Shown here one piece after another: positions 1-64,000 of a DNA stretch of 64,000 nt. The notes under the pieces are model-generated. The model saw nothing but the letters and a program-made list of their open reading frames with translations, was not told where the DNA came from and searched no databases. The translations under genes were made by a program, and so were the position numbers. The first letter of the stretch is position 1, and each line of letters opens with the position of its first letter. Origin of the DNA: Gemmatimonadales bacterium (GTDB taxonomy: Bacteria > Gemmatimonadota > Glassbacteria > GWA2-58-10); contig JAJRTS010000001.1 in assembly GCA_024278175.1 (NCBI GenBank), forward strand, positions 1 through 64,000, read 5' to 3'.

Positions 1-132
1 AGCCACTCATGGTTTAACCGCTTCAGGAAGCTCCTGGTAAGATACGAGAAACTCACCGAAACCTATGTGGCATTGCTGCACATGGCCGCAGCTATTATCG
101 CTTTCAGAAAAACTGGCGTTATTTACGGATAA
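1..132 (+). mobile_element. C-terminal end of an IS5-family (DDE) transposase
   Basis: The frame is open from the window edge to TAA at 130-132 and encodes about 43 residues beginning SHSWFNRFRKLLVRYEKL and ending in a hydrophobic LLHMAAAIIAF stretch. This is the typical tail of IS5-family transposases (W-[FL]-NRFR-[KR]-LLVRYEK, then Y-x-A-L-L-H-x-A). Only the end of the gene lies in the window, so intactness and the left end of the element cannot be judged. The right terminal repeat should lie shortly after 132, but I could not define it. The reading frame continues past the stop into the next small frame, so the element may have inserted into an older gene. Confidence 0.75.
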
Positions 133-192
133 GTTCTTAGTCTTGGTCTGATTTTTGGTGGGGCGATAAGCTTCGAGAACTGGGGGCAGCCG

Positions 193-474
193 TTGCGGCC
201 CGCCCGGCCTTTTGATGAACCGCTTTATTATGACGCACAGGCGGTAGCCGTGCGGTCGCCAGATTACGCCCAGGCAACTGTTCAGGTATTGCCAAAAATA
301 TCTTACGCCAGACTAAAAGCATCTATCGAAAAAGTCTACAGTGAGCGCCCATCCTGCGACATCGGCTATTCATATCTGATGGATGCATTTCCCAGCGCTG
401 ATCTTGAAGACATCGTGACAATTTGCGATAAGTTAGAAGAGGAGGGTATAATTGGGGCGGTCGAAGGAGCGTAG
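193..474 (+). CDS. Small hypothetical protein next to the IS end
   Basis: This is a 93-residue frame with a TTG start and a TAG stop. No good ribosome binding site precedes it, and it is in the same frame as the upstream transposase, so it may be the 3' remnant of a gene cut by the insertion. The segment with DEPLYYDAQAVAV near the start and KLEEEGIIGAVEGA at the end faintly resembles the winged-helix gamma domain at the C-terminus of FtsK translocases, which also begins D-x-LY-x-A and ends EEEGI[IV]G. The central part does not match well. I do not assign a function. It overlaps the next small frame by 23 bases. Confidence 0.35.
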   Translation: MRPARPFDEPLYYDAQAVAVRSPDYAQATVQVLPKISYARLKASIEKVYSERPSCDIGYSYLMDAFPSADLEDIVTICDKLEEEGIIGAVEGA

Positions 475-676
475 GAACAAGACCGGTAAAGTACGGTATG
501 AGGTCAATGATGCGATACGCGGAGAAATCATATTAGCCAGGGCGCGAAAATGGGATCAGCCATCTAAAGTAGCCGACTCTGGTGGGCATAATATCCAGCA
601 GGGAAAGCTTCAAAAAGAGGCATTTGCAATAGTTGAAAAGAAATTCAGGCACATCCCCGAGAGGAAAAATCAATAA
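452..676 (+). CDS. Small basic hypothetical protein
   Basis: This 74-residue, Lys/Arg-rich frame with a TTG start overlaps the end of the preceding frame by 23 bases in the +1 register. That arrangement could mean translational coupling, a decayed single gene, or chance. I recognise no domain. The GC content is visibly lower than in the neighbouring heparinase gene, in keeping with an acquired or decaying stretch next to an insertion sequence. The 97 bases between here and the next gene hold nothing I can identify. Confidence 0.25.
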   Translation: MGRSKERRNKTGKVRYEVNDAIRGEIILARARKWDQPSKVADSGGHNIQQGKLQKEAFAIVEKKFRHIPERKNQ

Positions 677-773
677 GGAGCTTCGCCCCTTGCTACGAGA
701 GAAAAAACGGCTCTTCGAAGGATAACCAAGCGGACAATTATTCCGAGAACCACTCTATCTTCGCGCTTCACAA

Positions 774-3056
774 TCACATCCGTGGCCGCAACCGGATCAC
801 ACTGCCTGCGGCCGCTTCCACCGCCACCACTCCGTTATCGGGCCGCACACCCTCGATCACCTGCTCGCCCACGCTCACATCGTACGCTACGCCCTCGGGC
901 ACGCCCAGCAGGTAGACCCGGTACGTTCTGTCTTCCTCCGGAACGGGCAACTCCAGCCGGGGATTAAGCTCCGTGCCATCGAGGAAAGCCAGCACCAGCT
1001 CGCAGTTGACCACCGCCCGCAGCCCGCGCCCCTCCAGCAGCTTCCAGCCCTCCAGCAGTTCCGCGGTCGTCTGGCTCACGCTACCCGCGGCCAGCACGTG
1101 CAGGAACTCGCCGGTAAGATCCTGCTCCGCCTGGGAGATGCGCAGAATCCAGCCGCCCGGCTCAACCTCGGGGTAATCCCAGAGGTCGAGCCGGGGAGGC
1201 ATGTCCACGCCCTGGAAATGGAACGGGCGGGTGTGGGAACCCCAGATTTCCCGCCGCGGCGCAAGCGGCAGCAATGTACGGCCCGCCAGCACCGAGCCGC
1301 CGTTCTCGGCCAGGAACGTGCCGTGATCGCCCAGATAGGGTTGGTTGGCGGTGTTCAGGGTCCAGGTCTTGGTAAACGAGGGGTCCTTGGCCACGATCCG
1401 GTCGTAGATCACCACGGTGGCGGGCCGGATATAGGCCAGGCTGCGCACCACCTGGCTCACCTTGGGCCGGTTGCGGAAATCAGCGCCGTAGGAGGAAAAG
1501 AAGTCGCTGTTGTAGGCCATCGTGATATCAGCGGCCACGAAATCCAGCGTATCCCCGGCGTAGAAATGCAGCACGGTGGCCCGCTCGAAATGGGGGCCCT
1601 CCAGCCGGTTGCGTTTCCACACGGCTACATCGGTATTGTTCTGCGTGCTGCGCCCGCCCAGGCTGACCACCACCCGCTGTCCCCCGTCGTTGATAACGGT
1701 AACTCCGTCATCGTGCGGGATCTGGAACCGCTCATCGGGGTCGCGGATCAGCAGGCTGTTGTGGGCCAGGGTGCGGCTGGAAAAATTGACGTAATGACTG
1801 GTCCCCATGGGAGTGTACACACCGGCATCGAGCGCCAGCCACTGCTTACGGAAGATAGAGAAGTGCCCGGCGTCCAGGTGGTCGTGACTGCCGAACCAGT
1901 CGCCGGCATGGAAACTGACCACCGTGGCGTCGTCCTCCCAGCCCGAGCGCATGAAAAACAGGTCGTACGTGCCGGGGTTAAGGCGCACCGCCCTGGGGAG
2001 GGACTGCGAGGGCGCCCGCGGTGTAATCGAGGGGTCGTACCACAGCAGGTAGTACCAGAGGTGCAGGGGCAACAACTCCTGGCCGTCCCTGCCGGCGTTT
2101 TGCACAATCCAGGCCGCCAGGGAATTTTTATACTCGTGGGCGACTATCATGAACAGGCGGCTGTTGTCCCATCCCCCGCCGACGACAAACTCCGGCACAT
2201 CGTTGTAGCGGGCCAGGCTACCGTCGGGATACACCTGCGCGGCGTAGAAACTCGTAAACTTGTTCAGCCAGTCGCCGCCCTGCTGGCGCAGCCTGGCGAA
2301 CGGCCATTGGCGGGGGCTGGTGGCGCTCTGCCTGGCGCTCATCCACATCGCCAGGTTCAGCAGGCTGGCCCGGCTGCTGTAGGACAGACCCTCGTGCCAG
2401 CCTCCTTTGAACAACTCAACCGCACCGGAGAGGTTGTTGCGCCAGTAACGGTCGGCGAACCCGAGCCACTGGGCGGCTTCCTCGCTCTCGCCGTAAAGGG
2501 CCAGCGCGGCCAGGTAAACCGCGCGAAGGTGATACCAGGTATGATTGTTGAACACGTCGTCGTCGGTGCGAATCTGATTGATGCAATCACGGGTCCAGCT
2601 TTCGATTCGCTCACGGATCAACAGCTTGTCGCTCTGGCTGAAGCCGGGATAGCCGTACAGCCAGTCGTAGGCGATACTGACCACGGACAGGTTCCACGAC
2701 TGGCCGTCGTCGTGCTCCAGCGCCAGTATCATCGCCAGGGCCGTGTCGGCGGCGGCGGTTTCGGCCGGGTCGACCAGCCAGCGGAAGGCAAACGAGGCCA
2801 GCACGTTTGCTTTCTTGCGGCCGCGCGGCACGTCGTCGAAACTACCATGCCACATACGCAGCTTCTCGTACTGTGCGCGCCAGGGTTTACGCCACACCCT
2901 GAGACGCAGGCTATCAAGATTGTTATGGAAGGAGGGATCGTCGTTGACGAATATCCGCGGATGCCCGGAGCGGATTCCGGCGCTGGCCGCCACCGGGACT
3001 CCGGCCAGCAACAGCATTAGCAGCAGACTTCTAGTCAAGCAAGACTTCACGCTCAT
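774..3056 (-). CDS. Secreted heparinase II/III-family polysaccharide lyase
   Basis: This protein of about 760 residues probably cleaves uronate-containing polysaccharide by beta-elimination in the periplasm or outside the cell. I chose the ATG at 3054-3056 because GGAAGG lies 4 bases upstream and it gives a clean signal peptide (Arg, then a Leu-rich core, then ASAG). A longer frame from 3104 lacks a binding site. Residues of roughly 45-370 form the helical toroid typical of the family. At about residue 386 the C-terminal beta-sandwich begins with the hallmark SHDHLDAGHF and LALDAGVYTP, followed by H-Y-N-x-S-S-R-T-L-AHN. The substrate could be heparin-like, alginate-like or another polyuronate; sequence alone does not decide. 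It is divergent from the sugar kinase gene, and a uronate catabolic cluster lies 18 kb away. Confidence 0.85.
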   Translation of the reverse strand: MSVKSCLTRSLLLMLLLAGVPVAASAGIRSGHPRIFVNDDPSFHNNLDSLRLRVWRKPWRAQYEKLRMWHGSFDDVPRGRKKANVLASFAFRWLVDPAETAAADTALAMILALEHDDGQSWNLSVVSIAYDWLYGYPGFSQSDKLLIRERIESWTRDCINQIRTDDDVFNNHTWYHLRAVYLAALALYGESEEAAQWLGFADRYWRNNLSGAVELFKGGWHEGLSYSSRASLLNLAMWMSARQSATSPRQWPFARLRQQGGDWLNKFTSFYAAQVYPDGSLARYNDVPEFVVGGGWDNSRLFMIVAHEYKNSLAAWIVQNAGRDGQELLPLHLWYYLLWYDPSITPRAPSQSLPRAVRLNPGTYDLFFMRSGWEDDATVVSFHAGDWFGSHDHLDAGHFSIFRKQWLALDAGVYTPMGTSHYVNFSSRTLAHNSLLIRDPDERFQIPHDDGVTVINDGGQRVVVSLGGRSTQNNTDVAVWKRNRLEGPHFERATVLHFYAGDTLDFVAADITMAYNSDFFSSYGADFRNRPKVSQVVRSLAYIRPATVVIYDRIVAKDPSFTKTWTLNTANQPYLGDHGTFLAENGGSVLAGRTLLPLAPRREIWGSHTRPFHFQGVDMPPRLDLWDYPEVEPGGWILRISQAEQDLTGEFLHVLAAGSVSQTTAELLEGWKLLEGRGLRAVVNCELVLAFLDGTELNPRLELPVPEEDRTYRVYLLGVPEGVAYDVSVGEQVIEGVRPDNGVVAVEAAAGSVIRLRPRM

Positions 3057-3343
3057 CAGGCCTTCCGTCCGGCTAGCGGGTTGATGTTTTATGTTTCTGC
3101 TCATCGGCCGGCAGCTTTGCTATTGTCTGTCATATATATTCTCTCCACCGGTTTTACCTATAAGCGGACAAATAATAATAAACCGCGCCGGGCCGGGCTG
3201 CAAGTTAAGGGTTATGCCTGCGCCGGGTGGGGCGGCACCGGAGTGTCAATCATCTTCCCTTCCCCGTTTTTCCTTGAACCGGAGCTGGAACACCGGGTAT
3301 CTTAACGTTGCATCCACGAACTCAGGACGAGGAAACGGATTAG

Positions 3344-4429
3344 ATGTACGAAGGTGAATACAGGGCAATTATCGGTACGGGCGGGATTGGCTCTGGAATG
3401 TTGTTCGAGTTGCAGGGCAACCATACGCTGGGACGCGAGGAAAGCCGCGCCGCCGCACTCAACGACTGCCGCGATTTCTGCATGCTGCATATCATCCTGC
3501 ACTACGTGGCCCTGCTGCTGGGCTCGGACCACGACGATGCTTCCCCGTTCCGGACCGTGCCGGTGGGCAAGGTGGGCAAGGATCAGGTGGGCAGGGAGAT
3601 GGTGCGCCTGATGAACGAGTCGGGCATGGACACGCGATACGTGATCACCACCGCCGAAGCGCCTACGTTGTTCAGCGTCTGTTTCCTTTACCCCGACCGA
3701 ACCGGCTGTAATATCACCACCAGCCGCAGCGCCAGCAGCTTGCTGCACCCCAGTGAGGTCCACGCGGTACACCGGTTATGCCTCGAGTACGGACGCGAGG
3801 GGATTGCGCTGGCCGCCCCAGAAGTACCGATCGAATCCCGGCTGGAGCTACTGAGGATGGCCGGTGAGTCAGGCCTGAGGCGTTTCTGCACGCTGACCTC
3901 GGCCGAGATGACCGATCCGCTGGCGCCCGAGTGTATCGCCAACACCGAGTTCCTGGCGATCAACCGCGATGAGGCCGCCGCGCTGTGCGGAATGCAATAC
4001 GACCACAACTACCCCGGGCCGTTCCTGGCGGCGATGGCGCACAAGGCAGGCGAGCTCAATCCCGGTCTCAAGCTGCTGGTTACCGTGGGCGAGATGGGTT
4101 CCTGGGGCTGGCGGGATGATCTCTGGGAGTTCGTTCCAGCCGCCCGCGTGGGAGTCAGGAGCACGGCCGGGGCCGGCGACGCCTCGATGGCCGGGCTGAT
4201 CGTGGCCACGGCGGCCGGGCTGCCGTTCATCCGAAGTGAGCCTGCTACGCGCAAGGGCCTGGCCGAGTTACCCGTGGAAACCGCCGCGGATTTCGCCGCC
4301 GTGCTGAGTTCGGTGAGTATTGTCAGCGCCGATGCGATCAATCTGGACACGGACGCCGGCTATATTCTTGACCACGGCTATACGCTGGGCCTGAAATTCT
4401 GCCCGGAACTGAAAAAGCTGCTGAACTGA
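3344..4429 (+). CDS. PfkB-family carbohydrate kinase
   Basis: This 361-residue ribokinase/PfkB-fold protein probably phosphorylates a sugar or sugar acid in the cytoplasm. The start has GTGGIGSG, matching the N-terminal glycine-rich signature. Near residue 275 STAGAGDASMAGL carries the anion hole and catalytic Asp of the second PfkB signature, with Ser-Met in place of the usual Phe-x. GAGGAAAC lies about 10 bases before the ATG. The substrate is not predictable from sequence. It stands alone, divergent from the heparinase gene, and is followed by a dispersed repeat and a bidirectional terminator. A role in using products of the secreted lyase is plausible but inferred. Confidence 0.8.
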   Translation: MYEGEYRAIIGTGGIGSGMLFELQGNHTLGREESRAAALNDCRDFCMLHIILHYVALLLGSDHDDASPFRTVPVGKVGKDQVGREMVRLMNESGMDTRYVITTAEAPTLFSVCFLYPDRTGCNITTSRSASSLLHPSEVHAVHRLCLEYGREGIALAAPEVPIESRLELLRMAGESGLRRFCTLTSAEMTDPLAPECIANTEFLAINRDEAAALCGMQYDHNYPGPFLAAMAHKAGELNPGLKLLVTVGEMGSWGWRDDLWEFVPAARVGVRSTAGAGDASMAGLIVATAAGLPFIRSEPATRKGLAELPVETAADFAAVLSSVSIVSADAINLDTDAGYILDHGYTLGLKFCPELKKLLN

Positions 4430-4500
4430 AGTTCCAGCCAAAAGACAATCCGGGGCGACGCATACATTGCCACGGCAATAATTTCGTATCCACAAAGAGG

Positions 4501-4682
4501 GGGCGTTGAAATAAAACGTTTCGCCCGGTTGGTTGTCAAGGGCAGGCAAGCCGTTTCTTTTGCTGATCCTGTTATTTACGTTATACCAAGTAAGTTGCAT
4601 CGCTCGCGCCGTTTTGGGCTGGCCTGACGGGAAACGGCCTTTGACAACCTCAATGCCCACACTTTCTTATATTTCAACACGC
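4501..4682 (-). repeat. Dispersed palindromic repeat, copy 1 (about 182 bp, minus orientation)
   Basis: This is one of five related elements (see 18127, 53648, 59238, 59783). Read on the minus strand it begins GCGTGTTGAAATATA, contains a long inverted repeat with arms GGTTGTCAAAGGCCGTTTC and GAAACGGC...GCCCTTGACAACC, and ends TTTTATTTCAACGCCC. It is shorter than the others because the segment before the 3' terminal hairpin is missing. It lies entirely between two convergent genes. Confidence 0.85.
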
Positions 4683-4687
4683 TAAAA

Positions 4688-4721
4688 GGGCCGGGGATTA
4701 GAACAATCCCCGGCCCTCTTT
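4688..4721. terminator. Bidirectional rho-independent terminator
   Basis: A perfect 12-bp stem (GGGCCGGGGATT and its complement) encloses a 5-base loop. TCTTT follows on the plus strand and TTTTAG on the minus strand. It sits between the convergent PfkB-type kinase and DUF5107-TPR genes and can serve both. Confidence 0.85.
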
Positions 4722-4746
4722 AATTCTCAACAAAGCGCTGAGTGTC

Positions 4747-7700
4747 TTACCAGCCGGCCCGCGGGGGGCTGAACGCGCGTAGGCCCGCAATCGGGTCCAG
4801 GCTGAGCGCCTGCCGGCGTTTGCTTTCGGCCTCGGAGTCCCGGCCCAGGCCCTCGAGGGCCAGCGAGAGCTTGAACTGCTTGACGGCCTCGAAATTACGG
4901 CCCGGATCGAAATTCTCGCTATGCCGCTGGCGCACGTGCCTGGAGCTTTCCACCGCGGTCAGCATCTGAGTGTAGACTTCCCTGGCCTCATCGTTCTTAC
5001 CCAGGGCCACCAGCGCCTTGCCGCGGTAGTATTGGAAGGCATTGTCCGCCGGTATCTTGTAAGCGGCCGCTTTCCTGTAATACTTACTGGCCTCGCCTTT
5101 CTTGCCCAGCGCGGCCAGCGCCCTGGCCACCATAAACTCCTTGCGGGCATGCACCACGTTGGGCTGCGGAGCCACTTCCAGGTTGAACGGGTAAGTCAGC
5201 GAGAGCCGGTAATGCTTCAGCGCACTCTCGTAGTCGCCATCGGCATAGAATTTGTCGCCCTTGCCGAGATTACTCTCCACCCAGTACTGGTGCACGTCGT
5301 AGCGGCCTTCCCAGCTATGGAAGTGATGTTTCCGGAGATACCCGAGAGCGTCGTCGTAGCGTCCATCCTGGACATACATCGAGATCAGCCGCTTGAGCAG
5401 ACGGTCGCGGGAATTGAGCGCATCATCGTATTTTTCCAGCAACGCCGTACGCTCCCGGTTGCTTACACCCTTGCTCTGCAGGACCTTGTCCAGTTCCTCC
5501 ACTGCCATCGCCTCCCCGTGGCCGACCGCCACCGCCTGGCGGTAGGCGCTTTCGGCCTTGTCCAGCTCGCCGCCGGCCATGCGGACCTGGCCGATATTGC
5601 GCCAGGCGACCGCGTTGTCCGGGTCACTCTCCACTGCTTTCTCCCAACTTGCCAGCGCCTCGCCGGTCCGGTCACGGCTGCGCAGCAGGTTCCCCAGATA
5701 GTAGCGCGCACGGCCATCGTCGGGGTTCTGCTCCAGCGCCCAGCCCAGCACCGGGAAACTTTCCAGGCGGTTGGGGAATACGTAGGTCGGATCACCTTCG
5801 GCCGCCTGCCGCAGCAGGGCCGCCGCGGCGGTCATATCGCCCATTACCCAGCGATAATACGCAAGGTAGTAATCGACCATCGGCGAAACCTTGACTCCAC
5901 TCTCTTTCAGCACTTGCAGCGTCATGGCGGCGGCCCGGTAGTCGCCGCAGCGGGCGAAACGGATGGCGAGTTCAAGATGATTTTCGCTGTCGAGACGGGT
6001 CAGCCCAAGCAACTCGGCCTTCAGGCTCTCAACCCGAGCGGACTGTTCCCGGCTGTGGGCGACATAGATTTTCTCGCCAAGCGAGAGCAGGTCCAGCGGG
6101 TCCATCTCCTGGGCCTTTTCGGCCACGGCCAGGGCCTCGTCGTGACGGCCCATCCTGTTGAGGATAAGAGCCTTGACCGCCCAGGCCTGCACATTGTCGC
6201 CGTTGCCACTGAGGCTGCGTTCAATATGGTCCAGCGCGCGTTCGTAGCGCCCCTGGGCGGCTGAGAGTTGCGCCAGTTCGAAGTGGGCCGCCGCGTAGTA
6301 AGTCAGGTCGTAGCTGGCGCGGTTGAGGTGTTTTTCCGCCAGATAGAGATCGCCGTCGCGAAGGTGGGCCATGCCCTTGTAATAGCGCGCCTTACCCATG
6401 TCCGGGTAGCGCTTCAGGGCCAGGTCGAAATGCTCGATTGCCTGGCTGTAGAGCCCCTGTTTCAGGTTTATCAGGCCGAGGGCGGTGTTGGCGCGCACAT
6501 CGCCGGGGTCACGACGCAGAGCTTCCTCGTAGTACCCGCGCGCCCTTTCTTTTTCGCGGAACATGTCGTAGTAGTCGCCGGTGATAAACAGCTCATCGAC
6601 ACTCTTCATCTCAGCCGGCTCGTCCGGAGCGAGCTCGGGAGCGGGCAGCGGCGGGTTTGTCGGTCTGGGATGACGGAAAGCGAGCAGCGTGTCGCCGCCG
6701 GAGCTGAGCACTGTCATGCTCAACTCGTAGAGATCGGCCTTGCGGCCCACCCTGGCCTCGCCGACAAACGGGGCCGAGGGATCGGTATCGACATTCTGCC
6801 GGAAAATTTCCTTACCGGCGTAGGCCACTACAACCTGAGCGCCTTTGTTAACGCCGGTGGGACTCCAGCCGAATTTAGCTTTCCTGCCATCGAGTTCCAG
6901 GTTGAGCGCGCCCTCCAGGTTGGCGTAATCCCAGACGCCTATATCGCGCACCGGGAACCAGTAATGACTGTAAATCTTGGTCTCTCCGGGCAGGATCCAG
7001 TGGTAATCGGGCTGGTTGTCGCTGTAGGCGCCGGCCTGGGGTTCAAAGTAGGGCAGGTCGCCGTCGGTCAGTATTTTCTCCCAGATACGACCCGAGGGCG
7101 CGGTGCCCCAGGTCCACAACTTTTTACCACGCACGATATGCGGGTCCGCCACGTGAACCAGACCGCCCTGCTTCTCGGGGCTGTAGCCACCGAAATAGGC
7201 TGCTTCGCTTTCCCAGGCGAAAAAGCTGTTGGCCGGCTCGATATTTTTCCAGTAGCTGACATTCACGCCCTTGCTGATCGGCCACCTGTAAAATGTCTGC
7301 TTACCGTGGCCGGTGACGATTTCGCCGGGAATCACGGCCTGGTATTCGTGTGTTGCGCGCACCGCGGCGGTGGCCCACATCTGGAAAGAGTGGGCATAGG
7401 GTGAGCTGTTATAAAGCCGGACCTTGGTCTCGACCCAGTTGCGACCGGGGTGAACCGTGGTGCCGACAGCCCAGCGCATGCCATATATCCGGTCTATTTC
7501 ACCCGTCCAGGCAGTGCAGGATCCATCGGGGTTTTCCACCAGCCGGTAGTCGGTGTCGCGGAAGCCGCTGGGACGGTGGCCGTGGGGGAAGTTCCACTCC
7601 ACGCCGCCGGAAATCCAGGCGCCGCCCATCCCCACCAGTCCCGGCTTGATCGTGGTCTGGTTGTAAAGAAACTGGTAGCCGTTGGTCTTGTCCTGCGCAC

Positions 7701-7971
7701 CGTGCAGACGCCCGCCGATCTCCGGCAGCACCAGGGCCTTGACCCACTGGTTTTCCACATAAAGCGCCTTGTAGGTCCTGTCGTATTTCTCGTCGCTCAG
7801 CCGCTCGAGCATGGTGTACGGATAGATCTTCTCCCAGTACGGCATCATCTCCGGCTCACCGATCCTGTAAGTGGGCAGGGTGAGCGGCTGCTCGTAAACT
7901 TTCACTTCCGCCCCGGCAACAGTCACGGCGGCGGCCATGAGCAGCGGGACGATCATACGTGTAATTCTCAC
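4747..7971 (-). CDS. Secreted DUF5107 and tetratricopeptide repeat protein
   Basis: This 1074-residue protein starts at a GTG with GGAGG nine bases upstream; an in-frame ATG five codons later is the alternative. A signal peptide ends near AGAEV. Residues of about 25-430 form a DUF5107 domain, a galactose-mutarotase-like beta-sandwich, with WNFPHGHRP and HYWFPVRDIG stretches. From about residue 460 to the end there are many TPR-type repeats, of the A-x-x-x-x-x-A-L-x-x-x-P-x-x form. In this family the two parts commonly occur together; a carbohydrate-binding or scaffold role is suspected but not shown. It lies next to a lyase and a transglutaminase-like protein that are also exported. Convergent with the PfkB kinase gene, it ends at a shared terminator. 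Confidence 0.8.
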   Translation of the reverse strand: MRITRMIVPLLMAAAVTVAGAEVKVYEQPLTLPTYRIGEPEMMPYWEKIYPYTMLERLSDEKYDRTYKALYVENQWVKALVLPEIGGRLHGAQDKTNGYQFLYNQTTIKPGLVGMGGAWISGGVEWNFPHGHRPSGFRDTDYRLVENPDGSCTAWTGEIDRIYGMRWAVGTTVHPGRNWVETKVRLYNSSPYAHSFQMWATAAVRATHEYQAVIPGEIVTGHGKQTFYRWPISKGVNVSYWKNIEPANSFFAWESEAAYFGGYSPEKQGGLVHVADPHIVRGKKLWTWGTAPSGRIWEKILTDGDLPYFEPQAGAYSDNQPDYHWILPGETKIYSHYWFPVRDIGVWDYANLEGALNLELDGRKAKFGWSPTGVNKGAQVVVAYAGKEIFRQNVDTDPSAPFVGEARVGRKADLYELSMTVLSSGGDTLLAFRHPRPTNPPLPAPELAPDEPAEMKSVDELFITGDYYDMFREKERARGYYEEALRRDPGDVRANTALGLINLKQGLYSQAIEHFDLALKRYPDMGKARYYKGMAHLRDGDLYLAEKHLNRASYDLTYYAAAHFELAQLSAAQGRYERALDHIERSLSGNGDNVQAWAVKALILNRMGRHDEALAVAEKAQEMDPLDLLSLGEKIYVAHSREQSARVESLKAELLGLTRLDSENHLELAIRFARCGDYRAAAMTLQVLKESGVKVSPMVDYYLAYYRWVMGDMTAAAALLRQAAEGDPTYVFPNRLESFPVLGWALEQNPDDGRARYYLGNLLRSRDRTGEALASWEKAVESDPDNAVAWRNIGQVRMAGGELDKAESAYRQAVAVGHGEAMAVEELDKVLQSKGVSNRERTALLEKYDDALNSRDRLLKRLISMYVQDGRYDDALGYLRKHHFHSWEGRYDVHQYWVESNLGKGDKFYADGDYESALKHYRLSLTYPFNLEVAPQPNVVHARKEFMVARALAALGKKGEASKYYRKAAAYKIPADNAFQYYRGKALVALGKNDEAREVYTQMLTAVESSRHVRQRHSENFDPGRNFEAVKQFKLSLALEGLGRDSEAESKRRQALSLDPIAGLRAFSPPRAGW

Positions 7972-8146
7972 CTGTCATAACCTCCGGTTAACGATACGGA
8001 AATCAACTGCGGTAACGGGCCTGGAAATTTTTTCCACTGGAAACTAACATAAATCTAATTTGGCGGCCCGCGCCCGGTGTGTCAAACATTTTCGCTTATC
8101 TTCCCTCGATTGCGGCTTCCATTACGATTGCCTTCATCCGCGGATA

Positions 8147-9715
8147 CTATTCTCCCGCCACCTCGATTTCGTATGTAACGGGCGCTTCTCGCACCACCCG
8201 GACATGCTCGCGGTCCCAGCCCTTTTCCCGCCAGCGGTAGGTCACTTTAAGCGAATTCCCCTCCCCGATGGAACCGGCCCGCACGGTAACCCTGTTTTTC
8301 CCCGGCGCCAGCAACGGCAGGGAATACATGTTGAGCTGGCAGATGGCGTCCAGTTTGAGGCTTTGCAACCGGGCCGAGCCGGGGCCGTGCGCGCCGTGAA
8401 GCTTCACTTTGATCCGGAACGAGTAGCGCTCATTCAGCAGCCGGCCGGGGATTTGGAAATCGAACGCGCCCGCCGTCTCTTTTACCCCCAGACAAACCCA
8501 CTGCTCGGCCTGGCCCACATCCATATAGACCGCGGCCCAACCGCCCTCGACCAGCTCCGCCACACCGCTGACCGAACCGCCCACGAACACGTAGGGCAAC
8601 TCAAGGGTGAACACCGCCTCACCGGTGGAGTCCACATTTTCCAGCACCTGCCTGCTCCCGTTCACGGCCAGGCCCAGCACCGAGTCCGCCGCGCCTGCGA
8701 TCCGGCTGTCGCAGAAATCGTCCTCGTACACGAGCCGTCCGTTGGCATAGTAACGGTAGCTGTCCCGGCCGTTGATCGTCTTGCGGTAGGGTTTGATTAT
8801 CGGCCAGTTGAGCTCATCGCGCTGCTCTTTTCCGCCAGCGGGATGATGGGGCGGAAGCAGCGCGGGCGAGGGACTGATCCGGTTCAGCTTGTCGCGATGG
8901 TACTCGTAGCTCAGGTTGTACATCCCCGGCTCGTGGTCCCACATCCTGATCAGCTTGAACCCCGGCCGCAGATTGAACGCCATCGTGTGCGACGAAAGCT
9001 CGTTTACTTCCACCGCCTCGTATTGCGGCAGCGTACCCAGCAGGAACCCCAGGCCGTACTTGCGGTAGCCGTACCACCGGTCCGGCACGGCCAGGGCCGC
9101 TTCCGGGTAGACCTGCTCACCGCCCCAGGGGCAGAACGGCATACTGGCCCGTCCCTGGAGCACCGCCCGGCTCAGGATCGTGCTGTCGGCGATTATCTGG
9201 TCGATCGAGGCGATATCCTGCCTGTCCCTGCCGGTATAGGCGAAACAACCCACCACCGCGTCGATAAAGTGCCACTTGCCATCCCAGTACGCCTCGGCGG
9301 TGCCGTGGCCCGGCACGGTAATCCCGCGGGCATCTTCAGTCAGGCCCGTCTGCTTGAGAAAACTGGCGAACATCCAGTTGCCCTGGGTGCAGAGCGAGTA
9401 GCCGTATACGTTTACCATCCGCACGAAATCGAACATGTGGGACTGGTCGTTGAGCGGAAAAGGGTACTCGTTGCGGTTTGAATAAGGGAACATCGCGCGG
9501 CGGAAAAAGCGATAAAAATTTACCGCCCGTTCGCCCGGGCCCTCGGCATCGCGGCGCATACCGGCCGCGATAGTGGAGGCGTCGAACGTGTTCACGCTGC
9601 GGTCGGTGCTCACCCAGGGGTTGACTATCGGCCCCGAGGCGAAAGCGTCGCCCGCGGCCATGACCAGCACAAACAGAACAATCCCGCGCAGCTTGAAATC
9701 TTTTTTATGGAACAT
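8147..9715 (-). CDS. Secreted transglutaminase-like superfamily protein
   Basis: This is a protein of about 522 residues. The ATG at 9713-9715 is preceded by AGGAG nine bases upstream and yields a proper signal peptide (basic start, hydrophobic core, AFASG). A longer in-frame start at 9811 has none of these. A transglutaminase-type catalytic triad is visible: Cys near residue 108 (YSLCTQGNW), His near 137 (PGHGTAEAYW) and Asp near 151 (WHFIDAVVG). The C-terminal 250 residues look like beta-sandwich modules, possibly carbohydrate-binding. The fold is used by proteases, peptide N-glycanases and cross-linkers, so the substrate is open. It ends in TAG. Its upstream neighbour on the plus strand is a DUF3857/transglutaminase gene, divergently transcribed. 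Confidence 0.7.
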   Translation of the reverse strand: MFHKKDFKLRGIVLFVLVMAAGDAFASGPIVNPWVSTDRSVNTFDASTIAAGMRRDAEGPGERAVNFYRFFRRAMFPYSNRNEYPFPLNDQSHMFDFVRMVNVYGYSLCTQGNWMFASFLKQTGLTEDARGITVPGHGTAEAYWDGKWHFIDAVVGCFAYTGRDRQDIASIDQIIADSTILSRAVLQGRASMPFCPWGGEQVYPEAALAVPDRWYGYRKYGLGFLLGTLPQYEAVEVNELSSHTMAFNLRPGFKLIRMWDHEPGMYNLSYEYHRDKLNRISPSPALLPPHHPAGGKEQRDELNWPIIKPYRKTINGRDSYRYYANGRLVYEDDFCDSRIAGAADSVLGLAVNGSRQVLENVDSTGEAVFTLELPYVFVGGSVSGVAELVEGGWAAVYMDVGQAEQWVCLGVKETAGAFDFQIPGRLLNERYSFRIKVKLHGAHGPGSARLQSLKLDAICQLNMYSLPLLAPGKNRVTVRAGSIGEGNSLKVTYRWREKGWDREHVRVVREAPVTYEIEVAGE

Positions 9716-9811
9716 GTCGTCTGTTTCTCCTGTCCTAATTGGTAATCGAACGCGAATGCATGAAAGCTTATGGTAATAGTTACTCGCCGCCGCCGCCACG
9801 GTCAAGCACAA

Positions 9812-9840
9812 TTGACAAAACTCGCATACCTGCTTAAATA
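9812..9840 (+). promoter_or_regulatory. Sigma70-type promoter for the DUF3857 pair
   Basis: TTGACA at 9812-9817 and TAAATA at 9835-9840 are separated by 17 bases. The start codon at 9893 lies about 45 bases past the predicted transcription start. Confidence 0.75.
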
Positions 9841-9892
9841 CTTAGCAGATACGAAACTCCAGCCCCAGTGACACCCTTGCAGGGAGTAGCCC

Positions 9893-11872
9893 GTGCACAT
9901 CAGAATACCATGCTCCATCCTAGTAACCGTCATTATGCTCTCGGCGGTGGCCGTTGCACCCTCCGGTGCGGCCCAGGCCGGGCCGGAACTGATCGCCAGG
10001 CTGGCCGAAGCCACGGCGGAAAAGTACCCGGACACCAACTCGGTTGTGGTCGAAAACGTCCGTAAGTTCCGCTACAGTCAGGACGGCACCTACATCCACC
10101 GGGACTACGCCCTGATAAAAATCCTGACCGAGACCGGCAAGAAGCGCTGGGGTGAGCAGGGGCACGACTACAGCCGCAAGTACAATACGCTGAAAATCGA
10201 GAAAGCACGGGTAATCAAACCCGATGGCCGGGTGGTGGACGTACCTGAAGAGATGATCAAGGACATCACTCCCCCCGCGCTGGCCCGGATGAATATTTAC
10301 GACTCCGAGGTGCGGATGCTGATGGTCACCTTTCCCAGCCTCGAGGTGGGCGATGCCATCGAATACGAGGTGGTGGACAGTTGTTTCAGCGCGCCGATGG
10401 ACGGTCAGTTCGACTGGATGGACCTGTTGCAGGGTTCCGAGCCGATAGTGCACTACAAGGCGGAAATCACCGGCCCGGCCGCCCTGCCCCTGCACCATGT
10501 GGTCAAGGACGGCGAGGCCGGGTTTACGCTCACCACGGAAAACGGCCTGAACACCTACACGTGGGAAGTGCGCGGCGTACCCCGGATCGTGGCCGAGCCG
10601 GCCATGCCCTCCTACACCAGCTTCGCCCCGCGGCTGCTCGTTTCCACGATTGGCGACTGGCGGCAGGTCAGCAAGTGGTGGTACGAGATGACTTCGCGCT
10701 TCCGTATCGCCGACGACAGCCTGCGCGCGGTGACCCACCGGATTACCGCAGGAATGACAACGGACAAAGAAAAAATCAAGGCGGTCTATCATTTCGTGGC
10801 CCAGAAAATCCGCTACATGGGCCTGGGCACCGGCAAGAAAGCCGGGTTCGAGCCCAAGCCCGCCAGCGAAACCCTGGCCACCCGCTACGGGGTCTGCCGC
10901 GATGTGGCCGTGCTGATGAGCACGATGCTCGACGTTCTGGATATCGAAAGTTACGAGGTGCTCACCCGCGCCGGTGAACTGATCGATGAGGAAATCCCGA
11001 TTATCGCCTTCAACCACGCAATCGTGGCCCTGCCCGACGGCGAGGGGGGCTGGTATTTCAGCGACCCCACCGTGGAGAACAACCCCGACCTGCTGATGGC
11101 CGCGGAGGCGGGCGCCAGCATGCTGGTCTGCACCCCGGCGGGTGAGCCGCTGGTAACGAGCCCCCGCAAGAGCGCCGAGGAAAACATGGGCACGATCTCC
11201 GCCGTCAGCCGCGTGGAGTCCGATGGCCGGCTGGTCAGCGAGGTCACTATCTCCACGGCAGGAATCTACGACCTGGCCTTCCGGGGGTTTGTCAAGCGCT
11301 TCCCGCCCCGGCAACTGGAGAGCATCTGGCAGCGCATCGTGGGCGGAGTGCATCCCGGGGCGCGCCTGCTGGGGTTCAGCTCCAGCGACCCCGAGGACCT
11401 CTACACACCGTTCGGCCTCAAGTTCAGCTACGAGGTGGCCGACTACGCTATTTCCGCGGGCGAATACCTGCTGGTCAAAGCGCCGATTTCCACCAATAAT
11501 TTCGAGCTGATTCTGGGGCAGTTCCTGGCCGCCGCCGGCCTGCCGGAGCGCACCTACCCGTTCAACCTGGGTATGACCCTGGGCAGCACCCAGAGCGAGG
11601 AGCTGACCCTGCCCCCCGGCTACAAGGTCAAGAGTATGCCGGAGGCCGTGTCGATCGACGACGGGGACCTCAGCTACCGGATGGTCTACAGCGCCGACAT
11701 GCCCAGCGAGACCGATCCCTCGCCCAGCGTGCGCTACGCTAAGAAATTCCTGATCGACACGAAGCAGCTCAGCACACAGGAGTACAAGAGCCTCAAGGAA
11801 ATCCTTCGCGCCAGCAGCCGCAGCGGCCGTGGCGAGATTATCCTCGAAGCTGTCAACCGGGGAGGCAAGTGA
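9893..11872 (+). CDS. DUF3857 and transglutaminase domain protein, catalytic triad intact
   Basis: This 659-residue exported protein starts at a GTG with AGGGAG six bases upstream. A signal peptide is followed by a DUF3857 domain (about residues 50-230) and a transglutaminase core. The core keeps all three catalytic residues: Cys near 335 (TRYGVCRDVAVLM), His near 376 (FNHAIVAL) and Asp near 391 (YFSDPTVEN). The rest is a DUF2569/DUF3858-like beta-rich tail. Such proteins are common in the Bacteroidetes/FCB group; their substrates are unknown. Its TGA overlaps the ATG of the next, paralogous gene by one base (TGATG), so the two are translationally coupled and probably work together. Confidence 0.8.
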   Translation: MHIRIPCSILVTVIMLSAVAVAPSGAAQAGPELIARLAEATAEKYPDTNSVVVENVRKFRYSQDGTYIHRDYALIKILTETGKKRWGEQGHDYSRKYNTLKIEKARVIKPDGRVVDVPEEMIKDITPPALARMNIYDSEVRMLMVTFPSLEVGDAIEYEVVDSCFSAPMDGQFDWMDLLQGSEPIVHYKAEITGPAALPLHHVVKDGEAGFTLTTENGLNTYTWEVRGVPRIVAEPAMPSYTSFAPRLLVSTIGDWRQVSKWWYEMTSRFRIADDSLRAVTHRITAGMTTDKEKIKAVYHFVAQKIRYMGLGTGKKAGFEPKPASETLATRYGVCRDVAVLMSTMLDVLDIESYEVLTRAGELIDEEIPIIAFNHAIVALPDGEGGWYFSDPTVENNPDLLMAAEAGASMLVCTPAGEPLVTSPRKSAEENMGTISAVSRVESDGRLVSEVTISTAGIYDLAFRGFVKRFPPRQLESIWQRIVGGVHPGARLLGFSSSDPEDLYTPFGLKFSYEVADYAISAGEYLLVKAPISTNNFELILGQFLAAAGLPERTYPFNLGMTLGSTQSEELTLPPGYKVKSMPEAVSIDDGDLSYRMVYSADMPSETDPSPSVRYAKKFLIDTKQLSTQEYKSLKEILRASSRSGRGEIILEAVNRGGK

Positions 11873-13908
11873 TGACAACCAGGCCCGTCTTGCGTAATTT
11901 CATCCTGGCTTCTCTGGTTTTTTTGCTGTGCTCGTTCAGCGCCCGTCTGTGCGCTGAAATCCGCCTGGACGAGCAGCAGAGCGCCGCCCTGGTGGCCGGG
12001 GCCCCCACACTGGCCGAGTACCCTGCCGCCGGAGCGCTGATTCTCTACCAGGGCAAGCGGCTGAAAGTGCTTCCCGGTGGAACGCACGAGTTGACGGAAC
12101 ATCTGCTGGTCAAGGTCCTGCGTGACCGTGGCCGCGGCTTCGGCGACCAGAAGCGAAATTTCGACTCCGCAACCGACAGCGTGGAAATCCTGCTGGCGCG
12201 CACCTGGCTGCCAGAGGGCGGCAACGTGGCGGTCGAGGACAAGGCGATCAACGTGATTACTCCTCCCGAACTCACCGGCGCTACGGTCTACGCGGATATC
12301 AAGCAGAAAGTGATCTCGTTCGGCGCAATCCAGCCGGGCGCGGTAGTGGAGCTCCTCACCCGTACGATCAGCGCCCCCGACAGCGCGGACAGGACGGACG
12401 GGCAGTTGTACTGGGACATGGAGCTGTTCCGCTCCTCCGAGCCGATCCTTCGCAAACGCTACGAGCTGCTGCTGCCCGCAGGCGCTCCTGAGCCGCTGGT
12501 GGTGCGGCGCAACGGCCTGGACGCGGCGCAGACCGAGCAGGTTACGCTGGACGGCGGCGGCACTACATTTACGCAGTACGGCTGGGAAGCCTCCGGCATG
12601 GAAATGATCCAGCGGATCCCCAATATGCCGCCATCGAGAAGTTACGCGCCCTGGCTGCTGTTCTCCAACGCCCCGAACTGGGAAAACCTGGGCCGCTGGC
12701 TGGCCGAGCGCTTTTACCCCTCGGTGGAAACCGATGGTGAGCTGAAAACCAGAACTGATTCCCTGCTTACAGGCAGCGTCACCCGCGCGGACAGCGTGCG
12801 CGCGCTGGCCCTGTACGTGGCCACCGAGGTGCGCAATATCGCCCTGGCGCTGTCGCTCACCGGCTATGAGCCTACTACCGCCGGCAAGGTGCTCGGCAAC
12901 ATGTACGGCCACTCGCTGGACAAGGCCGTGCTGCTGGTCAGCATGCTGCGCGCCGCGGGAATCGAGGCCTGGCCAGCTTACGGCAGCGGGGACATGCTTG
13001 ACCTGCTGGAGGAGGGCGTACCCGCCCCGGCCCAGTTCGACCGCGTGATGGTCTACGTGCCGGGTGATTTTACCGATTCGACATTCGTCAATCCCCTCTA
13101 TGGCAAAGCAGATCGCCACGGCCTCTGGCTTCACCCCACCGCCCAGTACAACCGCTACGGTTACTACAGCCGCGGCCAGGGCAGCCGGGCGCTGGTGGTG
13201 CAACGCTCCGGCGGCACGCTGCACCGGGTGATGGAGTTCCCGCCGGAGAAAAGCCTCTCGCTGGTGCGCGCCGAATTTGTGCTCGCTGACAACGGAGATA
13301 TGACGGGAGTTTTCAACGCCGCCACGGATGGCCTGTTCGACATCCAGGCGCGCCTGAACCTCAAGGACGACACTCCGCGCGAACGCCAGCAGTATTTCAG
13401 CCGGGCGGCCAACGCGATCAACGAGGGAGCGGTGGTGACTGACGTGGAGCTCTCGGACCTTCGCGACCTGACCACAGCCGCCGGAGTGCGCTTCGAGTTC
13501 GCCGCGCCGGAGCTGGGAATCGTGCAGGGGGAGATGATGATCCTGCATCTGCCCGCTCCCCCGTTCGGCTTTACCGGCTTGCCCTATTTCCCGAACCTGG
13601 AGAGCAGGGAGTACCAGTTCGTGGCCGACGGGCCGTTCACGCTGGTGCGCGAGTACGCTATCGAGCTTCCACCGGGCTGGAAAGTGGCCTACATGCCACT
13701 CCGCGAGACGTTCGACTGCCGCTACGGCCGCTGGCTGATAGAGTGCACCCGCAGCGGAAACACCCTGAACCTTCGCCGCAGCCTCACTGTCGGCGCTCGC
13801 GGAGTGGACACGGATGGCTATGCGGAATTCAGGCGTTTTTTCCTCGGTTTCACCCTGCCGCGCCAGTCGTTGATTCTGCTGGAGCGCGATGATTCCACGG
13901 GAAGCTGA
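11872..13908 (+). CDS. DUF3857/transglutaminase paralogue with degenerate active site
   Basis: This 678-residue exported protein is paralogous to its upstream neighbour. The ATG at 11872 overlaps the preceding stop, with GGAGG six bases upstream; a GTG one codon earlier is possible. The fold is conserved but the triad is not. The position normally held by Cys reads YGHSLDKAVLL (Ser or Leu where family members have DCKDKA). The His motif reads FDRVMVYV with Arg in place of His. The Asp motif reads WLHPTAQYN with His in place of Asp. It is therefore predicted to be a non-catalytic partner or regulator of the active copy. A sigma70 promoter for the following gene starts 50 bases after its stop. 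Confidence 0.8.
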   Translation: MTTRPVLRNFILASLVFLLCSFSARLCAEIRLDEQQSAALVAGAPTLAEYPAAGALILYQGKRLKVLPGGTHELTEHLLVKVLRDRGRGFGDQKRNFDSATDSVEILLARTWLPEGGNVAVEDKAINVITPPELTGATVYADIKQKVISFGAIQPGAVVELLTRTISAPDSADRTDGQLYWDMELFRSSEPILRKRYELLLPAGAPEPLVVRRNGLDAAQTEQVTLDGGGTTFTQYGWEASGMEMIQRIPNMPPSRSYAPWLLFSNAPNWENLGRWLAERFYPSVETDGELKTRTDSLLTGSVTRADSVRALALYVATEVRNIALALSLTGYEPTTAGKVLGNMYGHSLDKAVLLVSMLRAAGIEAWPAYGSGDMLDLLEEGVPAPAQFDRVMVYVPGDFTDSTFVNPLYGKADRHGLWLHPTAQYNRYGYYSRGQGSRALVVQRSGGTLHRVMEFPPEKSLSLVRAEFVLADNGDMTGVFNAATDGLFDIQARLNLKDDTPRERQQYFSRAANAINEGAVVTDVELSDLRDLTTAAGVRFEFAAPELGIVQGEMMILHLPAPPFGFTGLPYFPNLESREYQFVADGPFTLVREYAIELPPGWKVAYMPLRETFDCRYGRWLIECTRSGNTLNLRRSLTVGARGVDTDGYAEFRRFFLGFTLPRQSLILLERDDSTGS

Positions 13909-13957
13909 AACCTTGTGGCGGCCGGTTTTTACAGGGGCGCGGGCCTGGGCTCGGCTA

Positions 13958-13986
13958 TTGTCAAAACGGACCGGGCGGGTTATATT
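13958..13986 (+). promoter_or_regulatory. Sigma70-type promoter for the cyclophilin lipoprotein genes
   Basis: TTGTCA at 13958-13963 and TATATT at 13981-13986 have a 17-base spacer. The predicted start of transcription is about 50 bases before the GTG at 14043. Confidence 0.75.
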
Positions 13987-14042
13987 ATCAACTTGAATAT
14001 TTTTGGTTTTCAACCGGCAATTAACCAGAGGTGGATACCAGG

Positions 14043-14684
14043 GTGCATTACCGGATAATTACCTGCTTTCGCAGTCGTCTGATGCTGTCGGCGATGATGT
14101 TGCTGGCCGCCGCTGTTGTTTCCTGCGACCAGCCCCCCGCGCGAACCGGCATGCAACTGGCCCGGACACGTGATTACGAGCAACAGAAAAGCGAGCGTGA
14201 AGTCTGGATATTCGAAACCAACCAGGGCGAATTCATGATCCTGCCGCTGCCGCAGGCCGCTCCAAAAACGGTCCGTCAGATTAAGGACCTGATCCAGCGC
14301 GGTTTCTACGATGGCCTGGCGTTCCACCATGTCGAGTCTGACAGGATGATCCAGGGCGGTGATATCAACAGCCGCGACGATGACCCGTCCAACGACGGGA
14401 TCGGTGACCCGGGCTTCACTGTCGAGCCGGAATTCAACGCGCCCAACCTGATGGGCAGCGTGGGTCTGGCCCATCCCCCCGGTGAGCCGGACAAGGCCAA
14501 CAGCCAGTTCTATATCCTGCTCGAGGACCGTCCCCAGCTCAACGGTCGTTTCACCGTGTTCGGCGTGGTTGTCGAGGGAATGGACGTGATACGGAAAATC
14601 TCCCGGATCCCTACCGATGACAGCGGACAGCCGTCCGAGCGTATCGAAATCAAGCACGTGTATGTCGATGAGCGCTATGTCTGA
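14043..14684 (+). CDS. Cyclophilin-type peptidyl-prolyl isomerase lipoprotein, catalytic Arg replaced
   Basis: I chose the GTG at 14043 because GAGGTGG lies about eight bases upstream; a GTG at 14031 is in frame but lacks one. A signal sequence ends in a lipobox (VVSC), so the mature protein is probably lipid-anchored. The cyclophilin fold is clear: FYDGLAFHHV, MIQGGDI, NSQFYILL and NGRFTVFG. Cyclophilins catalyse proline isomerisation with an Arg in FHR; here the motif is FHHVES (near residue 95), so the catalytic Arg is His. The protein may act as a binding chaperone rather than a full enzyme. A second cyclophilin with the normal motif follows 91 bases downstream. Confidence 0.8.
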   Translation: MHYRIITCFRSRLMLSAMMLLAAAVVSCDQPPARTGMQLARTRDYEQQKSEREVWIFETNQGEFMILPLPQAAPKTVRQIKDLIQRGFYDGLAFHHVESDRMIQGGDINSRDDDPSNDGIGDPGFTVEPEFNAPNLMGSVGLAHPPGEPDKANSQFYILLEDRPQLNGRFTVFGVVVEGMDVIRKISRIPTDDSGQPSERIEIKHVYVDERYV

Positions 14685-14775
14685 GGCGGGGAGCGGGGGC
14701 GGCAATTTCGCATTAAGAGCCTGGCGATGACTGTCGGCCCGACCATAAAACCGGACATTTAAAAAAGGATAAACG

Positions 14776-15456
14776 ATGAACCGATTTACTGTGCTGTTCG
14801 CCCTGCTCGCAATCCCCGCCGCACTGGTCATTTCCTGCTCAAACGGTAACAGCGCCGAAGAAAAGAAACCGATTGAACCGCCCAAGGCCCAGGTGCGTAA
14901 AAGCCCGGACCCGGCTCCCGGCAGCTCCAGGCTGACCGCCGAGAGCGAGGTGGCCGTTATCCAGACCAAACTCGGCTCGATAGTGATTCGCTTCTTTCCC
15001 CACGCGGCTCCGAATCATGTGAAAAATTTCAAGGCACTGGCCAAGAGCAAGTTTTACGACGGGTGCACTTTCCACAGGGTGATCCCCGGCTTCATGATCC
15101 AGGGCGGCGATCCCAACAGCAAGGACGACAACCTGCAGAACGACGGGATGGGCGGTGGTCCACGCAAACTGATGGCCGAGTTCAGCCAGATCAGGCATGA
15201 GCCCGGGATTGTCTCCGCAGCCCGCAGCGCCGATCCCAACAGCGCCAGCAGCCAGTTTTTCATCGTGGTTAAGGCGGCCCCGAACCTTAACGGCCAGTAC
15301 ACCGTGTTCGGCAAAGTGATCAAGGGAATGGAAGTGGCTGATAAAATCGTGGCCTTGCCGCGCGATGAACGCGACAACCCGGGCAAGGCGGCGCTGATCG
15401 AGAGTATCAGAATAGTCAAGGCCGGCGATGTGCCCGACCTCCAGTTGGACGAGTAA
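14776..15456 (+). CDS. Cyclophilin-type peptidyl-prolyl isomerase lipoprotein
   Basis: This 226-residue exported lipoprotein has a lipobox near VISC, followed by a Pro/Lys-rich linker to about residue 55 and a full cyclophilin domain. All key motifs are present: FHRVIPGFMIQGGD with the catalytic Arg, SASSQFFIVV and NGQYTVFGKV. It should isomerise Xaa-Pro bonds of envelope proteins. It is the active counterpart of the preceding gene and probably shares its transcript. It ends in TAA about 58 bases before the gyrA start; no terminator is visible between them. Confidence 0.88.
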   Translation: MNRFTVLFALLAIPAALVISCSNGNSAEEKKPIEPPKAQVRKSPDPAPGSSRLTAESEVAVIQTKLGSIVIRFFPHAAPNHVKNFKALAKSKFYDGCTFHRVIPGFMIQGGDPNSKDDNLQNDGMGGGPRKLMAEFSQIRHEPGIVSAARSADPNSASSQFFIVVKAAPNLNGQYTVFGKVIKGMEVADKIVALPRDERDNPGKAALIESIRIVKAGDVPDLQLDE

Positions 15457-15514
15457 CACGCTGCCGGACCTGTTTATAGTAAAATAGTTGAAGATTCAGC
15501 ACGCGAAGGAAACC

Positions 15515-17998
15515 ATGGCAATCGAGAACAGAGAAAAAGTAGTGACCCGCTTTATCGAGGATGAGATGAGGGACTCGTTTATCAACTACTCGATGAGCGT
15601 GATCATGAGCCGCGCCCTGCCGGACGTGCGCGACGGCCTCAAGCCGGTGCACCGCCGGATTATGTATTCCATGCACGAGCTGGGACTGGCTCCCAACCGG
15701 CCGTTCAAGAAAAGCGCCCTCGTGGTCGGTGACGTACTGGGTAAATACCATCCTCACGGCGATTCGGCCGTTTACGACGCGATGGTGAGAATGGTCCAGG
15801 ACTTCAGCCTGCGCTATCCGCTGATCCACGGGCAGGGCAATTTCGGCTCCATCGACGGGGATTCGGCGGCGGCCTACCGCTACACCGAGGCCAAGCTGCG
15901 CAACGTATCCGTGGACATGCTGGCGGATATCGAGAAGGGCACTGTCGATTTTGCGCCCAATTTCGACGACCGGCTGGAAGAGCCCGCCGTACTGCCGTCG
16001 AAAATCCCCAACCTGCTGGTCAACGGCTCCAGCGGTATTGCGGTCGGTATGGCCACCAATATCCCGCCCCACAACCTGGGCGAGGTAGTGGATGCCTGCA
16101 TAGCGGTGATCGACAACCCCGAGGTCACGGTCGATGAGTTGATGGAGATCGTGCCGGGACCGGATTTTCCCACCGGCGCTTACATCTACGGCCGCGAGGG
16201 GATCAAGGAAGCCTACCGTACCGGTCGCGGGCGGATCAGGGTGCGTGCCCGCGCCTACGTGGAAAACAAGAAAAACGGCCGCGACTCGATCGTGATCAGC
16301 GAAATCCCGTTTATGGTCAATAAGGGCAGGCTGCTGGAAAACATGGCCGAGCTTGTGCGCCATAAAAAAGTGGAGGGGATCAGCGACATCCGTGACGAGT
16401 CGGACCGCGACGGGATGCGGATCGTGATCGACCTGAAGCGCGACGCTTCCGGCGAGGTGATCCTCAATCATTTTTACACCAAGACGCAGTTGCAGAACAC
16501 GTTCGGCGTGATCAACCTGGCGCTGGTCGACGGGGTCCCGCGGGTGCTGGACCTGAAGGCGATGATCACGGAGTACCTCAAGCATCGCCACAACGTGGTG
16601 GTTCGCCGCACCGAGTTCGAACTTCGCAAGGCCGAGGAGCGGGCGCATATCCTCGAGGGCCTCAAGATCGCGATCGACAACCTGGATGCGGTTATTAAGA
16701 TTATCCGTGAAAGCAAGGACTCCGCCACGGCCCGCGATAACCTGATGAAGGGTTTCTCCCTGAGCGAAGTGTAGGCCCAGGCCATTCTCGACCTTCGCCT
16801 GTCCCGCCTGACCGCACTTGAACGCGAGAAACTGGACGAGGAATACAATGAGCTGCTGAAGACTATCGAGCGGCTCAAAGGCTTGCTCGCCAGCCTTGAA
16901 CTGCGGATGCGGATGATCAAGGAAGAGTTGATCGCAGTCAGGGACAAGTACGCTGACGAGCGCAGGACCGAGATCCTGGACGATGCCGGCGAATTCAATA
17001 TCGAGGACCTGATCGCCGAAGAGGAGATGGTGATCACGATCAGCCACAACGGCTATATCAAGCGGCTGCCCGTAACCACATACCGTCGCCAGGTGCGCGG
17101 CGGCCGCGGCAAGAGCGGCCAGACCACCCGCGAAACGGACTTCCTGGAGCATCTGTTTATCGCCAGTACGCACGACTATATCCTGTTCTTCACCGCGAAG
17201 GGGCAACTCTACTGGCTCAAGGTCTATGAAATCCCTCAGGCCGGGCGCACCGCCCAGGGCAAGGCGATTGTCAACCTGATCGAAATCGAAAAGGAAGATC
17301 AGATCGCCGCCATGCTTCCGGTGCGCAGTTTCAGCGAGAGCCAATTCGTGATGCTCGCCACGCGCAAAGGTCAGGTCAAGAAGACCAGCCTGTCGGCGTT
17401 CAGCCATCCCCGCCGCAACGGGATTATCGCTATCGGCGTGCCGGAGGACGATGTGCTGATCGAGGCAAAGATTACCGATGGCAGCCACGATGTGATCCTG
17501 GCCACCAGCAACGGGCAGGCTATCCGTTTTCCCGAGGACAAGGTTCGCCCGATGGGCCGTACGGCCTACGGCGTGCGCGGAATCAACCTTGAACACGACG
17601 ATTACGTGGTGGGCATGGTTACACTCAATCGCGACTCGACTCTGCTGGTTGTCAGCGAAAAGGGCCTGGGCAAGCGTTCCTCGGTGGAGGAATACCGTGT
17701 TACCAACCGCGGCGGCAAGGGGATTATCACCCTGCGCTCCACACCCAAGACCGGCAAGCTGGTCACGATCAAGGAAGTGGTTGATGACGACGAGATGATC
17801 CTGATCACGCAGCAGGGCCTGATTATCCGGATCGCCCTGAGCGGCGTCAAAGTGATCGGGCGCAACACCAGCGGCGTGAAACTGATCAACCTCAACAAGG
17901 GCGACAAGGTGGTGGACGTGGCCCGGATAGTGCCCGACGAGGATGATGATCAGGAAAACGGGATTCTCGACCAGAACCCGGAGGAAATCGAGCAATAG
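15515..17998 (+). CDS. gyrA: DNA gyrase subunit A, interrupted by an in-frame TAG at codon 420
   Basis: Breakage-reunion subunit of type II topoisomerase, 827 codons. The ATG at 15515 has AAGGA four bases upstream; a TTG nine codons earlier is less likely. The QRDR motif [10 protein letters not shown] and the active-site Tyr in [10 protein letters not shown] are present. The C-terminal beta-pinwheel carries a GyrA-box-like [11 protein letters not shown], which favours GyrA over ParC. After FSLSEV the frame has TAG (16772-16774) and then continues without shift as [16 protein letters not shown]. Other GyrA proteins have Gln at that exact place (for example [10 protein letters not shown] in E. 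coli). One C-to-T change from CAG explains it. The break falls in the coiled coil, so separate fragments should not work. It is either an artefact, a lethal or recent mutation, or a suppressed amber. Confidence 0.9.
16772..16774 (+). other. gyrA: In-frame amber codon inside gyrA
   Basis: TAG in the context GAA GTG TAG GCC CAG replaces the conserved Gln codon between the N-terminal domain and the coiled coil. The frame is open on both sides and homology continues directly. No ribosome binding site or good start follows it: the first start-like codon downstream, a TTG at 16883, lacks one. Confidence 0.95.
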
Positions 17999-18024
17999 CC
18001 TGGCTGACTATAGCATTCAGGATA

Positions 18025-18061
18025 AGCAAAAGCGGGATCGCACAGCGGTCCCACTTTTGCT
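18025..18061. terminator. Rho-independent terminator after gyrA
   Basis: A 13-bp stem with one mismatch (AGCAAAAGCGGGA against TCCCACTTTTGCT) has an 11-base loop and starts 27 bases after the gyrA stop. CTTTTGCTTTG at its end gives a modest T-run. Confidence 0.7.
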
Positions 18062-18126
18062 TTGCGCCCGGTTCTCTTGACAACCGGGCCGGATGGTTGA
18101 TATCTATTTTTAGTTTCATTTTAAAA

Positions 18127-18332
18127 GCGTGCTGAAAAATAGCGAAAGCATGGGTATTCGGTTGTCAATGGCCGTTCCTCGCTGTGTTGGCCGAAAACCG
18201 GCGGGGGCAACGCAACAGCTTGGGAAAATACAACTGACCGAATCAGTAAAAGAAACGGCTTGTCCTGCCCTTGACAACCAACCGAGTAAAATTTTCATCC
18301 CGGGGCGTTGAATGTCTTTATTTCAACGCCCC
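18127..18332 (+). repeat. Dispersed palindromic repeat, copy 2 (about 206 bp)
   Basis: This copy runs from GCGTGCTGAAAAATAG to TTTATTTCAACGCCCC. It carries the inner arms GGTTGTCAATGGCCGTTCC and GAAACGGC...CCCTTGACAACC and the 3' terminal hairpin GGGGCGTTGAA/TTTCAACGCCCC. The stretch GCTTGGGAAAATACAACT is identical to the copy at 53648. It lies between the gyrA terminator and the FabL-like gene, and its 3' hairpin ends about 43 bases before that gene's start, so it forms part of the leader or promoter region. Confidence 0.88.
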
Positions 18333-18374
18333 TCCAATGCAATACGAGCTGGGATTGTGGGAGGAGCCAGGATT

Positions 18375-19139
18375 ATGTATCCGGAACTGAAGGGAAAGAA
18401 CGCTCTCGTCACCGGAGCCACCCGCGGGTTCGGCCGGGAAATCGCGCTGAGGCTGGCGCGCGAGGGCTGTAACGTGATCGTAAATTTCCGCCGCAGCAAA
18501 AGCGAGGCCCTGAACGTGGTGGCTGAAATCGAAAAGATCGGTAACGGAGTCCGGGCCGTGGCCGTGCGCGGGGATGTGGGTAGCGAGAAAAGCCTGCACA
18601 AGCTGTTCGAGCAGATAGAGAACGAGTTCGACAGCCTCCAGATCGTGATCGCCAACGCAGCATTCGGTGTGCCGGGCACCCTGATGGACACCACCTCGCG
18701 CCATTTCGAGGTCACACTGGCCAGCAGCGCCCGCTCGCTGATGCACCTGGCCCAGCACGCGGTGCCGATGATGAAGGGGGACTGGGGCCGGATCGTGAGT
18801 ATCACCAGCGAGGGCGGCCAGAAAGTGCTGCCGGGCTACGGCGTAATCGGCCCGGCCAAGGCCGCGCTGGAGTCGATCACCCGCTACCTGGCCGTGGAGC
18901 TGGCCCCCAGGGGCGTGGTGGTCAACGGCGTGATGGCCGGTCCATGCTTTACCCGCAGCCTCAGCGCAATTCCCGGAGCAGAAGAATTACTGGAGAATGC
19001 CGCCTGCCGCGCCCCGATGCAGCGCCTGATCGATGGGGAAGATGTGGCCAAAACGGTGACTTTTCTCTGCTCGGACGAGGCCCGGATGATCTGCGGCCAG
19101 TTCATCTTTGTCGACGGGGGCTGCAGTATTGCCAAGTAG
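18375..19139 (+). CDS. fabL: FabL-like enoyl-[ACP] reductase (SDR family)
   Basis: This 254-residue short-chain dehydrogenase probably reduces enoyl-ACP in fatty acid synthesis with NAD(P)H. The ATG at 18375 has GGAGG nine bases upstream. A longer frame starting inside the upstream repeat is rejected. The cofactor motif is TGATRGFGREIA, with NFRRSKSEA after beta-2 suggesting NADPH. The active site reads YGVIGPAK, a Tyr-x6-Lys spacing typical of enoyl reductases (FabI, FabL, FabV-like) rather than Tyr-x3-Lys of most SDRs. The following ALE-x-ITRYLAVEL-x-P and the C-terminal MICGQ...VDGG match FabL of Bacillus. The substrate remains inferred. It ends in TAG. Confidence 0.68.
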   Translation: MYPELKGKNALVTGATRGFGREIALRLAREGCNVIVNFRRSKSEALNVVAEIEKIGNGVRAVAVRGDVGSEKSLHKLFEQIENEFDSLQIVIANAAFGVPGTLMDTTSRHFEVTLASSARSLMHLAQHAVPMMKGDWGRIVSITSEGGQKVLPGYGVIGPAKAALESITRYLAVELAPRGVVVNGVMAGPCFTRSLSAIPGAEELLENAACRAPMQRLIDGEDVAKTVTFLCSDEARMICGQFIFVDGGCSIAK

Positions 19140-19227
19140 GCCGGGAGATTTGCTGCGAGATTATTGCGAACGGCACGATCTGCGCTGCTGGAGGACCTGA
19201 ACGGGTTTTAAGAGGGGCGCAAAAGCG

Positions 19228-19311
19228 GGCGGGCAGGCATGATTTATGCTTTCCACCCGAACCGCAAGCTCCCGCCGGATGGCGCTTTGGCATAAATCAT
19301 GCCTGCCCGCC
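19228..19311. repeat. Perfect 22-bp inverted repeat with a 40-base loop
   Basis: Arms at 19228-19249 and 19290-19311 (GGCGGGCAGGCATGATTTAT plus GC and its exact complement) lie between the convergent FabL-like and PHP genes. No T-run follows, so it is not a standard terminator. It may be a small mobile or regulatory palindrome. Confidence 0.85.
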
Positions 19312-19349
19312 TTCCGTGCTATCCTGAATCAAAAAGTCCTTATTGTTTC

Positions 19350-20345
19350 TCACTCCACAAACACCGGCTGCGTCCAGGCCACCCGGCCGTTGCTGTCCAC
19401 CACTTTAGCCCGCACGTAAAGCTCATTGCCCTTTATTTCGTAAACCGCAGGGTTGTCGTCGGTTTGATACAGCACTCGTCCGCCCCGGCCGATAAAAGTA
19501 ACCCTGTGACGGGTCTGTCCGTTCAACTCGCTTTCAATCAGTATCCGCCGCGATGATATTTCAAGCCGTTCCAGCCGCAATCCGGTCGAGGAGTAGAAAT
19601 CTCCGCGGTCCAGGGCGGCGGCAATCGCACCGGCCTCCAGGGTATCGGCCTTCACCCAGACAAACCCACCGCCGGGATTGGAATATTCCGGCCCCCAGTC
19701 CTTGAACTGGTGGGCGTCGTCGCTGGCCACGCCGTAGACTGTCTTGGCCCGGGTCAACACCGAGTCCCAGAGCGCCTCGGTACCTGGGTATCCGCCGCCA
19801 CCTAGGTTATTACAGTTGGTTGAGGTGTTCCAGACTTCGAACAGGGCGTAGTTGCGCAGGCGGTGCATGGCGTCAACGTCCACGGCCCAGCGGAAATTGG
19901 GATGGTTCAGTTGCGGAGTCGCTCCGGCGGCGCGGATAGAGTCCACATCTCTCTGGAGCACCTCACCCACACTGCCGCCGCCCGAGGGACCGATCGTCCG
20001 GGCGCCCCTGCTCTGGTCCGTTGCGATCGCATTGACGTGCAACGGCAACGTGCGCTCCTCGCTGAGCTTGAACCGGTCGGTGACTTCCTCGCCGGCGACC
20101 ACCAGAAACTTGCCCGGCGCCGCCAGCAGAGCGTTCAGCCCCCGGACGTCGGTATTGTAATTATGATCGGTGATCACGACAAAATTATAGCGCTGCTCCT
20201 TGTACCAGCGGGCGACAATATCGGGAGAACTGTCCCCGTCGGAGTTGATCGTATGACTGTGAGTGTTGCCCTTGTACCACTCGGCTCCGGCGGCTCCGGG
20301 AAAGCTCAACATTAGCGCAATAATAGCCATGGCAAAAAAATTCAT
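19350..20345 (-). CDS. Exported PHP-domain metal-dependent hydrolase (second of a tandem pair)
   Basis: This protein of about 331 residues has a signal peptide (MNFFAMAIIALML...AGA). The ATG at 20343-20345 overlaps the stop of the upstream paralogue as ATGA, which fixes the start. PHP motifs are present: GNTHSHTINSDGD, ITDHNYNT, LNHPNFRW and SDDAHQF, giving the His/Asp/Glu metal ligands. The family includes phosphoesterases; a phosphate or nucleotide substrate is possible but unproven. The last 80 residues form a C-terminal beta domain shared with its neighbour. It is probably a periplasmic protein co-translated with the upstream gene. Confidence 0.8.
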   Translation of the reverse strand: MNFFAMAIIALMLSFPGAAGAEWYKGNTHSHTINSDGDSSPDIVARWYKEQRYNFVVITDHNYNTDVRGLNALLAAPGKFLVVAGEEVTDRFKLSEERTLPLHVNAIATDQSRGARTIGPSGGGSVGEVLQRDVDSIRAAGATPQLNHPNFRWAVDVDAMHRLRNYALFEVWNTSTNCNNLGGGGYPGTEALWDSVLTRAKTVYGVASDDAHQFKDWGPEYSNPGGGFVWVKADTLEAGAIAAALDRGDFYSSTGLRLERLEISSRRILIESELNGQTRHRVTFIGRGGRVLYQTDDNPAVYEIKGNELYVRAKVVDSNGRVAWTQPVFVE

Positions 20346-21334
20346 CTGCGCGCTCCCGTGTAAAAAGGCTGAGTCCACGCTTTCCGGCCGTTGGAATCTT
20401 CTATCCGGGCGCGAACGTACAATTCCTTGCCGGTAATATCGTAAACCGCCGGGTTGTCGCCGGTGGCTTTCAGCACTGTTCCGCCCGTACCGATAAAAAA
20501 CGTGGTGAATCTGGTGCTGCTTCTGTCCGGTTCGATTTTTACCGTAATCCGCTTGTCCGTGATAATCAGGTCCTCCAGCTCCACTCCGGTGGAAGAGTAG
20601 AAATCACCCCTGTCCAGCGCCCGGGCGATAGCGTCGCTATCCAGCGCGTTCGCCCGGACCACTACCCAGCCACGGCCTGGGTTGGACAGATCGGGGCTGA
20701 ATTTCTTGAACGAGTGGGCGTCGTCGCTGGCGATCCCGAATACCAGCTTGCCACGGGTGAGCAGGCTGTCCCACATTGCCTCGGTACCCGGCACACCGCC
20801 GCCACCGGCGTTGTTGACCGCGGGATGGCCGTTGTAGATTTCATAAAGATTATAATTCTTCACGGCCAGCAGGTCCTCGAACGTGAGCGACCAGCCAAAA
20901 TTGGGATGGTTGATATGGGCCACCGCGCCGGTTGCGTTTATCGCGTCCACATTGTTCTGCAACACCTCCGTCACGCTGCCGCCTCCGGCCGGGGGAATCA
21001 CCCTGCCCAGGTTAACCGCGTTGAGATGGATCGAAAAGCCCCGTCCCGATTTGTCCCTGAAGCGGTCGGACACTTCCTCGCCGCCGACCACCAGGAACTT
21101 ACCCGGCGCCGCCAGGGCCTTGTTCAGCCCGTCCACAGGGGTCAGGTAGTTATGGTCGGAGAGCACCACGAAATTGTAACGGTGCTCCTTGTACCAGCGG
21201 GCGACCGCATCGGGCGCACTGTCGCCGTCGGAGTTGATCGTATGCGTGTGCGTGTTGCCCTTGTACCACTCGGCCCGGCCCGGCCCGCCGGTGATCAGCA
21301 TAAGGGCGACAACCAAACCTGTCACGGTTCTCAT
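20342..21334 (-). CDS. Exported PHP-domain metal-dependent hydrolase (first of a tandem pair)
   Basis: This 330-residue paralogue of the downstream gene has the start at 21332-21334 (CGGAGAA just upstream) and a signal peptide ending near GRA. Metal-binding motifs are GNTHTHTINSDGD, LSDHNYLT, INHPNFGW and SDDAHSF. The two copies are clearly related along their whole length, so they arose by tandem duplication. The preceding promoter is at 21387-21415. What distinguishes their substrates cannot be seen; differences concentrate around EIYNGHPAVNN versus EVWNTSTNCNN, which lines the likely active-site mouth. Confidence 0.8.
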   Translation of the reverse strand: MRTVTGLVVALMLITGGPGRAEWYKGNTHTHTINSDGDSAPDAVARWYKEHRYNFVVLSDHNYLTPVDGLNKALAAPGKFLVVGGEEVSDRFRDKSGRGFSIHLNAVNLGRVIPPAGGGSVTEVLQNNVDAINATGAVAHINHPNFGWSLTFEDLLAVKNYNLYEIYNGHPAVNNAGGGGVPGTEAMWDSLLTRGKLVFGIASDDAHSFKKFSPDLSNPGRGWVVVRANALDSDAIARALDRGDFYSSTGVELEDLIITDKRITVKIEPDRSSTRFTTFFIGTGGTVLKATGDNPAVYDITGKELYVRARIEDSNGRKAWTQPFYTGARR

Positions 21335-21386
21335 CCGGTTCTCCGGTTGAAAATTAGCAGGAATAAACCTCTGATAATATCTGTCA

Positions 21387-21415
21387 AACTTACAGCGGTC
21401 CGTGCTTGCGGTCAA
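21387..21415 (-). promoter_or_regulatory. Putative sigma70-type promoter for the PHP pair
   Basis: On the minus strand TTGACC (21415-21410) and TAAGTT (21392-21387) are 17 bases apart. The predicted leader is about 45 bases. Confidence 0.5.
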
Positions 21416-21530
21416 TAGCGGGCGACAAGCGCTTGGCCCGCCTCTCCGGTTCTGAACATAAACGGTAACAAAGCCCGTGCGGATTGCCGGACAGGCCTTG
21501 TTAGTGCATCGGATCCAGCTTATGGATCAT

Positions 21531-22814
21531 CTATCCCTCGTAGTTCTCACCCTCCAGGCGGTAGAGCGTCTCGCCGGCCTTGGGCACGAACAGGACTCCC
21601 TCGTCCTCACGGCCGCGCCACTGATCCAGATCGATAGAATCAGGATCGCGGTAGCCCAGGTTGATCTGCCGGCAGCGCTGCTGGGGGATCGAGGTGGCCA
21701 GGGTGACTTTCACGTTGCATTTCTCCACCCCGTCCTCGAACGTGCCGCCGCCGCGCACATGGGTGCTGTGGGCGATTATCCCGCGCGGGATATCCCCGAA
21801 CTGCTCCATCCGCTTCAGGAAGTAGTCGCGGCAATGGTAGCCGATCCGGTCGAGGATTTTACCGTGGGTGTAGCTGACCTCGTCGATATGCGGGGCGTAG
21901 ATTATCAGCTCCCCGCCCTGCTCGATCACCGGCTCCAGCTTGTACATCACCTTGCCCGCCGTCCAGATATCATCGTACATGCGCGGGGCCACGCCCAGCA
22001 CGGACTTGAACTTGCGGTCTACGTATTTTACGTGCAGCTTGCCAGATAAATCGGCGGCCTTGCTCCAGGCCTCGCGCGTGGGGCCGATAAACAGCCCGGC
22101 CAGCTCGCCGCCCTTCTCCACCATGTCGAAATTGGTCACCGGCACATTGATCAAACTCGCCGCCCTGTCGACCACCTTGCGCGGCGGGGTCCACTTGTTG
22201 CCGTTGACCAGCGGATTGGAGATCACAGCGCCCAGCCAGTGGAAAAAGTGCAGCAGCTCGTTACCCGAGATTCCCGGGAAGAAATACTTGTTGCCGCCGG
22301 AAAATCCGATCACCTCGTGGGGAAACGTTGGTCCCAGGATAATCAACTGGTCGTAGTCGAAAATCATCTTGTTGATCGTAACGGTCAGTTCCTCGCGGAA
22401 CAGTCCGCCGCTGATCTCTTCGATCTCCTCTGCCGTAATCGTGCCGATCTCGGCGAACGTATCCGGCAGGTCCCAGCGATGGTTGAATATTTTTGCCGCG
22501 GGGTATTCATGCTTCAGTTCGTAGGGAGTCAGGCCCACCCGCTCGGCGATTTTCTCCTCGCTCAGCGGCTGATGGGTGCCCAGGGCGATCAGGAAATGCA
22601 GGTCCTTGACCCGGCCGCCGAGGTGCTTGTAGAAAATCGGGAACATCACGTCCAGCGGCACCGTCCGGGTCCCGTCGGGGATCAGTACCAGCAGGCGCTT
22701 ACCGTCGAGAGCCATGCTGTCGAACCCGCGGGTGCAGAGGTCCTCGATCTCCGCCGCCTCCAGCTTGCGGCCGTTGTCGTAACCCCGCCCGATAACCAGG
22801 CTTTCGTCCGTCAT
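21531..22814 (-). CDS. LarA-like protein (nickel-pincer lactate racemase family)
   Basis: This 427-residue protein is the size of LarA. LarA enzymes racemise or epimerise 2-hydroxy acids using a nickel-pincer nucleotide. Family motifs are visible: PDGTRTVPLD, ALGTHQPLSEE, NHRWDLPDT, FPHEVIGFSGGNKYFFPGI and LLHFFHWLG. These keep the His and Lys positions that hold the cofactor in LarA. No larB, larC or larE cofactor genes lie in the window. The genomic position, at the end of a uronate catabolic run, suggests a sugar-acid rather than lactate substrate, but this is inference. GAGGT precedes the ATG by nine bases. It ends in TAG. Confidence 0.7.
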   Translation of the reverse strand: MTDESLVIGRGYDNGRKLEAAEIEDLCTRGFDSMALDGKRLLVLIPDGTRTVPLDVMFPIFYKHLGGRVKDLHFLIALGTHQPLSEEKIAERVGLTPYELKHEYPAAKIFNHRWDLPDTFAEIGTITAEEIEEISGGLFREELTVTINKMIFDYDQLIILGPTFPHEVIGFSGGNKYFFPGISGNELLHFFHWLGAVISNPLVNGNKWTPPRKVVDRAASLINVPVTNFDMVEKGGELAGLFIGPTREAWSKAADLSGKLHVKYVDRKFKSVLGVAPRMYDDIWTAGKVMYKLEPVIEQGGELIIYAPHIDEVSYTHGKILDRIGYHCRDYFLKRMEQFGDIPRGIIAHSTHVRGGGTFEDGVEKCNVKVTLATSIPQQRCRQINLGYRDPDSIDLDQWRGREDEGVLFVPKAGETLYRLEGENYEG

Positions 22815-22871
22815 TTTACGCTGACCTCTTTTAAGAATTACGATGTTACCGCCCCCCCGGGGCGGTAAAGT

Positions 22872-23753
22872 CTATTTCCAGGGCGGAGTATCCGGCAGCA
22901 AGGCTTCGAATTTCCCGATCAGCGCGGCTTCGTAGTCACCTGCGTAGTCGCCCGCCACAAAGTGATCGAACGCCTCGTCGTGGAGCACCTTCCAACTGGC
23001 TTCCTCGCTGCCGGGATTGATCGGGAAAAACAGGGCGTTGTTGGCCCTGGCCGCGCGCATGTCGCCGGGCGCGTCACCGATCATCAGTACCTTTTGCGGA
23101 TCGTACTTGCCACCGGCAGCCATCTGAAGGTGCTCCTTCTTGCTGCCCATTTCCTGACCCGCTATCACCCGCACGTAGCTGGCGATATCGTGCTCGTTCC
23201 ACTCCTTCTCCAGCGCCGGCACCGGGGTGGCGCTCACCACCAGCATATCGGCCTTGCCCTTCATCTTCCGCAGGCTCTCGCGGACCCAACTGAACGGATT
23301 GCAGCCGTGGACCATCCAGTCCACGCTGGCATTGACCGCCGTGCTCCACTCCAGTACATGCTTCAGCTCGGCGCTGCCGTTTGTCTCCACTTCGGCGGTC
23401 AGGGTGGGGTTGCCCAGGGCCACGCCGCTGTCCACCCATTTTCTGAGCTCGTTCAGGGCGGGAAGCTCAACTCCGCTGGCTATTACTTCCGGGCGCTCGC
23501 GAAGCAGGTCCAGCGCCATCAGCAGGGCCGGGAACCGGTTGATCCCGCGCCATTTGGAATACAGGTTGACAAACTCGGCGGCCTCGCGGGCGTACTTGCT
23601 CACGGACTGAAGGCCGAAATACTGCACAATATTGGGAATGAAACACTCCTTGTGTTTCAACTCCATCGTGGGGAACGCGCAGCCGTCGGAGTCGATTCCC
23701 ACAAAGTATTCTTCCGCCGGCTGAAGATCGATCAAGTCCTGCTTGCTCGCCAT
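22872..23753 (-). CDS. HAD-family hydrolase
   Basis: This 293-residue cytoplasmic phosphatase-like protein carries the four HAD motifs: GIDSDGC with the nucleophile and acid-base Asp, VVSATPV, a Lys in GSKKEHL, and MIGDAPGDMRAA. A helical cap lies between motifs I and II (about residues 35-165). It probably dephosphorylates a small phosphorylated metabolite. It lies between the LarA-like gene (57 bases downstream) and the mannonate oxidoreductase, from which it is separated by about 300 bases with a strong hairpin. GGGAGAAA precedes the ATG. It ends in TAG. Confidence 0.75.
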   Translation of the reverse strand: MASKQDLIDLQPAEEYFVGIDSDGCAFPTMELKHKECFIPNIVQYFGLQSVSKYAREAAEFVNLYSKWRGINRFPALLMALDLLRERPEVIASGVELPALNELRKWVDSGVALGNPTLTAEVETNGSAELKHVLEWSTAVNASVDWMVHGCNPFSWVRESLRKMKGKADMLVVSATPVPALEKEWNEHDIASYVRVIAGQEMGSKKEHLQMAAGGKYDPQKVLMIGDAPGDMRAARANNALFFPINPGSEEASWKVLHDEAFDHFVAGDYAGDYEAALIGKFEALLPDTPPWK

Positions 23754-23818
23754 CTAACTTTCTCCCGGATTGAACTGTTAGAGAGACCTTTGATTTAATC
23801 GAAAGAATTGAAAGAATA

Positions 23819-23871
23819 GTGAGGGGGAGAGACAAAACCTTTAAAAAAAGGTTCTTTTCTCTCCCCCTCAC
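23819..23871. terminator. Strong hairpin between the mannonate oxidoreductase and HAD genes
   Basis: Arms of 13 bp (GTGAGGGGGAGAG and complement) with an inner A/T-rich stem form a long hairpin. It lies about 190 bases downstream of the oxidoreductase stop, so it could end or attenuate transcription before the HAD/LarA-like genes. The remaining 300-base gap (23754-24061) shows nothing else I can identify. Confidence 0.6.
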
Positions 23872-24061
23872 ACTTCCCCTCACTTTTTCCAAAACTTTTT
23901 ATACAAGGGGCATATCTTTCGGTCAGGTCATGCAGCTACAATTAACAGCCCCTGGATTTTCTTTTGATACATAAAAACGAGTGATCTGAAAAACTTCCTC
24001 ATCGCAATTCAGTCGTCCAATTTTTCAAAGGTCTCCATTTTCTCCCAGAGCCAGTCCGGCC

Positions 24062-24895
24062 CTATACGCCGCTGAACGCGTTAAACCCGCCATCGACCGG
24101 GATTACCGTGCCGGTCACAAAACTGGCCGCATCGCTGATCAGCCAGAACATCGCGCCCAGCAGTTCCTCGGGGTCGCCGTAGCGGCCCTGGGGCGTGGCG
24201 GCGATAATCGAGCGGCCGCGCTCGGTGGGCCGGCCTGTTTTTTCATCCACCAGCAGGAACCGGTTCTGCGCGGTGAGGAAAAAACCCGGCGCGATAGCGT
24301 TGACCCTGATCTCGGCAGCATAGTCCTGGGCCATGTGCACGGCCAGCCATTCGGTGAAGTTGGATATCGCGGCCTTGGCCGCCGAGTAACCCAGTACCTT
24401 GGTCAAAGGATGGAAGGCGCTCATGGAGCTGATATTAATCACGTTGCCGCACTTGCGCCCGGCCATCGCCCGACCGAAAATCTGGCTCGGCATGATCGTA
24501 CCCAGGCAGTTGAGGTCGAACACCCAGCGCACGGCGCTCTCCGGCAACTCGAAAAACGAGAGGTCGGGGCTGGTGGTGGCCTCTTTCTTGTTGCCGCCCG
24601 CGCCGTTGACCAGCACGTCCACCGGGCCCAGGGCCTGCTCCACCTGCTCGCAGGCAGCCTCAATACTCTCGCGCTTGAGCACGTCCACCGCCACGGGCAC
24701 GGCCTGGCCGCCACCGGCCCTGATCTTGTCGGCCACCGCCGCGGCTGCGTCCTCGCGAAGGTCGAGCACAGCCACCCTGGCGCCAGCCCTGGCCAGCGCC
24801 TCTGCCATCACGCTGCACAGAATTCCGCCGCCGCCGGTGACCACCGCCACCTTGCCGGAAACATCGAACATTTTTGCAATGTAATCATTAGCCAT
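24062..24895 (-). CDS. SDR-family D-mannonate oxidoreductase (fructuronate reductase)
   Basis: This 277-residue short-chain dehydrogenase should interconvert D-fructuronate and D-mannonate with NAD(P). It has TGGGGILCSVMAEALA for cofactor binding, NGAGGNKKEATTS, the catalytic ISSMSAFHPLTKVLGYSAAK (Ser, Tyr, Lys) and the subgroup ending PGFFLTAQNR...ATPQGRYGDPEEL...VTGTVIPVDGGFNAFSGV. That tail is characteristic of the YjmF-type mannonate oxidoreductases. GGAGG lies six bases before the ATG. It follows the tagaturonate epimerase gene, whose product is its likely substrate, by 42 bases. It ends in TAG. Confidence 0.82.
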   Translation of the reverse strand: MANDYIAKMFDVSGKVAVVTGGGGILCSVMAEALARAGARVAVLDLREDAAAAVADKIRAGGGQAVPVAVDVLKRESIEAACEQVEQALGPVDVLVNGAGGNKKEATTSPDLSFFELPESAVRWVFDLNCLGTIMPSQIFGRAMAGRKCGNVINISSMSAFHPLTKVLGYSAAKAAISNFTEWLAVHMAQDYAAEIRVNAIAPGFFLTAQNRFLLVDEKTGRPTERGRSIIAATPQGRYGDPEELLGAMFWLISDAASFVTGTVIPVDGGFNAFSGV

Positions 24896-24937
24896 TTTAA
24901 GCCTCCGCTCCTGTCACTGTTTTTTTTCATACTTGAG

Positions 24938-26494
24938 TCAGATGCGCTTTACGCCCAGCGTTTCCACGTGGCGGCCGATATGGCTGCGCAGCGCCTCGTA
25001 GTAATCTTCCTCGTAATCGTAAAGTGTGCTGTAAATTCTGTCGCGGAATATGTACGCGCCGCCGCTGTCTTGGGTGGAAAGCAGCGAGCCGTAGGTGATG
25101 TGCAGCAACTGCCGCGGGTCTGTCTGGTCCATCAGCGCGGGCAATTCCCTGTCGCTCAGCGTGTCGAGCGCGGGGATTTTCGCAAGGTCGGTGGTCACGT
25201 GGTAGCTGGCCCGGTCCTGTTCGAACCGCTCCAGGGCGAACTCGTGCATTTTCCTGTAGAGGGTGGGCTGATGCACGGAGATCACCCGCACGGCCTCGAG
25301 CCAGCTTGTGCCTGCTGTTTTGAGATGGAAATAACCGCCGGTGTACTTGCCCACCAGCGGGAAGATCGAGAACTTGTCGCTGCCGGAGTGGACACTGACC
25401 TTGTAGGGACCGAGCTCCCTGGCCAGCAGGGCGTGACGGGCGAACTGGCGCTCGAACCCGGCCACATCGCCGATATAATCGATCCCCTTCTGGAACTGGC
25501 CGGTGAACTTGGGGGCCAGGCTCTGCCACTTAACTCCACGCTGCTTGAGTTCGGTGGCCACAAACAGGTGGTCCCGCACGGTGGTGTCCGTCTCGGTCTC
25601 ATCGACACTGACCTCGTAGTCAAACGCCTCGCCATCGCCCGACGCGGCGCTGAGAGCCTCGTAGAGAGCGGCCATGTGTTTGGCGGCCTGCAGATAGACC
25701 AGGCTGCACCTGGCCAGCTCCACCGGCGTGAACGCGATATCCACGCTGACCGCGTCCTGGGAGAAATGCCACTCCCGGCCCAGGTAGCGGCTCTTGAGCT
25801 CGTCGGCTTCCGGCAGTTCCTCAAATTTTTTTATCGCTTCTTCATCGGAGAGCTTTACGGCGCTGAGGTCGATATGCTCCGAGGCGTCGATCGTGAACAT
25901 CGTGTAGCCGAGCTTGTGGCAGGAGAGCACCTCGTCGAGCTGCTTGATATGGTCGGCGTCCGCGGCGAACGTGGCGGTGTAGCCGGCCTCGAACACGCCC
26001 CAGCCCGCATCGTCGATCACGTCCCGGGCACTACGCCCGGTGCGGCCCATCTCGCGCATCGACTGCTGGGCCAGCACGGGATACACATCGTAGCCCTCGA
26101 ACGCGCGAAGATGGCCCGGAGTGGCCACGCCCAGACGGTCGCCCGTGCCGAACGAGACCTTGCGGCCGATAGGCACCGGCGCGGTCCAGAGGAACACCTC
26201 GCGGAGCGCCTCGGAGTTAGCCGTATTAAGCGGGCAAAGTTTAACTCTGTCGTTGCCGTTGTCCTCGCCCTCAAACTTCTTGGCCTGGCTGCCCGTACCC
26301 AGCACGGCCAGGCGTTTGCCAGCGGTGGTACGCGCCAGAGCGAACCAGTCGCCCGCGGAATACTTTACAGACTCCGGGTAAACTCCGTCCACCTGGGCCA
26401 GCTTACCGGTCCCACCGGCAAGCGCGGCCTCGAGCCGCACAAGCAGCGATTCAGCGGCCACTCTGCCCAGATTATCATTCAAATTGATCGGCAT
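24938..26494 (-). CDS. uxaE: Tagaturonate epimerase (UxaE family)
   Basis: This protein of about 518 residues should convert D-tagaturonate to D-fructuronate, the step that lets galacturonate enter the glucuronate route, as in Thermotoga. The ATG at 26492-26494 has GGAGGAG six bases upstream; a longer start is rejected. Recognisable stretches are GTGDRLGVATPGHLRA, PVLAQQSMREM, FTIDASEHID, and KVSVHSGSDKFSIFPL near residue 400, with His and Glu residues that can bind a metal. It lies between the PFK gene and the mannonate oxidoreductase, in pathway order. No uronate isomerase (UxaC) or mannonate dehydratase is in the window. Confidence 0.8.
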   Translation of the reverse strand: MPINLNDNLGRVAAESLLVRLEAALAGGTGKLAQVDGVYPESVKYSAGDWFALARTTAGKRLAVLGTGSQAKKFEGEDNGNDRVKLCPLNTANSEALREVFLWTAPVPIGRKVSFGTGDRLGVATPGHLRAFEGYDVYPVLAQQSMREMGRTGRSARDVIDDAGWGVFEAGYTATFAADADHIKQLDEVLSCHKLGYTMFTIDASEHIDLSAVKLSDEEAIKKFEELPEADELKSRYLGREWHFSQDAVSVDIAFTPVELARCSLVYLQAAKHMAALYEALSAASGDGEAFDYEVSVDETETDTTVRDHLFVATELKQRGVKWQSLAPKFTGQFQKGIDYIGDVAGFERQFARHALLARELGPYKVSVHSGSDKFSIFPLVGKYTGGYFHLKTAGTSWLEAVRVISVHQPTLYRKMHEFALERFEQDRASYHVTTDLAKIPALDTLSDRELPALMDQTDPRQLLHITYGSLLSTQDSGGAYIFRDRIYSTLYDYEEDYYEALRSHIGRHVETLGVKRI

Positions 26495-26709
26495 CACTTT
26501 CTCCTCCGGGACTGACTTGTCCCTGTATATAACCAGATTTCCTTCCCGCACTTATGCGGGCGTCCCATGCATCACCCCTTACTGCCTGTATGCGAAAACT
26601 CCCTATTATCCTTCCAAACGGCTACCTTGGAAAAAATATCTGTCTCAACTCTTGATTATCAAGACAGTCGCTACATCTCACTGTAAATGTTACCCGGCGG
26701 CGTCCACTT

Positions 26710-27978
26710 TCAGACATCGTAGCGCGCGCACTTTTTCGGCAGCCACTTGCGCTCGAAGCGCATGAATTTGGGCAGACCGCCCTCCATCGGCACCTGTACC
26801 TCGCCCTCGATCAACGGCCGGGCGAACTCGATAAATTTCTCGTTGGGCATGTTGCCCTCCTCGTTCAGCCACTGGCGGGGCAGCTTTTTTTCGCCATTGG
26901 CCACGTCCTCGAGCCGCGCCAGAGCGGTAGTGCACTCATAGGGCGAGTTGGAGGTGCGCTCCAGGGTAATCATCTTACCGCTGGTGCCGCTCACGGCGGC
27001 ACGGACCGCCTCCGCGCCGCAGATGAAAGCCTCGTCGCGGTCCGTGCGGCTGGCGAAATGCATGGCGTTGCGCTGGGTCAGGCCCTGCATCATCCAGCGG
27101 GTCTTGAGTCCCAGCTCGCCCTCGATAATCTTCTTGAGCACCTGGGCCACTCCGCCAAGCTGGGCATGGCCGAAACTGTCCTTGGCCAGGGCGCCCTTAT
27201 CCTCGGCCACGTAGGTCCCGTCCTCCCAGGCCATGCCCTCGCTGGCCACAATGAAGCAGCGTCCCAGCCCGGAGTGCACCCGGCGCACGTCCTGAACGAA
27301 CCGTTCGCGGGTAAAACGCGCCTCGGGCACGTAGATCAGGTGCGGGGCGTCCTGCTCGTCGCGGCGGGCCAGGGCCGCGGCGGCCGCGATCCAGCCGGCG
27401 TTGCGGCCCATCGTCTCCAGCACGGCGCAGGTATCGAACGTCCAGAGGCTCTCGGTGTCGCGCCCGGCTTCCATGGCGCTGGCGGCGATAAACTTGGCCA
27501 CGCTGCCGTAGCCGGGGCAATGGTCGGTGCAGGCCAGGTCGTTGTCGATCGTTTTCGGCACACCCATCACGATCATCTCGTAGCCCAGCTCCTCGCTGAG
27601 CTTCTTGATCTTGGCCGCGGTATCCATCGAGTCGTTGCCGCCGGCGTAAAAGAAGTAGCGGATGTTGTGAGCCTTGAACACCTCCAGCACGCGCTCGAAA
27701 TCCGCGCGGTCTTCCTCGATCCTTTTCAGCTTGTAGCGGCAACTGCCGATAGCGGCGCTGGGCGTGGTTTTCATCAGTTCAATTGTCTCGGAAGCTTCCG
27801 CGCCGATATCGAAAATCTCTTCCTGCAGCACGCCCAGGATACCGTTATAGGCCCCGTAGACCCCGGTGATCGACTCGCTCCCAAGCGCCTGCTGGATCAC
27901 GCCGCAGGCCGAGGCGTTGATTACGGCCGTGGGCCCACCGGACTGGGCGACTATGGCGTTGCCTTTCACGTTGCTCAT
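26710..27978 (-). CDS. Pyrophosphate-dependent 6-phosphofructokinase
   Basis: This 422-residue PFK-family protein should phosphorylate fructose-6-phosphate, probably with pyrophosphate. The donor-site motif reads AGGNDSMDTA: the ATP-type Gly after GGD is replaced by Asp, and the first Asp by Asn. The catalytic loop reads PKTIDNDL with Lys where ATP enzymes have Gly. Both changes mark PPi-type enzymes. MGRNAGWIA binds the sugar phosphate. The ATG lies within the stop of the deoR-type gene (TAA and ATG overlap), with GGGAG seven bases upstream, so it is regulated with that gene. It could supply triose phosphates for the uronate catabolic cluster; the sugar specificity could differ from plain F6P. 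Confidence 0.8.
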   Translation of the reverse strand: MSNVKGNAIVAQSGGPTAVINASACGVIQQALGSESITGVYGAYNGILGVLQEEIFDIGAEASETIELMKTTPSAAIGSCRYKLKRIEEDRADFERVLEVFKAHNIRYFFYAGGNDSMDTAAKIKKLSEELGYEMIVMGVPKTIDNDLACTDHCPGYGSVAKFIAASAMEAGRDTESLWTFDTCAVLETMGRNAGWIAAAAALARRDEQDAPHLIYVPEARFTRERFVQDVRRVHSGLGRCFIVASEGMAWEDGTYVAEDKGALAKDSFGHAQLGGVAQVLKKIIEGELGLKTRWMMQGLTQRNAMHFASRTDRDEAFICGAEAVRAAVSGTSGKMITLERTSNSPYECTTALARLEDVANGEKKLPRQWLNEEGNMPNEKFIEFARPLIEGEVQVPMEGGLPKFMRFERKWLPKKCARYDV

Positions 27979-28781
27979 TATTTTGCTCCCGTACCCGTTA
28001 ATTTACTGGAATTACAAGTCACAATTTCTATTTTTCCGGCCAGCTCTCCGGTCAGGCTGCTGTCTTTAATCCTGTCTGTCAGCAGGTAGTCGAAATCCCC
28101 AATATCGGCGAACGGCACCAGGCTGGAAACTCCGAACTTGCTGGCATCCACCACGGCGAATTTCTCCTCGGCTACAGCCATCATCCGCCGCTTGGTCTCT
28201 CCCTCCACCGAGTTGCCGCAGAAAAAACCGCGCTCGGTGCTGATTCCCCGCGCCCCGATAAACGCGCGCTGCACGTGGATATTCTCCAGCATCGACCAGC
28301 TCTCCGGGCCGATAACGGCCAGGCTGGCAGGGCGAAGGACCCCGCCGGTGAGCAGGACCGTGATTTCCTGTTCGCCAGAGAGTTCCACCGCCACGGGAAT
28401 CGAGTCGGTGATCACGGTGAGGCCGCGGAAACCGTGAAGGTTGCGGGCGATCTCCAGAATCGTAGTACCGGCATCGAGCAGGATATTCATTCCGCTTTCG
28501 ATATACTCCACCGCCTTGCGCCCGATCGCCCGCTTGGCGGCCAGGTTGGGCACGTCCTTGCCGCCGAACGAGAGGCGCGCCTTGCCGGGAAAGATACTGT
28601 TTTCCTGGAGCAGCGCTCCGCCGTGGGTGCGGGTCAGGTAGCCCTTGCGCGCCAGGGTGGAGAGGTCGTTGCGCAGGGTTACCTCGGATACGCCGAACTG
28701 CTCGGTGAGCTGGGAGATGCGGATTTTGCCGGTCCGCTGGATCAGCTCCAGGATTTTCTGCTGGCGTTCCTCGGTAAACAT
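27978..28781 (-). CDS. DeoR-family transcriptional regulator
   Basis: This 267-residue repressor has an N-terminal winged helix-turn-helix (MFTEERQQKILELI, then VSEVTLRNDLSTLARKGYLTRTHGGA) and a C-terminal DeoR sensor domain of the phosphosugar-isomerase fold (LLDAGTTILEIARNL, TDSIPVAVEL, GFFCGNSVEGETKRRMM, VVDASKFG). Such regulators usually respond to a sugar phosphate. I chose the Met at 28779-28781, the usual family start, over an upstream in-frame one. It begins the operon with the PFK gene and is probably autoregulated through TTTCG repeats at its promoter. Its likely regulon is the uronate cluster that follows. Confidence 0.85.
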   Translation of the reverse strand: MFTEERQQKILELIQRTGKIRISQLTEQFGVSEVTLRNDLSTLARKGYLTRTHGGALLQENSIFPGKARLSFGGKDVPNLAAKRAIGRKAVEYIESGMNILLDAGTTILEIARNLHGFRGLTVITDSIPVAVELSGEQEITVLLTGGVLRPASLAVIGPESWSMLENIHVQRAFIGARGISTERGFFCGNSVEGETKRRMMAVAEEKFAVVDASKFGVSSLVPFADIGDFDYLLTDRIKDSSLTGELAGKIEIVTCNSSKLTGTGAK

Positions 28782-28831
28782 GCCGTTTTTTCTGTCAGGG
28801 TAAACGCTGGAACGAAGATAGCGGTTATTTA

Positions 28832-28853
28832 CGAAATCTTTCGATTGGTTTCG
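28832..28853 (-). promoter_or_regulatory. Putative DeoR-type operator (TTTCG repeats)
   Basis: CGAAA at 28832 and TTTCG at 28839 and 28849 occur within 22 bases. The two direct copies are one helical turn (10 bases) apart, just downstream of the -10 box of the deoR-type gene. TTTCG-type repeats are known in operators of several DeoR-family sugar regulators. Confidence 0.4.
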
Positions 28854-28855
28854 GG

Positions 28856-28884
28856 AATATACCATGAAGCAGTGGGAGCGTCAA
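28856..28884 (-). promoter_or_regulatory. Sigma70-type promoter for the deoR-PFK operon
   Basis: On the minus strand TTGACG (28884-28879) and TATATT (28861-28856) are separated by 17 bases. The leader is about 70 bases. Confidence 0.75.
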
Positions 28885-28901
28885 GGGAGAGAATATTGCT
28901 T

Positions 28902-28930
28902 TTGCAGGTACGACACGTAAGTTATAAGAT
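28902..28930 (+). promoter_or_regulatory. Sigma70-type promoter for the HNH nuclease gene
   Basis: TTGCAG (28902-28907) and TAAGAT (28925-28930) have a 17-base spacer. The start codon at 28976 follows about 40 bases after the predicted transcription start. Confidence 0.55.
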
Positions 28931-28975
28931 ATTTGGCGAGCATTCCTAATTATTTGATGTCATATAGAGGAAAAT

Positions 28976-29674
28976 ATGTTCGAACCAGGACAAATTATAA
29001 GTTACCAGGAAATGTGTCATGTAGAAGGAGCTAGCTTACAACGAGGAATGAATTTCCGTTTAAGGGGAGGATTGAGTGTAATTCTAATGAGTCAGCGAAG
29101 AAACGCGCCATATTTGGACAATATTAGTAAAGATGGAAGCACTTTAGTGTATGAAGGACATGATGCTCCTAAATCTAAGGAAAATCCCAATCCAAAGAGT
29201 ATTGATCAACCTGAATATACTCCCAACAATAATTTTACGCAAAACGGGCTTTTTAATCATGCTGCACAAACTTATAAAAGAAATGGCGTCTCCCCGGAAC
29301 AGGTAAGAGTTTATGAGAAAATATTGCCGGGAATATGGTGCTACAATGGATTGTTTGATTTAATTGATTCTTGGAGAGAATTATGCGGAAAAAGAAAAGT
29401 CTTTAGGTTTAAACTGAAGATTGCAAAAGCTGTGAATCTCGGCGCAAAGAAAAAGACGGTTGGATTGCTTAAACACGATAGACTGATTCCATCATCTGTA
29501 AAACTTGAAGTGTGGAAACGCGATCAAGGTAAATGTGTAATTTGTGGTGAAAAGGACAATTTGCATTTCGACCACATAATCCCATTTTATAAGGGCGGCT
29601 CTTCAATAGTTGCTGAAAATATCCAACTCCTTTGTGCAAGACACAATTTGGAGAAAAAGGATAAAATTATATAA
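28976..29674 (+). CDS. HNH endonuclease, AT-rich and probably acquired
   Basis: This 232-residue protein starts at an ATG with AGAGGAAA upstream. The C-terminal HNH domain is complete: VWKRDQGKCVICGEKDNLHFDHIIP with paired Cys, the catalytic His of FDHI, then NIQLLCARHN with the last Cys and His. The N-terminal 65 residues (RGGLSVILMSQRR...LVYEGHDAP) resemble the SRA/YDG modified-base-binding fold, with the G-x-L-S-V-I and V-Y-x-G-H pattern. Together these suggest a restriction enzyme that cuts modified DNA; the N-terminal call is tentative. Base composition and codon use (many AAA, ATA, TTA) are unlike the GC-rich neighbours, which indicates horizontal transfer. No methylase gene lies next to it. 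Confidence 0.72.
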   Translation: MFEPGQIISYQEMCHVEGASLQRGMNFRLRGGLSVILMSQRRNAPYLDNISKDGSTLVYEGHDAPKSKENPNPKSIDQPEYTPNNNFTQNGLFNHAAQTYKRNGVSPEQVRVYEKILPGIWCYNGLFDLIDSWRELCGKRKVFRFKLKIAKAVNLGAKKKTVGLLKHDRLIPSSVKLEVWKRDQGKCVICGEKDNLHFDHIIPFYKGGSSIVAENIQLLCARHNLEKKDKII

Positions 29675-29817
29675 TTTCAGAGTTAAATGTGCCCCTCCTC
29701 CCGGCCGGATTGCCCCGCCCGACTATCGCTATTATCTTTCGAAATCGATGTGGAAAACTCAGATGCCGTTTTTTGCCAGCCGACCCGTAAAAAAACTCAG
29801 CCCGCGGCGCTAAGAAA

Positions 29818-31638
29818 ATGCAGGATGATCGAACCAGTGCAAACCAGGCACGCCACGGCCAGCAGCATCGGCTGCTGAGGCTGCTGGTAACCCGCCTGCC
29901 CCTGGCCGTAATCGTCCTGTGCGCCAGCGCGGCGGTCGCGCTGGCCCTGGCGGATTACGGGGCGGTCAAGCAGTGGCTCGACGGACTTTCGGCCGATGGG
30001 AGCATGGACGCGCTCTCGGCGGCGAAATTCGAGGCGATCAAACGAGCTGCGTATGCCTGCTTAGCGGCAACCTGGATCCTAAGCGCAGGCATAATCCTTT
30101 TGCGGGAACGAATTTACGGTCGGCTCGCGGAAAACACGGAAGCTTTCAGGAGCGACTTGGCGGCGGAGTTGCGCCGGCTGAGGGATAATCTTGCGGGCAC
30201 CCCAGCCGCCCTCGCGCTCACGCTGGCGGTGATAATACTCGCGGGCGTTATTCCCCGCCTGTATTACCTGAACGTCCCGATCCGCTACGACGAGGCGTAC
30301 ACCTACCTCAACTACGTCTCCCGTCCGGCACTGATTACGCTGAGCCTCTACGACGCTCCCAACAACCACATTCTCTACAGCCTGTGCGCCAAGCTCAGCG
30401 CTGCCCTGTTCGGTCCGCAGGAATGGGCGCTGCGGCTTCCGGCCTTCATTGCAGGCGTGCTGCTGATCCCCGGCGCTTACCTGCTGGGACGCGCCGTGTT
30501 CGGCTCGCGCGGAGCCGGATTACTGGCGGCGGGCGCTGTGTCTGGCTCGGCCTATCTGATTGAATACGCAATCAACGCCCGCGGCTATTCGTTCATCTGC
30601 CTGTTCACGGTTTTTCTGCTGATCGCAGCCGACCGTCTTGCCCAGAGCAACAGAAACCTCTGCTGGTGGGCCGTGTTCGTCCTCTCGGCGGCGGCGGGCA
30701 TGGCCTCCCTGCCGATCATGGTCTATCCCCTGGCGCTGGCGTGCGTGTGGCTGACGGCGCGCCGGATATCTAGCGAGAGGAACATAGCGTGGGGCAGCCT
30801 CAAGCGCCTGCTGACTGCACTTGCGATGATAGTGGTTATAACCCTGTTGTGGTATACCCCGGCGCTGATCACCGGCGGGAGCGAAACCATGTTGCAAAGG
30901 GGTCTGGCCGAAAAGGATTTCTGGAGCTGGCTGGCGGAAATACAAGTGCTGGCGGGACGTTTTTTCGTTAGTGCGAACGCTTATCTGCCTGGCTGGGCGC
31001 TCTGGATTTCCGCTATGGCAGTCGGCATCGGCACACTCAGGCGGCCGCTGCTGAGTGGTTCGGTGCTGGTGCTCGTAGCGCTGTTTTATGTGCAGCACGT
31101 GGCTCCCTTTGCCCGCGTGTTGCTGTTCCTGGTGCTGCTTTACCTGGTGGTCGCCGGCGGAGGGATCGCGGCGGCGCTGGACTTTGCCTGCCGTAAGCTT
31201 TCTTCGTCGCGGCAGTTGGCGATAGCCGCGGCAGTGGCCCTGGTGATAGCCTGCGCGCAGTCGGCCGCCTGGACCGTAAAGGACTATCCGCCGGACATGG
31301 ATAATACTTTCAGGTTTCCGGAAGCCGGCTCCGTGGCAGGCTTCCTCGACGGGAGAATCAGCGCGAAAACACCCGTGCTCACCGGAGTGCCCTCGGACAA
31401 TCCCCTGATATATTACGGCCTGGAACGCAACCTGGAGCGCATGAGTTTTTTATCGCTGGGCATGGTCACGGAAAAATTCGACAGCCTGTGGGTGGTCGTA
31501 AACGAGCGGGATTACAAGTGTACCTTGCCGGTATTGACCGTGGATAACGGGCTCGATACGCTCTACAGGTCTCAACCGCGCATGATAAAAAGCTTTGAGC
31601 CGGTAAGGATCTACCTTTTCAGCGACAGCAAACAATAA
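29818..31638 (+). CDS. GT39-like membrane glycosyltransferase
   Basis: This 606-residue protein has about a dozen hydrophobic segments. Early in the main membrane domain (near residue 160) RYDEAYTYLNY carries the Asp-Glu pair typical of the first luminal loop of GT39/ArnT/PMT-type transferases, which use polyprenyl-phosphate sugars. The last 110 residues form a soluble tail. An N-terminal pair of membrane segments (residues 20-110) precedes the canonical fold. Acceptor and donor are unknown; its neighbours (LpxL-like and GT9) suggest the envelope. The ATG has no clear ribosome binding site. GC content returns to that of the host genome here, after the AT-rich HNH gene. Confidence 0.65.
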   Translation: MQDDRTSANQARHGQQHRLLRLLVTRLPLAVIVLCASAAVALALADYGAVKQWLDGLSADGSMDALSAAKFEAIKRAAYACLAATWILSAGIILLRERIYGRLAENTEAFRSDLAAELRRLRDNLAGTPAALALTLAVIILAGVIPRLYYLNVPIRYDEAYTYLNYVSRPALITLSLYDAPNNHILYSLCAKLSAALFGPQEWALRLPAFIAGVLLIPGAYLLGRAVFGSRGAGLLAAGAVSGSAYLIEYAINARGYSFICLFTVFLLIAADRLAQSNRNLCWWAVFVLSAAAGMASLPIMVYPLALACVWLTARRISSERNIAWGSLKRLLTALAMIVVITLLWYTPALITGGSETMLQRGLAEKDFWSWLAEIQVLAGRFFVSANAYLPGWALWISAMAVGIGTLRRPLLSGSVLVLVALFYVQHVAPFARVLLFLVLLYLVVAGGGIAAALDFACRKLSSSRQLAIAAAVALVIACAQSAAWTVKDYPPDMDNTFRFPEAGSVAGFLDGRISAKTPVLTGVPSDNPLIYYGLERNLERMSFLSLGMVTEKFDSLWVVVNERDYKCTLPVLTVDNGLDTLYRSQPRMIKSFEPVRIYLFSDSKQ

Positions 31639-31657
31639 AGCTGGCGCGGCCATTTTC

Positions 31658-32557
31658 TCAGAGCGGCTCGGTTTTCCAGCGCTTGTGCGGCCAGAACCAG
31701 TGCTCCGGGGCCTTGCGCACCTGCTTTTCCAGCCGGCTGGTATAGTATTCGGTAAGTTCACGGATAAACTCGTCGCGGTCATTCGTTTCCGGCCGTGGGG
31801 CGCGCTCAAAACGTAACTCCCAGCGACCATCGCCCAGCGGCAGCATCATCGCGATCACCACGGGACAACCGAATTTCCAGGCGAAAAGAGCCGGGCCGAT
31901 CGGGGTCGAGGCGGGCTTGCCCAGAAACGGTACGAACACCCCCACGCGGTGGGCATCCTGGTCCGAGAGGAACGAAACCATCCGGCCCCGGCGAAGAGCC
32001 CTGGCGATCTTGCCCGCGGAATTGTGCGTGGAAATCAGCCGCATCCCGTTTGATTCCCGCAAACCGCTTACATAGCGATCAAATAACGGGTTGGTCTGCG
32101 GGCGGACGATAGCGTCCACCGGCAAGCCCATCCTGGAGCCACTGGCCCCCATCAACTCCCAGTTGCCGTAGTGGAAACACACGTTCACCACACCCCGGCC
32201 CTCGGCCAAAGCCGCCTCCAGCTCCTCAAGGCCGGAGAAGCTGACTTTTTCAAACATCTCACTGTTGCTCAGCCGGTGAATCCTGAACATTTCAAAAAAA
32301 ACCGACCCCAGGTTACGGTAGCATTCGCAGCCCAGCCGATTAAGTTCAGCGCAGTCGGTTTGCGGAAACACCCTCCCCAGACATTCCAGCACCAGCCTGC
32401 GGCGGATTCCGGCCACATTCCAGGCAAATGCACCCAGCGCACGGCCAAGCCCTCGCGCCTGACGGTCGCTAAGCACCCCGAGCATCGCCACCACCGTGCG
32501 CACTGCGGCATATTCTGCCAGATGGGCTACTTTTCTTCCTCTCCCGGACAATTTCAT
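31658..32557 (-). CDS. Lipid A biosynthesis acyltransferase (LpxL/HtrB family)
   Basis: This protein of about 299 residues should transfer an acyl chain to lipid A precursor at the inner membrane. The catalytic His-x4-Glu motif is FHYGNWEL (near residue 130). DQDAHRVGVFVPFLGKPA and the C-terminal PEHWFWPHKRWKT are typical. It shows that the organism builds lipopolysaccharide or a similar glycolipid. It is convergent with the GT39-like gene, ending 20 bases after that gene's stop. The ATG at 32555-32557 is preceded by an in-frame GTG; either may be used. Confidence 0.85.
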   Translation of the reverse strand: MKLSGRGRKVAHLAEYAAVRTVVAMLGVLSDRQARGLGRALGAFAWNVAGIRRRLVLECLGRVFPQTDCAELNRLGCECYRNLGSVFFEMFRIHRLSNSEMFEKVSFSGLEELEAALAEGRGVVNVCFHYGNWELMGASGSRMGLPVDAIVRPQTNPLFDRYVSGLRESNGMRLISTHNSAGKIARALRRGRMVSFLSDQDAHRVGVFVPFLGKPASTPIGPALFAWKFGCPVVIAMMLPLGDGRWELRFERAPRPETNDRDEFIRELTEYYTSRLEKQVRKAPEHWFWPHKRWKTEPL

Positions 32558-32646
32558 CACTTCCCGTGTTTATGTTTGAATCGGTTATCCACTTTATCCA
32601 GTTTGACAAGCCTAAATTATTATAATTCGCCAAATACCGGATTGCG

Positions 32647-32675
32647 TTGACAAACAGGAATATTAATTTTAATAT
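32647..32675 (+). promoter_or_regulatory. Sigma70-type promoter for the GT9/SPOR operon
   Basis: TTGACA (32647-32652) and TAATAT (32670-32675) are 17 bases apart, with an A/T-rich spacer. The leader to the ATG at 32764 is about 80 bases. Confidence 0.75.
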
Positions 32676-32763
32676 TAGTGGAATTCTGTTGCAAGGAGAA
32701 CAACGCTGCCTGGCCTCTTGAGAGAAGCTTCAGTCACTTTCCCACCCTGTCCGGGCCGAGACC

Positions 32764-33822
32764 ATGGTTTCCGCTCTGCTGGAAAATATACTGCTTAAGA
32801 CCGATAGCCTGATCGAGCGCGTATTCCGGCCCTCGCTGGATCGTGAGCCGGTCGAATTCAGCCGCTACCTGGCCGCCCCGGAGAGAATCCTGCTGATTGC
32901 GGATCAGGACCTGGCCGGCACCTGCCTGGCCAGTTGTTTTATCCCGGCGATCCGCCACAAGTTCCCGGCGGCGGAAATCGGAGTGGTGCTCGATCCCCGC
33001 CACGCGGAGCTGTTTGAGGGTTTCGAGATGGTGAAAACCTGGCCCTGGGCCAATCGCACTCCCCATCAGCTCGACAGCGGCTTCCGCCGCCTGAGCAGCG
33101 AGTTACGCAAGCACGACTATCACTGGGGGCTCGACCTGTCCTCCGGCGGCCGGGCCGAAGCCCTGCTGACCTACGCCAGCGGCGCCGCTGTGAGAACAGG
33201 CATAAGCAGTGGCGTGAATGAAAAGTATTACAACCTGATTGTCAGAAGCAGCAGCGACGGCGCGTTGCTCGACCGCCTGGTTCATCTGCTGGGCACGCTG
33301 AAACTGGAATCCCCCGGCGGGCCGCCCGGGATATCGCTGGCCCTGACCAACTCCGAGCGTCAACGCGCCCAGCGCTTTATCCGCCAGCGAAAAAAAGTCC
33401 GCGGCGGCGAAACGTTTATCGGGTTCGCGCCCGAGGCCCGGCCCGGCAAAAAGGTGATGGAACGATTGTTGCAGCGCATTTGCGCCAGACTGGCCGCCCG
33501 GTACGAACCGCTTCGGATGATGGTGGCAGCTAACCTGGCGCCGGCAGTCGAACTGAAAAAAAACGAACAACTCAGCGCCCACCTGGTTTATTTCGATAAC
33601 CTCCGGCAGATGATCGGCGCGCTGGCCTACTGCGACCGGGTTGTCACCGGCAGCGCCGGGCTGGCCTGGCTGCTGGGCGAGATGGGCGCTCGCGTGGCGC
33701 TGATCGTCACAGGAAAGGACCACCTGGCCGAACTGGGCATCGAAATCCCGGATAACCTCACTATCATCCGAGACAGCGACGAGGGCGGGGCCGAGGAGCT
33801 TGCGGTCAGGTTCACCCAATAG
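32764..33822 (+). CDS. Glycosyltransferase family 9 (heptosyltransferase-like) protein
   Basis: This 352-residue protein has the GT-B fold of LPS heptosyltransferases: a start region ERILLIADQDLAGTCLASCFIPAIRHKFP like the family's R-I-L-x-I-R-x-x-x-x-GD-x-x-x-x-x-P-x-x-x-x-L, and late in the protein MIGALAYCDRVVTGSAGLAWLLGEMGARVALIV. The usual acceptor-loop Asp of GD and the sugar-binding DSG are replaced (DL-AG and TGSAG), so activity and donor are uncertain. It ends in TAG three bases before the next ATG, which is probably co-translated. Confidence 0.65.
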   Translation: MVSALLENILLKTDSLIERVFRPSLDREPVEFSRYLAAPERILLIADQDLAGTCLASCFIPAIRHKFPAAEIGVVLDPRHAELFEGFEMVKTWPWANRTPHQLDSGFRRLSSELRKHDYHWGLDLSSGGRAEALLTYASGAAVRTGISSGVNEKYYNLIVRSSSDGALLDRLVHLLGTLKLESPGGPPGISLALTNSERQRAQRFIRQRKKVRGGETFIGFAPEARPGKKVMERLLQRICARLAARYEPLRMMVAANLAPAVELKKNEQLSAHLVYFDNLRQMIGALAYCDRVVTGSAGLAWLLGEMGARVALIVTGKDHLAELGIEIPDNLTIIRDSDEGGAEELAVRFTQ

Positions 33823-33824
33823 CG

Positions 33825-36800
33825 ATGGAACAATTTTCAGCAGATATCCAGGGGCTTAACTCCAGGCACTCGTTTATCGGCGAAAAGCTGGCCGGGGAAC
33901 TCAGCAGTCGTTTTCCCCGCCTTCAGCACACTTTCTCCGCCGCTGAGCGTGACGAGCTGGAGGCCGCCGGAGTGCAGGCTTCGGGCCACGCCGGAGTTAT
34001 CGCCCTGCTGCCGCTCGATTCCTCTCCCGAAACACGCCAGGCTCTCGAAAACGCATTCCAGGCAATAACGGCCACCGGCGCGGAAACAATCGTGGTCGAT
34101 ATGGATATCGCCGATCCTCACGCCGAGCTGCTGGGACAAAGCGGCGGCGAGGGGGTCAGCGACCATTTCCTCTACGGCGTCAGTTCCGGCCGAATCATCG
34201 CGCCCGGCCCCGGCTCACTTAAAGTAGTTGCTCCCGGTACGTTTACACCCCGCGCGGACGAGGTTTACACCGATTCCGGCTGGGACGGTCTGCTAGAGAG
34301 CCTGAGTGAGTCCGCTCCGGGCGCAACGCTGCTGCTGCTCGGACCACCGGCAAATAAATTCCCCTCCCTGGCTGCGCTGGCCAAAGCCGGCGAGGTGAGT
34401 GTTTTCTGTGGACGGCTTGACAGCGAGTCACAGCAGGCACTGCCGGCAACGCTCGAACGACTCGAGGCAAGCCTGCCCCGGGACGCAAAACTCAAACTCG
34501 TCTGGCTCGATACCGAACCGCCCGCCGAGATAGCCGAAGCTGCAGAGAAACCAGAAAGCGAAGAGCCACCGCCAGCCGATGAAACCGCCACGGACCAGCA
34601 GCATGAAACCGATGAAACACCTCCGCCGCCAGCCGAGGCCGTAAGCGCTGATATCGAAAATTTACCGGTGGAACCAGAGCCACCCACCGCCGAGACCGCC
34701 GAAGCTGCCGGGGAACCGGAGAGCGAAGAGCCACCGCCAGCCGATGAAACCGCTACGGACCAACAGCATGAAACCGATGAAATACCTCCGCTGCCAGCCG
34801 AGGCCGTAAGCGCTGATATCGAAAATTTACCGGTGGAACCAGAGCCACCCACCGCCGAGACCGCCGAAGCTGCAGAGAAACCGGAGAGCAAAGAGCCACC
34901 ACCCGCCGAGGAAGCCACCACGGAGCAGCAGCATGAAACAACCGATGAAACACCTCCGCCGCCAGCCGAGGCCGTAAGCGCTGATATCGAAAATTTACCG
35001 GTGGAACCAGAGCCACCCACCGCTGAAGCCGCCGAAGCTGCCGGGGAACCGGAGAGCAAAGAACCACCCGCTGCTGAACCTGCATCGACCCAAGAGGAAG
35101 TTACCCAGCTCAAAGCCGATGGCATCTCCCTGGACAGCGAGAAGCTGCCCGGCCAGCGGTCTTTGGAAGCCGGCGTGGACAATGGCGCAAGGGACGATGC
35201 TCTCGGCGGCATGAAATTACCCGGCCTGAGCGAAAAACCGGCGGATGCGTCAACCGATACGCCGAAGGCCGCGGACGATGATGAGGAGATATTCCTTCCC
35301 GATGAACTGCTGTTCCTCGACGAAGACGAGCAGGCGTCGGTGAAGACCACACTCCAGGATTCCACTGAGACAACGCAAGACAGCGCGGCGTCAGGAGGAC
35401 CGGAAGAGCTCCCCGCCCCGCAGCCGGAAGAAGCGGCTGAAAACGCCGAGCCAGAAACCAGCACTGAAGTCGAGGCCGAAGCGGACGAATCAGTTCCGGA
35501 AATTCCGGACTTGACCCAAATAGATGCAGATGAGCTTTTACCGCCGGCAGAAGAACCGGCCGAACTGGTGGCTGACGAAATTTCCCCGGAGCTGGCCGAG
35601 CCGGTGGTGGACGGAAAACCGGAACAGGAAAAACCGGAGATTGAAACCGGGACCGCCGCCGAAACCGATGAAGAAACCGATACCGAAGCCCTGTTCAGCG
35701 ATGACTACCTGGACGACGAGGATGAGGATGAGGCGGAATCAGCACCCGCCGCCGCCACGGGCGATGACCTGGACGGCGAGGCCCTGGCGCTGATCGAGAA
35801 ATTCCGCGAAACGAGTGACCGGAGCGAAGACGCCGAGCCGGATCTCGAACTCGATGACGACCCGCTTGGCCAGGGAGGCGACGAGCAGGAACCGCCTGAA
35901 ATAGAAACCGCTGAACCTGAAGCGGAATTGGAAGCGGAAGCCGAAACTGAAGTTGAACCTCCCCCGGAAGCCGAACCTGAAGCTGAAACCGAACCTGAAG
36001 CTGAAGGCATATCCGGCGAAATAGAGGGTGAGCAGGAAGCCGCCGCGGCTGAACCCGGGCAGGCCGTGCCGGTCGAGGAAGACCTGATAGACCTTACCGA
36101 GGGAGATGCCCCCCTCGAGGCTGAAAAAGAACAGGAAGCTGTTGAAGTGGAAGCGGAGACCGGGGAGGAGACAATAGAAGAAGTGGCGGAACTGGACGCG
36201 GATGAACTGGAGGAGTTGGAAACCAGCGATCCCGATTCGTTGGATGACGAGAAAACCACCACCGCGGACGCCGACGGTGAAGAAGCTCCCACGGCGACGG
36301 AGCAGGAAGCCGGGCCGGAGGTTTCCGCAGCCGAAGCCGCTGCCGAAAAGCTCGAAGAAATCCCCGAAGAGGCCGAGGCCACCGGGGCAGCGCAAGCGGA
36401 AACCGCCGAACAAGACGACATGGACGTTCCCGCCGATGACGAGTTGGACGAACTATTGTCCGGCGACGACACGGACGATGTCGACGACGGGATAACCCTG
36501 GACGATCTCGATGAGATCGACGACGTCCAGCCGGCGGCCGTGGGCAAGGGCGGGAAAGCTCGCAGGAAAAAGGCAGCCTCCGGGAGCAGGGGCAAACCGG
36601 TGGCGCTGTTGCTAATGCTGCTGCTGGTTGGTGGCGGGCTGTTTTTCGTCTGGAGAGGAGGTTACGTCAGCAAGCTTGTCAGGCAGGTACCGGTCCTGAG
36701 CGGACTGGCCGGGTTCATTCCCGACACGAAGGAGGATTCTCTGCGTGAGCAGGCCATTTTCCAGGCCGCCGCCGATAGCGCCGCACTGGCGGATTCGCTG

Positions 36801-37382
36801 AGCAGGATTCCGCCACCGCCGAAATACGACACGCTCGGCTACTCGATCCAGATCGGCTCCTACCGCTATCTGCCACAGGCCATAGCCGCCCGCGACAGGC
36901 TGCTCGGCAACGGCCTCGCGGACGTGTTCGTGGTTCCGCTGGTATTGGACAGCCTGGGCAACTGGAACAGGCTCTACCTGGGCATGTACCGCTCGGCGGG
37001 CAAGGGCGACACGGCCCTGCAGAACCTTGCACCGGCTCTGCGCCGCTCGGGCATTACCGATGTGGTCAACGGCGGCGCGGTCACCCGCCACACGCCCCTG
37101 ACTCTGATGGTGACCGAGACCAGTGACCTCGACTCGCTGCAAACAGTGATGGAGAAACTGGAGAGCAATCTCATCCCGGCCTACGTGGTCCAGTTGACCG
37201 GGCAGGACTCCACCAGGGCGCCGCTCTACCGGCTGTATGCCGGTGCGTTCGAAAACAAATCCCAGGCCATCTTCCTTCTCGAACAGATATTCAATATCGG
37301 TGTGCGGGCCACGGTTGTAGAGCGCGAGGGTCAGGCCGAACAGGTGGCCGAGCAGCAAGCGGCCCCGGCTCCTCCTGTCTGA
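33825..37382 (+). CDS. Giant acidic SPOR-domain protein with a degenerate MinD/CpsD-like N-terminus
   Basis: This is a protein of 1185 residues. Residues 1-235 look like a CpsD/MinD-type fold: IVVDMDIADPHAELLG matches the Walker A-prime Asp strand, followed by GVSDHFLYGV and ATLLLLGPP. The P-loop is absent (PLDSSPETRQAL where GKST is expected), so it should not bind ATP normally. Residues 235-905 are an extremely Glu/Pro/Ala-rich disordered linker that starts with three near-identical 55-residue repeats. A basic stretch precedes a membrane helix at about 925-945. Two SPOR-like domains follow (from about 1002 and 1088), which in other proteins bind denuded peptidoglycan at septa. With the N-terminus inside and SPOR outside, it could link a cytoplasmic partner to the cell wall. 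Confidence 0.7.
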   Translation: MEQFSADIQGLNSRHSFIGEKLAGELSSRFPRLQHTFSAAERDELEAAGVQASGHAGVIALLPLDSSPETRQALENAFQAITATGAETIVVDMDIADPHAELLGQSGGEGVSDHFLYGVSSGRIIAPGPGSLKVVAPGTFTPRADEVYTDSGWDGLLESLSESAPGATLLLLGPPANKFPSLAALAKAGEVSVFCGRLDSESQQALPATLERLEASLPRDAKLKLVWLDTEPPAEIAEAAEKPESEEPPPADETATDQQHETDETPPPPAEAVSADIENLPVEPEPPTAETAEAAGEPESEEPPPADETATDQQHETDEIPPLPAEAVSADIENLPVEPEPPTAETAEAAEKPESKEPPPAEEATTEQQHETTDETPPPPAEAVSADIENLPVEPEPPTAEAAEAAGEPESKEPPAAEPASTQEEVTQLKADGISLDSEKLPGQRSLEAGVDNGARDDALGGMKLPGLSEKPADASTDTPKAADDDEEIFLPDELLFLDEDEQASVKTTLQDSTETTQDSAASGGPEELPAPQPEEAAENAEPETSTEVEAEADESVPEIPDLTQIDADELLPPAEEPAELVADEISPELAEPVVDGKPEQEKPEIETGTAAETDEETDTEALFSDDYLDDEDEDEAESAPAAATGDDLDGEALALIEKFRETSDRSEDAEPDLELDDDPLGQGGDEQEPPEIETAEPEAELEAEAETEVEPPPEAEPEAETEPEAEGISGEIEGEQEAAAAEPGQAVPVEEDLIDLTEGDAPLEAEKEQEAVEVEAETGEETIEEVAELDADELEELETSDPDSLDDEKTTTADADGEEAPTATEQEAGPEVSAAEAAAEKLEEIPEEAEATGAAQAETAEQDDMDVPADDELDELLSGDDTDDVDDGITLDDLDEIDDVQPAAVGKGGKARRKKAASGSRGKPVALLLMLLLVGGGLFFVWRGGYVSKLVRQVPVLSGLAGFIPDTKEDSLREQAIFQAAADSAALADSLSRIPPPPKYDTLGYSIQIGSYRYLPQAIAARDRLLGNGLADVFVVPLVLDSLGNWNRLYLGMYRSAGKGDTALQNLAPALRRSGITDVVNGGAVTRHTPLTLMVTETSDLDSLQTVMEKLESNLIPAYVVQLTGQDSTRAPLYRLYAGAFENKSQAIFLLEQIFNIGVRATVVEREGQAEQVAEQQAAPAPPV
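34533..35075 (+). repeat. In-frame tandem repeat of 165-168 bp, three units plus a partial fourth
   Basis: Units begin with GCCGAAGCTGC at 34533, 34698, 34863 and 35031; the third has one extra codon. Each encodes about 55 residues ending VSADIENLPVEPEPP. High DNA identity between units means recent expansion, so copy number may vary between strains. Confidence 0.9.
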
Positions 37383-37407
37383 CACTCACGCGGCCCCCTC
37401 CTCTCCC

Positions 37408-38346
37408 ATGCAATCAGCAGACGACAAAACGAAACGCTACCGTTCTTTCGGCTCCTATCTCCGCGAAACGTTCGGCTGCCGCGTGCAAAAAATCGGCCTG
37501 GACGCGGGCTTTAGCTGCCCCAACCGTGACGGCACCAGTGGAACGGGTGGCTGCACCTACTGCGACAACGCCGGTTTCAGCCACCATACCAGCGCCGACG
37601 CGCCTCCCCCTCCCCTTGAAAAACAACTCGCTCATGGGATGAAGCACATGGCCCGGCGCTTTAAAGCAAAAAAATTTATCGCCTACTTCCAGGCGTTCAC
37701 CGGCACCCACGCCCACACGGAAGCTCTGCGGCGCACCTATCAGGTCATTCGTGATTTCCCGGAGATAGTCGGCCTGTTCATCGCCACTCGCCCTGACTGC
37801 GTGGGCGAACAGGTGCTGGAGCTGATCGCCTCCTACCGCCGCGACTACCTGACCTGGCTGGAACTTGGCCTCCAGTCCGCCAACGATACCACCCTGCGCC
37901 GGATCAACCGGGGCCATACCGTGGAGAATTTCTCCCGCGCGGTGGAACGGGCGCACGAACGCAGCCTGCCTGTCTGCGCCCATGTGATCCTGGGTCTGCC
38001 CGGCGAGAGGCGGGAAGAGATGCTGGCGACCGCTGATTTTCTGGCGGGATGCGGGGTGGAGTCGGTGAAATTGCACTGCCTGCACGTAATGGAGGGTACC
38101 CGGCTGGCCCGGCAGTGGCGTGATGGAAAGCTGGAACTGCTGGATCAGCGTGAATATGCCGGCCTGGTTTGCGATTTTCTGGAGCGCCTGCCGCCGGAGG
38201 TTATCATTGGGCGCCTGGCTGTGGATGTACGAGGAAAAAACCTGCTGGGACCGCGTTGGTGCGGCCGGGGCAAACAGGACACCGTGCGGATGATAGAGCT
38301 GGAATTTGAGCGCCGTGGCAGCCGACAGGGATCGCTACTTGGTTGA
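37408..38346 (+). CDS. TIGR01212-type radical SAM protein (YhcC family)
   Basis: This 312-residue protein has the family signature FSCPNRDGTSGTGGCTYC near residue 33, supplying the Fe-S cluster cysteines, then IAYFQAFTGTHA, IATRPDC, LELGLQS and VILGLPGE. The biochemical role of the family is unsettled; it has been linked to tRNA or glutamate metabolism in other bacteria. No Shine-Dalgarno sequence precedes the ATG; the upstream bases are pyrimidine-rich. It lies 26 bases after the SPOR gene and overlaps the end of the convergent PreA-like gene by 12 bases. Confidence 0.85.
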   Translation: MQSADDKTKRYRSFGSYLRETFGCRVQKIGLDAGFSCPNRDGTSGTGGCTYCDNAGFSHHTSADAPPPPLEKQLAHGMKHMARRFKAKKFIAYFQAFTGTHAHTEALRRTYQVIRDFPEIVGLFIATRPDCVGEQVLELIASYRRDYLTWLELGLQSANDTTLRRINRGHTVENFSRAVERAHERSLPVCAHVILGLPGERREEMLATADFLAGCGVESVKLHCLHVMEGTRLARQWRDGKLELLDQREYAGLVCDFLERLPPEVIIGRLAVDVRGKNLLGPRWCGRGKQDTVRMIELEFERRGSRQGSLLG

Positions 38347-39561
38347 GACCCGCCGCAGACTCATGCAGTTGAACACCGGGCAACTCGCCACGCAGAGGCC
38401 GTCGCCCAGGCACTTTTTCTTGTCGATAACGGGCTTGCGCTGGCTACTGAAGTTGATCGCGTGGTATCCCAGGCCCTCACAGACCTGGTAACAGATTCCG
38501 CAATGGATACAGGTCTTGTCGTCGATAGCGGCCACCACCCGGCCAGTACGCGGCAGCTTGTCCGGGGTGGTAAAAAACGGCAGGCTCTTGCCCACCAGCT
38601 TATCCAACGAGGAGACCATCTTCTCGTTCAGGTAATCCCCCACTCCGCTGTTCAGCTCGTCCACCAGCCGCACTCCGCGCTGCAACACAGCGCCGTGGAA
38701 CTGGATCAACTTGGCGCCCATCAGGATATACTCCGCGCAGTCGCGCCAGTTGTACGCGCCGCCCAGCACCGAGACCTCGAGATCCTTGTTGACTTTGCCC
38801 CACTCGGCCAGTACGCCCAGTGTGTAGGGCTTGATTCCCGCGCCGCCCATCGTGCTCAGCGTACTCTTGGCCCCAACGTTGGGAAACGGCACGAAATTGG
38901 TCAGGTTGATCCCGGGCACGCCTTTGGGCTCGTAGAACAGGTTGATTCCCTCGGCATCCGCCGACTTGAGAATATTAACCACCTGCTCTTTCCCGGCCAG
39001 CATCCCGGGAATCTTGAAGATGATCGGGGTGTTGCGCGCACCCTCGCGGACATAGCGGGCGGCCTTTTCCATCAGTTTCAGGTCGTCGACCACACGCGGG
39101 CCCCTCGGGTTCTCCTCGGCGGCGGAGATCGAAAAATCGCACTCGATAATATCCGCTCCCGCCTGGCTGAGCCGTCGGCTGACCTTCAGCCATTCTTCGC
39201 GGTTACGGCCAACCATCGCGCCAATCACCACCCGGTCCGGATAAGCCTCCTTGAGCGAAGCGGTCGCTGCCTCGGCCTCATCGACAGACATCGGAGATTC
39301 CGGCTCGATCCAGCCCAGGTCGACCGCGCGTTTTTCCTCGTAGTCAACTCCACGGTAAAACGGTGCAACCTGGCGTATGCGCGCCGCGGTGGGCTTCCTG
39401 GGGTCCGCGCTCAGGCTGGCCGTGCGCAGCAGCACGCCACACCAACCGGCCTCAAGCTGAGCCTTGATTGTCTCCAACTCACCGTTGGGCGGCACCTGAG
39501 AGACGATGAACGGATTTATCAGTGTAACGCCGCAGAATTTTATCTTGAGATTGACGTCCAT
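38335..39561 (-). CDS. PreA-like flavin/Fe-S oxidoreductase (dihydropyrimidine dehydrogenase family)
   Basis: This 408-residue protein has an N-terminal dihydroorotate-dehydrogenase-like FMN barrel (NPFIVSQVPPNGE, ECDFSISAAEENPRG, IIFKIPGM, GGAGIKPYTL) and a C-terminal ferredoxin part with two cysteine clusters (CIHCGICYQVCEGLG and CLGDGLCVASCPVFNC). The second cluster has CLGDGLC, slightly unlike the usual C-x2-C-x2-C. In PreAT the PreA subunit reduces uracil or thymine; the weak conservation of the substrate loop makes another substrate possible. It is downstream of its PreT-like partner by 53 bases and ends in TAG. Confidence 0.72.
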   Translation of the reverse strand: MDVNLKIKFCGVTLINPFIVSQVPPNGELETIKAQLEAGWCGVLLRTASLSADPRKPTAARIRQVAPFYRGVDYEEKRAVDLGWIEPESPMSVDEAEAATASLKEAYPDRVVIGAMVGRNREEWLKVSRRLSQAGADIIECDFSISAAEENPRGPRVVDDLKLMEKAARYVREGARNTPIIFKIPGMLAGKEQVVNILKSADAEGINLFYEPKGVPGINLTNFVPFPNVGAKSTLSTMGGAGIKPYTLGVLAEWGKVNKDLEVSVLGGAYNWRDCAEYILMGAKLIQFHGAVLQRGVRLVDELNSGVGDYLNEKMVSSLDKLVGKSLPFFTTPDKLPRTGRVVAAIDDKTCIHCGICYQVCEGLGYHAINFSSQRKPVIDKKKCLGDGLCVASCPVFNCMSLRRVSTK

Positions 39562-39614
39562 TACTCATTCCCGCTAGAGAGTCGTCCGGCCGAGCACGCC
39601 GGAGTGAGGAGCGA

Positions 39615-40943
39615 TTACCTGCCGCCGCCTTTTTCCAGCATGCAGCGCACCATGTTGCGCGCCACGAGCTGTCCCTTGGCCAGGGCCGTTGTGATCGTAT
39701 CCACGCGTTCCACGCAACTACCGGCCGCATAGATAAACGGGTCGCTTGTCTGGCTTGTCGCCTGATCGACCTTGATCCGCCCCATCTCGTTGGTTTCGAG
39801 GTCAAACTGGTCCACCAGGTCACGGTCGAGCTGCTGGCCGATAGCGTAGATCACCGTGTCGGCATCTTTGGTGAATTCGCTGTCGGCCACTGTCTCGGCC
39901 ACCACCCGGCCATCTTCCGTTTCCTTCAATACCGTCTTTTTGAGTTTCACAGCGCTGATCGCGTTCTGGCTGTCGCAGATGATCCCGTCAAGCATCGTGC
40001 GGTACATGATTTTCATTCCGCTGCGATGGGCCATCTGGAAGCGGGACTCGAACACCGGCATGTGCTCGCGGTCGCGGCGGTAGATCACGGTAACTTCCCC
40101 GACCCCCAGCTTGAGCAGCGCGGTGGCCGCGTCCATGCTGACATTACCGCCGCCGACTATTAACACTTTCTCGCCCAGGCGAAGCCGCTTTGCCTTGAGC
40201 TTGAGCGATTCGAGAATTTCCGCCCCGGTAAAAACATCGGCCTTCTTGCAGTATTCCAGATCCAGCCTCCTGGACTTCTCCATACCAATCGTGAGCAGCA
40301 GCGCATCGAAACTCTGTTTCATGCTGGTCAGGTTGATGCTCTCGCCCGCGTTGATCCCGGTTACCAGGTCCACTCCCAGCGAGAGCACGCTGCCCACCTC
40401 GTGATCGATCACGTCATCGCTGATCAGATAACTCGGCACGCCTTTGGTGAACACACCGCCGGCCACCCGGGCCGCCTCGTAGATAATCACCTTGCAGCCG
40501 TTGAGCACCAACTCCACCGCCGCGCTCAGACCCGTGGGTCCGCTGCCCACGATCGCCACACTCTTGCCGATACTTTCCGGAATCTCCGGCAGGTAGGGAC
40601 GCCTGGAGCCACGGTCAAAATCGGCCAGCACACGCTCGAGTTCACCAATGCGGATCGGACCACCGTAGCGCTTGTGCAGACAGACTGCCTCGCACTGCTC
40701 GTCATAGGGGCTGACACGGCTGGTGATGCCGGGAAAGAAATTGGTTTCCTTAATCAGGCGCAGGGCGCCCCGGAAATTACGCGAACGCATCCGGGAAATA
40801 AACCCGGCGACATCGGTCTGAACCGGCGAAGCTTTGCTGCAGGGAGCATCGTGGCAGAGATAGCAGCGCCCGGCCTCGTCAATGGCCTCGGGATAGCTGA
40901 TCGTGACTGTCTCTTCTTTAAAGCCCTTGATTACCTTCGGCAT
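39615..40943 (-). CDS. PreT-like NAD(P)H-dependent oxidoreductase subunit
   Basis: This protein of about 442 residues belongs to the glutamate-synthase small-subunit/PreT family. The N-terminal Fe-S domain has CYLCHDAPC and DEQCEAVC. Two dinucleotide folds follow: VAIVGSGPTGLSAAVEL for FAD and VLIVGGGNVSMDAATALL for NAD(P)H. It probably passes electrons to the PreA-like protein. I took the ATG at 40941-40943; a TTG three codons earlier has a better-placed GAGGGA and may be the true start. A promoter candidate lies at 41007-41034. Confidence 0.78.
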   Translation of the reverse strand: MPKVIKGFKEETVTISYPEAIDEAGRCYLCHDAPCSKASPVQTDVAGFISRMRSRNFRGALRLIKETNFFPGITSRVSPYDEQCEAVCLHKRYGGPIRIGELERVLADFDRGSRRPYLPEIPESIGKSVAIVGSGPTGLSAAVELVLNGCKVIIYEAARVAGGVFTKGVPSYLISDDVIDHEVGSVLSLGVDLVTGINAGESINLTSMKQSFDALLLTIGMEKSRRLDLEYCKKADVFTGAEILESLKLKAKRLRLGEKVLIVGGGNVSMDAATALLKLGVGEVTVIYRRDREHMPVFESRFQMAHRSGMKIMYRTMLDGIICDSQNAISAVKLKKTVLKETEDGRVVAETVADSEFTKDADTVIYAIGQQLDRDLVDQFDLETNEMGRIKVDQATSQTSDPFIYAAGSCVERVDTITTALAKGQLVARNMVRCMLEKGGGR

Positions 40944-41006
40944 GTTTCCCAAATGAAATCCCTCGGTATGGGGAAGGATAGACAGATTTAATAAAAATAT
41001 ATCAAA

Positions 41007-41034
41007 ATCATAAAAAATGCAACATGTTTGTCAT
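41007..41034 (-). promoter_or_regulatory. Putative promoter for the PreT/PreA pair
   Basis: On the minus strand ATGACA (41034-41029) and TATGAT (41012-41007) are 16 bases apart within an A/T-rich stretch. Confidence 0.45.
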
Positions 41035-41044
41035 AACACATTGA

Positions 41045-41347
41045 CATTAATAAAGTTAGTGCGCATTCACAGAGACAATCACACCACCAGGACCGGTTTA
41101 CAGATTGACAAACCGGATGCCGCTGAAGGTTTCAGTCAATTCATTGAGTGGATCCCGGAATAAAACATAACCGTATAACGGACTGAAACTTTTGTAAACC
41201 ACTCGCAATGAAACAGCCGCGCCCCTGGTTGGGGCGCGGCTGTCTATGATCCATCAATGTGCTCAACTCAACGGGATATTCAAAAACCTGCTTGGTTCCC
41301 GGATTTCAGTCCAGTCTTATCGAGTAGTTTGCATCAACTGAAGCTGA
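41045..41347. other. Intergenic region between the PreT-like and YciI-like genes
   Basis: I see no gene here. It holds a small stem (CCGGTTT/AAACCGG at about 41095-41118), an inverted pair GTTTCAGTC/GACTGAAAC, a strong hairpin at 41214-41244, and at 41150-41164 a near mirror copy of the last codons of the YciI-like gene. Confidence 0.5.
41214..41244. terminator. Hairpin, probable terminator downstream of the YciI-like gene
   Basis: A perfect 13-bp stem (ACAGCCGCGCCCC and complement) has a 5-base loop. On the minus strand TTCATT follows. It lies about 105 bases after the YciI-like stop. Confidence 0.6.
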
Positions 41348-41608
41348 TTATTCCGGGACCCATTCTTTAAGCCATTTCTTTTCAATTAAACTTTCTGTAA
41401 AAAACGGATCGTTGTTTACGATTCGTGTTGCGTATTCAATACTATCTGCGCTAAAAGTTATCAGGCCGCCGGACCTGTCGTTAAAAGGGCCGCCCTGATA
41501 ATTATGCAATCTAAGATTTTGCCAATACTCTACATGCAGAGATACTGTTGATCGAATCTTCTCGGGATCATTTTTCATAAAATAAATATATGCAAAGCGC
41601 TCATTCAT
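41348..41608 (-). CDS. YciI-like (YCII-related) protein
   Basis: This 86-residue protein starts at the ATG 41606-41608 with GGGAG five bases upstream. The ferredoxin-like YCII fold is recognisable from FAYIYFMKNDPEKI at the start, HVEYWQNLRLHNYQGGPFNDRSGGL in the centre and VNNDPFFTESLIEKKW near the end, with the conserved His and Asp of the putative active site. The function of the family is mostly unknown. The gene is more AT-rich than its neighbours and may have been acquired. Confidence 0.8.
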   Translation of the reverse strand: MNERFAYIYFMKNDPEKIRSTVSLHVEYWQNLRLHNYQGGPFNDRSGGLITFSADSIEYATRIVNNDPFFTESLIEKKWLKEWVPE

Positions 41609-41689
41609 AATTACTCCCATTAAGATATTCGCATTTCAAGAGTAGGGTCACTTTGGAAGGGTACCGCTGAAATGGACTCAAAGTTAAGC

Positions 41690-44600
41690 TCAACCCACGT
41701 GCTGGGGCTCGGGGGCGCTCTGTTCTATCCGGCCATCCTCGCCCACCTGGCTCAGGCTGACAGAGACCACTTTCGACACACCCGCATCCTGCATCGTCAC
41801 CCCGTAGAGGCAGTCGGCGAACTCCATGGTCCGCTTGTTGTGGGTAACGATGATGAACTGGGTGTTGCGCGAGTAGCGACGGATAATCGAGAGGAAGCGG
41901 TCGATATTGGCATCGTCCAGCGGGGCGTCAGCCTCATCGAGAATGCAGAACGGCGAGGGTTTGACCGTGTAGATAGCAAACAGCAGCGCCAGGGCGGTAA
42001 GCGCTTTCTCGCCGCCGGAGAGCAGACCCAGGCCCAGCATTTTCTTACCGCGCGGCCTGGCGATAACCTCGATCGGGCTTTCCAGCGGGTCGCTCTCATC
42101 GACCAGGCTGACATGCGCCTGCCCGCCCTCGAACAGCGAGGTGAATATCTCGTGAAAATTGTTCTGCACCTTTGAGAACGTGTCGAGGAACCGCTCGCGG
42201 GCAGTCTTGTTGATCTCCTCGATCAGCTTTAGCAGGCTGGAGCGGGCACTCACCAAGTCATCCCGCTGCCGGGTCAGAAAGTCCAGCCGCTCTTTCTCCT
42301 GGTCGTACTCCTCGATCGCCAGCACGTTCACAGGTCCCAGTTTCTGGATTTTAAGCTGCAATTCCTCCACAAGCGCGCTGGCGGCTGTCTCTTCCCTTTC
42401 GGCTTCTTCCTCGTTAGGAAAAAACTCGAAATCCGCGGGCAGGTTGTCCATGCTCAAGCCAAAATTGTCCTGCATGCGCTCGGCAATCGAAGTGCGGCGC
42501 GAGGTGATCCGCTCCAGCTCCAGTTCCAGCTTGTGACGATCCTCGTTGGCCTGCTCACGCTCGCGGCGGATCGAGTTGAGCGTCCCGTCGATCTCGCCGA
42601 TCTCTCTCTGCAGTTCGCTCAACTGCTGCTCGTGGGATTCCCTGGCCTCCAGCAGCCCCTGCCGCTGGCCGAACGACTCGTCAAGTTGAGCCTTGAGTTC
42701 ATCTTCCCGGGTCGCCAGCTTGCGCAGCGATTCCTGGCGGACAGCGATTGCCTGCTACAGCCGCCTGCGCTCGCCAGCCGCCGTGTCGTGCTCGCGCTCC
42801 AGCAGGTTGCGGCTGTTCTCAAGCTCGGCAAGACGGGTCTTGCGCTCGGTGAGCCTCATGCTCACTTCCTGCAAACGCTCGCCATCTTCCTGCTGCGAGC
42901 GCACCGTGCTCTCCAGCTGGCGGCTGGAGGTTTCCAGCTGTGCGCTGAAACTCTCCAGCCCGGCCTGGGCGGCTTTGCCCTTTTCCAGCAACTCCTCGCG
43001 TTCGGCCGTAAGCTGTAGGGTCTTTTCACCCGCCTGCGATGACTGGGCGACGGCGGAATCGCGCTCGTTGCGCACGGTACCGGCTTCCAGTTCCAGGCGT
43101 GTGCTCTGCGAGCGCCGCCGTCCCAGCTCTTCCTCCAGCCCGGCGCGGCGGCGGCGAAGTTCGTCGCGCTCGTCCTCGGCGCGCTGATATGCTTCCTGCA
43201 CGTTGCCAAGCCGCACTTTCAACTCTTCAACTTCTTTCACCGCCAGCGCCAGCTCGGCGATAATCTCCTCGATCCGGCGCTTGCGCTGCAGCAGGGCGGT
43301 GCCCGATTTCTTCCCGGAGAGAGCACCGCCACTGACCGCGTAATTCCGTAGTGTCTCACCGCCAAGGGTTACCAGATGCAGGGGCCTGTCGCTTTTCTTC
43401 TGCAGGGCGATCGCGGTTTCCAGGTCCTCCACTATCGCCACTGCGCCGAACAGCAGTTTACGCAGGAAGTCGTAGGAGGAGTCGCAACTGACCACGTCCT
43501 CGCAGAACGCCAGCACGTCACCCTTTGGGCACTGGCCGCCGTCGGGAGCACCACCGCCGGCCAGATCGCGGCTGATAAAAGTGGCCACTCCGCCGCCGGA
43601 GCTGCGAAGTTTGCCGATCGCCGCCAGCATCGCACCGGTATCGCGGGTGATGATGCTCTGCAAGCGCATGCCCACCGCGGCTTCCACCGCCCGCTCGAAA
43701 CGGGGCTCAGTGGTGAACACCTCGGCGGCCACTGTTTCCAGTCCGTCCGGGCCGCGGTTGCCCGAGAGCAGTTCGCGCACGCCCTCACCGAACCCCTCCA
43801 TGTCGCGCTGCAGGCGCTCGAGCAGTTCGCGCTCGGCGGCAAGCCTGTCGCGGCGTGTGCCCGCGGCGGAAAGATACTCACGAAGGCGGTCGATTTCCTC
43901 GCGGAGATCGTCGAGTTGCCCGGCCTTCTCATCGATTGACGCCCGGCCGATCTTGAGGCTTTCCGCGGCCTGAAGTTCTTCACGGCGGGCGGCTTCCAGC
44001 TTCTTCCCGGCCTCGGCCAGCCTGGTTTCCAACTCGGCTGCCCGCTCCGCACCCTGCCCGGCGCGGCGCTGCTCGTAAGCGATTGCATCGGCCAGGGCCT
44101 CGGCCTTGCTCGAACAGGTGGTGGCCCGCTGCACCAGCCGTTCGCGCTCGGCCTGGATGGCGGCCAACCGGCTGCGGGCCTGATCGAGCTGCTCGCGTTT
44201 TTCCCCGGCCATGCGACGGGCGACGGAATGTTCTTCCTCGCAGACGGCCACTTCGCGGCGCAGCTCGTCCAGGCGGGAAGTGTGCCCCTGAAGTTCTTCC
44301 CTGCGGCGCTCAATATTCTCAGCCAGCCGCTCCAGCCGCCCGGCGTTCTCCTGAGTCCACTGGCGTCCGGCGATTTTCTGCTGAGCGTTGACCGTCTGCT
44401 CGTCCTCGGCCTCGCGGATCTTGCGGTTCAACTCACCAAGAGCGGAGAACACCTGCTCGGCCTCGCTGCGGCGATGGTTGATCCGGTCGTGGAGTTCCTC
44501 GCTACGGGCGGCCAGCGTGCCCTCGCGGGCGCTAAGTCCGGAAATCTGATCGCGGATTTCGCTCAGGCGGGCGGCCAGCGGCTCCTGTTCGCCGTTGAGC

Positions 44601-45307
44601 CGCAACAGCTCCTCGCGGGCCAGGGTAACCGCCACCCGCCGGTGTTTCTCGCTGAGCTTCTTGTAGCGGCGGGCCTTGCTCACCTGGCGGCCCAGGCTGT
44701 TGACCGTGCGCTGGACCTCGCCGACAATGTCCTCGATGCGCAGCAGGTCGCCCTCGGTGGCTTCCAGCTTGCGCATGGCGAACCGTCGGCGCTGCTTGTA
44801 TTTCTGAATCCCCGCGGCTTCCTCGAACAGGAAGCGGCGCTCCTCGGCGCGGTCGGAGAGGATCGCCTCGACCATCTTCTGCTCGATCATCGAGTAGGCG
44901 TTGCTGCCCATGCCGGTGTCCATGAACAGATCCTGGACGTCCTTAAGACGGCAGGGATTCTTGTTAATCATGTAATTGCTCTCGCCGGAGCGGAAAATCT
45001 GGCGGCCGACAGTGAACTCCTCGGACTCCAGGCCCATCTCGCGCTCCGGGTCCTCGAAATTGAGGCGGACCTCGGCCATCCCCAGCGGCTTTTTCTGGGC
45101 GGTGCCGTTGAAGATCACCTCCTCCATCCGCTCGCCGCGAAGAACCTTGGCGCTCTGCTCGCCCAGTACCCAGCGGATCGCCTCGGTCACGTTGGTCTTG
45201 CCGCAGCCGTTAGGGCCAACCACAGCGGTGATGCCGATTGGGAACTCGAGCTTGACCTTGTTGGCGAATGATTTGAAGCCGCTTATTTCGATGGACTTGA
45301 GTCTCAT
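41690..45307 (-). CDS. smc: Chromosome segregation protein SMC, interrupted by an in-frame TAG at codon 851
   Basis: ATPase that organises the chromosome with ScpA/ScpB, about 1204 residues when read through, the normal size. The ATG at 45305-45307 gives the usual MRLKSIEISGFKSFA start. GPNGCGKTN is Walker A, the hinge lies around residues 530-650, long coiled coils flank it, and the C-terminal head has LLSGGEKALTALALLFAI and ILDEADAPLDD. In the second coiled-coil arm, TAG (42757-42755) follows GERRRL and the same frame continues QAIAVRQESLRKL with full homology to the end. One change from CAG (Gln) would account for it. The N-terminal piece alone lacks Walker B, so the break would be inactivating unless suppressed. 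Confidence 0.9.
42755..42757 (-). other. smc: In-frame amber codon inside smc
   Basis: Minus-strand context is CGG CTG TAG CAG GCA. The frame is open for 850 codons before and 354 codons after it. The plausible ancestral codon is CAG. Confidence 0.93.
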
Positions 45308-45388
45308 GGCTTGCGCTCTGGTGAGGGTTAGGGGAACCGCTGGTGCATTTGCCATACATATCATGCATGACTTACATGCACCAATGCT

Positions 45389-45417
45389 ATTCTAACCCAA
45401 GATAAGTTTGGAGTCAA
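45389..45417 (-). promoter_or_regulatory. Sigma70-type promoter for smc
   Basis: On the minus strand TTGACT (45417-45412) and TAGAAT (45394-45389) are 17 bases apart. The leader to the smc ATG is about 75 bases. Confidence 0.75.
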
Positions 45418-45999
45418 GTAAATTGCCGGGATTATTCGCCGGCGATGCGGATGGCAAGCGGAATACCGCTAAGTTATAAATCTATAACAACATAAGCCAA
45501 GAGACCAGTGCAGGCAACTGATAATTCAAAACTTCTTACACTGCTTTTGTTTCGGCAAAAGCAGCAAAACCATTTGGGGCCGCGAACTCGCATGCACTCA
45601 ATCTCTTTTGTCGGCTCGGGAGTGCAATCGGCAAAAAACCGCTCCGCCGTGCGTGGCACGCCACAGGCGAATCGCACACCGGGCAATGATTCTTCCGCCA
45701 ACTTCGGTGGGATCAGGCTCATTTACACGCCACCCACCCGATGGCTCAAACATGCGCGGCCCCCTGAAAGCACCTGTCCCGAAGTATCAGTTTATTTTCC
45801 ATCACAGCAAATTCCCTGTCGTAGTGGCGGGCGAACACGAGATTCGCCCCTACGACATACTCCGTCATCCCGGCAAGCTCGCCGCGGGCGGGTACATGGG
45901 TTCACCACCAAAAGCAATGCCTCAACCCTTGCAAAGTGGCCAGTGAACTACCACCAAGCAAGCTTGCAGGTCACGACCCAAGCCGCTGCATCCCGCCGG
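45418..45999. other. Gene-free region between smc and the methyltransferase gene
   Basis: I find no convincing gene in these 580 bases; short frames here lack ribosome binding sites and homology. It contains a perfect 9-bp hairpin (CTGCTTTTG...CAAAAGCAG, 45541-45564), a small stem at 45424-45443, and a palindromic element at 45817-45857. It looks like decayed or repeat-derived sequence. Confidence 0.5.
45817..45857. repeat. Imperfect palindrome (TGTCGTAG...CTACGACA type)
   Basis: TGTCGTAGTGGCGGGCGAA is followed after 7 bases by TTCGCCCCTACGACA. The arms pair over 15 bases apart from a four-base bulge. Similar short GC-rich palindromes with GGGCGAA...TTCGCCC are spread through intergenic DNA of many bacteria. 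Confidence 0.65.
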
Positions 46000-47883
46000 C
46001 TAATCACCGCTGTTTTCCGGCTTGCCGATAAAGCCCTCCAGCACGGCCACGGCCAGTTGCCACTTGTCGAACGGGGGCATGATATAGGCCCCCTGGACCC
46101 GGTCGTAAATCGACTCCAGGGCCTCGCGGGCGATCTCAACGCCGGTGGCCTGGGCCTCTTCCTTGGTCCTGGCGGCTTTCATCCGGGCGCGCACGTGGCC
46201 GGGGATAGTCATCCCCGGCACCTCGTTGTGCAGGAACTCCGCGTTATTATAGCTGTAGAGTGGGTAGTAGCCCGCCAGCACGGGCACGGGCAGCTTGCCC
46301 GCCTTGCTCAGGAATCCGTCCAGCAGTTCCTGCTCGAACACCGGCTGGGTGAACACGTACTCGGCCCCGGCCTCGACTTTGGCCCACAGCCGCTCGATCT
46401 CCTTGCCCGGATCGATAGCGGCCGGATTGCAGCCCGCGCCGATCAGGAAGCAGGTGGGCTCTCCCAGCGGGCGGCCCGCCAGGTCCTCGCCGTGGTTGAG
46501 CCGGTCGAGAATGCCGATCAAGCCGATAGAGTCGACATCGAACACGGCCGTTGCGTCCGGGTAGTCGCCCAGCTTGGGCGGGTCGCCGGTGACGGCCAGG
46601 ATATTGTGCAGCCCCAGTTTCCACGCGCCAAGCAGGTCGGCCTGCATGCCCAGCAGGTTGCGGTCGCGGCAGGTGTAGTGGACGATTACCTCTATTTTAT
46701 CCGGCTGACGGTTGAGGCGGCTGGCGATATGCACCGGGTGCATGCGCGCCGTGGCCCGCGGCCCGTCGGGGATATTCATCGCATCCACCCCGGCCTCCGC
46801 CAGGCCCTTGATCGCCTCGGCTATCCGGCTGTCGTCGAGGCCCCTGGGCGGGCGGATTTCCACGCTGCTGACGAACTTACCCGCGGCCAGTTTGGCGGCG
46901 AACGGGGTTTTCTGCTCCCAGGGAGTCAGTTCCACAACCGGGCCGTGCTCGCCGGGCGCGGGGCGTTCCTTTACCGAAATATTACTGGCTCCCGGCTGCA
47001 ACATGCGCACGGTGGCCGCTATCGCGCGGATATGCGACGGGTTGGTGCCGCAGCAACCGCCGATCAGCTTAACGCCCGCGCCCTGGATGGCCCTGCGCGC
47101 ATGCTCGGCAACGAACTCCGGGGTGCTGATATAGATATCGCGGTCCTCCACCACCCGGCTCTGGCCCGCATCGGCCATCGCCAGCAGGGGCAGACTTTCG
47201 GCGGCCTCATGCAGGCGCTCCAGCACGGGCAGCATCCTGTCGATACTGAGCCGGCAGTTGAGCCCCACGGCAGCTGGCCTGTGCGGCAGCAGCAGCTCCA
47301 GATACTGTTCCGGGGTGCGGCCCTGCACCAGCGTCTTCTCGTCGAACACGGCGCTGCAGACCACGGGGAAGTCCTTGTCCACTCCGCGCGCGGTTTTCAG
47401 GGCCAGGGCCAGCTCGTCAGGGTCGCCGAACGTCTCGAGCATCAGCAGGTCCACTCCGCCACCCAACAGCAGCCTGATCTGCTCATCGAACGCCGCGATC
47501 GCCGCAGCGGGTTCGATTCCTTCGGGGTGGTTCAGCCGCAGTCCCAGCGGCCCCACCGAGCCGGCCACGTATGCGCCGGTATCTCCGGCGGCATCGAGCG
47601 CCAGCTTGCAACCCGCGGCGATTATCTCCCCTAGCCTGCTACCCAAGATAAAGCGGTCGAGCTTGATCCGGCTGGCGCCGAATGTGTTGGTCTCGATCAC
47701 CCTGGCCCCGGCGGAGATATAGTCGTGGTGGATTTTGCTGATCAGATAGGGGTTAGAGAGGTTGATCTCGTCGAAACAACGGCTGAGGTGCACGCCGTGG
47801 GCGTAGATCTGGGTCCCCATCGCCCCGTCCAGCACCAGAATCTTGTCCTGCAATGCCTGCTTGAACGGTATCCTGTGCGCCAT
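46000..47883 (-). CDS. Bifunctional homocysteine S-methyltransferase / methylenetetrahydrofolate reductase
   Basis: This 627-residue fusion has an N-terminal Hcy methyltransferase barrel (LVLDGAMGTQ, IETNTFGAS, GLNC near residue 209 and GGCCGT near 275, giving the three zinc-binding cysteines) and, after a short linker, a MetF-type FAD barrel (SSVEIRPPRGLDD, VHYTCRDRN, NILAVTGDPP, EYVFTQPVFE). It links one-carbon metabolism to methionine synthesis, as in YitJ-type proteins. GGAGATTAA precedes the ATG. It ends in TAG. The start codon lies next to the palindromic element at 47896. Confidence 0.88.
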   Translation of the reverse strand: MAHRIPFKQALQDKILVLDGAMGTQIYAHGVHLSRCFDEINLSNPYLISKIHHDYISAGARVIETNTFGASRIKLDRFILGSRLGEIIAAGCKLALDAAGDTGAYVAGSVGPLGLRLNHPEGIEPAAAIAAFDEQIRLLLGGGVDLLMLETFGDPDELALALKTARGVDKDFPVVCSAVFDEKTLVQGRTPEQYLELLLPHRPAAVGLNCRLSIDRMLPVLERLHEAAESLPLLAMADAGQSRVVEDRDIYISTPEFVAEHARRAIQGAGVKLIGGCCGTNPSHIRAIAATVRMLQPGASNISVKERPAPGEHGPVVELTPWEQKTPFAAKLAAGKFVSSVEIRPPRGLDDSRIAEAIKGLAEAGVDAMNIPDGPRATARMHPVHIASRLNRQPDKIEVIVHYTCRDRNLLGMQADLLGAWKLGLHNILAVTGDPPKLGDYPDATAVFDVDSIGLIGILDRLNHGEDLAGRPLGEPTCFLIGAGCNPAAIDPGKEIERLWAKVEAGAEYVFTQPVFEQELLDGFLSKAGKLPVPVLAGYYPLYSYNNAEFLHNEVPGMTIPGHVRARMKAARTKEEAQATGVEIAREALESIYDRVQGAYIMPPFDKWQLAVAVLEGFIGKPENSGD

Positions 47884-47895
47884 TTAATCTCCATC

Positions 47896-48049
47896 GATGG
47901 CTTCGTAAAAAGTCCATCTACTTCGTTGCGTTAGATTATCTCGTCACTGCGGCGTACCGCAAGTACGCCTCATTCCTCGAAATCCACGCGCCTCGGATAT
48001 GAAGCCTTTTGCTTTGCCATCGGCAAATATGACTTTTTACGACATCATC
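47896..48049. repeat. Palindromic intergenic element of about 154 bp
   Basis: The ends are an imperfect inverted repeat: GATGGCTTCGTAAAAAGTC on the left and, as complement on the right, GATGATGTCGTAAAAAGTC (16 of 19 match). The interior has further small palindromes such as GCGTACCGCAAGTACGC. This is the build of a MITE or a mobile palindrome. It fills most of the gap between the methyltransferase gene and ftsY, which are divergent. Confidence 0.75.
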
Positions 48050-48123
48050 ACTATTAGCGAAATTAATTAAAACGTAAAAAGACAATATATGGCAAGCTCC
48101 ATGCCGTGTCCAGCCGGGCACGA

Positions 48124-48152
48124 TTGACAAACCCGCCGGGCGGGGCTTAGAT
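48124..48152 (+). promoter_or_regulatory. Sigma70-type promoter for ftsY
   Basis: TTGACA (48124-48129) and TTAGAT (48147-48152) are separated by 17 bases. The leader to the ATG at 48212 is about 53 bases. Confidence 0.72.
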
Positions 48153-48211
48153 TGTGGCCTGCGAAGCTTGCGATAAGTTTTTATCAGACCAAAGGTTGGA
48201 AGGGGCGGGGC

Positions 48212-49147
48212 ATGAGCCGTTTTTTCAGTAAAAAGGACATCAAAGAAGAGCGCAAGAAAAAATCACTCTGGACCAGAATCAAGGACGTGGCCCTGATGGA
48301 CGTGGAAGTGATGGTCCGGGGGCTGGACACGACCAGTATCGAGCAGTTGGAGCAACTGCTGCTGGAAAGCGATTTCGGGGTAAGGCCCTCGCTGGGTATT
48401 GTCGACACCCTGACCGCCGAGGGCAAGAAAGGTAAGCTCAAAACCGAAAACGACCTTCGCGACCTGTTCCGCCGCGAGATGAAAGCGGTGTTCGCCCAGG
48501 CCGATGGCGGCCGGGAGATCATCCTGGCCCCTTCCGGCCCCACGGTGGTGATGGCGGTGGGGGTCAACGGGGTAGGCAAGACCACCACTATCGCCAAGCT
48601 GGCCCACTTCTTTCAAACCCGGGGTAAAAAAGTTTTGCTGGGCGCGGGCGACACGTTCCGGGCCGGGGCTATCGAGCAGCTTGAACTGTGGGCCGGGCGA
48701 CTGGGCTGCGAGATAATCAAGCAGCAGGCAGGCTCCGACCCCGCGGCGGTGGCGTTCGACGCGGTGAGCGCGGCCGAGAGCCGGGGCGTGGACGTGCTGA
48801 TCCTCGACACGGCCGGGCGGCTGCATACCCAGGGCGGGCTGATGGACGAGCTGGCCAAGGTGCACAAGGTGGTCGGCAAGCGTCTGGAGGGCGCGCCCCA
48901 CGAGGTGCTGCTCGTGCTGGACGCCACCCTGGGCCAGAACAGCACGAATCAGGCGAGAGCGTTCCACAAGATGCTGGGGGTAACAGGCCTGGTGCTGGCC
49001 AAGTTCGACGGGACCAGCAAGGCCGGCTGCGCGGTGGCGATAGCCGAGGAACTGAAACTGCCGATCAAGCTGGTGGGCACGGGCGAGAAGCTGGAGAACC
49101 TGGAGCCGTTCGATGTGGACGCTTATGTGGATAAGATTTTTTCTTAA
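48212..49147 (+). CDS. ftsY: Signal recognition particle receptor FtsY
   Basis: This 311-residue SRP GTPase docks ribosome-SRP complexes at the inner membrane. The ATG at 48212 is preceded by GGAAGGGG. After a short basic N-terminal segment and the N domain, the G domain begins at about residue 112: VGVNGVGKTTTIAKLA, DTFRAGAIEQL, ILDTAGRLHT, LDATLGQNS and KFDGTSKAG. The acidic A domain seen in some bacteria is absent, as in many species. It is monocistronic here, followed by a convergent bacteriohemerythrin gene. Confidence 0.92.
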   Translation: MSRFFSKKDIKEERKKKSLWTRIKDVALMDVEVMVRGLDTTSIEQLEQLLLESDFGVRPSLGIVDTLTAEGKKGKLKTENDLRDLFRREMKAVFAQADGGREIILAPSGPTVVMAVGVNGVGKTTTIAKLAHFFQTRGKKVLLGAGDTFRAGAIEQLELWAGRLGCEIIKQQAGSDPAAVAFDAVSAAESRGVDVLILDTAGRLHTQGGLMDELAKVHKVVGKRLEGAPHEVLLVLDATLGQNSTNQARAFHKMLGVTGLVLAKFDGTSKAGCAVAIAEELKLPIKLVGTGEKLENLEPFDVDAYVDKIFS

Positions 49148-49241
49148 CAAAACCCATGATTCTACAGCGGGGGGGGAAACAGGGGGGTATTCAGCGTGAA
49201 GCCGTACCAGGAAGGCGCAGTCATTGCAGGACAAACTGCGC

Positions 49242-49640
49242 CTATGTTATCCCTCTTTCGTTAAGATAAGGGCCATATTTTTTATCAACGCCAATGATGT
49301 GGTTCACAAACCAGTTTCGAAGATACTCGAGGACCTCGTTTGCAAGCGCTTCATTGTCGTCTGAAAATTTAACCACGAAGTCCTGAATGCGTTCCTTAAA
49401 CTTATCGTGATCTTTTTTATGCTGCTCAAGGGCCGGATAGTCGTTTATTTCCATCAATTGCTCTTCATTGGTGAAATGCTCTGACGCGTAAGATATCAAT
49501 TCATAGATAGTATGGGCCAAGAGCTCGCTTTTAACGTTATTTATCGACCCGGCCAACTCATCCATCAGCCTGAAGAGCTTTTGGTGCTCTTTATCACAGA
49601 CGCTGACATTAACGCTGTAATCATCATTCCAGGTATACAT
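49242..49640 (-). CDS. Bacteriohemerythrin
   Basis: This 132-residue protein should bind oxygen at a di-iron centre. The ligand pattern is complete: EHQKLF, HFTNEEQLM, HKKDH and HIIGVDKKY supply the five His and the carboxylates. It probably buffers or senses oxygen in the cytoplasm. The gene is AT-rich compared with ftsY. There is no clear ribosome binding site, and the promoter lies far upstream at 49821-49849, leaving a leader of about 175 bases. Confidence 0.88.
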   Translation of the reverse strand: MYTWNDDYSVNVSVCDKEHQKLFRLMDELAGSINNVKSELLAHTIYELISYASEHFTNEEQLMEINDYPALEQHKKDHDKFKERIQDFVVKFSDDNEALANEVLEYLRNWFVNHIIGVDKKYGPYLNERGIT

Positions 49641-49820
49641 AAGCAGTATTTTCTGAGTAAAGGGGTTAAACAGGCATTTTATTTACGAGAGAGGGATCAC
49701 GTAATCCGAATATTCGCCATATCAAAAGTAAAAACGGCCAAAAACAGCTTCCTTTTTCGATTCCGGGCGCAAATTTTATCACTACGACTCGTATCGAGAA
49801 ATCCATAGATTGTTCATTCA

Positions 49821-49849
49821 ATAATATCAGTTCTCGCCAGAAGTGTCAA
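49821..49849 (-). promoter_or_regulatory. Sigma70-type promoter for bacteriohemerythrin
   Basis: On the minus strand TTGACA (49849-49844) and TATTAT (49826-49821) have a 17-base spacer, close to consensus. No other gene separates it from the bacteriohemerythrin start at 49640, so the transcript would have a long 5' leader. Confidence 0.7.
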
Positions 49850-49941
49850 TGATATTTGGGGTCTGAACCGGAGAAAAGGAACACTTTCCCACAGTATAAT
49901 CTCTATCCGGCGAATCCGGGTTCAATCCGTGACCCCGCATT

Positions 49942-51300
49942 TTATTCCAACTCCAGCCGAAACACTTTTATCGGGTTTTCCCGCAGGATTTTCCTTGCAT
50001 AGGCCAGCGCTTCTGCCTCGCTCCAGTAGCCATCGAGCACCTTGTCCGCCAGTACCTTGCTCACAATCCTCCGGCAGAGCTTGGCGTGGCCGTATGAGCC
50101 TTCCGGTATAGCGTAGTCCCCGCCGAAACCGAGCAGCTTGTCAGCGGGCAGGGTCTCGATCGCTTCATCGAGAAACTCGGCGGCGAACGAGGGGCTGATG
50201 ATGTAAATCCAGCACATGTCGGTGACCACGTTGGGCAGGTTCTTGGCCATCGCCAGCAGGTCGCGGCCGTAGGGATAGCCGCTGTGCATCAACACGAACC
50301 GGGTGTCCGGGTTACGGATGATAAAAGGTGTCAGGTTGGTCGGGTTGGCCTGGGTAACATCGCGCCCGGTATCATAGAAAAAGCCGGTGTGAATCTGGAA
50401 GGCCATGTCACGTTTGGCGCAGCCCTTAGCTATTTTATCGAACATCCAGTCCTGCAGCGGTCTTTTCTCCCGCCAGCTCAGGCGGTCACTCAGCCCGGGA
50501 GCGGCGCGCAGCCTGTCGAACACCTCCTCAGCCTGCTCGCGCGGATACTCTTTGATCGTCAGGGTCCGGGCGTACGCCATCCCGCTCTTGACGCCCACGA
50601 ACCCCATCGCCACCATGCTGTCCATGGCCACCTCCAGCGCATACTCCCAGTCCGCCAGCGTGTTGATTTCCACGCCCCATTGCCGTTCCACCCACTCGAA
50701 GCCCTCTTCTCCCGGCCACATCAGCATAAAGGGGTCGAGACGCAGCACGGCGCGGAACTGGTCCCGGTCCATCTTGACGCCTTCGAACCCCGTGTCGGTA
50801 ATCGCCAGCTCGATCCCGGCCTCCTCGCGAAGGACCGTGTGGTACCACCCGGGCTTGTTGGCCTGCTGGATCCGCCGGCTGAGTTCTTCATAGGTGTCCT
50901 CGGTCACATCGTCGATTCCGTAAAGATCGGCAAACGCCTCGGTGAGCACCTTGTTGTAGGTTGTGTTGCGCGTGTTGCTCCAGTAGGGGGCGATAGTGTT
51001 CCACTTGTCGGCCAGCGAGGCGCCGGAAGCGTTGAAAATCGAGTCGGCCATGCGGCGGTTCAAGCCGTCGGCCCACATGTCGCTGAGCGCGTAATGCAGG
51101 TGGGTAAAGAGCGACATCACCCATTCGTTGCGCAGGTTCTCCGGCCCCAAGTGCTCATGGGTGTCGACAATCATGATCTTGTCGACCCCCTGCCGTATCC
51201 TTGCGCGCACGGCATCCTCCCGGTCGGTGCAGGCCATCGATGCGGCAATGATCAGGAGAGCTGTCAGAGCAATGACGGTAAAAAATCTGGCGGACGGCAT
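49942..51300 (-). CDS. Exported amidohydrolase-family protein
   Basis: This protein of about 452 residues starts at the ATG 51298-51300 with GGAGG six bases upstream. A hydrophobic leader ends at SMAC, so it may be a lipoprotein, although the lipobox is imperfect. The metal-dependent TIM barrel shows IVDTHEHLGPEN at the start, IHTGFFYDTG and MHSGYPYGRDL for further His ligands, and GFGGDYAIPEGS for the catalytic Asp. It fits the amidohydrolase-2 group, which includes decarboxylases and lactone or uronate-processing enzymes. The substrate is unknown. It lies downstream of nagB, separated by a hairpin. Confidence 0.72.
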   Translation of the reverse strand: MPSARFFTVIALTALLIIAASMACTDREDAVRARIRQGVDKIMIVDTHEHLGPENLRNEWVMSLFTHLHYALSDMWADGLNRRMADSIFNASGASLADKWNTIAPYWSNTRNTTYNKVLTEAFADLYGIDDVTEDTYEELSRRIQQANKPGWYHTVLREEAGIELAITDTGFEGVKMDRDQFRAVLRLDPFMLMWPGEEGFEWVERQWGVEINTLADWEYALEVAMDSMVAMGFVGVKSGMAYARTLTIKEYPREQAEEVFDRLRAAPGLSDRLSWREKRPLQDWMFDKIAKGCAKRDMAFQIHTGFFYDTGRDVTQANPTNLTPFIIRNPDTRFVLMHSGYPYGRDLLAMAKNLPNVVTDMCWIYIISPSFAAEFLDEAIETLPADKLLGFGGDYAIPEGSYGHAKLCRRIVSKVLADKVLDGYWSEAEALAYARKILRENPIKVFRLELE

Positions 51301-51342
51301 GATTACCTCCAAGGGAGAAACCGGCGGGTGGCTGCCGCGCCA

Positions 51343-51375
51343 AGAGGGCCGTCTCTGCCGACCGGCCCTCTTTTT
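51343..51375 (+). terminator. Terminator-like hairpin reading on the plus strand
   Basis: A 9-bp stem (AGAGGGCCG and complement) is followed by TTTTT on the plus strand only. Both flanking genes are on the minus strand, so it may block antisense transcription; on the minus strand it lacks a T-run and could be a weak attenuator. Confidence 0.5.
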
Positions 51376-51393
51376 AGATAAACACTAGCGAAT

Positions 51394-52167
51394 CTATTCT
51401 TTATCGCCTTCCAGAAAATGCGGCTGCGAGTGATATTCCCGTGTCAGTTTGGAGGCGGCGGCCCGGTCCATGATCACGGTCACGTCAGGGTGAAACTGGA
51501 TGGCGCTGGCCGGGACGCTGGCGGTTATCGGCCCCTCGACCGCCGCGGCTATCGCCTCGGCCTTGTTGCCGCCGTTGGCCAGCAGCAGCAGCTTGCCGGA
51601 TTCCATGATCGTGCCGACTCCCATGGTTACACAGTACTTGGGCACCTCGTCCAGGGTGCTGAAAAAACGACTGTTGTCCTGACGAGTGCGCTCGGTGAGC
51701 GTTTTGATCCGGGTCCTGCTGCCCAGGCTGCTGCCCGGCTCGTTGAACGCCAGATGTCCGTTGGAGCCGATCCCCAGCAACTGGATATCCACTCCACCGT
51801 GCTCATCCAACTCCATTTCGTAATCATTGCAGGCCTCGTGAAGGTCCCCGGCATTGCCGTCGGGGATGTGTACGTTGGCCGCCGCCACGTTGATATGACT
51901 GAACAGGTTGTCCCACATGAACCGATGGTAGCTTTGCTCGTGATCCTCGGGCAGGCCCACGTACTCGTCGAGGTTGAACGTGACAATCTGGGAAAAATCC
52001 AGATCCTCTTCCCGGTGCATCCGCACAAGCTCCCGGTAACAGCCCACTGGAGTCCCGCCGGTGGCCAACCCCAGCACGGCGCGGGGACTACGGCGCACCA
52101 TCCCGGCAATAATCCCGGCGGCCAGCCTGCTGATTTCCTCGTAGTCTTCCTTGATGATTACTTCCAT
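51394..52167 (-). CDS. nagB: Glucosamine-6-phosphate deaminase
   Basis: This 257-residue enzyme converts glucosamine-6-phosphate to fructose-6-phosphate and ammonia. Motifs are GLATGGTPVGCYREL for phosphate binding, FNLDEYVGLP with the catalytic Asp, LLGIGSNGHLAFNEPGSS with the catalytic His, and ANGGNKAEAIAAAVEGP. Length matches the family. CGGAGG lies seven bases before the ATG. No nagA or regulator is next to it, but the product feeds the PFK step. It ends in TAG. Confidence 0.92.
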   Translation of the reverse strand: MEVIIKEDYEEISRLAAGIIAGMVRRSPRAVLGLATGGTPVGCYRELVRMHREEDLDFSQIVTFNLDEYVGLPEDHEQSYHRFMWDNLFSHINVAAANVHIPDGNAGDLHEACNDYEMELDEHGGVDIQLLGIGSNGHLAFNEPGSSLGSRTRIKTLTERTRQDNSRFFSTLDEVPKYCVTMGVGTIMESGKLLLLANGGNKAEAIAAAVEGPITASVPASAIQFHPDVTVIMDRAAASKLTREYHSQPHFLEGDKE

Positions 52168-52282
52168 GAAAAACCTCCGATGATTCCTCTGTTTTCATAA
52201 GGTAACTAGCTGTTTCCTGCAATATAACTCCGCACCGGAACACGGTAAAGAAAATCCGGCCAAAGTACAGGCAGCAGCCGTT

Positions 52283-53623
52283 TCAGCGGCTCAGCTTGCG
52301 ATACAGGGTCGAGGGGTCGATACCCAGAATCCGGGCGGCTTCTTTCTTGCTGCCTCCCACCTGCTCCATCACCCAGTTGATATAGGCCGTCTCCACGGTA
52401 TCCAAGGTAGGCGTCGCCTTCGGCTGGTCATCGACAAAGTTCCGCACCGCTGGTTCGCGGATTTTCCCGGGCAGGTGTTCCTCGCCGATCCTGGTCGAGG
52501 GTCCCAGTACGCTCATCTGCTCGATCACGTTTTCCAGCTCACGGATATTGCCCGGCCACTGGTAGCATTCCAGCTTTTCCAGCGCAGCCTGGGTGAAACG
52601 CTTCCCGTGGCCCGCGCTCTCGCCGTTGCGCTCCAGGAAATAGTCGATCAGCAGCCGAATGTCGTCGCGGCGCTCACGCAGCGCGGGCATGCGTAACGGG
52701 ATCACATTCAGGCGGTAATAGAGGTCGCGGCGGAAGCGCCCGGAGTCGACCTCGGTATCCAGCTCACGGTTGGTGGCCACTATTATCCGCACATCCACGC
52801 TCAGCGGCTCGGTGCTGCCCACCGGCGTAATCTCACGCTCCTGAAGCACCCGCAGCAGCTTGACCTGGAACGAGGGCGAGGTGTCGCCGATCTCGTCCAG
52901 GAAAATCGTACCGCCGCTGGCCACCTTGAACAGGCCGTCCTTGTTCACCAGCGCCCCGGTGAACGAGCCTTTGAGGTGGCCGAACAGCTCGCTTTCCAGC
53001 AGGGTTTCCGTCAGCGCCCCGCAGTTGACAGGCACGAACGGACGCTGGGCGCGGCTGGAGGAGTTGTATATATAACGCGCCAGCAGTTCCTTGCCCGTAC
53101 CGCTCTCACCCTGGATCAGGATCGTACTGTCGGTGGCCGCGGCTTTTTCGGCTGTTTCAAGCACGTGCTTGAACACGGGAGAATTACCTATCGGCACAAC
53201 CGCCGCGCATTGCGAACTCAGTTCCCGCCGCCGTTTGCTGAACCGGCGTCCCGCGCGGGCGTGGTCCACAGCCTCGCTGGAAACCTGGAGCAGCTTGTGG
53301 TTCTGGAACGGTTTTTCCAGAAAATGGTAGGCGCCCTCGTTGCAGGCCTTGATCGCATCGTCCTTGTCGGCCTGGGCTGTAATCAGCACCACCGGCAGCC
53401 AGGGGTCGACCTTGCGCACGTGGCGCAGCACCTGCATCCCGTCCATGTCCGGCATCCGGATATCGGTTATCACCAGATCAGGCAGGCCGCCACGCTGCTC
53501 CATGAGCCGCACGCCCTCGCGGCCATCGGAGGCGGTTACCACCTCGTAGCCCTCGGAGCTGAACAGCATTTCCAGGGTGATCAACAGCGACTGCTCGTCG
53601 TCGATTATCAGCACCTTGCTCAT
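52283..53623 (-). CDS. pilR: Sigma54-dependent response regulator (PilR-like)
   Basis: This 446-residue NtrC-type activator has a receiver domain with the phosphoacceptor Asp in VITDIRMPDMDG, then an AAA+ domain with GESGTGKELLAR, the sigma54-contact loop as GSFTGA (Ser for the usual Ala), GGTIFLDEIG, and a Fis-type helix-turn-helix at the end (KKEAARILGIDPSTLYRKL). The partner kinase gene lies upstream and the pilus genes beyond it, so it most likely controls pilin expression with PilS. The assignment as PilR rests on this context. Confidence 0.82.
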   Translation of the reverse strand: MSKVLIIDDEQSLLITLEMLFSSEGYEVVTASDGREGVRLMEQRGGLPDLVITDIRMPDMDGMQVLRHVRKVDPWLPVVLITAQADKDDAIKACNEGAYHFLEKPFQNHKLLQVSSEAVDHARAGRRFSKRRRELSSQCAAVVPIGNSPVFKHVLETAEKAAATDSTILIQGESGTGKELLARYIYNSSSRAQRPFVPVNCGALTETLLESELFGHLKGSFTGALVNKDGLFKVASGGTIFLDEIGDTSPSFQVKLLRVLQEREITPVGSTEPLSVDVRIIVATNRELDTEVDSGRFRRDLYYRLNVIPLRMPALRERRDDIRLLIDYFLERNGESAGHGKRFTQAALEKLECYQWPGNIRELENVIEQMSVLGPSTRIGEEHLPGKIREPAVRNFVDDQPKATPTLDTVETAYINWVMEQVGGSKKEAARILGIDPSTLYRKLSR

Positions 53624-53647
53624 CTATTCACGCACTCCCTGTTAGCA

Positions 53648-53855
53648 GCGTGTTGAAATATTCGAAAGCATTGGGAATAATGGTTGTCAAGGGCCGTTCC
53701 CCGCTGCTGCTGGCCAAAACCTGGCGTGAGCAGCGCAACAGCTTGGGAAAATACAACTAGCCGAATCAGTAAAAGAAACGGCTTGGCTTGCCCTTGACAA
53801 CTTGCCCAAGCGCAATATTTCATTTAAAGGCGTTGAACGTTTTATTTCAACGCCC
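53648..53855 (+). repeat. Dispersed palindromic repeat, copy 3 (about 208 bp)
   Basis: This complete copy runs from GCGTGTTGAAATATTCG to TTTATTTCAACGCCC with inner arms GGTTGTCAAGGGCCGTTCC and GAAACGGC...CCCTTGACAAC. It lies between pilS and pilR, and its right end overlaps the last codons and stop of pilS. Confidence 0.9.
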
Positions 53856-55626
53856 TGTTAGAACCGGACATGCCGGCCGTTCGTTCTTTTTTGTGTGTCT
53901 TGTCTCCGCCGTGGCCCACGGCGGCACCGGGGATTCCCAGCACGAAAGCGGCCCCGCCCAGCGGGCTTTCCTCCTGCACGAAAATCACTCCCCCCATCGA
54001 ATTGACAATCCTGTGCACCACGGCCAGCCCCAGGCCGAATCCCTCTTTACGGGTGGAGAAAAAAGGCTCGAAAATTTTCTGGCGCACCTCCGGGGCAATC
54101 CCCGGCCCGTCGTCGCAGACAGCCAGCATGTGAAGCCCCCGGAGCTTGTCGCCGGCCATCAAGTCGCGCTCCGCGCTCCTGATCCGCAGCCTGGACGTCC
54201 GCTCACCGGCGGGGCCCGCCACCTGCACCGCGTTGATCAGCAGGTTGTAGAACACCTGGGAGAGGGCTCCGGGATGCGCCCTCACCCGCCAGCGGGCGAC
54301 AGAAGGGTCGACAACGAACTCAACCTCCGCCCTCCACTGTGGGTTACCGGCCACGCTCTGGCGGACTTCCTCCAGCAGATCGCCGAGCCGGATATCTTCC
54401 TGGGGGCCGCTGTGCCCGCGGGAGAACTGAAGGAACTGCCGCAGCAGCTCTGCCAGCCGGTCGCTTTCCTTGAGCACCAGCCCCATCAGCCGGTCGGTGG
54501 TGGCGTCTGTGCCGGGGCCGGTCCTGTCGCCGATCAGCTCGATAGCGCTGCGGATAGAGGTCAGCGGGTTCTTGATCTCGTGGGCCAGGCTGGCGGCCAA
54601 CTCCGCGACCGCCTCCAGGCGTGAGCCCCTGAGTTCCAGCTCACGCGCTTTCTCCTCGATAGTGATATCCTCGAAAATCAGCGACACGCCACGCAGCCGG
54701 CCCTCGCGGTCCTTCATCGCCGATGAGCTCACCGCCAGCGGAACCTGCCGTCCGCGGGCCTTAAGAGTCGCCTTGCGATGAGTCACTATCACGTCGGCCT
54801 CGATAGCCAGCCGGATAATCCTGGCTATCTCCGGGCAACTGGAGGCGAACAACCCCGTGGCCGACTGTTCCAGGATTCGCTCTTCCGGCATTCCCATCAG
54901 CAACCGCGCGGCCGGGTTGGCCTCCAGCACCCGCCCGGCTGGATCGACAGTGATCAGGCCGCTGGTGATATTATGGACAATCTCGCGATGGTCCAGCCTG
55001 TGCTGGCTCAGCAGGTGACGGGCGTCTTCCAGGTCGTTGCCTGTCTTGCGCAGCCTGATACTGAGGTAGCTGGTGATCGCCGCGACAGCGTAAAACAGAA
55101 ACACCTGCAGGATAACGTTGAGCCAGGTCCAGCGATCCGCCAGATAGAGCACGTCGAGCCGGAAAGATTCCGTAACCGAGAAACCCAGGTTCAGAACCCT
55201 GAAACCCACGGGCAGATAGACCACTGAGGCCGCCGTGGCGGTGAAAAAGGCACCGGGCCGGAAGCTCAGAATACTGGCAACCGCGATAATGAGTACGTAG
55301 AGCGGGATAAAATTGACATCGAGCGGCAGGGTGATCAGGTTGACCAGGCTGATCAGGCAGATATCGAAAAAATACTGGAAGAAGTAGTATATCTCGCCGG
55401 CGCCACTGCCCTTGACAGCCTGCCTGTAAAAGACCGCGCTGACAGCGAGCGTAACCAGCACCACGCTCAGCGCCAGGCTCCAGCCCGAAACGCTGAAAAA
55501 CGTGACCACGGCCATGGTGGTGGCCACCAGGGTCACCCGCAGGATCATCCACCACCTGATCAAAAGCCGCGCCGAGAGATTGGGCGGGGACCAGCCTACT
55601 GCGCGCAGGCGGGGAAACAGGGCCAT
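53842..55626 (-). CDS. pilS: Sensor histidine kinase (PilS-like)
   Basis: This protein of about 594 residues starts at the ATG 55624-55626 with GGGAGCG upstream. Six or so membrane helices (residues about 25-185) resemble PilS. A PAS domain follows (ITSGLITVDPAGRVLEANPAA), then SLAHEIKNPLTSIRSA with the phosphoacceptor His, and a HATPase domain (NLLINAVQVA, DDGPGIAPE, GFGLGLAVVH). It presumably phosphorylates the adjacent response regulator. The last residues (ALK) and the TAA stop come from the inserted repeat at 53648-53855, so the original C-terminus was altered. Confidence 0.85.
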   Translation of the reverse strand: MALFPRLRAVGWSPPNLSARLLIRWWMILRVTLVATTMAVVTFFSVSGWSLALSVVLVTLAVSAVFYRQAVKGSGAGEIYYFFQYFFDICLISLVNLITLPLDVNFIPLYVLIIAVASILSFRPGAFFTATAASVVYLPVGFRVLNLGFSVTESFRLDVLYLADRWTWLNVILQVFLFYAVAAITSYLSIRLRKTGNDLEDARHLLSQHRLDHREIVHNITSGLITVDPAGRVLEANPAARLLMGMPEERILEQSATGLFASSCPEIARIIRLAIEADVIVTHRKATLKARGRQVPLAVSSSAMKDREGRLRGVSLIFEDITIEEKARELELRGSRLEAVAELAASLAHEIKNPLTSIRSAIELIGDRTGPGTDATTDRLMGLVLKESDRLAELLRQFLQFSRGHSGPQEDIRLGDLLEEVRQSVAGNPQWRAEVEFVVDPSVARWRVRAHPGALSQVFYNLLINAVQVAGPAGERTSRLRIRSAERDLMAGDKLRGLHMLAVCDDGPGIAPEVRQKIFEPFFSTRKEGFGLGLAVVHRIVNSMGGVIFVQEESPLGGAAFVLGIPGAAVGHGGDKTHKKERTAGMSGSNRALK

Positions 55627-55717
55627 TGAAAACGCTCCCGCTGAATATTTTTTCAACAAAACTCCGATCCCGGGCCGGCAGAGCTTAGCGCCGCCCCTCC
55701 CCCTCCCCGACGGAGCC

Positions 55718-56917
55718 TCAGGGCATCCTGGTAATCAAATCTAAAATCGGCAGATACATCGATACGACCATCCCGCCCACGATAATACCCAGAAAAACAA
55801 TCATCACCGGCTCCAGGGCCGCTGTCAGTGATTCCACGGCCGTATCCACCTCGTCCTCGTAGAAATCGGCGATCTTGACCAGCATCGTATCCAGCCCGCC
55901 TGTCTGCTCACCCACATTGATCATCTGGGTCACCATCGGCGGGAAAACCCCGGCTTCCATGAGCGGCTTGGTGATCGTCTCGCCGCCGGCGATCGCGGTC
56001 CGGCTGTCCATGATCGCATCGTGCACCACCCGGTTGCCGCTGGTGCGGGCGGTTACCTCCAGGCCGTGAAGAATCGAGACGCCGCTGGAGATCAACACAC
56101 CCAGGGTGCGGGTGAACCTGGCCACCGCGCTCTTACGGATCAGATTGCCAAGCACCGGCACCTTGAGCATGATCGAATCGATCATCAACTCGCCCTTGTC
56201 GGTTTTGTAATAGCGTTTGAGAAAGATAATCCCGCCCACCACAGCCCCGGCTATCAGCCACCAGTAGCCGACCAGGAAGTCCGAGAGATTGACCACCACC
56301 AGGGTGGGCAACGGCAGTTGCATGTTCATATCCTCGAACATCTTGGCGAAAATGGGGATCACGAAAATCAACAGGACCGACACGCAGCCCATAGCCGCGG
56401 TAAACACCACGGCCGGGTAAATCATCGCACCCTTGATTTTGCGGATGATCGCGTCGTTTTTTTCCAGATAGTCGCTCAGCCGGAGCATGATCTTGTCCAG
56501 AATACCGCCGGCCTCGCCCGCGGACACCATCGAGGTAAACAGGCGAGTGAACACCTTGGGATACTTCTCCAGGGACTCGCAGAGGGTATTGCCCGCCTCC
56601 ACGTCCGCGCGCACCGAGTTGATCACCGAGCGGAACTTGGGGTTTTCGGTCTGCTCACCCAGGATACTCAGGCACTGCACCAGCGGCAGGCCGCTGTCGA
56701 TCATCGTGGCGAACTGACGGCTGAAAATCACTATGTCACGGGTCTTGATCCTGCCGCCCAGGCTGATCTTGATCTCCTTGGGCTTCTCATTGACACTGAC
56801 CACGATCAGGCGTTTGCGGCGCAGGAAGCCGATCACTTCCTGGGGCGTGGCGGCTGTAAGCTCGCCGCTGTGAATATCGCCCCTGGCGGTACGGGCTTTC
56901 CAACTAAATACCGGCAT
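55718..56917 (-). CDS. pilC: Type IV pilus inner membrane platform protein PilC
   Basis: This 399-residue T2SF-fold protein forms the membrane platform on which the pilus motors act. The start MPVFSWKARTARGD and two repeated cytoplasmic domains (IFSRQFATMIDSGLPL near residue 65, ARFTRTLGVLISSGVSIL near 270) with three membrane helices are typical. GGGGAAA precedes the ATG. It follows pilU by 16 bases and precedes pilS by 91 bases, in one apparent operon. Confidence 0.92.
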   Translation of the reverse strand: MPVFSWKARTARGDIHSGELTAATPQEVIGFLRRKRLIVVSVNEKPKEIKISLGGRIKTRDIVIFSRQFATMIDSGLPLVQCLSILGEQTENPKFRSVINSVRADVEAGNTLCESLEKYPKVFTRLFTSMVSAGEAGGILDKIMLRLSDYLEKNDAIIRKIKGAMIYPAVVFTAAMGCVSVLLIFVIPIFAKMFEDMNMQLPLPTLVVVNLSDFLVGYWWLIAGAVVGGIIFLKRYYKTDKGELMIDSIMLKVPVLGNLIRKSAVARFTRTLGVLISSGVSILHGLEVTARTSGNRVVHDAIMDSRTAIAGGETITKPLMEAGVFPPMVTQMINVGEQTGGLDTMLVKIADFYEDEVDTAVESLTAALEPVMIVFLGIIVGGMVVSMYLPILDLITRMP

Positions 56918-56933
56918 GGTTGTTTCCCCGCGT

Positions 56934-58043
56934 TCAAATACTCAGTTTGGTCCCGCCGTCGTCCTCGGCCTCGCCACCCTCGGAAAGCTTTTCCAGCTTG
57001 ATTTTCAGCCGCAGGTCGTTGGCGCTGTCAGCGTTGGCCAGCGCGTCCTCCAGTCTGATCTTGCCCGCTTTATACAACTCCAGCAAGGCCTGGTCGAACG
57101 ACTTGTTCCCCTCCTGCACTCCGGCCTCCATCGCCTCCTTGAGCAGGCCGACCTCGCCCTTGAGGATCAGGTCCTTGATCCGCGGCGTGTCGAGCATGAT
57201 CTCCACCGCCGCCGCCCGTTTGCCGTCCACCGTGCGCACCAGGCGCTGGCTGATAATCGAGCGCAGGTTGAGCGAGAGCTGCATGTAGATCTGCGGGTGA
57301 CGTTCCTCGGGGAAAAAGTTCATCACACGCTCGATAGCCTGGTTGGCGTTGTTGGCGTGAAGGGTGCCCAGGCAGAGGTGGCCTGTCTCGGCGAACTCGA
57401 TAGCGTGCTCCATCGTTTCCGTGTCCCTGATCTCGCCCACCAGGATCACGTCCGGGGCCTGGCGCAGGGTGTTTTTCAGCGCGGCCTTGAACGAGTGGGT
57501 ATCCATACCCACCTCGCGCTGAGTGACCACGCTTTTCTTGTGCGGGTGGACAAACTCCACCGGGTCCTCGATCGTGATGATGTGGCCGGAGGAGTTGGTG
57601 TTGCGATAGTCGATCATCGCCGCCAGCGAGGTGCTCTTGCCGCTGCCGGTGGCGCCCACAACCAGGATCAGCCCGCGCTTGGTCATGATTATTTTTTTGA
57701 GGATTTCGGGCAGCTTGAGCTCGTCGAGCGTGAGAATCTTGACCTTGATCTGGCGGATCACCATCCCCACCTGTCCGCGCTGTTTGAAAATATTGACCCG
57801 AAAACGGCCCAACTCGTCGTAGGCCAGGGCCAGGTTCATCTCGAACGTCTCCAGATACTCTTTACGCTGCTTGTCGCTCATGATCGAGGCGGCCATGCGG
57901 GCGGTGGTCTCTCCGCTCAGCTTCTGCTCGCCCATGGGGGTGGTTGTGCCCTCGACCCGGAACATCGGCGGACAGCCATCGGTGATATAGATATCGGAGG
58001 CGTCCTGGTCCACCATGTAGCGCAGCAGGTCCTTGAATTCCAT
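56934..58043 (-). CDS. pilU: Pilus retraction ATPase PilU (PilT family)
   Basis: This 369-residue hexameric ATPase drives pilus retraction together with PilT. Motifs are VVGATGSGKSTSLAAMI (Walker A), TIEDPVEF (Asp box), DVILVGEIRDTETMEHA (Walker B) and GTLHANNANQ (His box). The start MEFKDLLRYMVDQDASDIYI, TLDELKLPEILKK, NTNSSGHIITIEDP and the end DALANADSANDLRLKIKL match PilU rather than PilT. GGGGAGGT lies five bases before the ATG. Confidence 0.88.
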   Translation of the reverse strand: MEFKDLLRYMVDQDASDIYITDGCPPMFRVEGTTTPMGEQKLSGETTARMAASIMSDKQRKEYLETFEMNLALAYDELGRFRVNIFKQRGQVGMVIRQIKVKILTLDELKLPEILKKIIMTKRGLILVVGATGSGKSTSLAAMIDYRNTNSSGHIITIEDPVEFVHPHKKSVVTQREVGMDTHSFKAALKNTLRQAPDVILVGEIRDTETMEHAIEFAETGHLCLGTLHANNANQAIERVMNFFPEERHPQIYMQLSLNLRSIISQRLVRTVDGKRAAAVEIMLDTPRIKDLILKGEVGLLKEAMEAGVQEGNKSFDQALLELYKAGKIRLEDALANADSANDLRLKIKLEKLSEGGEAEDDGGTKLSI

Positions 58044-58158
58044 AGTTTACCTCCCCGGCGGCTCCACATTTTGCAGAAAATTTCCAGGAAACAATGGGGG
58101 GCACACCCCGCAAACTCCGGCGTACCCCCCGTTAATTTTTTCGCATAAAAAGGCGGAA

Positions 58159-59208
58159 TCACATCCCACGGGTAAACAATTCCGGATCGGAAGCAAATAG
58201 CTCTGCGCTCTCCCTGGTAACCAGTCCCTTGTACACTATGTCCTTAAGATGCTGATCCAGGGTCTGCATGCCCCACTTCTGGCCGGTCTGCAGGGCGGAG
58301 GGCAACTGGGCGATCTTGCCCTCGCGGATCAGGTTGCGCACGGCCGGGGTGCCGATCATAATTTCCTGGGCGGCCACCCGGCCCTTGCCATCCTTCTTTT
58401 TCAACAGCACCTGGCTGACCACTGCCCGGCAACTCTCGGCGAACATCGCGCGGATCTGGGCCTGCTCTCCGGAGGGGAACACGTCCACGATCCGGTCGAT
58501 GGTCTTGGGGGCGCTCGAGGTATGCAGGGTGCCGAACACCAGATGGCCGGTCTCGGCTGCGGTCAGCGCCAGGGAGATTGTTTCCAGGTCGCGCATTTCG
58601 CCCACCAGGATCACGTCCGGGTCCTCGCGCAGAGCTCCGCGCAGAGCGTTGGAGAACGACTGGGTGTGCGGCCCCACCTCGCGCTGGTTGATCAGGCAGT
58701 TCTTGCTGCTGTGCACGAACTCGATCGGGTCCTCGATAGTAAGGATATGCCCGTGGCGTTCCTGGTTGATCAGGTCGATAATCGCCGCAAGCGTGGTGCT
58801 CTTGCCGCTGCCCGTGGGGCCGGTGACCAGCACGATTCCCTTTTCCAGCTTGGCGAAACTACGGATCGAGTTGGGCAGGCCCAGCTTGTCGAACGGGATA
58901 ACCTCGCTGGGGATCGTGCGGAACACGGCCGACTCGCCGCGATGCTGCATGAACACGTTGACCCGGAAACGGGCGACATCGCCCAGTTCCATGCTGAAAT
59001 CTATGTCGTGGCTTTCCTCGAAAATCTTACGCTGACGGTCGTTGAGGATATCGTAGATCATCGAGTGAACTTCTTTTTTGTCCATCGGCGGCACCTTGAC
59101 CGGTGTCATCTCGCCGTGGACCCGGATCCTTGGAGGCTCGCCCGCACTGAGATGCAAATCCGAGGCGCCCTGCTTGTAGGCGAAAAGAAGGAGTTCTGCT
59201 ATGTCCAT
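58159..59208 (-). CDS. pilT: Pilus retraction ATPase PilT
   Basis: This 349-residue ATPase powers pilus retraction and twitching. It has MDIAELLLFAYKQGASDLHLSAG, VTGPTGSGKSTTLAAII (Walker A), TIEDPIEFVH, DVILVGEMRDLETI and FGTLHTSSA, and ends in the C-terminal helix region typical of PilT. The ATG at 59206-59208 has CGGAGAA upstream. A longer frame from 59262 begins inside the dispersed repeat and is rejected. It is the first gene of the pilT-pilU-pilC-pilS run. Confidence 0.9.
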   Translation of the reverse strand: MDIAELLLFAYKQGASDLHLSAGEPPRIRVHGEMTPVKVPPMDKKEVHSMIYDILNDRQRKIFEESHDIDFSMELGDVARFRVNVFMQHRGESAVFRTIPSEVIPFDKLGLPNSIRSFAKLEKGIVLVTGPTGSGKSTTLAAIIDLINQERHGHILTIEDPIEFVHSSKNCLINQREVGPHTQSFSNALRGALREDPDVILVGEMRDLETISLALTAAETGHLVFGTLHTSSAPKTIDRIVDVFPSGEQAQIRAMFAESCRAVVSQVLLKKKDGKGRVAAQEIMIGTPAVRNLIREGKIAQLPSALQTGQKWGMQTLDQHLKDIVYKGLVTRESAELFASDPELFTRGM

Positions 59209-59237
59209 TCGTTCTCCGGACCGTTGCTGATCATTAG

Positions 59238-59442
59238 AGGGCGTTGAAATAAAGGAGTTCAACGTCTGGAATGAAAATTTTCGCTCGTTTGGTTGTCAAG
59301 GGCAAGGCACGGCCGTTTCTTTTGCTGATCCTGTTACTTATGTTATACCAGACTGTTGCATCGCTCGCGCCGTTTTAAGCTGACCTGGCGGGAAACGGAC
59401 CTTGACAACCAGGCGCCCATACTTTCGAATATTTCAACACAC
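59238..59442 (-). repeat. Dispersed palindromic repeat, copy 4 (about 205 bp, minus orientation)
   Basis: On the minus strand it runs from GTGTTGAAATATTCGAAAG to TTTATTTCAACGCCCT, with inner arms GGTTGTCAAGGTCCGTTTC and GAAACGGCCGT...CCCTTGACAACC. It lies 30 bases upstream of the pilT start codon, so its 3' end is within the pilT leader. Confidence 0.88.
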
Positions 59443-59782
59443 CTTCAGAGTGTGGTTTGCAGTGCCGGCGGATCGCTCTTTGCCCGCAAGCCCATGCTCC
59501 CCGCCCGCTCCGGCCGCACGGGGCGAAACGGCATATTTCGGTTCAGAGTCTGCTCTGCGCCGCACCGGGCGGGGATTGCGGAAGACCGGCGGGAAGATAA
59601 TCTGATTGTATTACCAGCCGGGAACTTTGTCAAGTACCGACCTCCGCTGGCAACCCGTCGACCCCGGGAATTCGGCTCTCAAGGATCAGCCGGAGTAGTG
59701 ATTCACCTGCCTTCAACTGCGAAAAGAAGTAACAGAATTGATTTCAGGGCCGTTGAACGTTTGGGGGGAGCGTCTTCTGAAA
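59443..59782. other. Gap between two repeat copies upstream of pilT
   Basis: I find no gene in these 340 bases. Around 59700-59776 (GGGCCGTTGAACGTTTGGGG) there is a remnant resembling the 3' end of the repeat family, so this gap appears to hold a third, decayed copy. Confidence 0.45.
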
Positions 59783-59971
59783 GCGTGTTGAAAAATAGCG
59801 AAAGCATGGGCATTGGGGTTGTCAAGGGCCGCTGCTCACTATGCCCGGCCGAAAACAAACGGGGGCAATCTAACTGTTTGAAATAAAATGAATAGCAGAA
59901 CCGGCAAAAAAACGGCTTCCTTGCCCTAGGACGGTCAACCAGGCAAAATATTTCATTCGAGGGCGTTGAGA
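59783..59971 (+). repeat. Dispersed palindromic repeat, copy 5 (degenerate)
   Basis: It begins GCGTGTTGAAAAATAGCG and holds GGTTGTCAAGGGCCGC and AACGGCTTCCTTGCCCT, then GGGCGTTGAGAG, but the right inner arm is damaged and the terminal TTTCAACGCC is lost. It is opposite in orientation to copy 4 and precedes the zinc-ribbon/TPR gene by 67 bases. Confidence 0.75.
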
Positions 59972-60037
59972 GTTTTTTGGGGGTCTCCCGCTAAAACACT
60001 TTGATTTAAGAGCAGGTATTTATATATTTTACAGGTT

Positions 60038-60847
60038 ATGGACAAATACCATGCATACGAGTCCAACCGCTGCAGCATGCACCACGAGCGCCCGGCGCAA
60101 AGTCAGTGCGCCGGCTGCGGCGAGTACTTCTGCGGCGAGTGCCTGGACGAGCACGGCAACTGCCCGGCGTGCAGCAACGCGGCCGAACGCGTTCTGGAGG
60201 GTTTCTCCACGGCTCTCTTCCGCTGGGAGGCCGGCCTGCGCGGCAGCCGGGCCGGTATCGGCGCCGAGAGCAACCGGCCGCGCGGCAGAAGACAGGCCGT
60301 CACCAGGATCGCCGTATTCGTGCTGGTGGGCATGTTGGGTGCCTACGGGATATATTTTCTCAGCGACTACAACGCAAACATGGCCGTGCTCTTCTATGAG
60401 CAGGGCAACTATCCCAAAGCGCTCCAGTACCTGGAAAAAGAGCTGAGCGGCAAGCCGGACGACGCCGATCTGTACTATTCGCTCGGAACGCTCAGCTACC
60501 AGCTTGGCCAGTTGGAGACCGCGGCGGAGTACTACAATAGCTGCCTGGCGCTCGACAGCACCCATACCGTGGCAATGAACGATCTGGCGTGGATTTACAC
60601 GCAGTTAAAAATCAAGCTGGACGAAGCCTTGAAACTCAGCCGGCGGGCTGTGGAGCTGGAACCGGAAAACCCCGCGTTCCTCGACACGCTGGCCGAGGTG
60701 TATTACCTGAGAAAGGAGTATTACCGGGCCCTGACATATCTTCGCAAGGCGGTGAAACAGAACCCGCCGGATCTGGATTACTATCTGAACAGGCTGGAGA
60801 AGATCAAAAAACTGGCCTATAGTAATGGCCGCATGCTGGAAGTGTGA
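60038..60847 (+). CDS. B-box-like zinc-binding and TPR membrane protein
   Basis: This is a 269-residue protein. The N-terminal 50 residues have paired Cys and His (CSMHHERPAQSQCAGCGEYF then CGECLDEHGNCPAC), a B-box or zinc-ribbon pattern. One membrane helix follows at about residues 88-110 (IAVFVLVGMLGAYGIYFL). The rest forms three to four TPR repeats (KALQYLEKELSGKPDDADLY and similar). It probably acts as a membrane-bound adaptor; partners are unknown. The ATG has only a weak AGG upstream. It may be co-transcribed with the following NifU-like gene, 47 bases away. Confidence 0.7.
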   Translation: MDKYHAYESNRCSMHHERPAQSQCAGCGEYFCGECLDEHGNCPACSNAAERVLEGFSTALFRWEAGLRGSRAGIGAESNRPRGRRQAVTRIAVFVLVGMLGAYGIYFLSDYNANMAVLFYEQGNYPKALQYLEKELSGKPDDADLYYSLGTLSYQLGQLETAAEYYNSCLALDSTHTVAMNDLAWIYTQLKIKLDEALKLSRRAVELEPENPAFLDTLAEVYYLRKEYYRALTYLRKAVKQNPPDLDYYLNRLEKIKKLAYSNGRMLEV

Positions 60848-60894
60848 GCAAAACTGCGGGCGAACTTTTAAATAAGCGTTTCAGGAGGTGCGTG

Positions 60895-61137
60895 ATGGCT
60901 GAGCAGAACAACGAATTGCGGAGCAAGGTGGAGCAGGTGATCGAAAACGTACGCGGCCACCTTCAGGCCGACGGCGGTGATATCGAGCTGGTGGAGATCA
61001 CCGAGGAGAACGTGGTCAAAGTGGAACTCAGGGGCGCCTGCAACGGCTGCCCCGGCGCGGCGATGACCCTGAAGATGGGCGTGGAACGCGTGATGCGCGA
61101 GGCGATTCCGGAAATAAAGTCGGTCGAGGCGGTCTGA
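60895..61137 (+). CDS. NifU-like Fe-S cluster assembly protein
   Basis: This 80-residue protein is a stand-alone NifU C-terminal (Nfu) domain with the cluster-binding motif CNGCPGA. It carries ADGGDIELVEI at the start of the fold, as in NfuA. It probably transfers a 4Fe-4S cluster to target proteins; the radical SAM and PreA/PreT-like proteins in this window could be clients. The ATG at 60895 has a near-perfect AGGAGGTG four bases upstream. It lies upstream of the DUF1858 gene. Confidence 0.88.
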   Translation: MAEQNNELRSKVEQVIENVRGHLQADGGDIELVEITEENVVKVELRGACNGCPGAAMTLKMGVERVMREAIPEIKSVEAV

Positions 61138-61220
61138 CGGACCCGCTGCATCGGCGAACCACCAACATGGCGCGGGCCTGGCCACTGCCCGGCCCGCGCG
61201 ATCATAACGGAGCAAATACG

Positions 61221-61424
61221 ATGGCCCAGCAGTATACGGAAGCGATGACGCTGGCCGAGGTGGTCAGGACCGGACCCAAAGCCAGGAAAATAGTCGAAAA
61301 ACATTTCGGCAAGGACTGTTTCACCTGCCCCAGCTTCAGCGGAGAACCGTTGTTCATGGGCGCGCGCATGCACGCGGTGAACCTGGAATCCATTCTCGGC
61401 GAACTGAACAAAACCGGTAAGTAG
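61221..61424 (+). CDS. DUF1858 / redox-disulfide domain protein
   Basis: This 67-residue protein has the DUF1858 fold (MTLAEVVRTGPKARKIVEKHF) followed by the pair of cysteines CFTC, as in the hybrid-cluster-associated redox disulfide proteins. It may bind a metal or undergo thiol redox. CGGAGC precedes the ATG. It lies between the NifU-like and DUF116 genes, which suggests an Fe-S or redox role. It ends in TAG. Confidence 0.75.
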   Translation: MAQQYTEAMTLAEVVRTGPKARKIVEKHFGKDCFTCPSFSGEPLFMGARMHAVNLESILGELNKTGK

Positions 61425-61500
61425 GCGCATTGTCCGCCGCCGCCGGTCTCCACGACTGAACCGGTTGACCAATTGTACAGCCGCGGCAAGGGTGTACACG

Positions 61501-62322
61501 ATGGCAGAGGAAGTACGGAAAGAAAAAGCTCCCGCCGGGTCCACGGCAAAAAAACGCGACCGGCGGCTGGGCGACGAGTGGGCCGACTGGGACGGGCAAC
61601 AGGGCGAGGACTCCGCCCGGCTGGATGCGGACCGCCGCGTGTTTATCGGGTTCGCTTTCCTCTGCCTGGTCTGCCTGTTGAGCGCTGTCGGCGTGTTTTT
61701 CTACATGATCTATCCACGCCTGCAAGGCTGGCACGAGTACGTGGCCCACGGCGTAGCCGGTGTCACTGTCGCAATCTGCGCCGCGATGGTGCTCTGGTTC
61801 GCGGCTATCGTCCTGCCCCTGCTCACAGGCGTGCCGCTGCCCTGGCGGATGGAATTCGTGCAGAAAACGCTTAACTCCCTGGTGCCGCTCACAATCAAGC
61901 TGGGCGGAATATTCGGGATCAGCCGGGACAGGATGAGCAATTCGTTTATCAAGGTCAGCAACGCCCTGGTGCGCGGGGCCAGAATCAACCTGGATTCCGG
62001 ACCGCTGCTGATGCTGCTGCCCCGGTGTCTGGCCCCGGCGGCGCGCAAGCGGATCGAGGCGCTGGCCGAACGCTACCAGTGTCTGGTCTTCGTGGTGCCC
62101 GGCGGGGAACTGGCCCGCAAGCTGATCCACGAGCACCGTCCCAGCCGCATTATAGCCGTGGCCTGCGAGCGCGACCTGATCAGCGGCCTGCAGGACGTGG
62201 CCCCCGTGATCCCCACTTTCGCCGTGCCCAATTGCCGTCCGGAAGGCCCCTGCAAGAATACCCTGGTCGATATGGACAGGCTGGAAGAAGCGATGATCCT
62301 GTTCAACCCGCGCGGCAGTTGA
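61501..62322 (+). CDS. DUF116 membrane protein
   Basis: This 273-residue protein has a charged N-terminal tail (about 45 residues), two membrane helices (about 50-75 and 88-112), and a cytoplasmic DUF116 domain with LLPRCLAPAARK, IAVACERDLISGL and NCRPEGPCKNTLVD. The conserved cysteines could bind an Fe-S cluster or metal. The function is unknown. Its co-localisation with NifU-like and DUF1858 proteins supports a redox or cluster-related role. No ribosome binding site is evident before the ATG. Confidence 0.8.
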   Translation: MAEEVRKEKAPAGSTAKKRDRRLGDEWADWDGQQGEDSARLDADRRVFIGFAFLCLVCLLSAVGVFFYMIYPRLQGWHEYVAHGVAGVTVAICAAMVLWFAAIVLPLLTGVPLPWRMEFVQKTLNSLVPLTIKLGGIFGISRDRMSNSFIKVSNALVRGARINLDSGPLLMLLPRCLAPAARKRIEALAERYQCLVFVVPGGELARKLIHEHRPSRIIAVACERDLISGLQDVAPVIPTFAVPNCRPEGPCKNTLVDMDRLEEAMILFNPRGS

Positions 62323-62446
62323 AGCGCACCCGGCCCCGGAGCGCCGCCCGGGCAAAAAAATACCGGTTTTCCACGGGCAAAGCAGTTCTGTGTTAACTCG
62401 CTTCATTGCCAAAAGTTATTAACGTGAGGCGATATTTTTATGCATA

Positions 62447-64000
62447 ATGCGGGCTGATGAAACACAGAGACCACCAACCGTGGATTACATCGAGATTAAA
62501 GGCGCGCGCCAGCACAACCTGAAAAATATCAACCTCTGCCTGCCGCGTAAGAGCTTGGTGGTGGTCACCGGCCTTTCGGGATCGGGTAAAAGCTCGCTGG
62601 TCTTCGACACCATCTACCAGGAAAGCCGCCGCCGCTTTCTGGAAACCCTGCCCACCTACGTGCTCCGGTTCATGGAGCGCATTGCCCGTCCCGACGCCGA
62701 CAGAATCAACGGACTCAGCCCGGCCGTGGCCGTGGAGCAGCGCAACCCGGTTAACTCGGCGCGCAGCACTGTGGGCACCATCACCGAGATCTACGACTAT
62801 CTCCGCCTGCTCTTCGCCCGCTGCGCCGTCACGATCTGCCCGGGCTGCGGCGGCCAGGTGGGGCCGGACACGGCCGGCAGCGCGGCCGCCGAGTTGCTGG
62901 CCCACCACGAATCCCGGCGGGCGATTATCGCTTTCACTCCTCTTCGCTCGGCCAAAGTAGACGCCGCCACCCTGCGGCTGAACCTGCTGGCGATGGGTTT
63001 TATCCGCGCGCTGCTGCCCGGCTCCGGGCAGACCTTCCGGCTCGATGAGAGTGCGGGTGAGCCGCTGCTGGGCCCGGACCGGGACTTCCGCGTGGTGGTG
63101 GACCGCCTGCGCATTGAAAAAACAACTACCACCAGGCTGGTCGAGGCGCTGGCCACCGCGCTGGCCCACGGCGAGGGCTCCTGCGCCGTTTATCTCGAAA
63201 CGGAAAACGGCTTCGTCGAAAAAAAATTCTCCCAGCAATTCCACTGCGCCGACTGCGACACGTCTTTCCCCGAGCCAACCCCGAACCTGTTCTCGTTCAA
63301 CAGCTCTTACGGCGCGTGTCCGCGCTGCCGCGGTTTCGGCGACCTGCTGGAATACGACCCGGAGTTGATCGTGCCCGATAGCGGCCGCACCGTCGCCGGG
63401 GGCGCGCTGGACCCCTGGACCAAGCCGCGCTACACCGCTCGCCGCGAGCAACTGAAGGCCTTCTGCCGCCAGGAGGGAATCGCGTTTAACACTCCCTGGC
63501 GGGAGCTGCCGGAGCCGGACCGCGACAAGCTGCTGCACGGCCACATGGGGTTCGAGGGCGTGTTCCCGTTCCTGCGGGCGCTGGAACGCAAAAAATACAA
63601 ACAGTACATCCGTTTTTTCCTGCGCGGCTACCAGAGCGAACGGACCTGCCCCGAGTGCGGCGGCGGCAGGCTGCGGCGGGAGGCGGCCAACGTGCTGCTC
63701 TCGGGCCGCACGGTGGACGAGCTGACGGCAATGAGCGTGGAGGCCCTGCGTTCTTTCTGCGCCTCTGCCGACGCTCTTCGCGCCAAGGGCGCCGCCCGCG
63801 AACTGCTGGCCGAGGTCAGCGCACGGCTCGATTTCATGCTGGAAGTCGGCCTGGGCTACCTGACCCTCTCCCGGCTGACCCGCACCCTTTCCGGCGGCGA
63901 ATACCAGCGGATCATGCTCACCCGCCTGCTGGGCAGCGGCCTGACAGAGACCCTGTTCGTGCTCGATGAACCGACTATCGGGCTGCACCAGCGCGACACG
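62447..64000 (+). CDS. uvrA: Excinuclease ABC subunit A, N-terminal part (runs past the window)
   Basis: About 518 residues of UvrA are visible: DYIEIKGARQHNLKNI, VTGLSGSGKSSLVFDTIY (Walker A), ARSTVGTITEIYDYLRLLFA, a zinc finger (HCADCDTSF and ACPRCRGFG), then TRTLSGGEYQRIML and LFVLDEPTIGLHQRDT (signature and Walker B). It recognises damaged DNA in nucleotide excision repair. The segment FLETLPTYVLRFMERIARPDADR differs from the usual ESLSAYARQFL-x-x-M-x-KPDVD, so it may be a divergent or second UvrA. The ATG at 62447 has no strong ribosome binding site, and a GTG at 62480 matches the usual N-terminus; either may be the start. Confidence 0.82.
   Translation, partial: MRADETQRPPTVDYIEIKGARQHNLKNINLCLPRKSLVVVTGLSGSGKSSLVFDTIYQESRRRFLETLPTYVLRFMERIARPDADRINGLSPAVAVEQRNPVNSARSTVGTITEIYDYLRLLFARCAVTICPGCGGQVGPDTAGSAAAELLAHHESRRAIIAFTPLRSAKVDAATLRLNLLAMGFIRALLPGSGQTFRLDESAGEPLLGPDRDFRVVVDRLRIEKTTTTRLVEALATALAHGEGSCAVYLETENGFVEKKFSQQFHCADCDTSFPEPTPNLFSFNSSYGACPRCRGFGDLLEYDPELIVPDSGRTVAGGALDPWTKPRYTARREQLKAFCRQEGIAFNTPWRELPEPDRDKLLHGHMGFEGVFPFLRALERKKYKQYIRFFLRGYQSERTCPECGGGRLRREAANVLLSGRTVDELTAMSVEALRSFCASADALRAKGAARELLAEVSARLDFMLEVGLGYLTLSRLTRTLSGGEYQRIMLTRLLGSGLTETLFVLDEPTIGLHQRDT

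Follow-up and report, generated by a model that had tools for sequence, protein, structure and literature searches.

Tandem DUF3857–transglutaminase-like genes as candidate pairs of an enzyme and a pseudoenzyme partner

In the window (the whole 64,000-nucleotide stretch of Gemmatimonadales DNA analyzed here), two adjoining paralogous genes, A and B, encode DUF3857–transglutaminase-like proteins, one with an intact Cys-His-Asp triad and one in which the catalytic residues are lost. We think it fairly probable that B serves as the pseudoenzyme partner of A in a periplasmic heteromer. The pairing extends well beyond the window: all 63 tandem DUF3857 loci that can be read at the Cys position contain exactly one copy with the cysteine, in either gene order.

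RESULTS

The gene pair and its catalytic residues

Gene A (9893–11872, forward strand, 659 aa) is followed on the same strand by gene B (11872–13908, 678 aa from the ATG, or 679 aa if started at the GTG at 11869). The preliminary description had placed the tandem pair at 11872–13908; the pair exists, but that interval is the second gene only. The coupling region (11861–11874) contains a GGAGG at 11861–11865, ahead of the start of B, and then TGATG, in which the stop codon of A (TGA, 11870–11872) and the ATG of B overlap by one base. Equal synthesis had been deduced from this overlap, which suggests translational coupling only. With the first possible start codon, the frames overlap in 29 of 58 tandem pairs (by exactly four bases in 18); gene overlap is thus common, not universal.

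Both proteins belong to DUF3857 (PF12969), with 104.7 bits in A (residues 64–231, 10082–10585) and 73.4 bits in B (12079–12594) against a gathering score of 24.6. Both also belong to Transglut_core (PF01841), with 39.6 bits in A (residues 279–392, 10727–11068) and 25.4 bits in B against a gathering score of 23. The C-terminus of B reaches 22.7 bits for DUF3858 (PF12970), below the gathering score of 27 (the dead copy of locus L034 gives 24.4 bits). A and B share 26% identity over 587 columns (E = 1e-51). Read by eye, A likely starts with a Sec signal peptide, and a signal peptide is likely in B too.

In the alignments, the triad of A lies in the motifs YGVC(335)RD, FNH(375)A, and FSD(391)PT, with the codons of Cys335, at the nucleophile position, His375, and Asp391 at 10895–10897, 11015–11017, and 11063–11065; C-H-D is present in 4/4 orthologues of the family. 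The corresponding motifs of B are YGHS(348)LD, FDR(391)V, and WLH(421)PT, with Ser348 (12913–12915) at the Cys position, Arg391 (13042–13044) at the His position, and His421 (13132–13134) at the Asp position. The preliminary description, which had the triad kept in the first copy and wholly lost in the second, is borne out by these residues, and its "Ser/Leu" at the Cys site resolves to Ser. Among the four B orthologues of the Glassbacteria family, the Cys is missing throughout: the Cys site reads S/G/E/Q, the His site R/R/R/R, and the Asp site H/H/M/V. Ser348 is therefore not a conserved residue. The Asp column of B falls on the His of WLHP in a 161-frame alignment and on the Asn of FVNP, within a 14-residue insert, in an 8-sequence alignment; in neither is it an Asp. 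No Cys occurs within 10 residues of the Cys site in the B of the window, and no intact triad was found elsewhere in B by alignment.

Fold and selection

The AlphaFold2 single-chain model of B (pLDDT 82.5, pTM 0.82) has PDB entry 3KD4 as its best PDB match (Foldseek, E = 7.5e-35), so that, as far as models go, the earlier suggestion of an intact fold around the lost site holds. Between the window and its nearest relative (G001), dN/dS is 0.24 for A and 0.19 for B; the latter value argues that B is not decaying. The frame of B is open at full length in G001, G002, and G004.

The model of A also matches M1 aminopeptidases (Foldseek, ∼235 columns, E ∼1e-5, TM by query 0.17–0.18), a hint, from a model, at peptide handling only. 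Matches of the A and B models to oligosaccharyltransferase subunits (TM by query 0.14–0.17, rmsd over 20) were set aside.

One active and one dead copy in tandem loci

We surveyed 65 tandem DUF3857 loci, 63 of them readable at the Cys position (in L118 and L156 the second copy ends before the site). Loci L162–L164 were left out as repeats of L107, L126, and L121, the broken middle frame of L132 was dropped, the split frames L186–L188 were counted as single loci, and the G030:C44 copy lies outside the survey; from plasmid records, 6 of the 19 matched were examined. Exactly one copy has the Cys in 63/63 readable pairs, and the dead copy is encoded first in 28 of them. This is more than chance, with "dead" judged from residues. 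Many pairs come from related genomes (e.g., L112 and L122), so that the 63 pairs are not 63 independent events. Seventeen pairs were added later, 15 of them from places first listed as lone, and wherever it can be read the hidden neighbor fits the one-Cys rule. Active/inactive pairs in relatives, one of the checks proposed beforehand, are thus widely conserved, in other bacterial phyla as well, and the active and the dead paralogue are encoded together and co-inherited. Within the family of the window, A and B are both present in four of six genomes and both absent from the other two.

Lone DUF3857–transglutaminase proteins of the phylum of the window, outside its own family, have the same domains as A and B and keep the Cys in 77 of 78 cases among the matches listed; they have no dead neighbor within the stretch covered, which for some loci stops at the contig end. 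An unpaired Cys-less DUF3857 protein does occur in 6/6 genomes of the family of the window (L032, L165–L169), and Cys-less proteins lacking a visible tandem partner are found also at L050 and L195. Those of the window's family count against a simple pairing rule. Three pairs of another arrangement (L116, L120, and L140) have Ser at the Cys position with His and Asp kept.

Active copies of the GVC[KR]D type stand beside a second DUF3857 frame at 23/23 loci; this count was not used as evidence, since it arises largely by construction (16 loci had been selected for being tandem, and searches with B turned up another five). No protein joining an active to a dead copy was found among six long proteins (L042, L044, L046, L052, L057, and L058; Pfam, a check that also took in two of normal length) or in L145–L151 (profile search): each long protein checked has one DUF3857 core, with its Cys. 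Some long DUF3857 proteins carry TPR or DUF2569.

M1 peptidases are encoded near L034 and L162; L164 has genes for an OPT transporter and for a C1-type peptidase as neighbors. A full-length M1 match is shared by L034 and L162 alone (with a fragment in L151); the OPT and C1 neighbors do not recur within flanks of mostly ∼1 kb, nor do the neighbors of the window outside its own family (flanks ∼1 kb for most loci). Genomic context therefore says little on function, and with flanks so short the absence of recurrence is weak; we draw no evidence from it.

Origins of the dead copies

In the tree, the clades of active copies are mirrored by those of dead copies. The distances among active copies and among dead copies are correlated (r = 0.94 for 19 pairs and 0.93 for 25 pairs; in neither case did any of 2000 permutations reach such a value), although mirrored distances and co-inheritance are also expected from linkage and shared species history. 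Dead copies of the type found in the window are present in several phyla and, in 171/171 comparisons (which are not independent), have diverged further than the active partner. On a 107-row tree, five changes are required, three of them forced by starred branches. Catalytic loss has probably, though not certainly, occurred at least twice: one common origin for all dead copies is only just rejected (p-AU 0.043).

The tandem locus of Parabacteroides distasonis

The one solved DUF3857 structure found by sequence searches, 3KD4 ("putative protease" BDI_1141, DUF3857–DUF3858), is itself the dead copy of a tandem locus in P. distasonis. Like B, it lacks the triad (Pro/Thr/Ser) and is encoded immediately after an intact DUF3857–transglutaminase-like gene, which ends 13 bases upstream. 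It differs from B in sequence (16% identity in the structural alignment), in being shorter (527 aa), and in DUF3858, clear in 3KD4 and below threshold in B. Its position beside other dead copies in the tree may reflect a long-branch join. We found no paper on its function in the open-licence literature.

DISCUSSION

The preliminary description proposed an enzyme and a pseudoenzyme. This is well supported at the level of sequence, because no intact triad occurs elsewhere in B and the one-active/one-dead pairs are widely conserved. A would be an exported cysteine enzyme of the transglutaminase-like kind, with peptidase or amidase action in the periplasm as its likeliest activity. B would be an anciently derived dead paralogue, retained to work with A, and translation of the two genes is probably coupled. 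We infer that A and B most likely form a heteromer; the models are of single chains, and the long proteins checked contain no fusion of an active with a dead copy. A would then give catalysis, and B may give substrate binding, active-site closure, or regulation, by analogy with alpha-MPP/beta-MPP and TldE/TldD.

Metallopeptidases provide known cases of an active enzyme paired with a dead one. According to PMC5810440, TldD and TldE are active only together and, like A and B, combine an active subunit with a catalytically inactive paralogue. In mitochondrial processing peptidase (M16B), the alpha and beta subunits are likewise homologous, one inactive and one active, and the inactive alpha-MPP is essential (PMC11266112). 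In both systems the complex is demonstrated and the fold is unrelated (TldD/TldE is a metalloprotease and MPP a zinc peptidase), whereas A and B are known from genes and single-chain models. No published active/dead pair of the transglutaminase-like fold was found in the open-licence literature, among the matches listed.

The greater divergence of the dead copies is what a decaying duplicate would produce, but purifying selection on B, with full-length frames in its relatives, and long retention across several phyla effectively refute this explanation. It is also very improbable that B is still an enzyme through another nucleophile or a migrated site. The three pairs with Ser, His, and Asp could in principle be serine-based; the B of the window, however, has Arg for the His and His for the Asp, and its Ser gives way to Gly, Glu, and Gln among the three remaining family orthologues.

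Two further explanations keep B as a functional, non-catalytic protein. It might be no positive subunit but an inhibitor or keeper, masking or occupying A until a signal arrives. There is general precedent for dead paralogues regulating the active one by direct binding (PMC5201418), and coupled translation would guarantee the presence of the keeper; with the dead copy first in nearly half of the pairs, gene order does not discriminate, and we regard this role as improbable. Possible, though unlikely, is that B has become a neofunctionalised exported protein (for binding or adhesion) co-transcribed with A and making no contact with it. What was once the active site of B varies freely, with the fold preserved, and the Cys-less family lacking a visible partner persists in all six genomes of the window's family, so that a dead copy can be functional with no partner in tandem. 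Yet one-active/one-dead pairing at every readable locus and in both orders, with a probably repeated origin, exceeds what co-transcription needs. An active and a dead copy are observed to have been inherited together over a long time, and we retain the pseudoenzyme subunit as the preferred reading.

More tentatively, and at somewhat less than even confidence, tandem DUF3857–transglutaminase-like genes may encode a widespread, unrecognised class of cysteine peptidases that are obligate heteromers, one copy having turned pseudoenzyme at least two independent times and in both orders, with 3KD4 as a dead subunit whose enzyme partner was overlooked. We suggest that 3KD4, which is annotated as a "putative protease," serves the adjoining enzyme as a non-catalytic partner; assays on 3KD4 alone would therefore be expected to fail. 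The one-of-each pattern also forms a large natural data set on the reasons for which one of two active sites is abandoned after an enzyme duplicates.

Catalytic sites and fold of the second copy

Gene A (9893-11872) and gene B (11872-13908) lie on the same strand and adjoin at a TGATG, with one base common to both genes and a GGAGG a few bases 5′ of the ATG of B. In both proteins, a DUF3857 domain is followed by a transglutaminase-like core; they are 26% identical, and their N-termini, read by eye, resemble Sec signal peptides. The triad of A is C335, H375, and D391, and the same sites in B are S348, R391, and H421 (in a smaller alignment, the Asp column of B falls on an Asn within an insert). 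Among six genomes of the Glassbacteria family to which the window belongs, both genes occur in four (the window, G001, G002, and G004) and neither in the two less complete ones (G003 and G005). The four A orthologues are all C-H-D. Those of B present S, G, E, or Q at the Cys site, always R at the His site, and H, H, M, or V at the Asp site. B of the window lacks a Cys within 10 residues of the active site, and no alignment made places an intact triad elsewhere in B, so that the loss of the whole triad from the second copy, proposed in the preliminary description, holds with Cys absent from all four family orthologues.

B is maintained. Between the window and G001, A has a dN/dS (NG86) of 0.24 and B one of 0.19; more distant comparisons, where dS is high, give 0.31-0.44 and 0.32-0.51, respectively. 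The fold of B, described earlier as intact, is recovered in an AlphaFold2 model built from an alignment of six proteins (mean pLDDT 82.5, pTM 0.82), with S348 at a helix start, R391 at a strand start, and H421 after a strand. Its best PDB match is 3KD4, a "putative protease" of P. distasonis (E 7.5e-35, TM 0.83 by target length). The model of A, which also matches 3KD4 best, scores lower (pLDDT 74.3, pTM 0.63).

Tandem pairs and lone copies

DUF3857 is present in 76 of the 395 genomes from the window's phylum and 87 of the 132 from a second phylum, that of G395. We read all the places listed in the former except G030:C44 and, among the matches listed, part of those in the latter. Forty loci were picked solely for two matches about 2 kb apart, before active sites were inspected, and 17 further pairs were added, 15 of them at places first listed as lone. 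Among the places read (in the G395 phylum, among the matches listed), there are 65 tandem loci; 63 are readable at the Cys site, and every one has exactly one Cys copy. Active/inactive pairs are thus conserved in relatives. A naive calculation from the Cys frequency in lone copies makes 63/63 by chance essentially impossible, but it is an illustration only, because related loci are not independent. The active copy comes first in 35 pairs and the dead copy in 28.

Among the first 58 pairs, 55 of the 56 readable ones contain a full C-H-D copy, the exception being L047 (Cys copy C-H-E). Dead copies of arrangements other than the window's often retain His and Asp: in the same 58 pairs, dead copies keep His in 22/57 and Asp, a less certain column, in 35/57, with two lacking letters there. 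In eleven dead copies, a Cys occurs near the site (within 10 residues) but not at it; the five dead copies of L154, L155, L160, L198, and L201, from another pair type (active then dead), have one eight residues past the lost site. In the pair type of L116, L120, and L140, the second copy has Ser at the Cys position with His and Asp kept, and could be, from its residues, a serine-based enzyme instead of dead.

Outside the family of the window, lone copies from its phylum have the Cys in 77 of 78 loci (three broken frames, L186-L188, included; the exception, L050, has Ser); several of these stretches are cut off by the end of the contig, beyond which a partner could lie. The Cys is also present in four of four plasmid-borne lone copies (L056-L059, with Asn at the Asp site in L059) and in seven of seven long G395-phylum proteins (L145-L151). 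Nine further lone copies of that phylum, among the matches listed, have it in six cases. Of the three without it, L189 and L202 meet a contig end on the side where a partner would be, and L195 has no partner frame of at least 200 aa in the remaining ~1.5 kb. A Cys-less DUF3857 protein of ~744 aa is found in all six family genomes (L032, L165-L169), with no DUF3857 neighbor in the stretches examined (L169 is cut by a contig end), which counts against a simple rule. In the window's genome, the gene of this third DUF3857 protein (L032:6929-9163, G000:C76) neighbors those for aldehyde dehydrogenase and ribonucleotide reductase.

Distribution and history of the pairs

Pairs occur beyond the window's phylum. 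In L034, from G395, the active copy has YGVCRD, FNHA, and YADP, and the dead copy YGDWRD and FNAL, with Asp kept. Plasmid record NZ_OY725779.1, from P. distasonis, contains an intact copy that stops 13 bases before the gene of a DUF3858 protein; residues 23-527 of that protein match the 3KD4 chain throughout, and its triad sites read Pro, Thr, and Ser. An active-dead tandem is also present in Persicobacter JZB09 (L060).

In a 107-row tree, copies of the window's type split into an active and a dead clade that mirror each other, both with members from the window's family, from the G395 phylum, and from P. distasonis. The active clade has good support (99); the dead clade (83) is not well supported, and a possible long-branch join is flagged where the P. 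distasonis dead copy groups with others. A 46-row tree without P. distasonis places window-type dead copies (76/66) apart from the dead copies of the three remaining arrangements, requiring two changes; enforcing a single dead-copy clade costs 19.9 log units (p-AU 0.043). Active and dead copy distances correlate in the two main types (0.94 and 0.93). Dead copies diverge faster in the window's type (mean 0.71 vs. 0.61 for active) but not in the second (0.70 vs. 0.71).

Neighbors of A and B

The cluster (4747-19139) comprises a DUF5107-TPR gene, a divergent protein, A, B, two cyclophilins, gyrA, and an SDR gene, matched close together in G001, G002, and G004. By eye, the tandem cyclophilins after B (14031-14684 and 14776-15456) both resemble lipoproteins. 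In the four family genomes with the cluster, FHR of the second cyclophilin corresponds to FHH or FHY in the first. PDB relatives likewise carry FHR at this place, and its Arg is the catalytic one of cyclophilins (Arg55 of CypA). To judge from this residue, they may be a second active/probably inactive pair within the same cluster. The divergent protein (8147-9811, minus strand), apparently exported and with no Pfam match, has Cys, His, and Asp in transglutaminase-like order (YSLCTQGN, GHGTAEAYW, and WHFIDA). These motifs are also in G001 and G002, with no matching frame in G004; it is a possible third transglutaminase-fold protein of the locus. In the window, gyrA (15488-17998) is in two frames (428 and 371 aa), each of which matches a single long frame in G001, G002, and G004, and the split is probably an assembly or sequencing error.

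Possible role of the pair

Open-licence literature yielded no mention of DUF3858 and, in titles and abstract starts among the matches listed, no inactive or pseudoenzyme pair of transglutaminase-like fold. In that literature, DUF3857 features in one paper, for a gene adjoining lolA (PMC6341742), and 3KD4 in one relevant paper, as a profile match (PMC4866520). The pattern of A and B resembles TldD/TldE, a pair whose activity needs both subunits (PMC5810440), and MPP (PMC11266112). A resembles M1 aminopeptidases across ~235 columns, a similarity that hints at peptide substrates. The most economical reading, in which we infer contact, activity, and substrate, is that A and B would form a periplasmic heteromer of one catalytic and one non-catalytic subunit.
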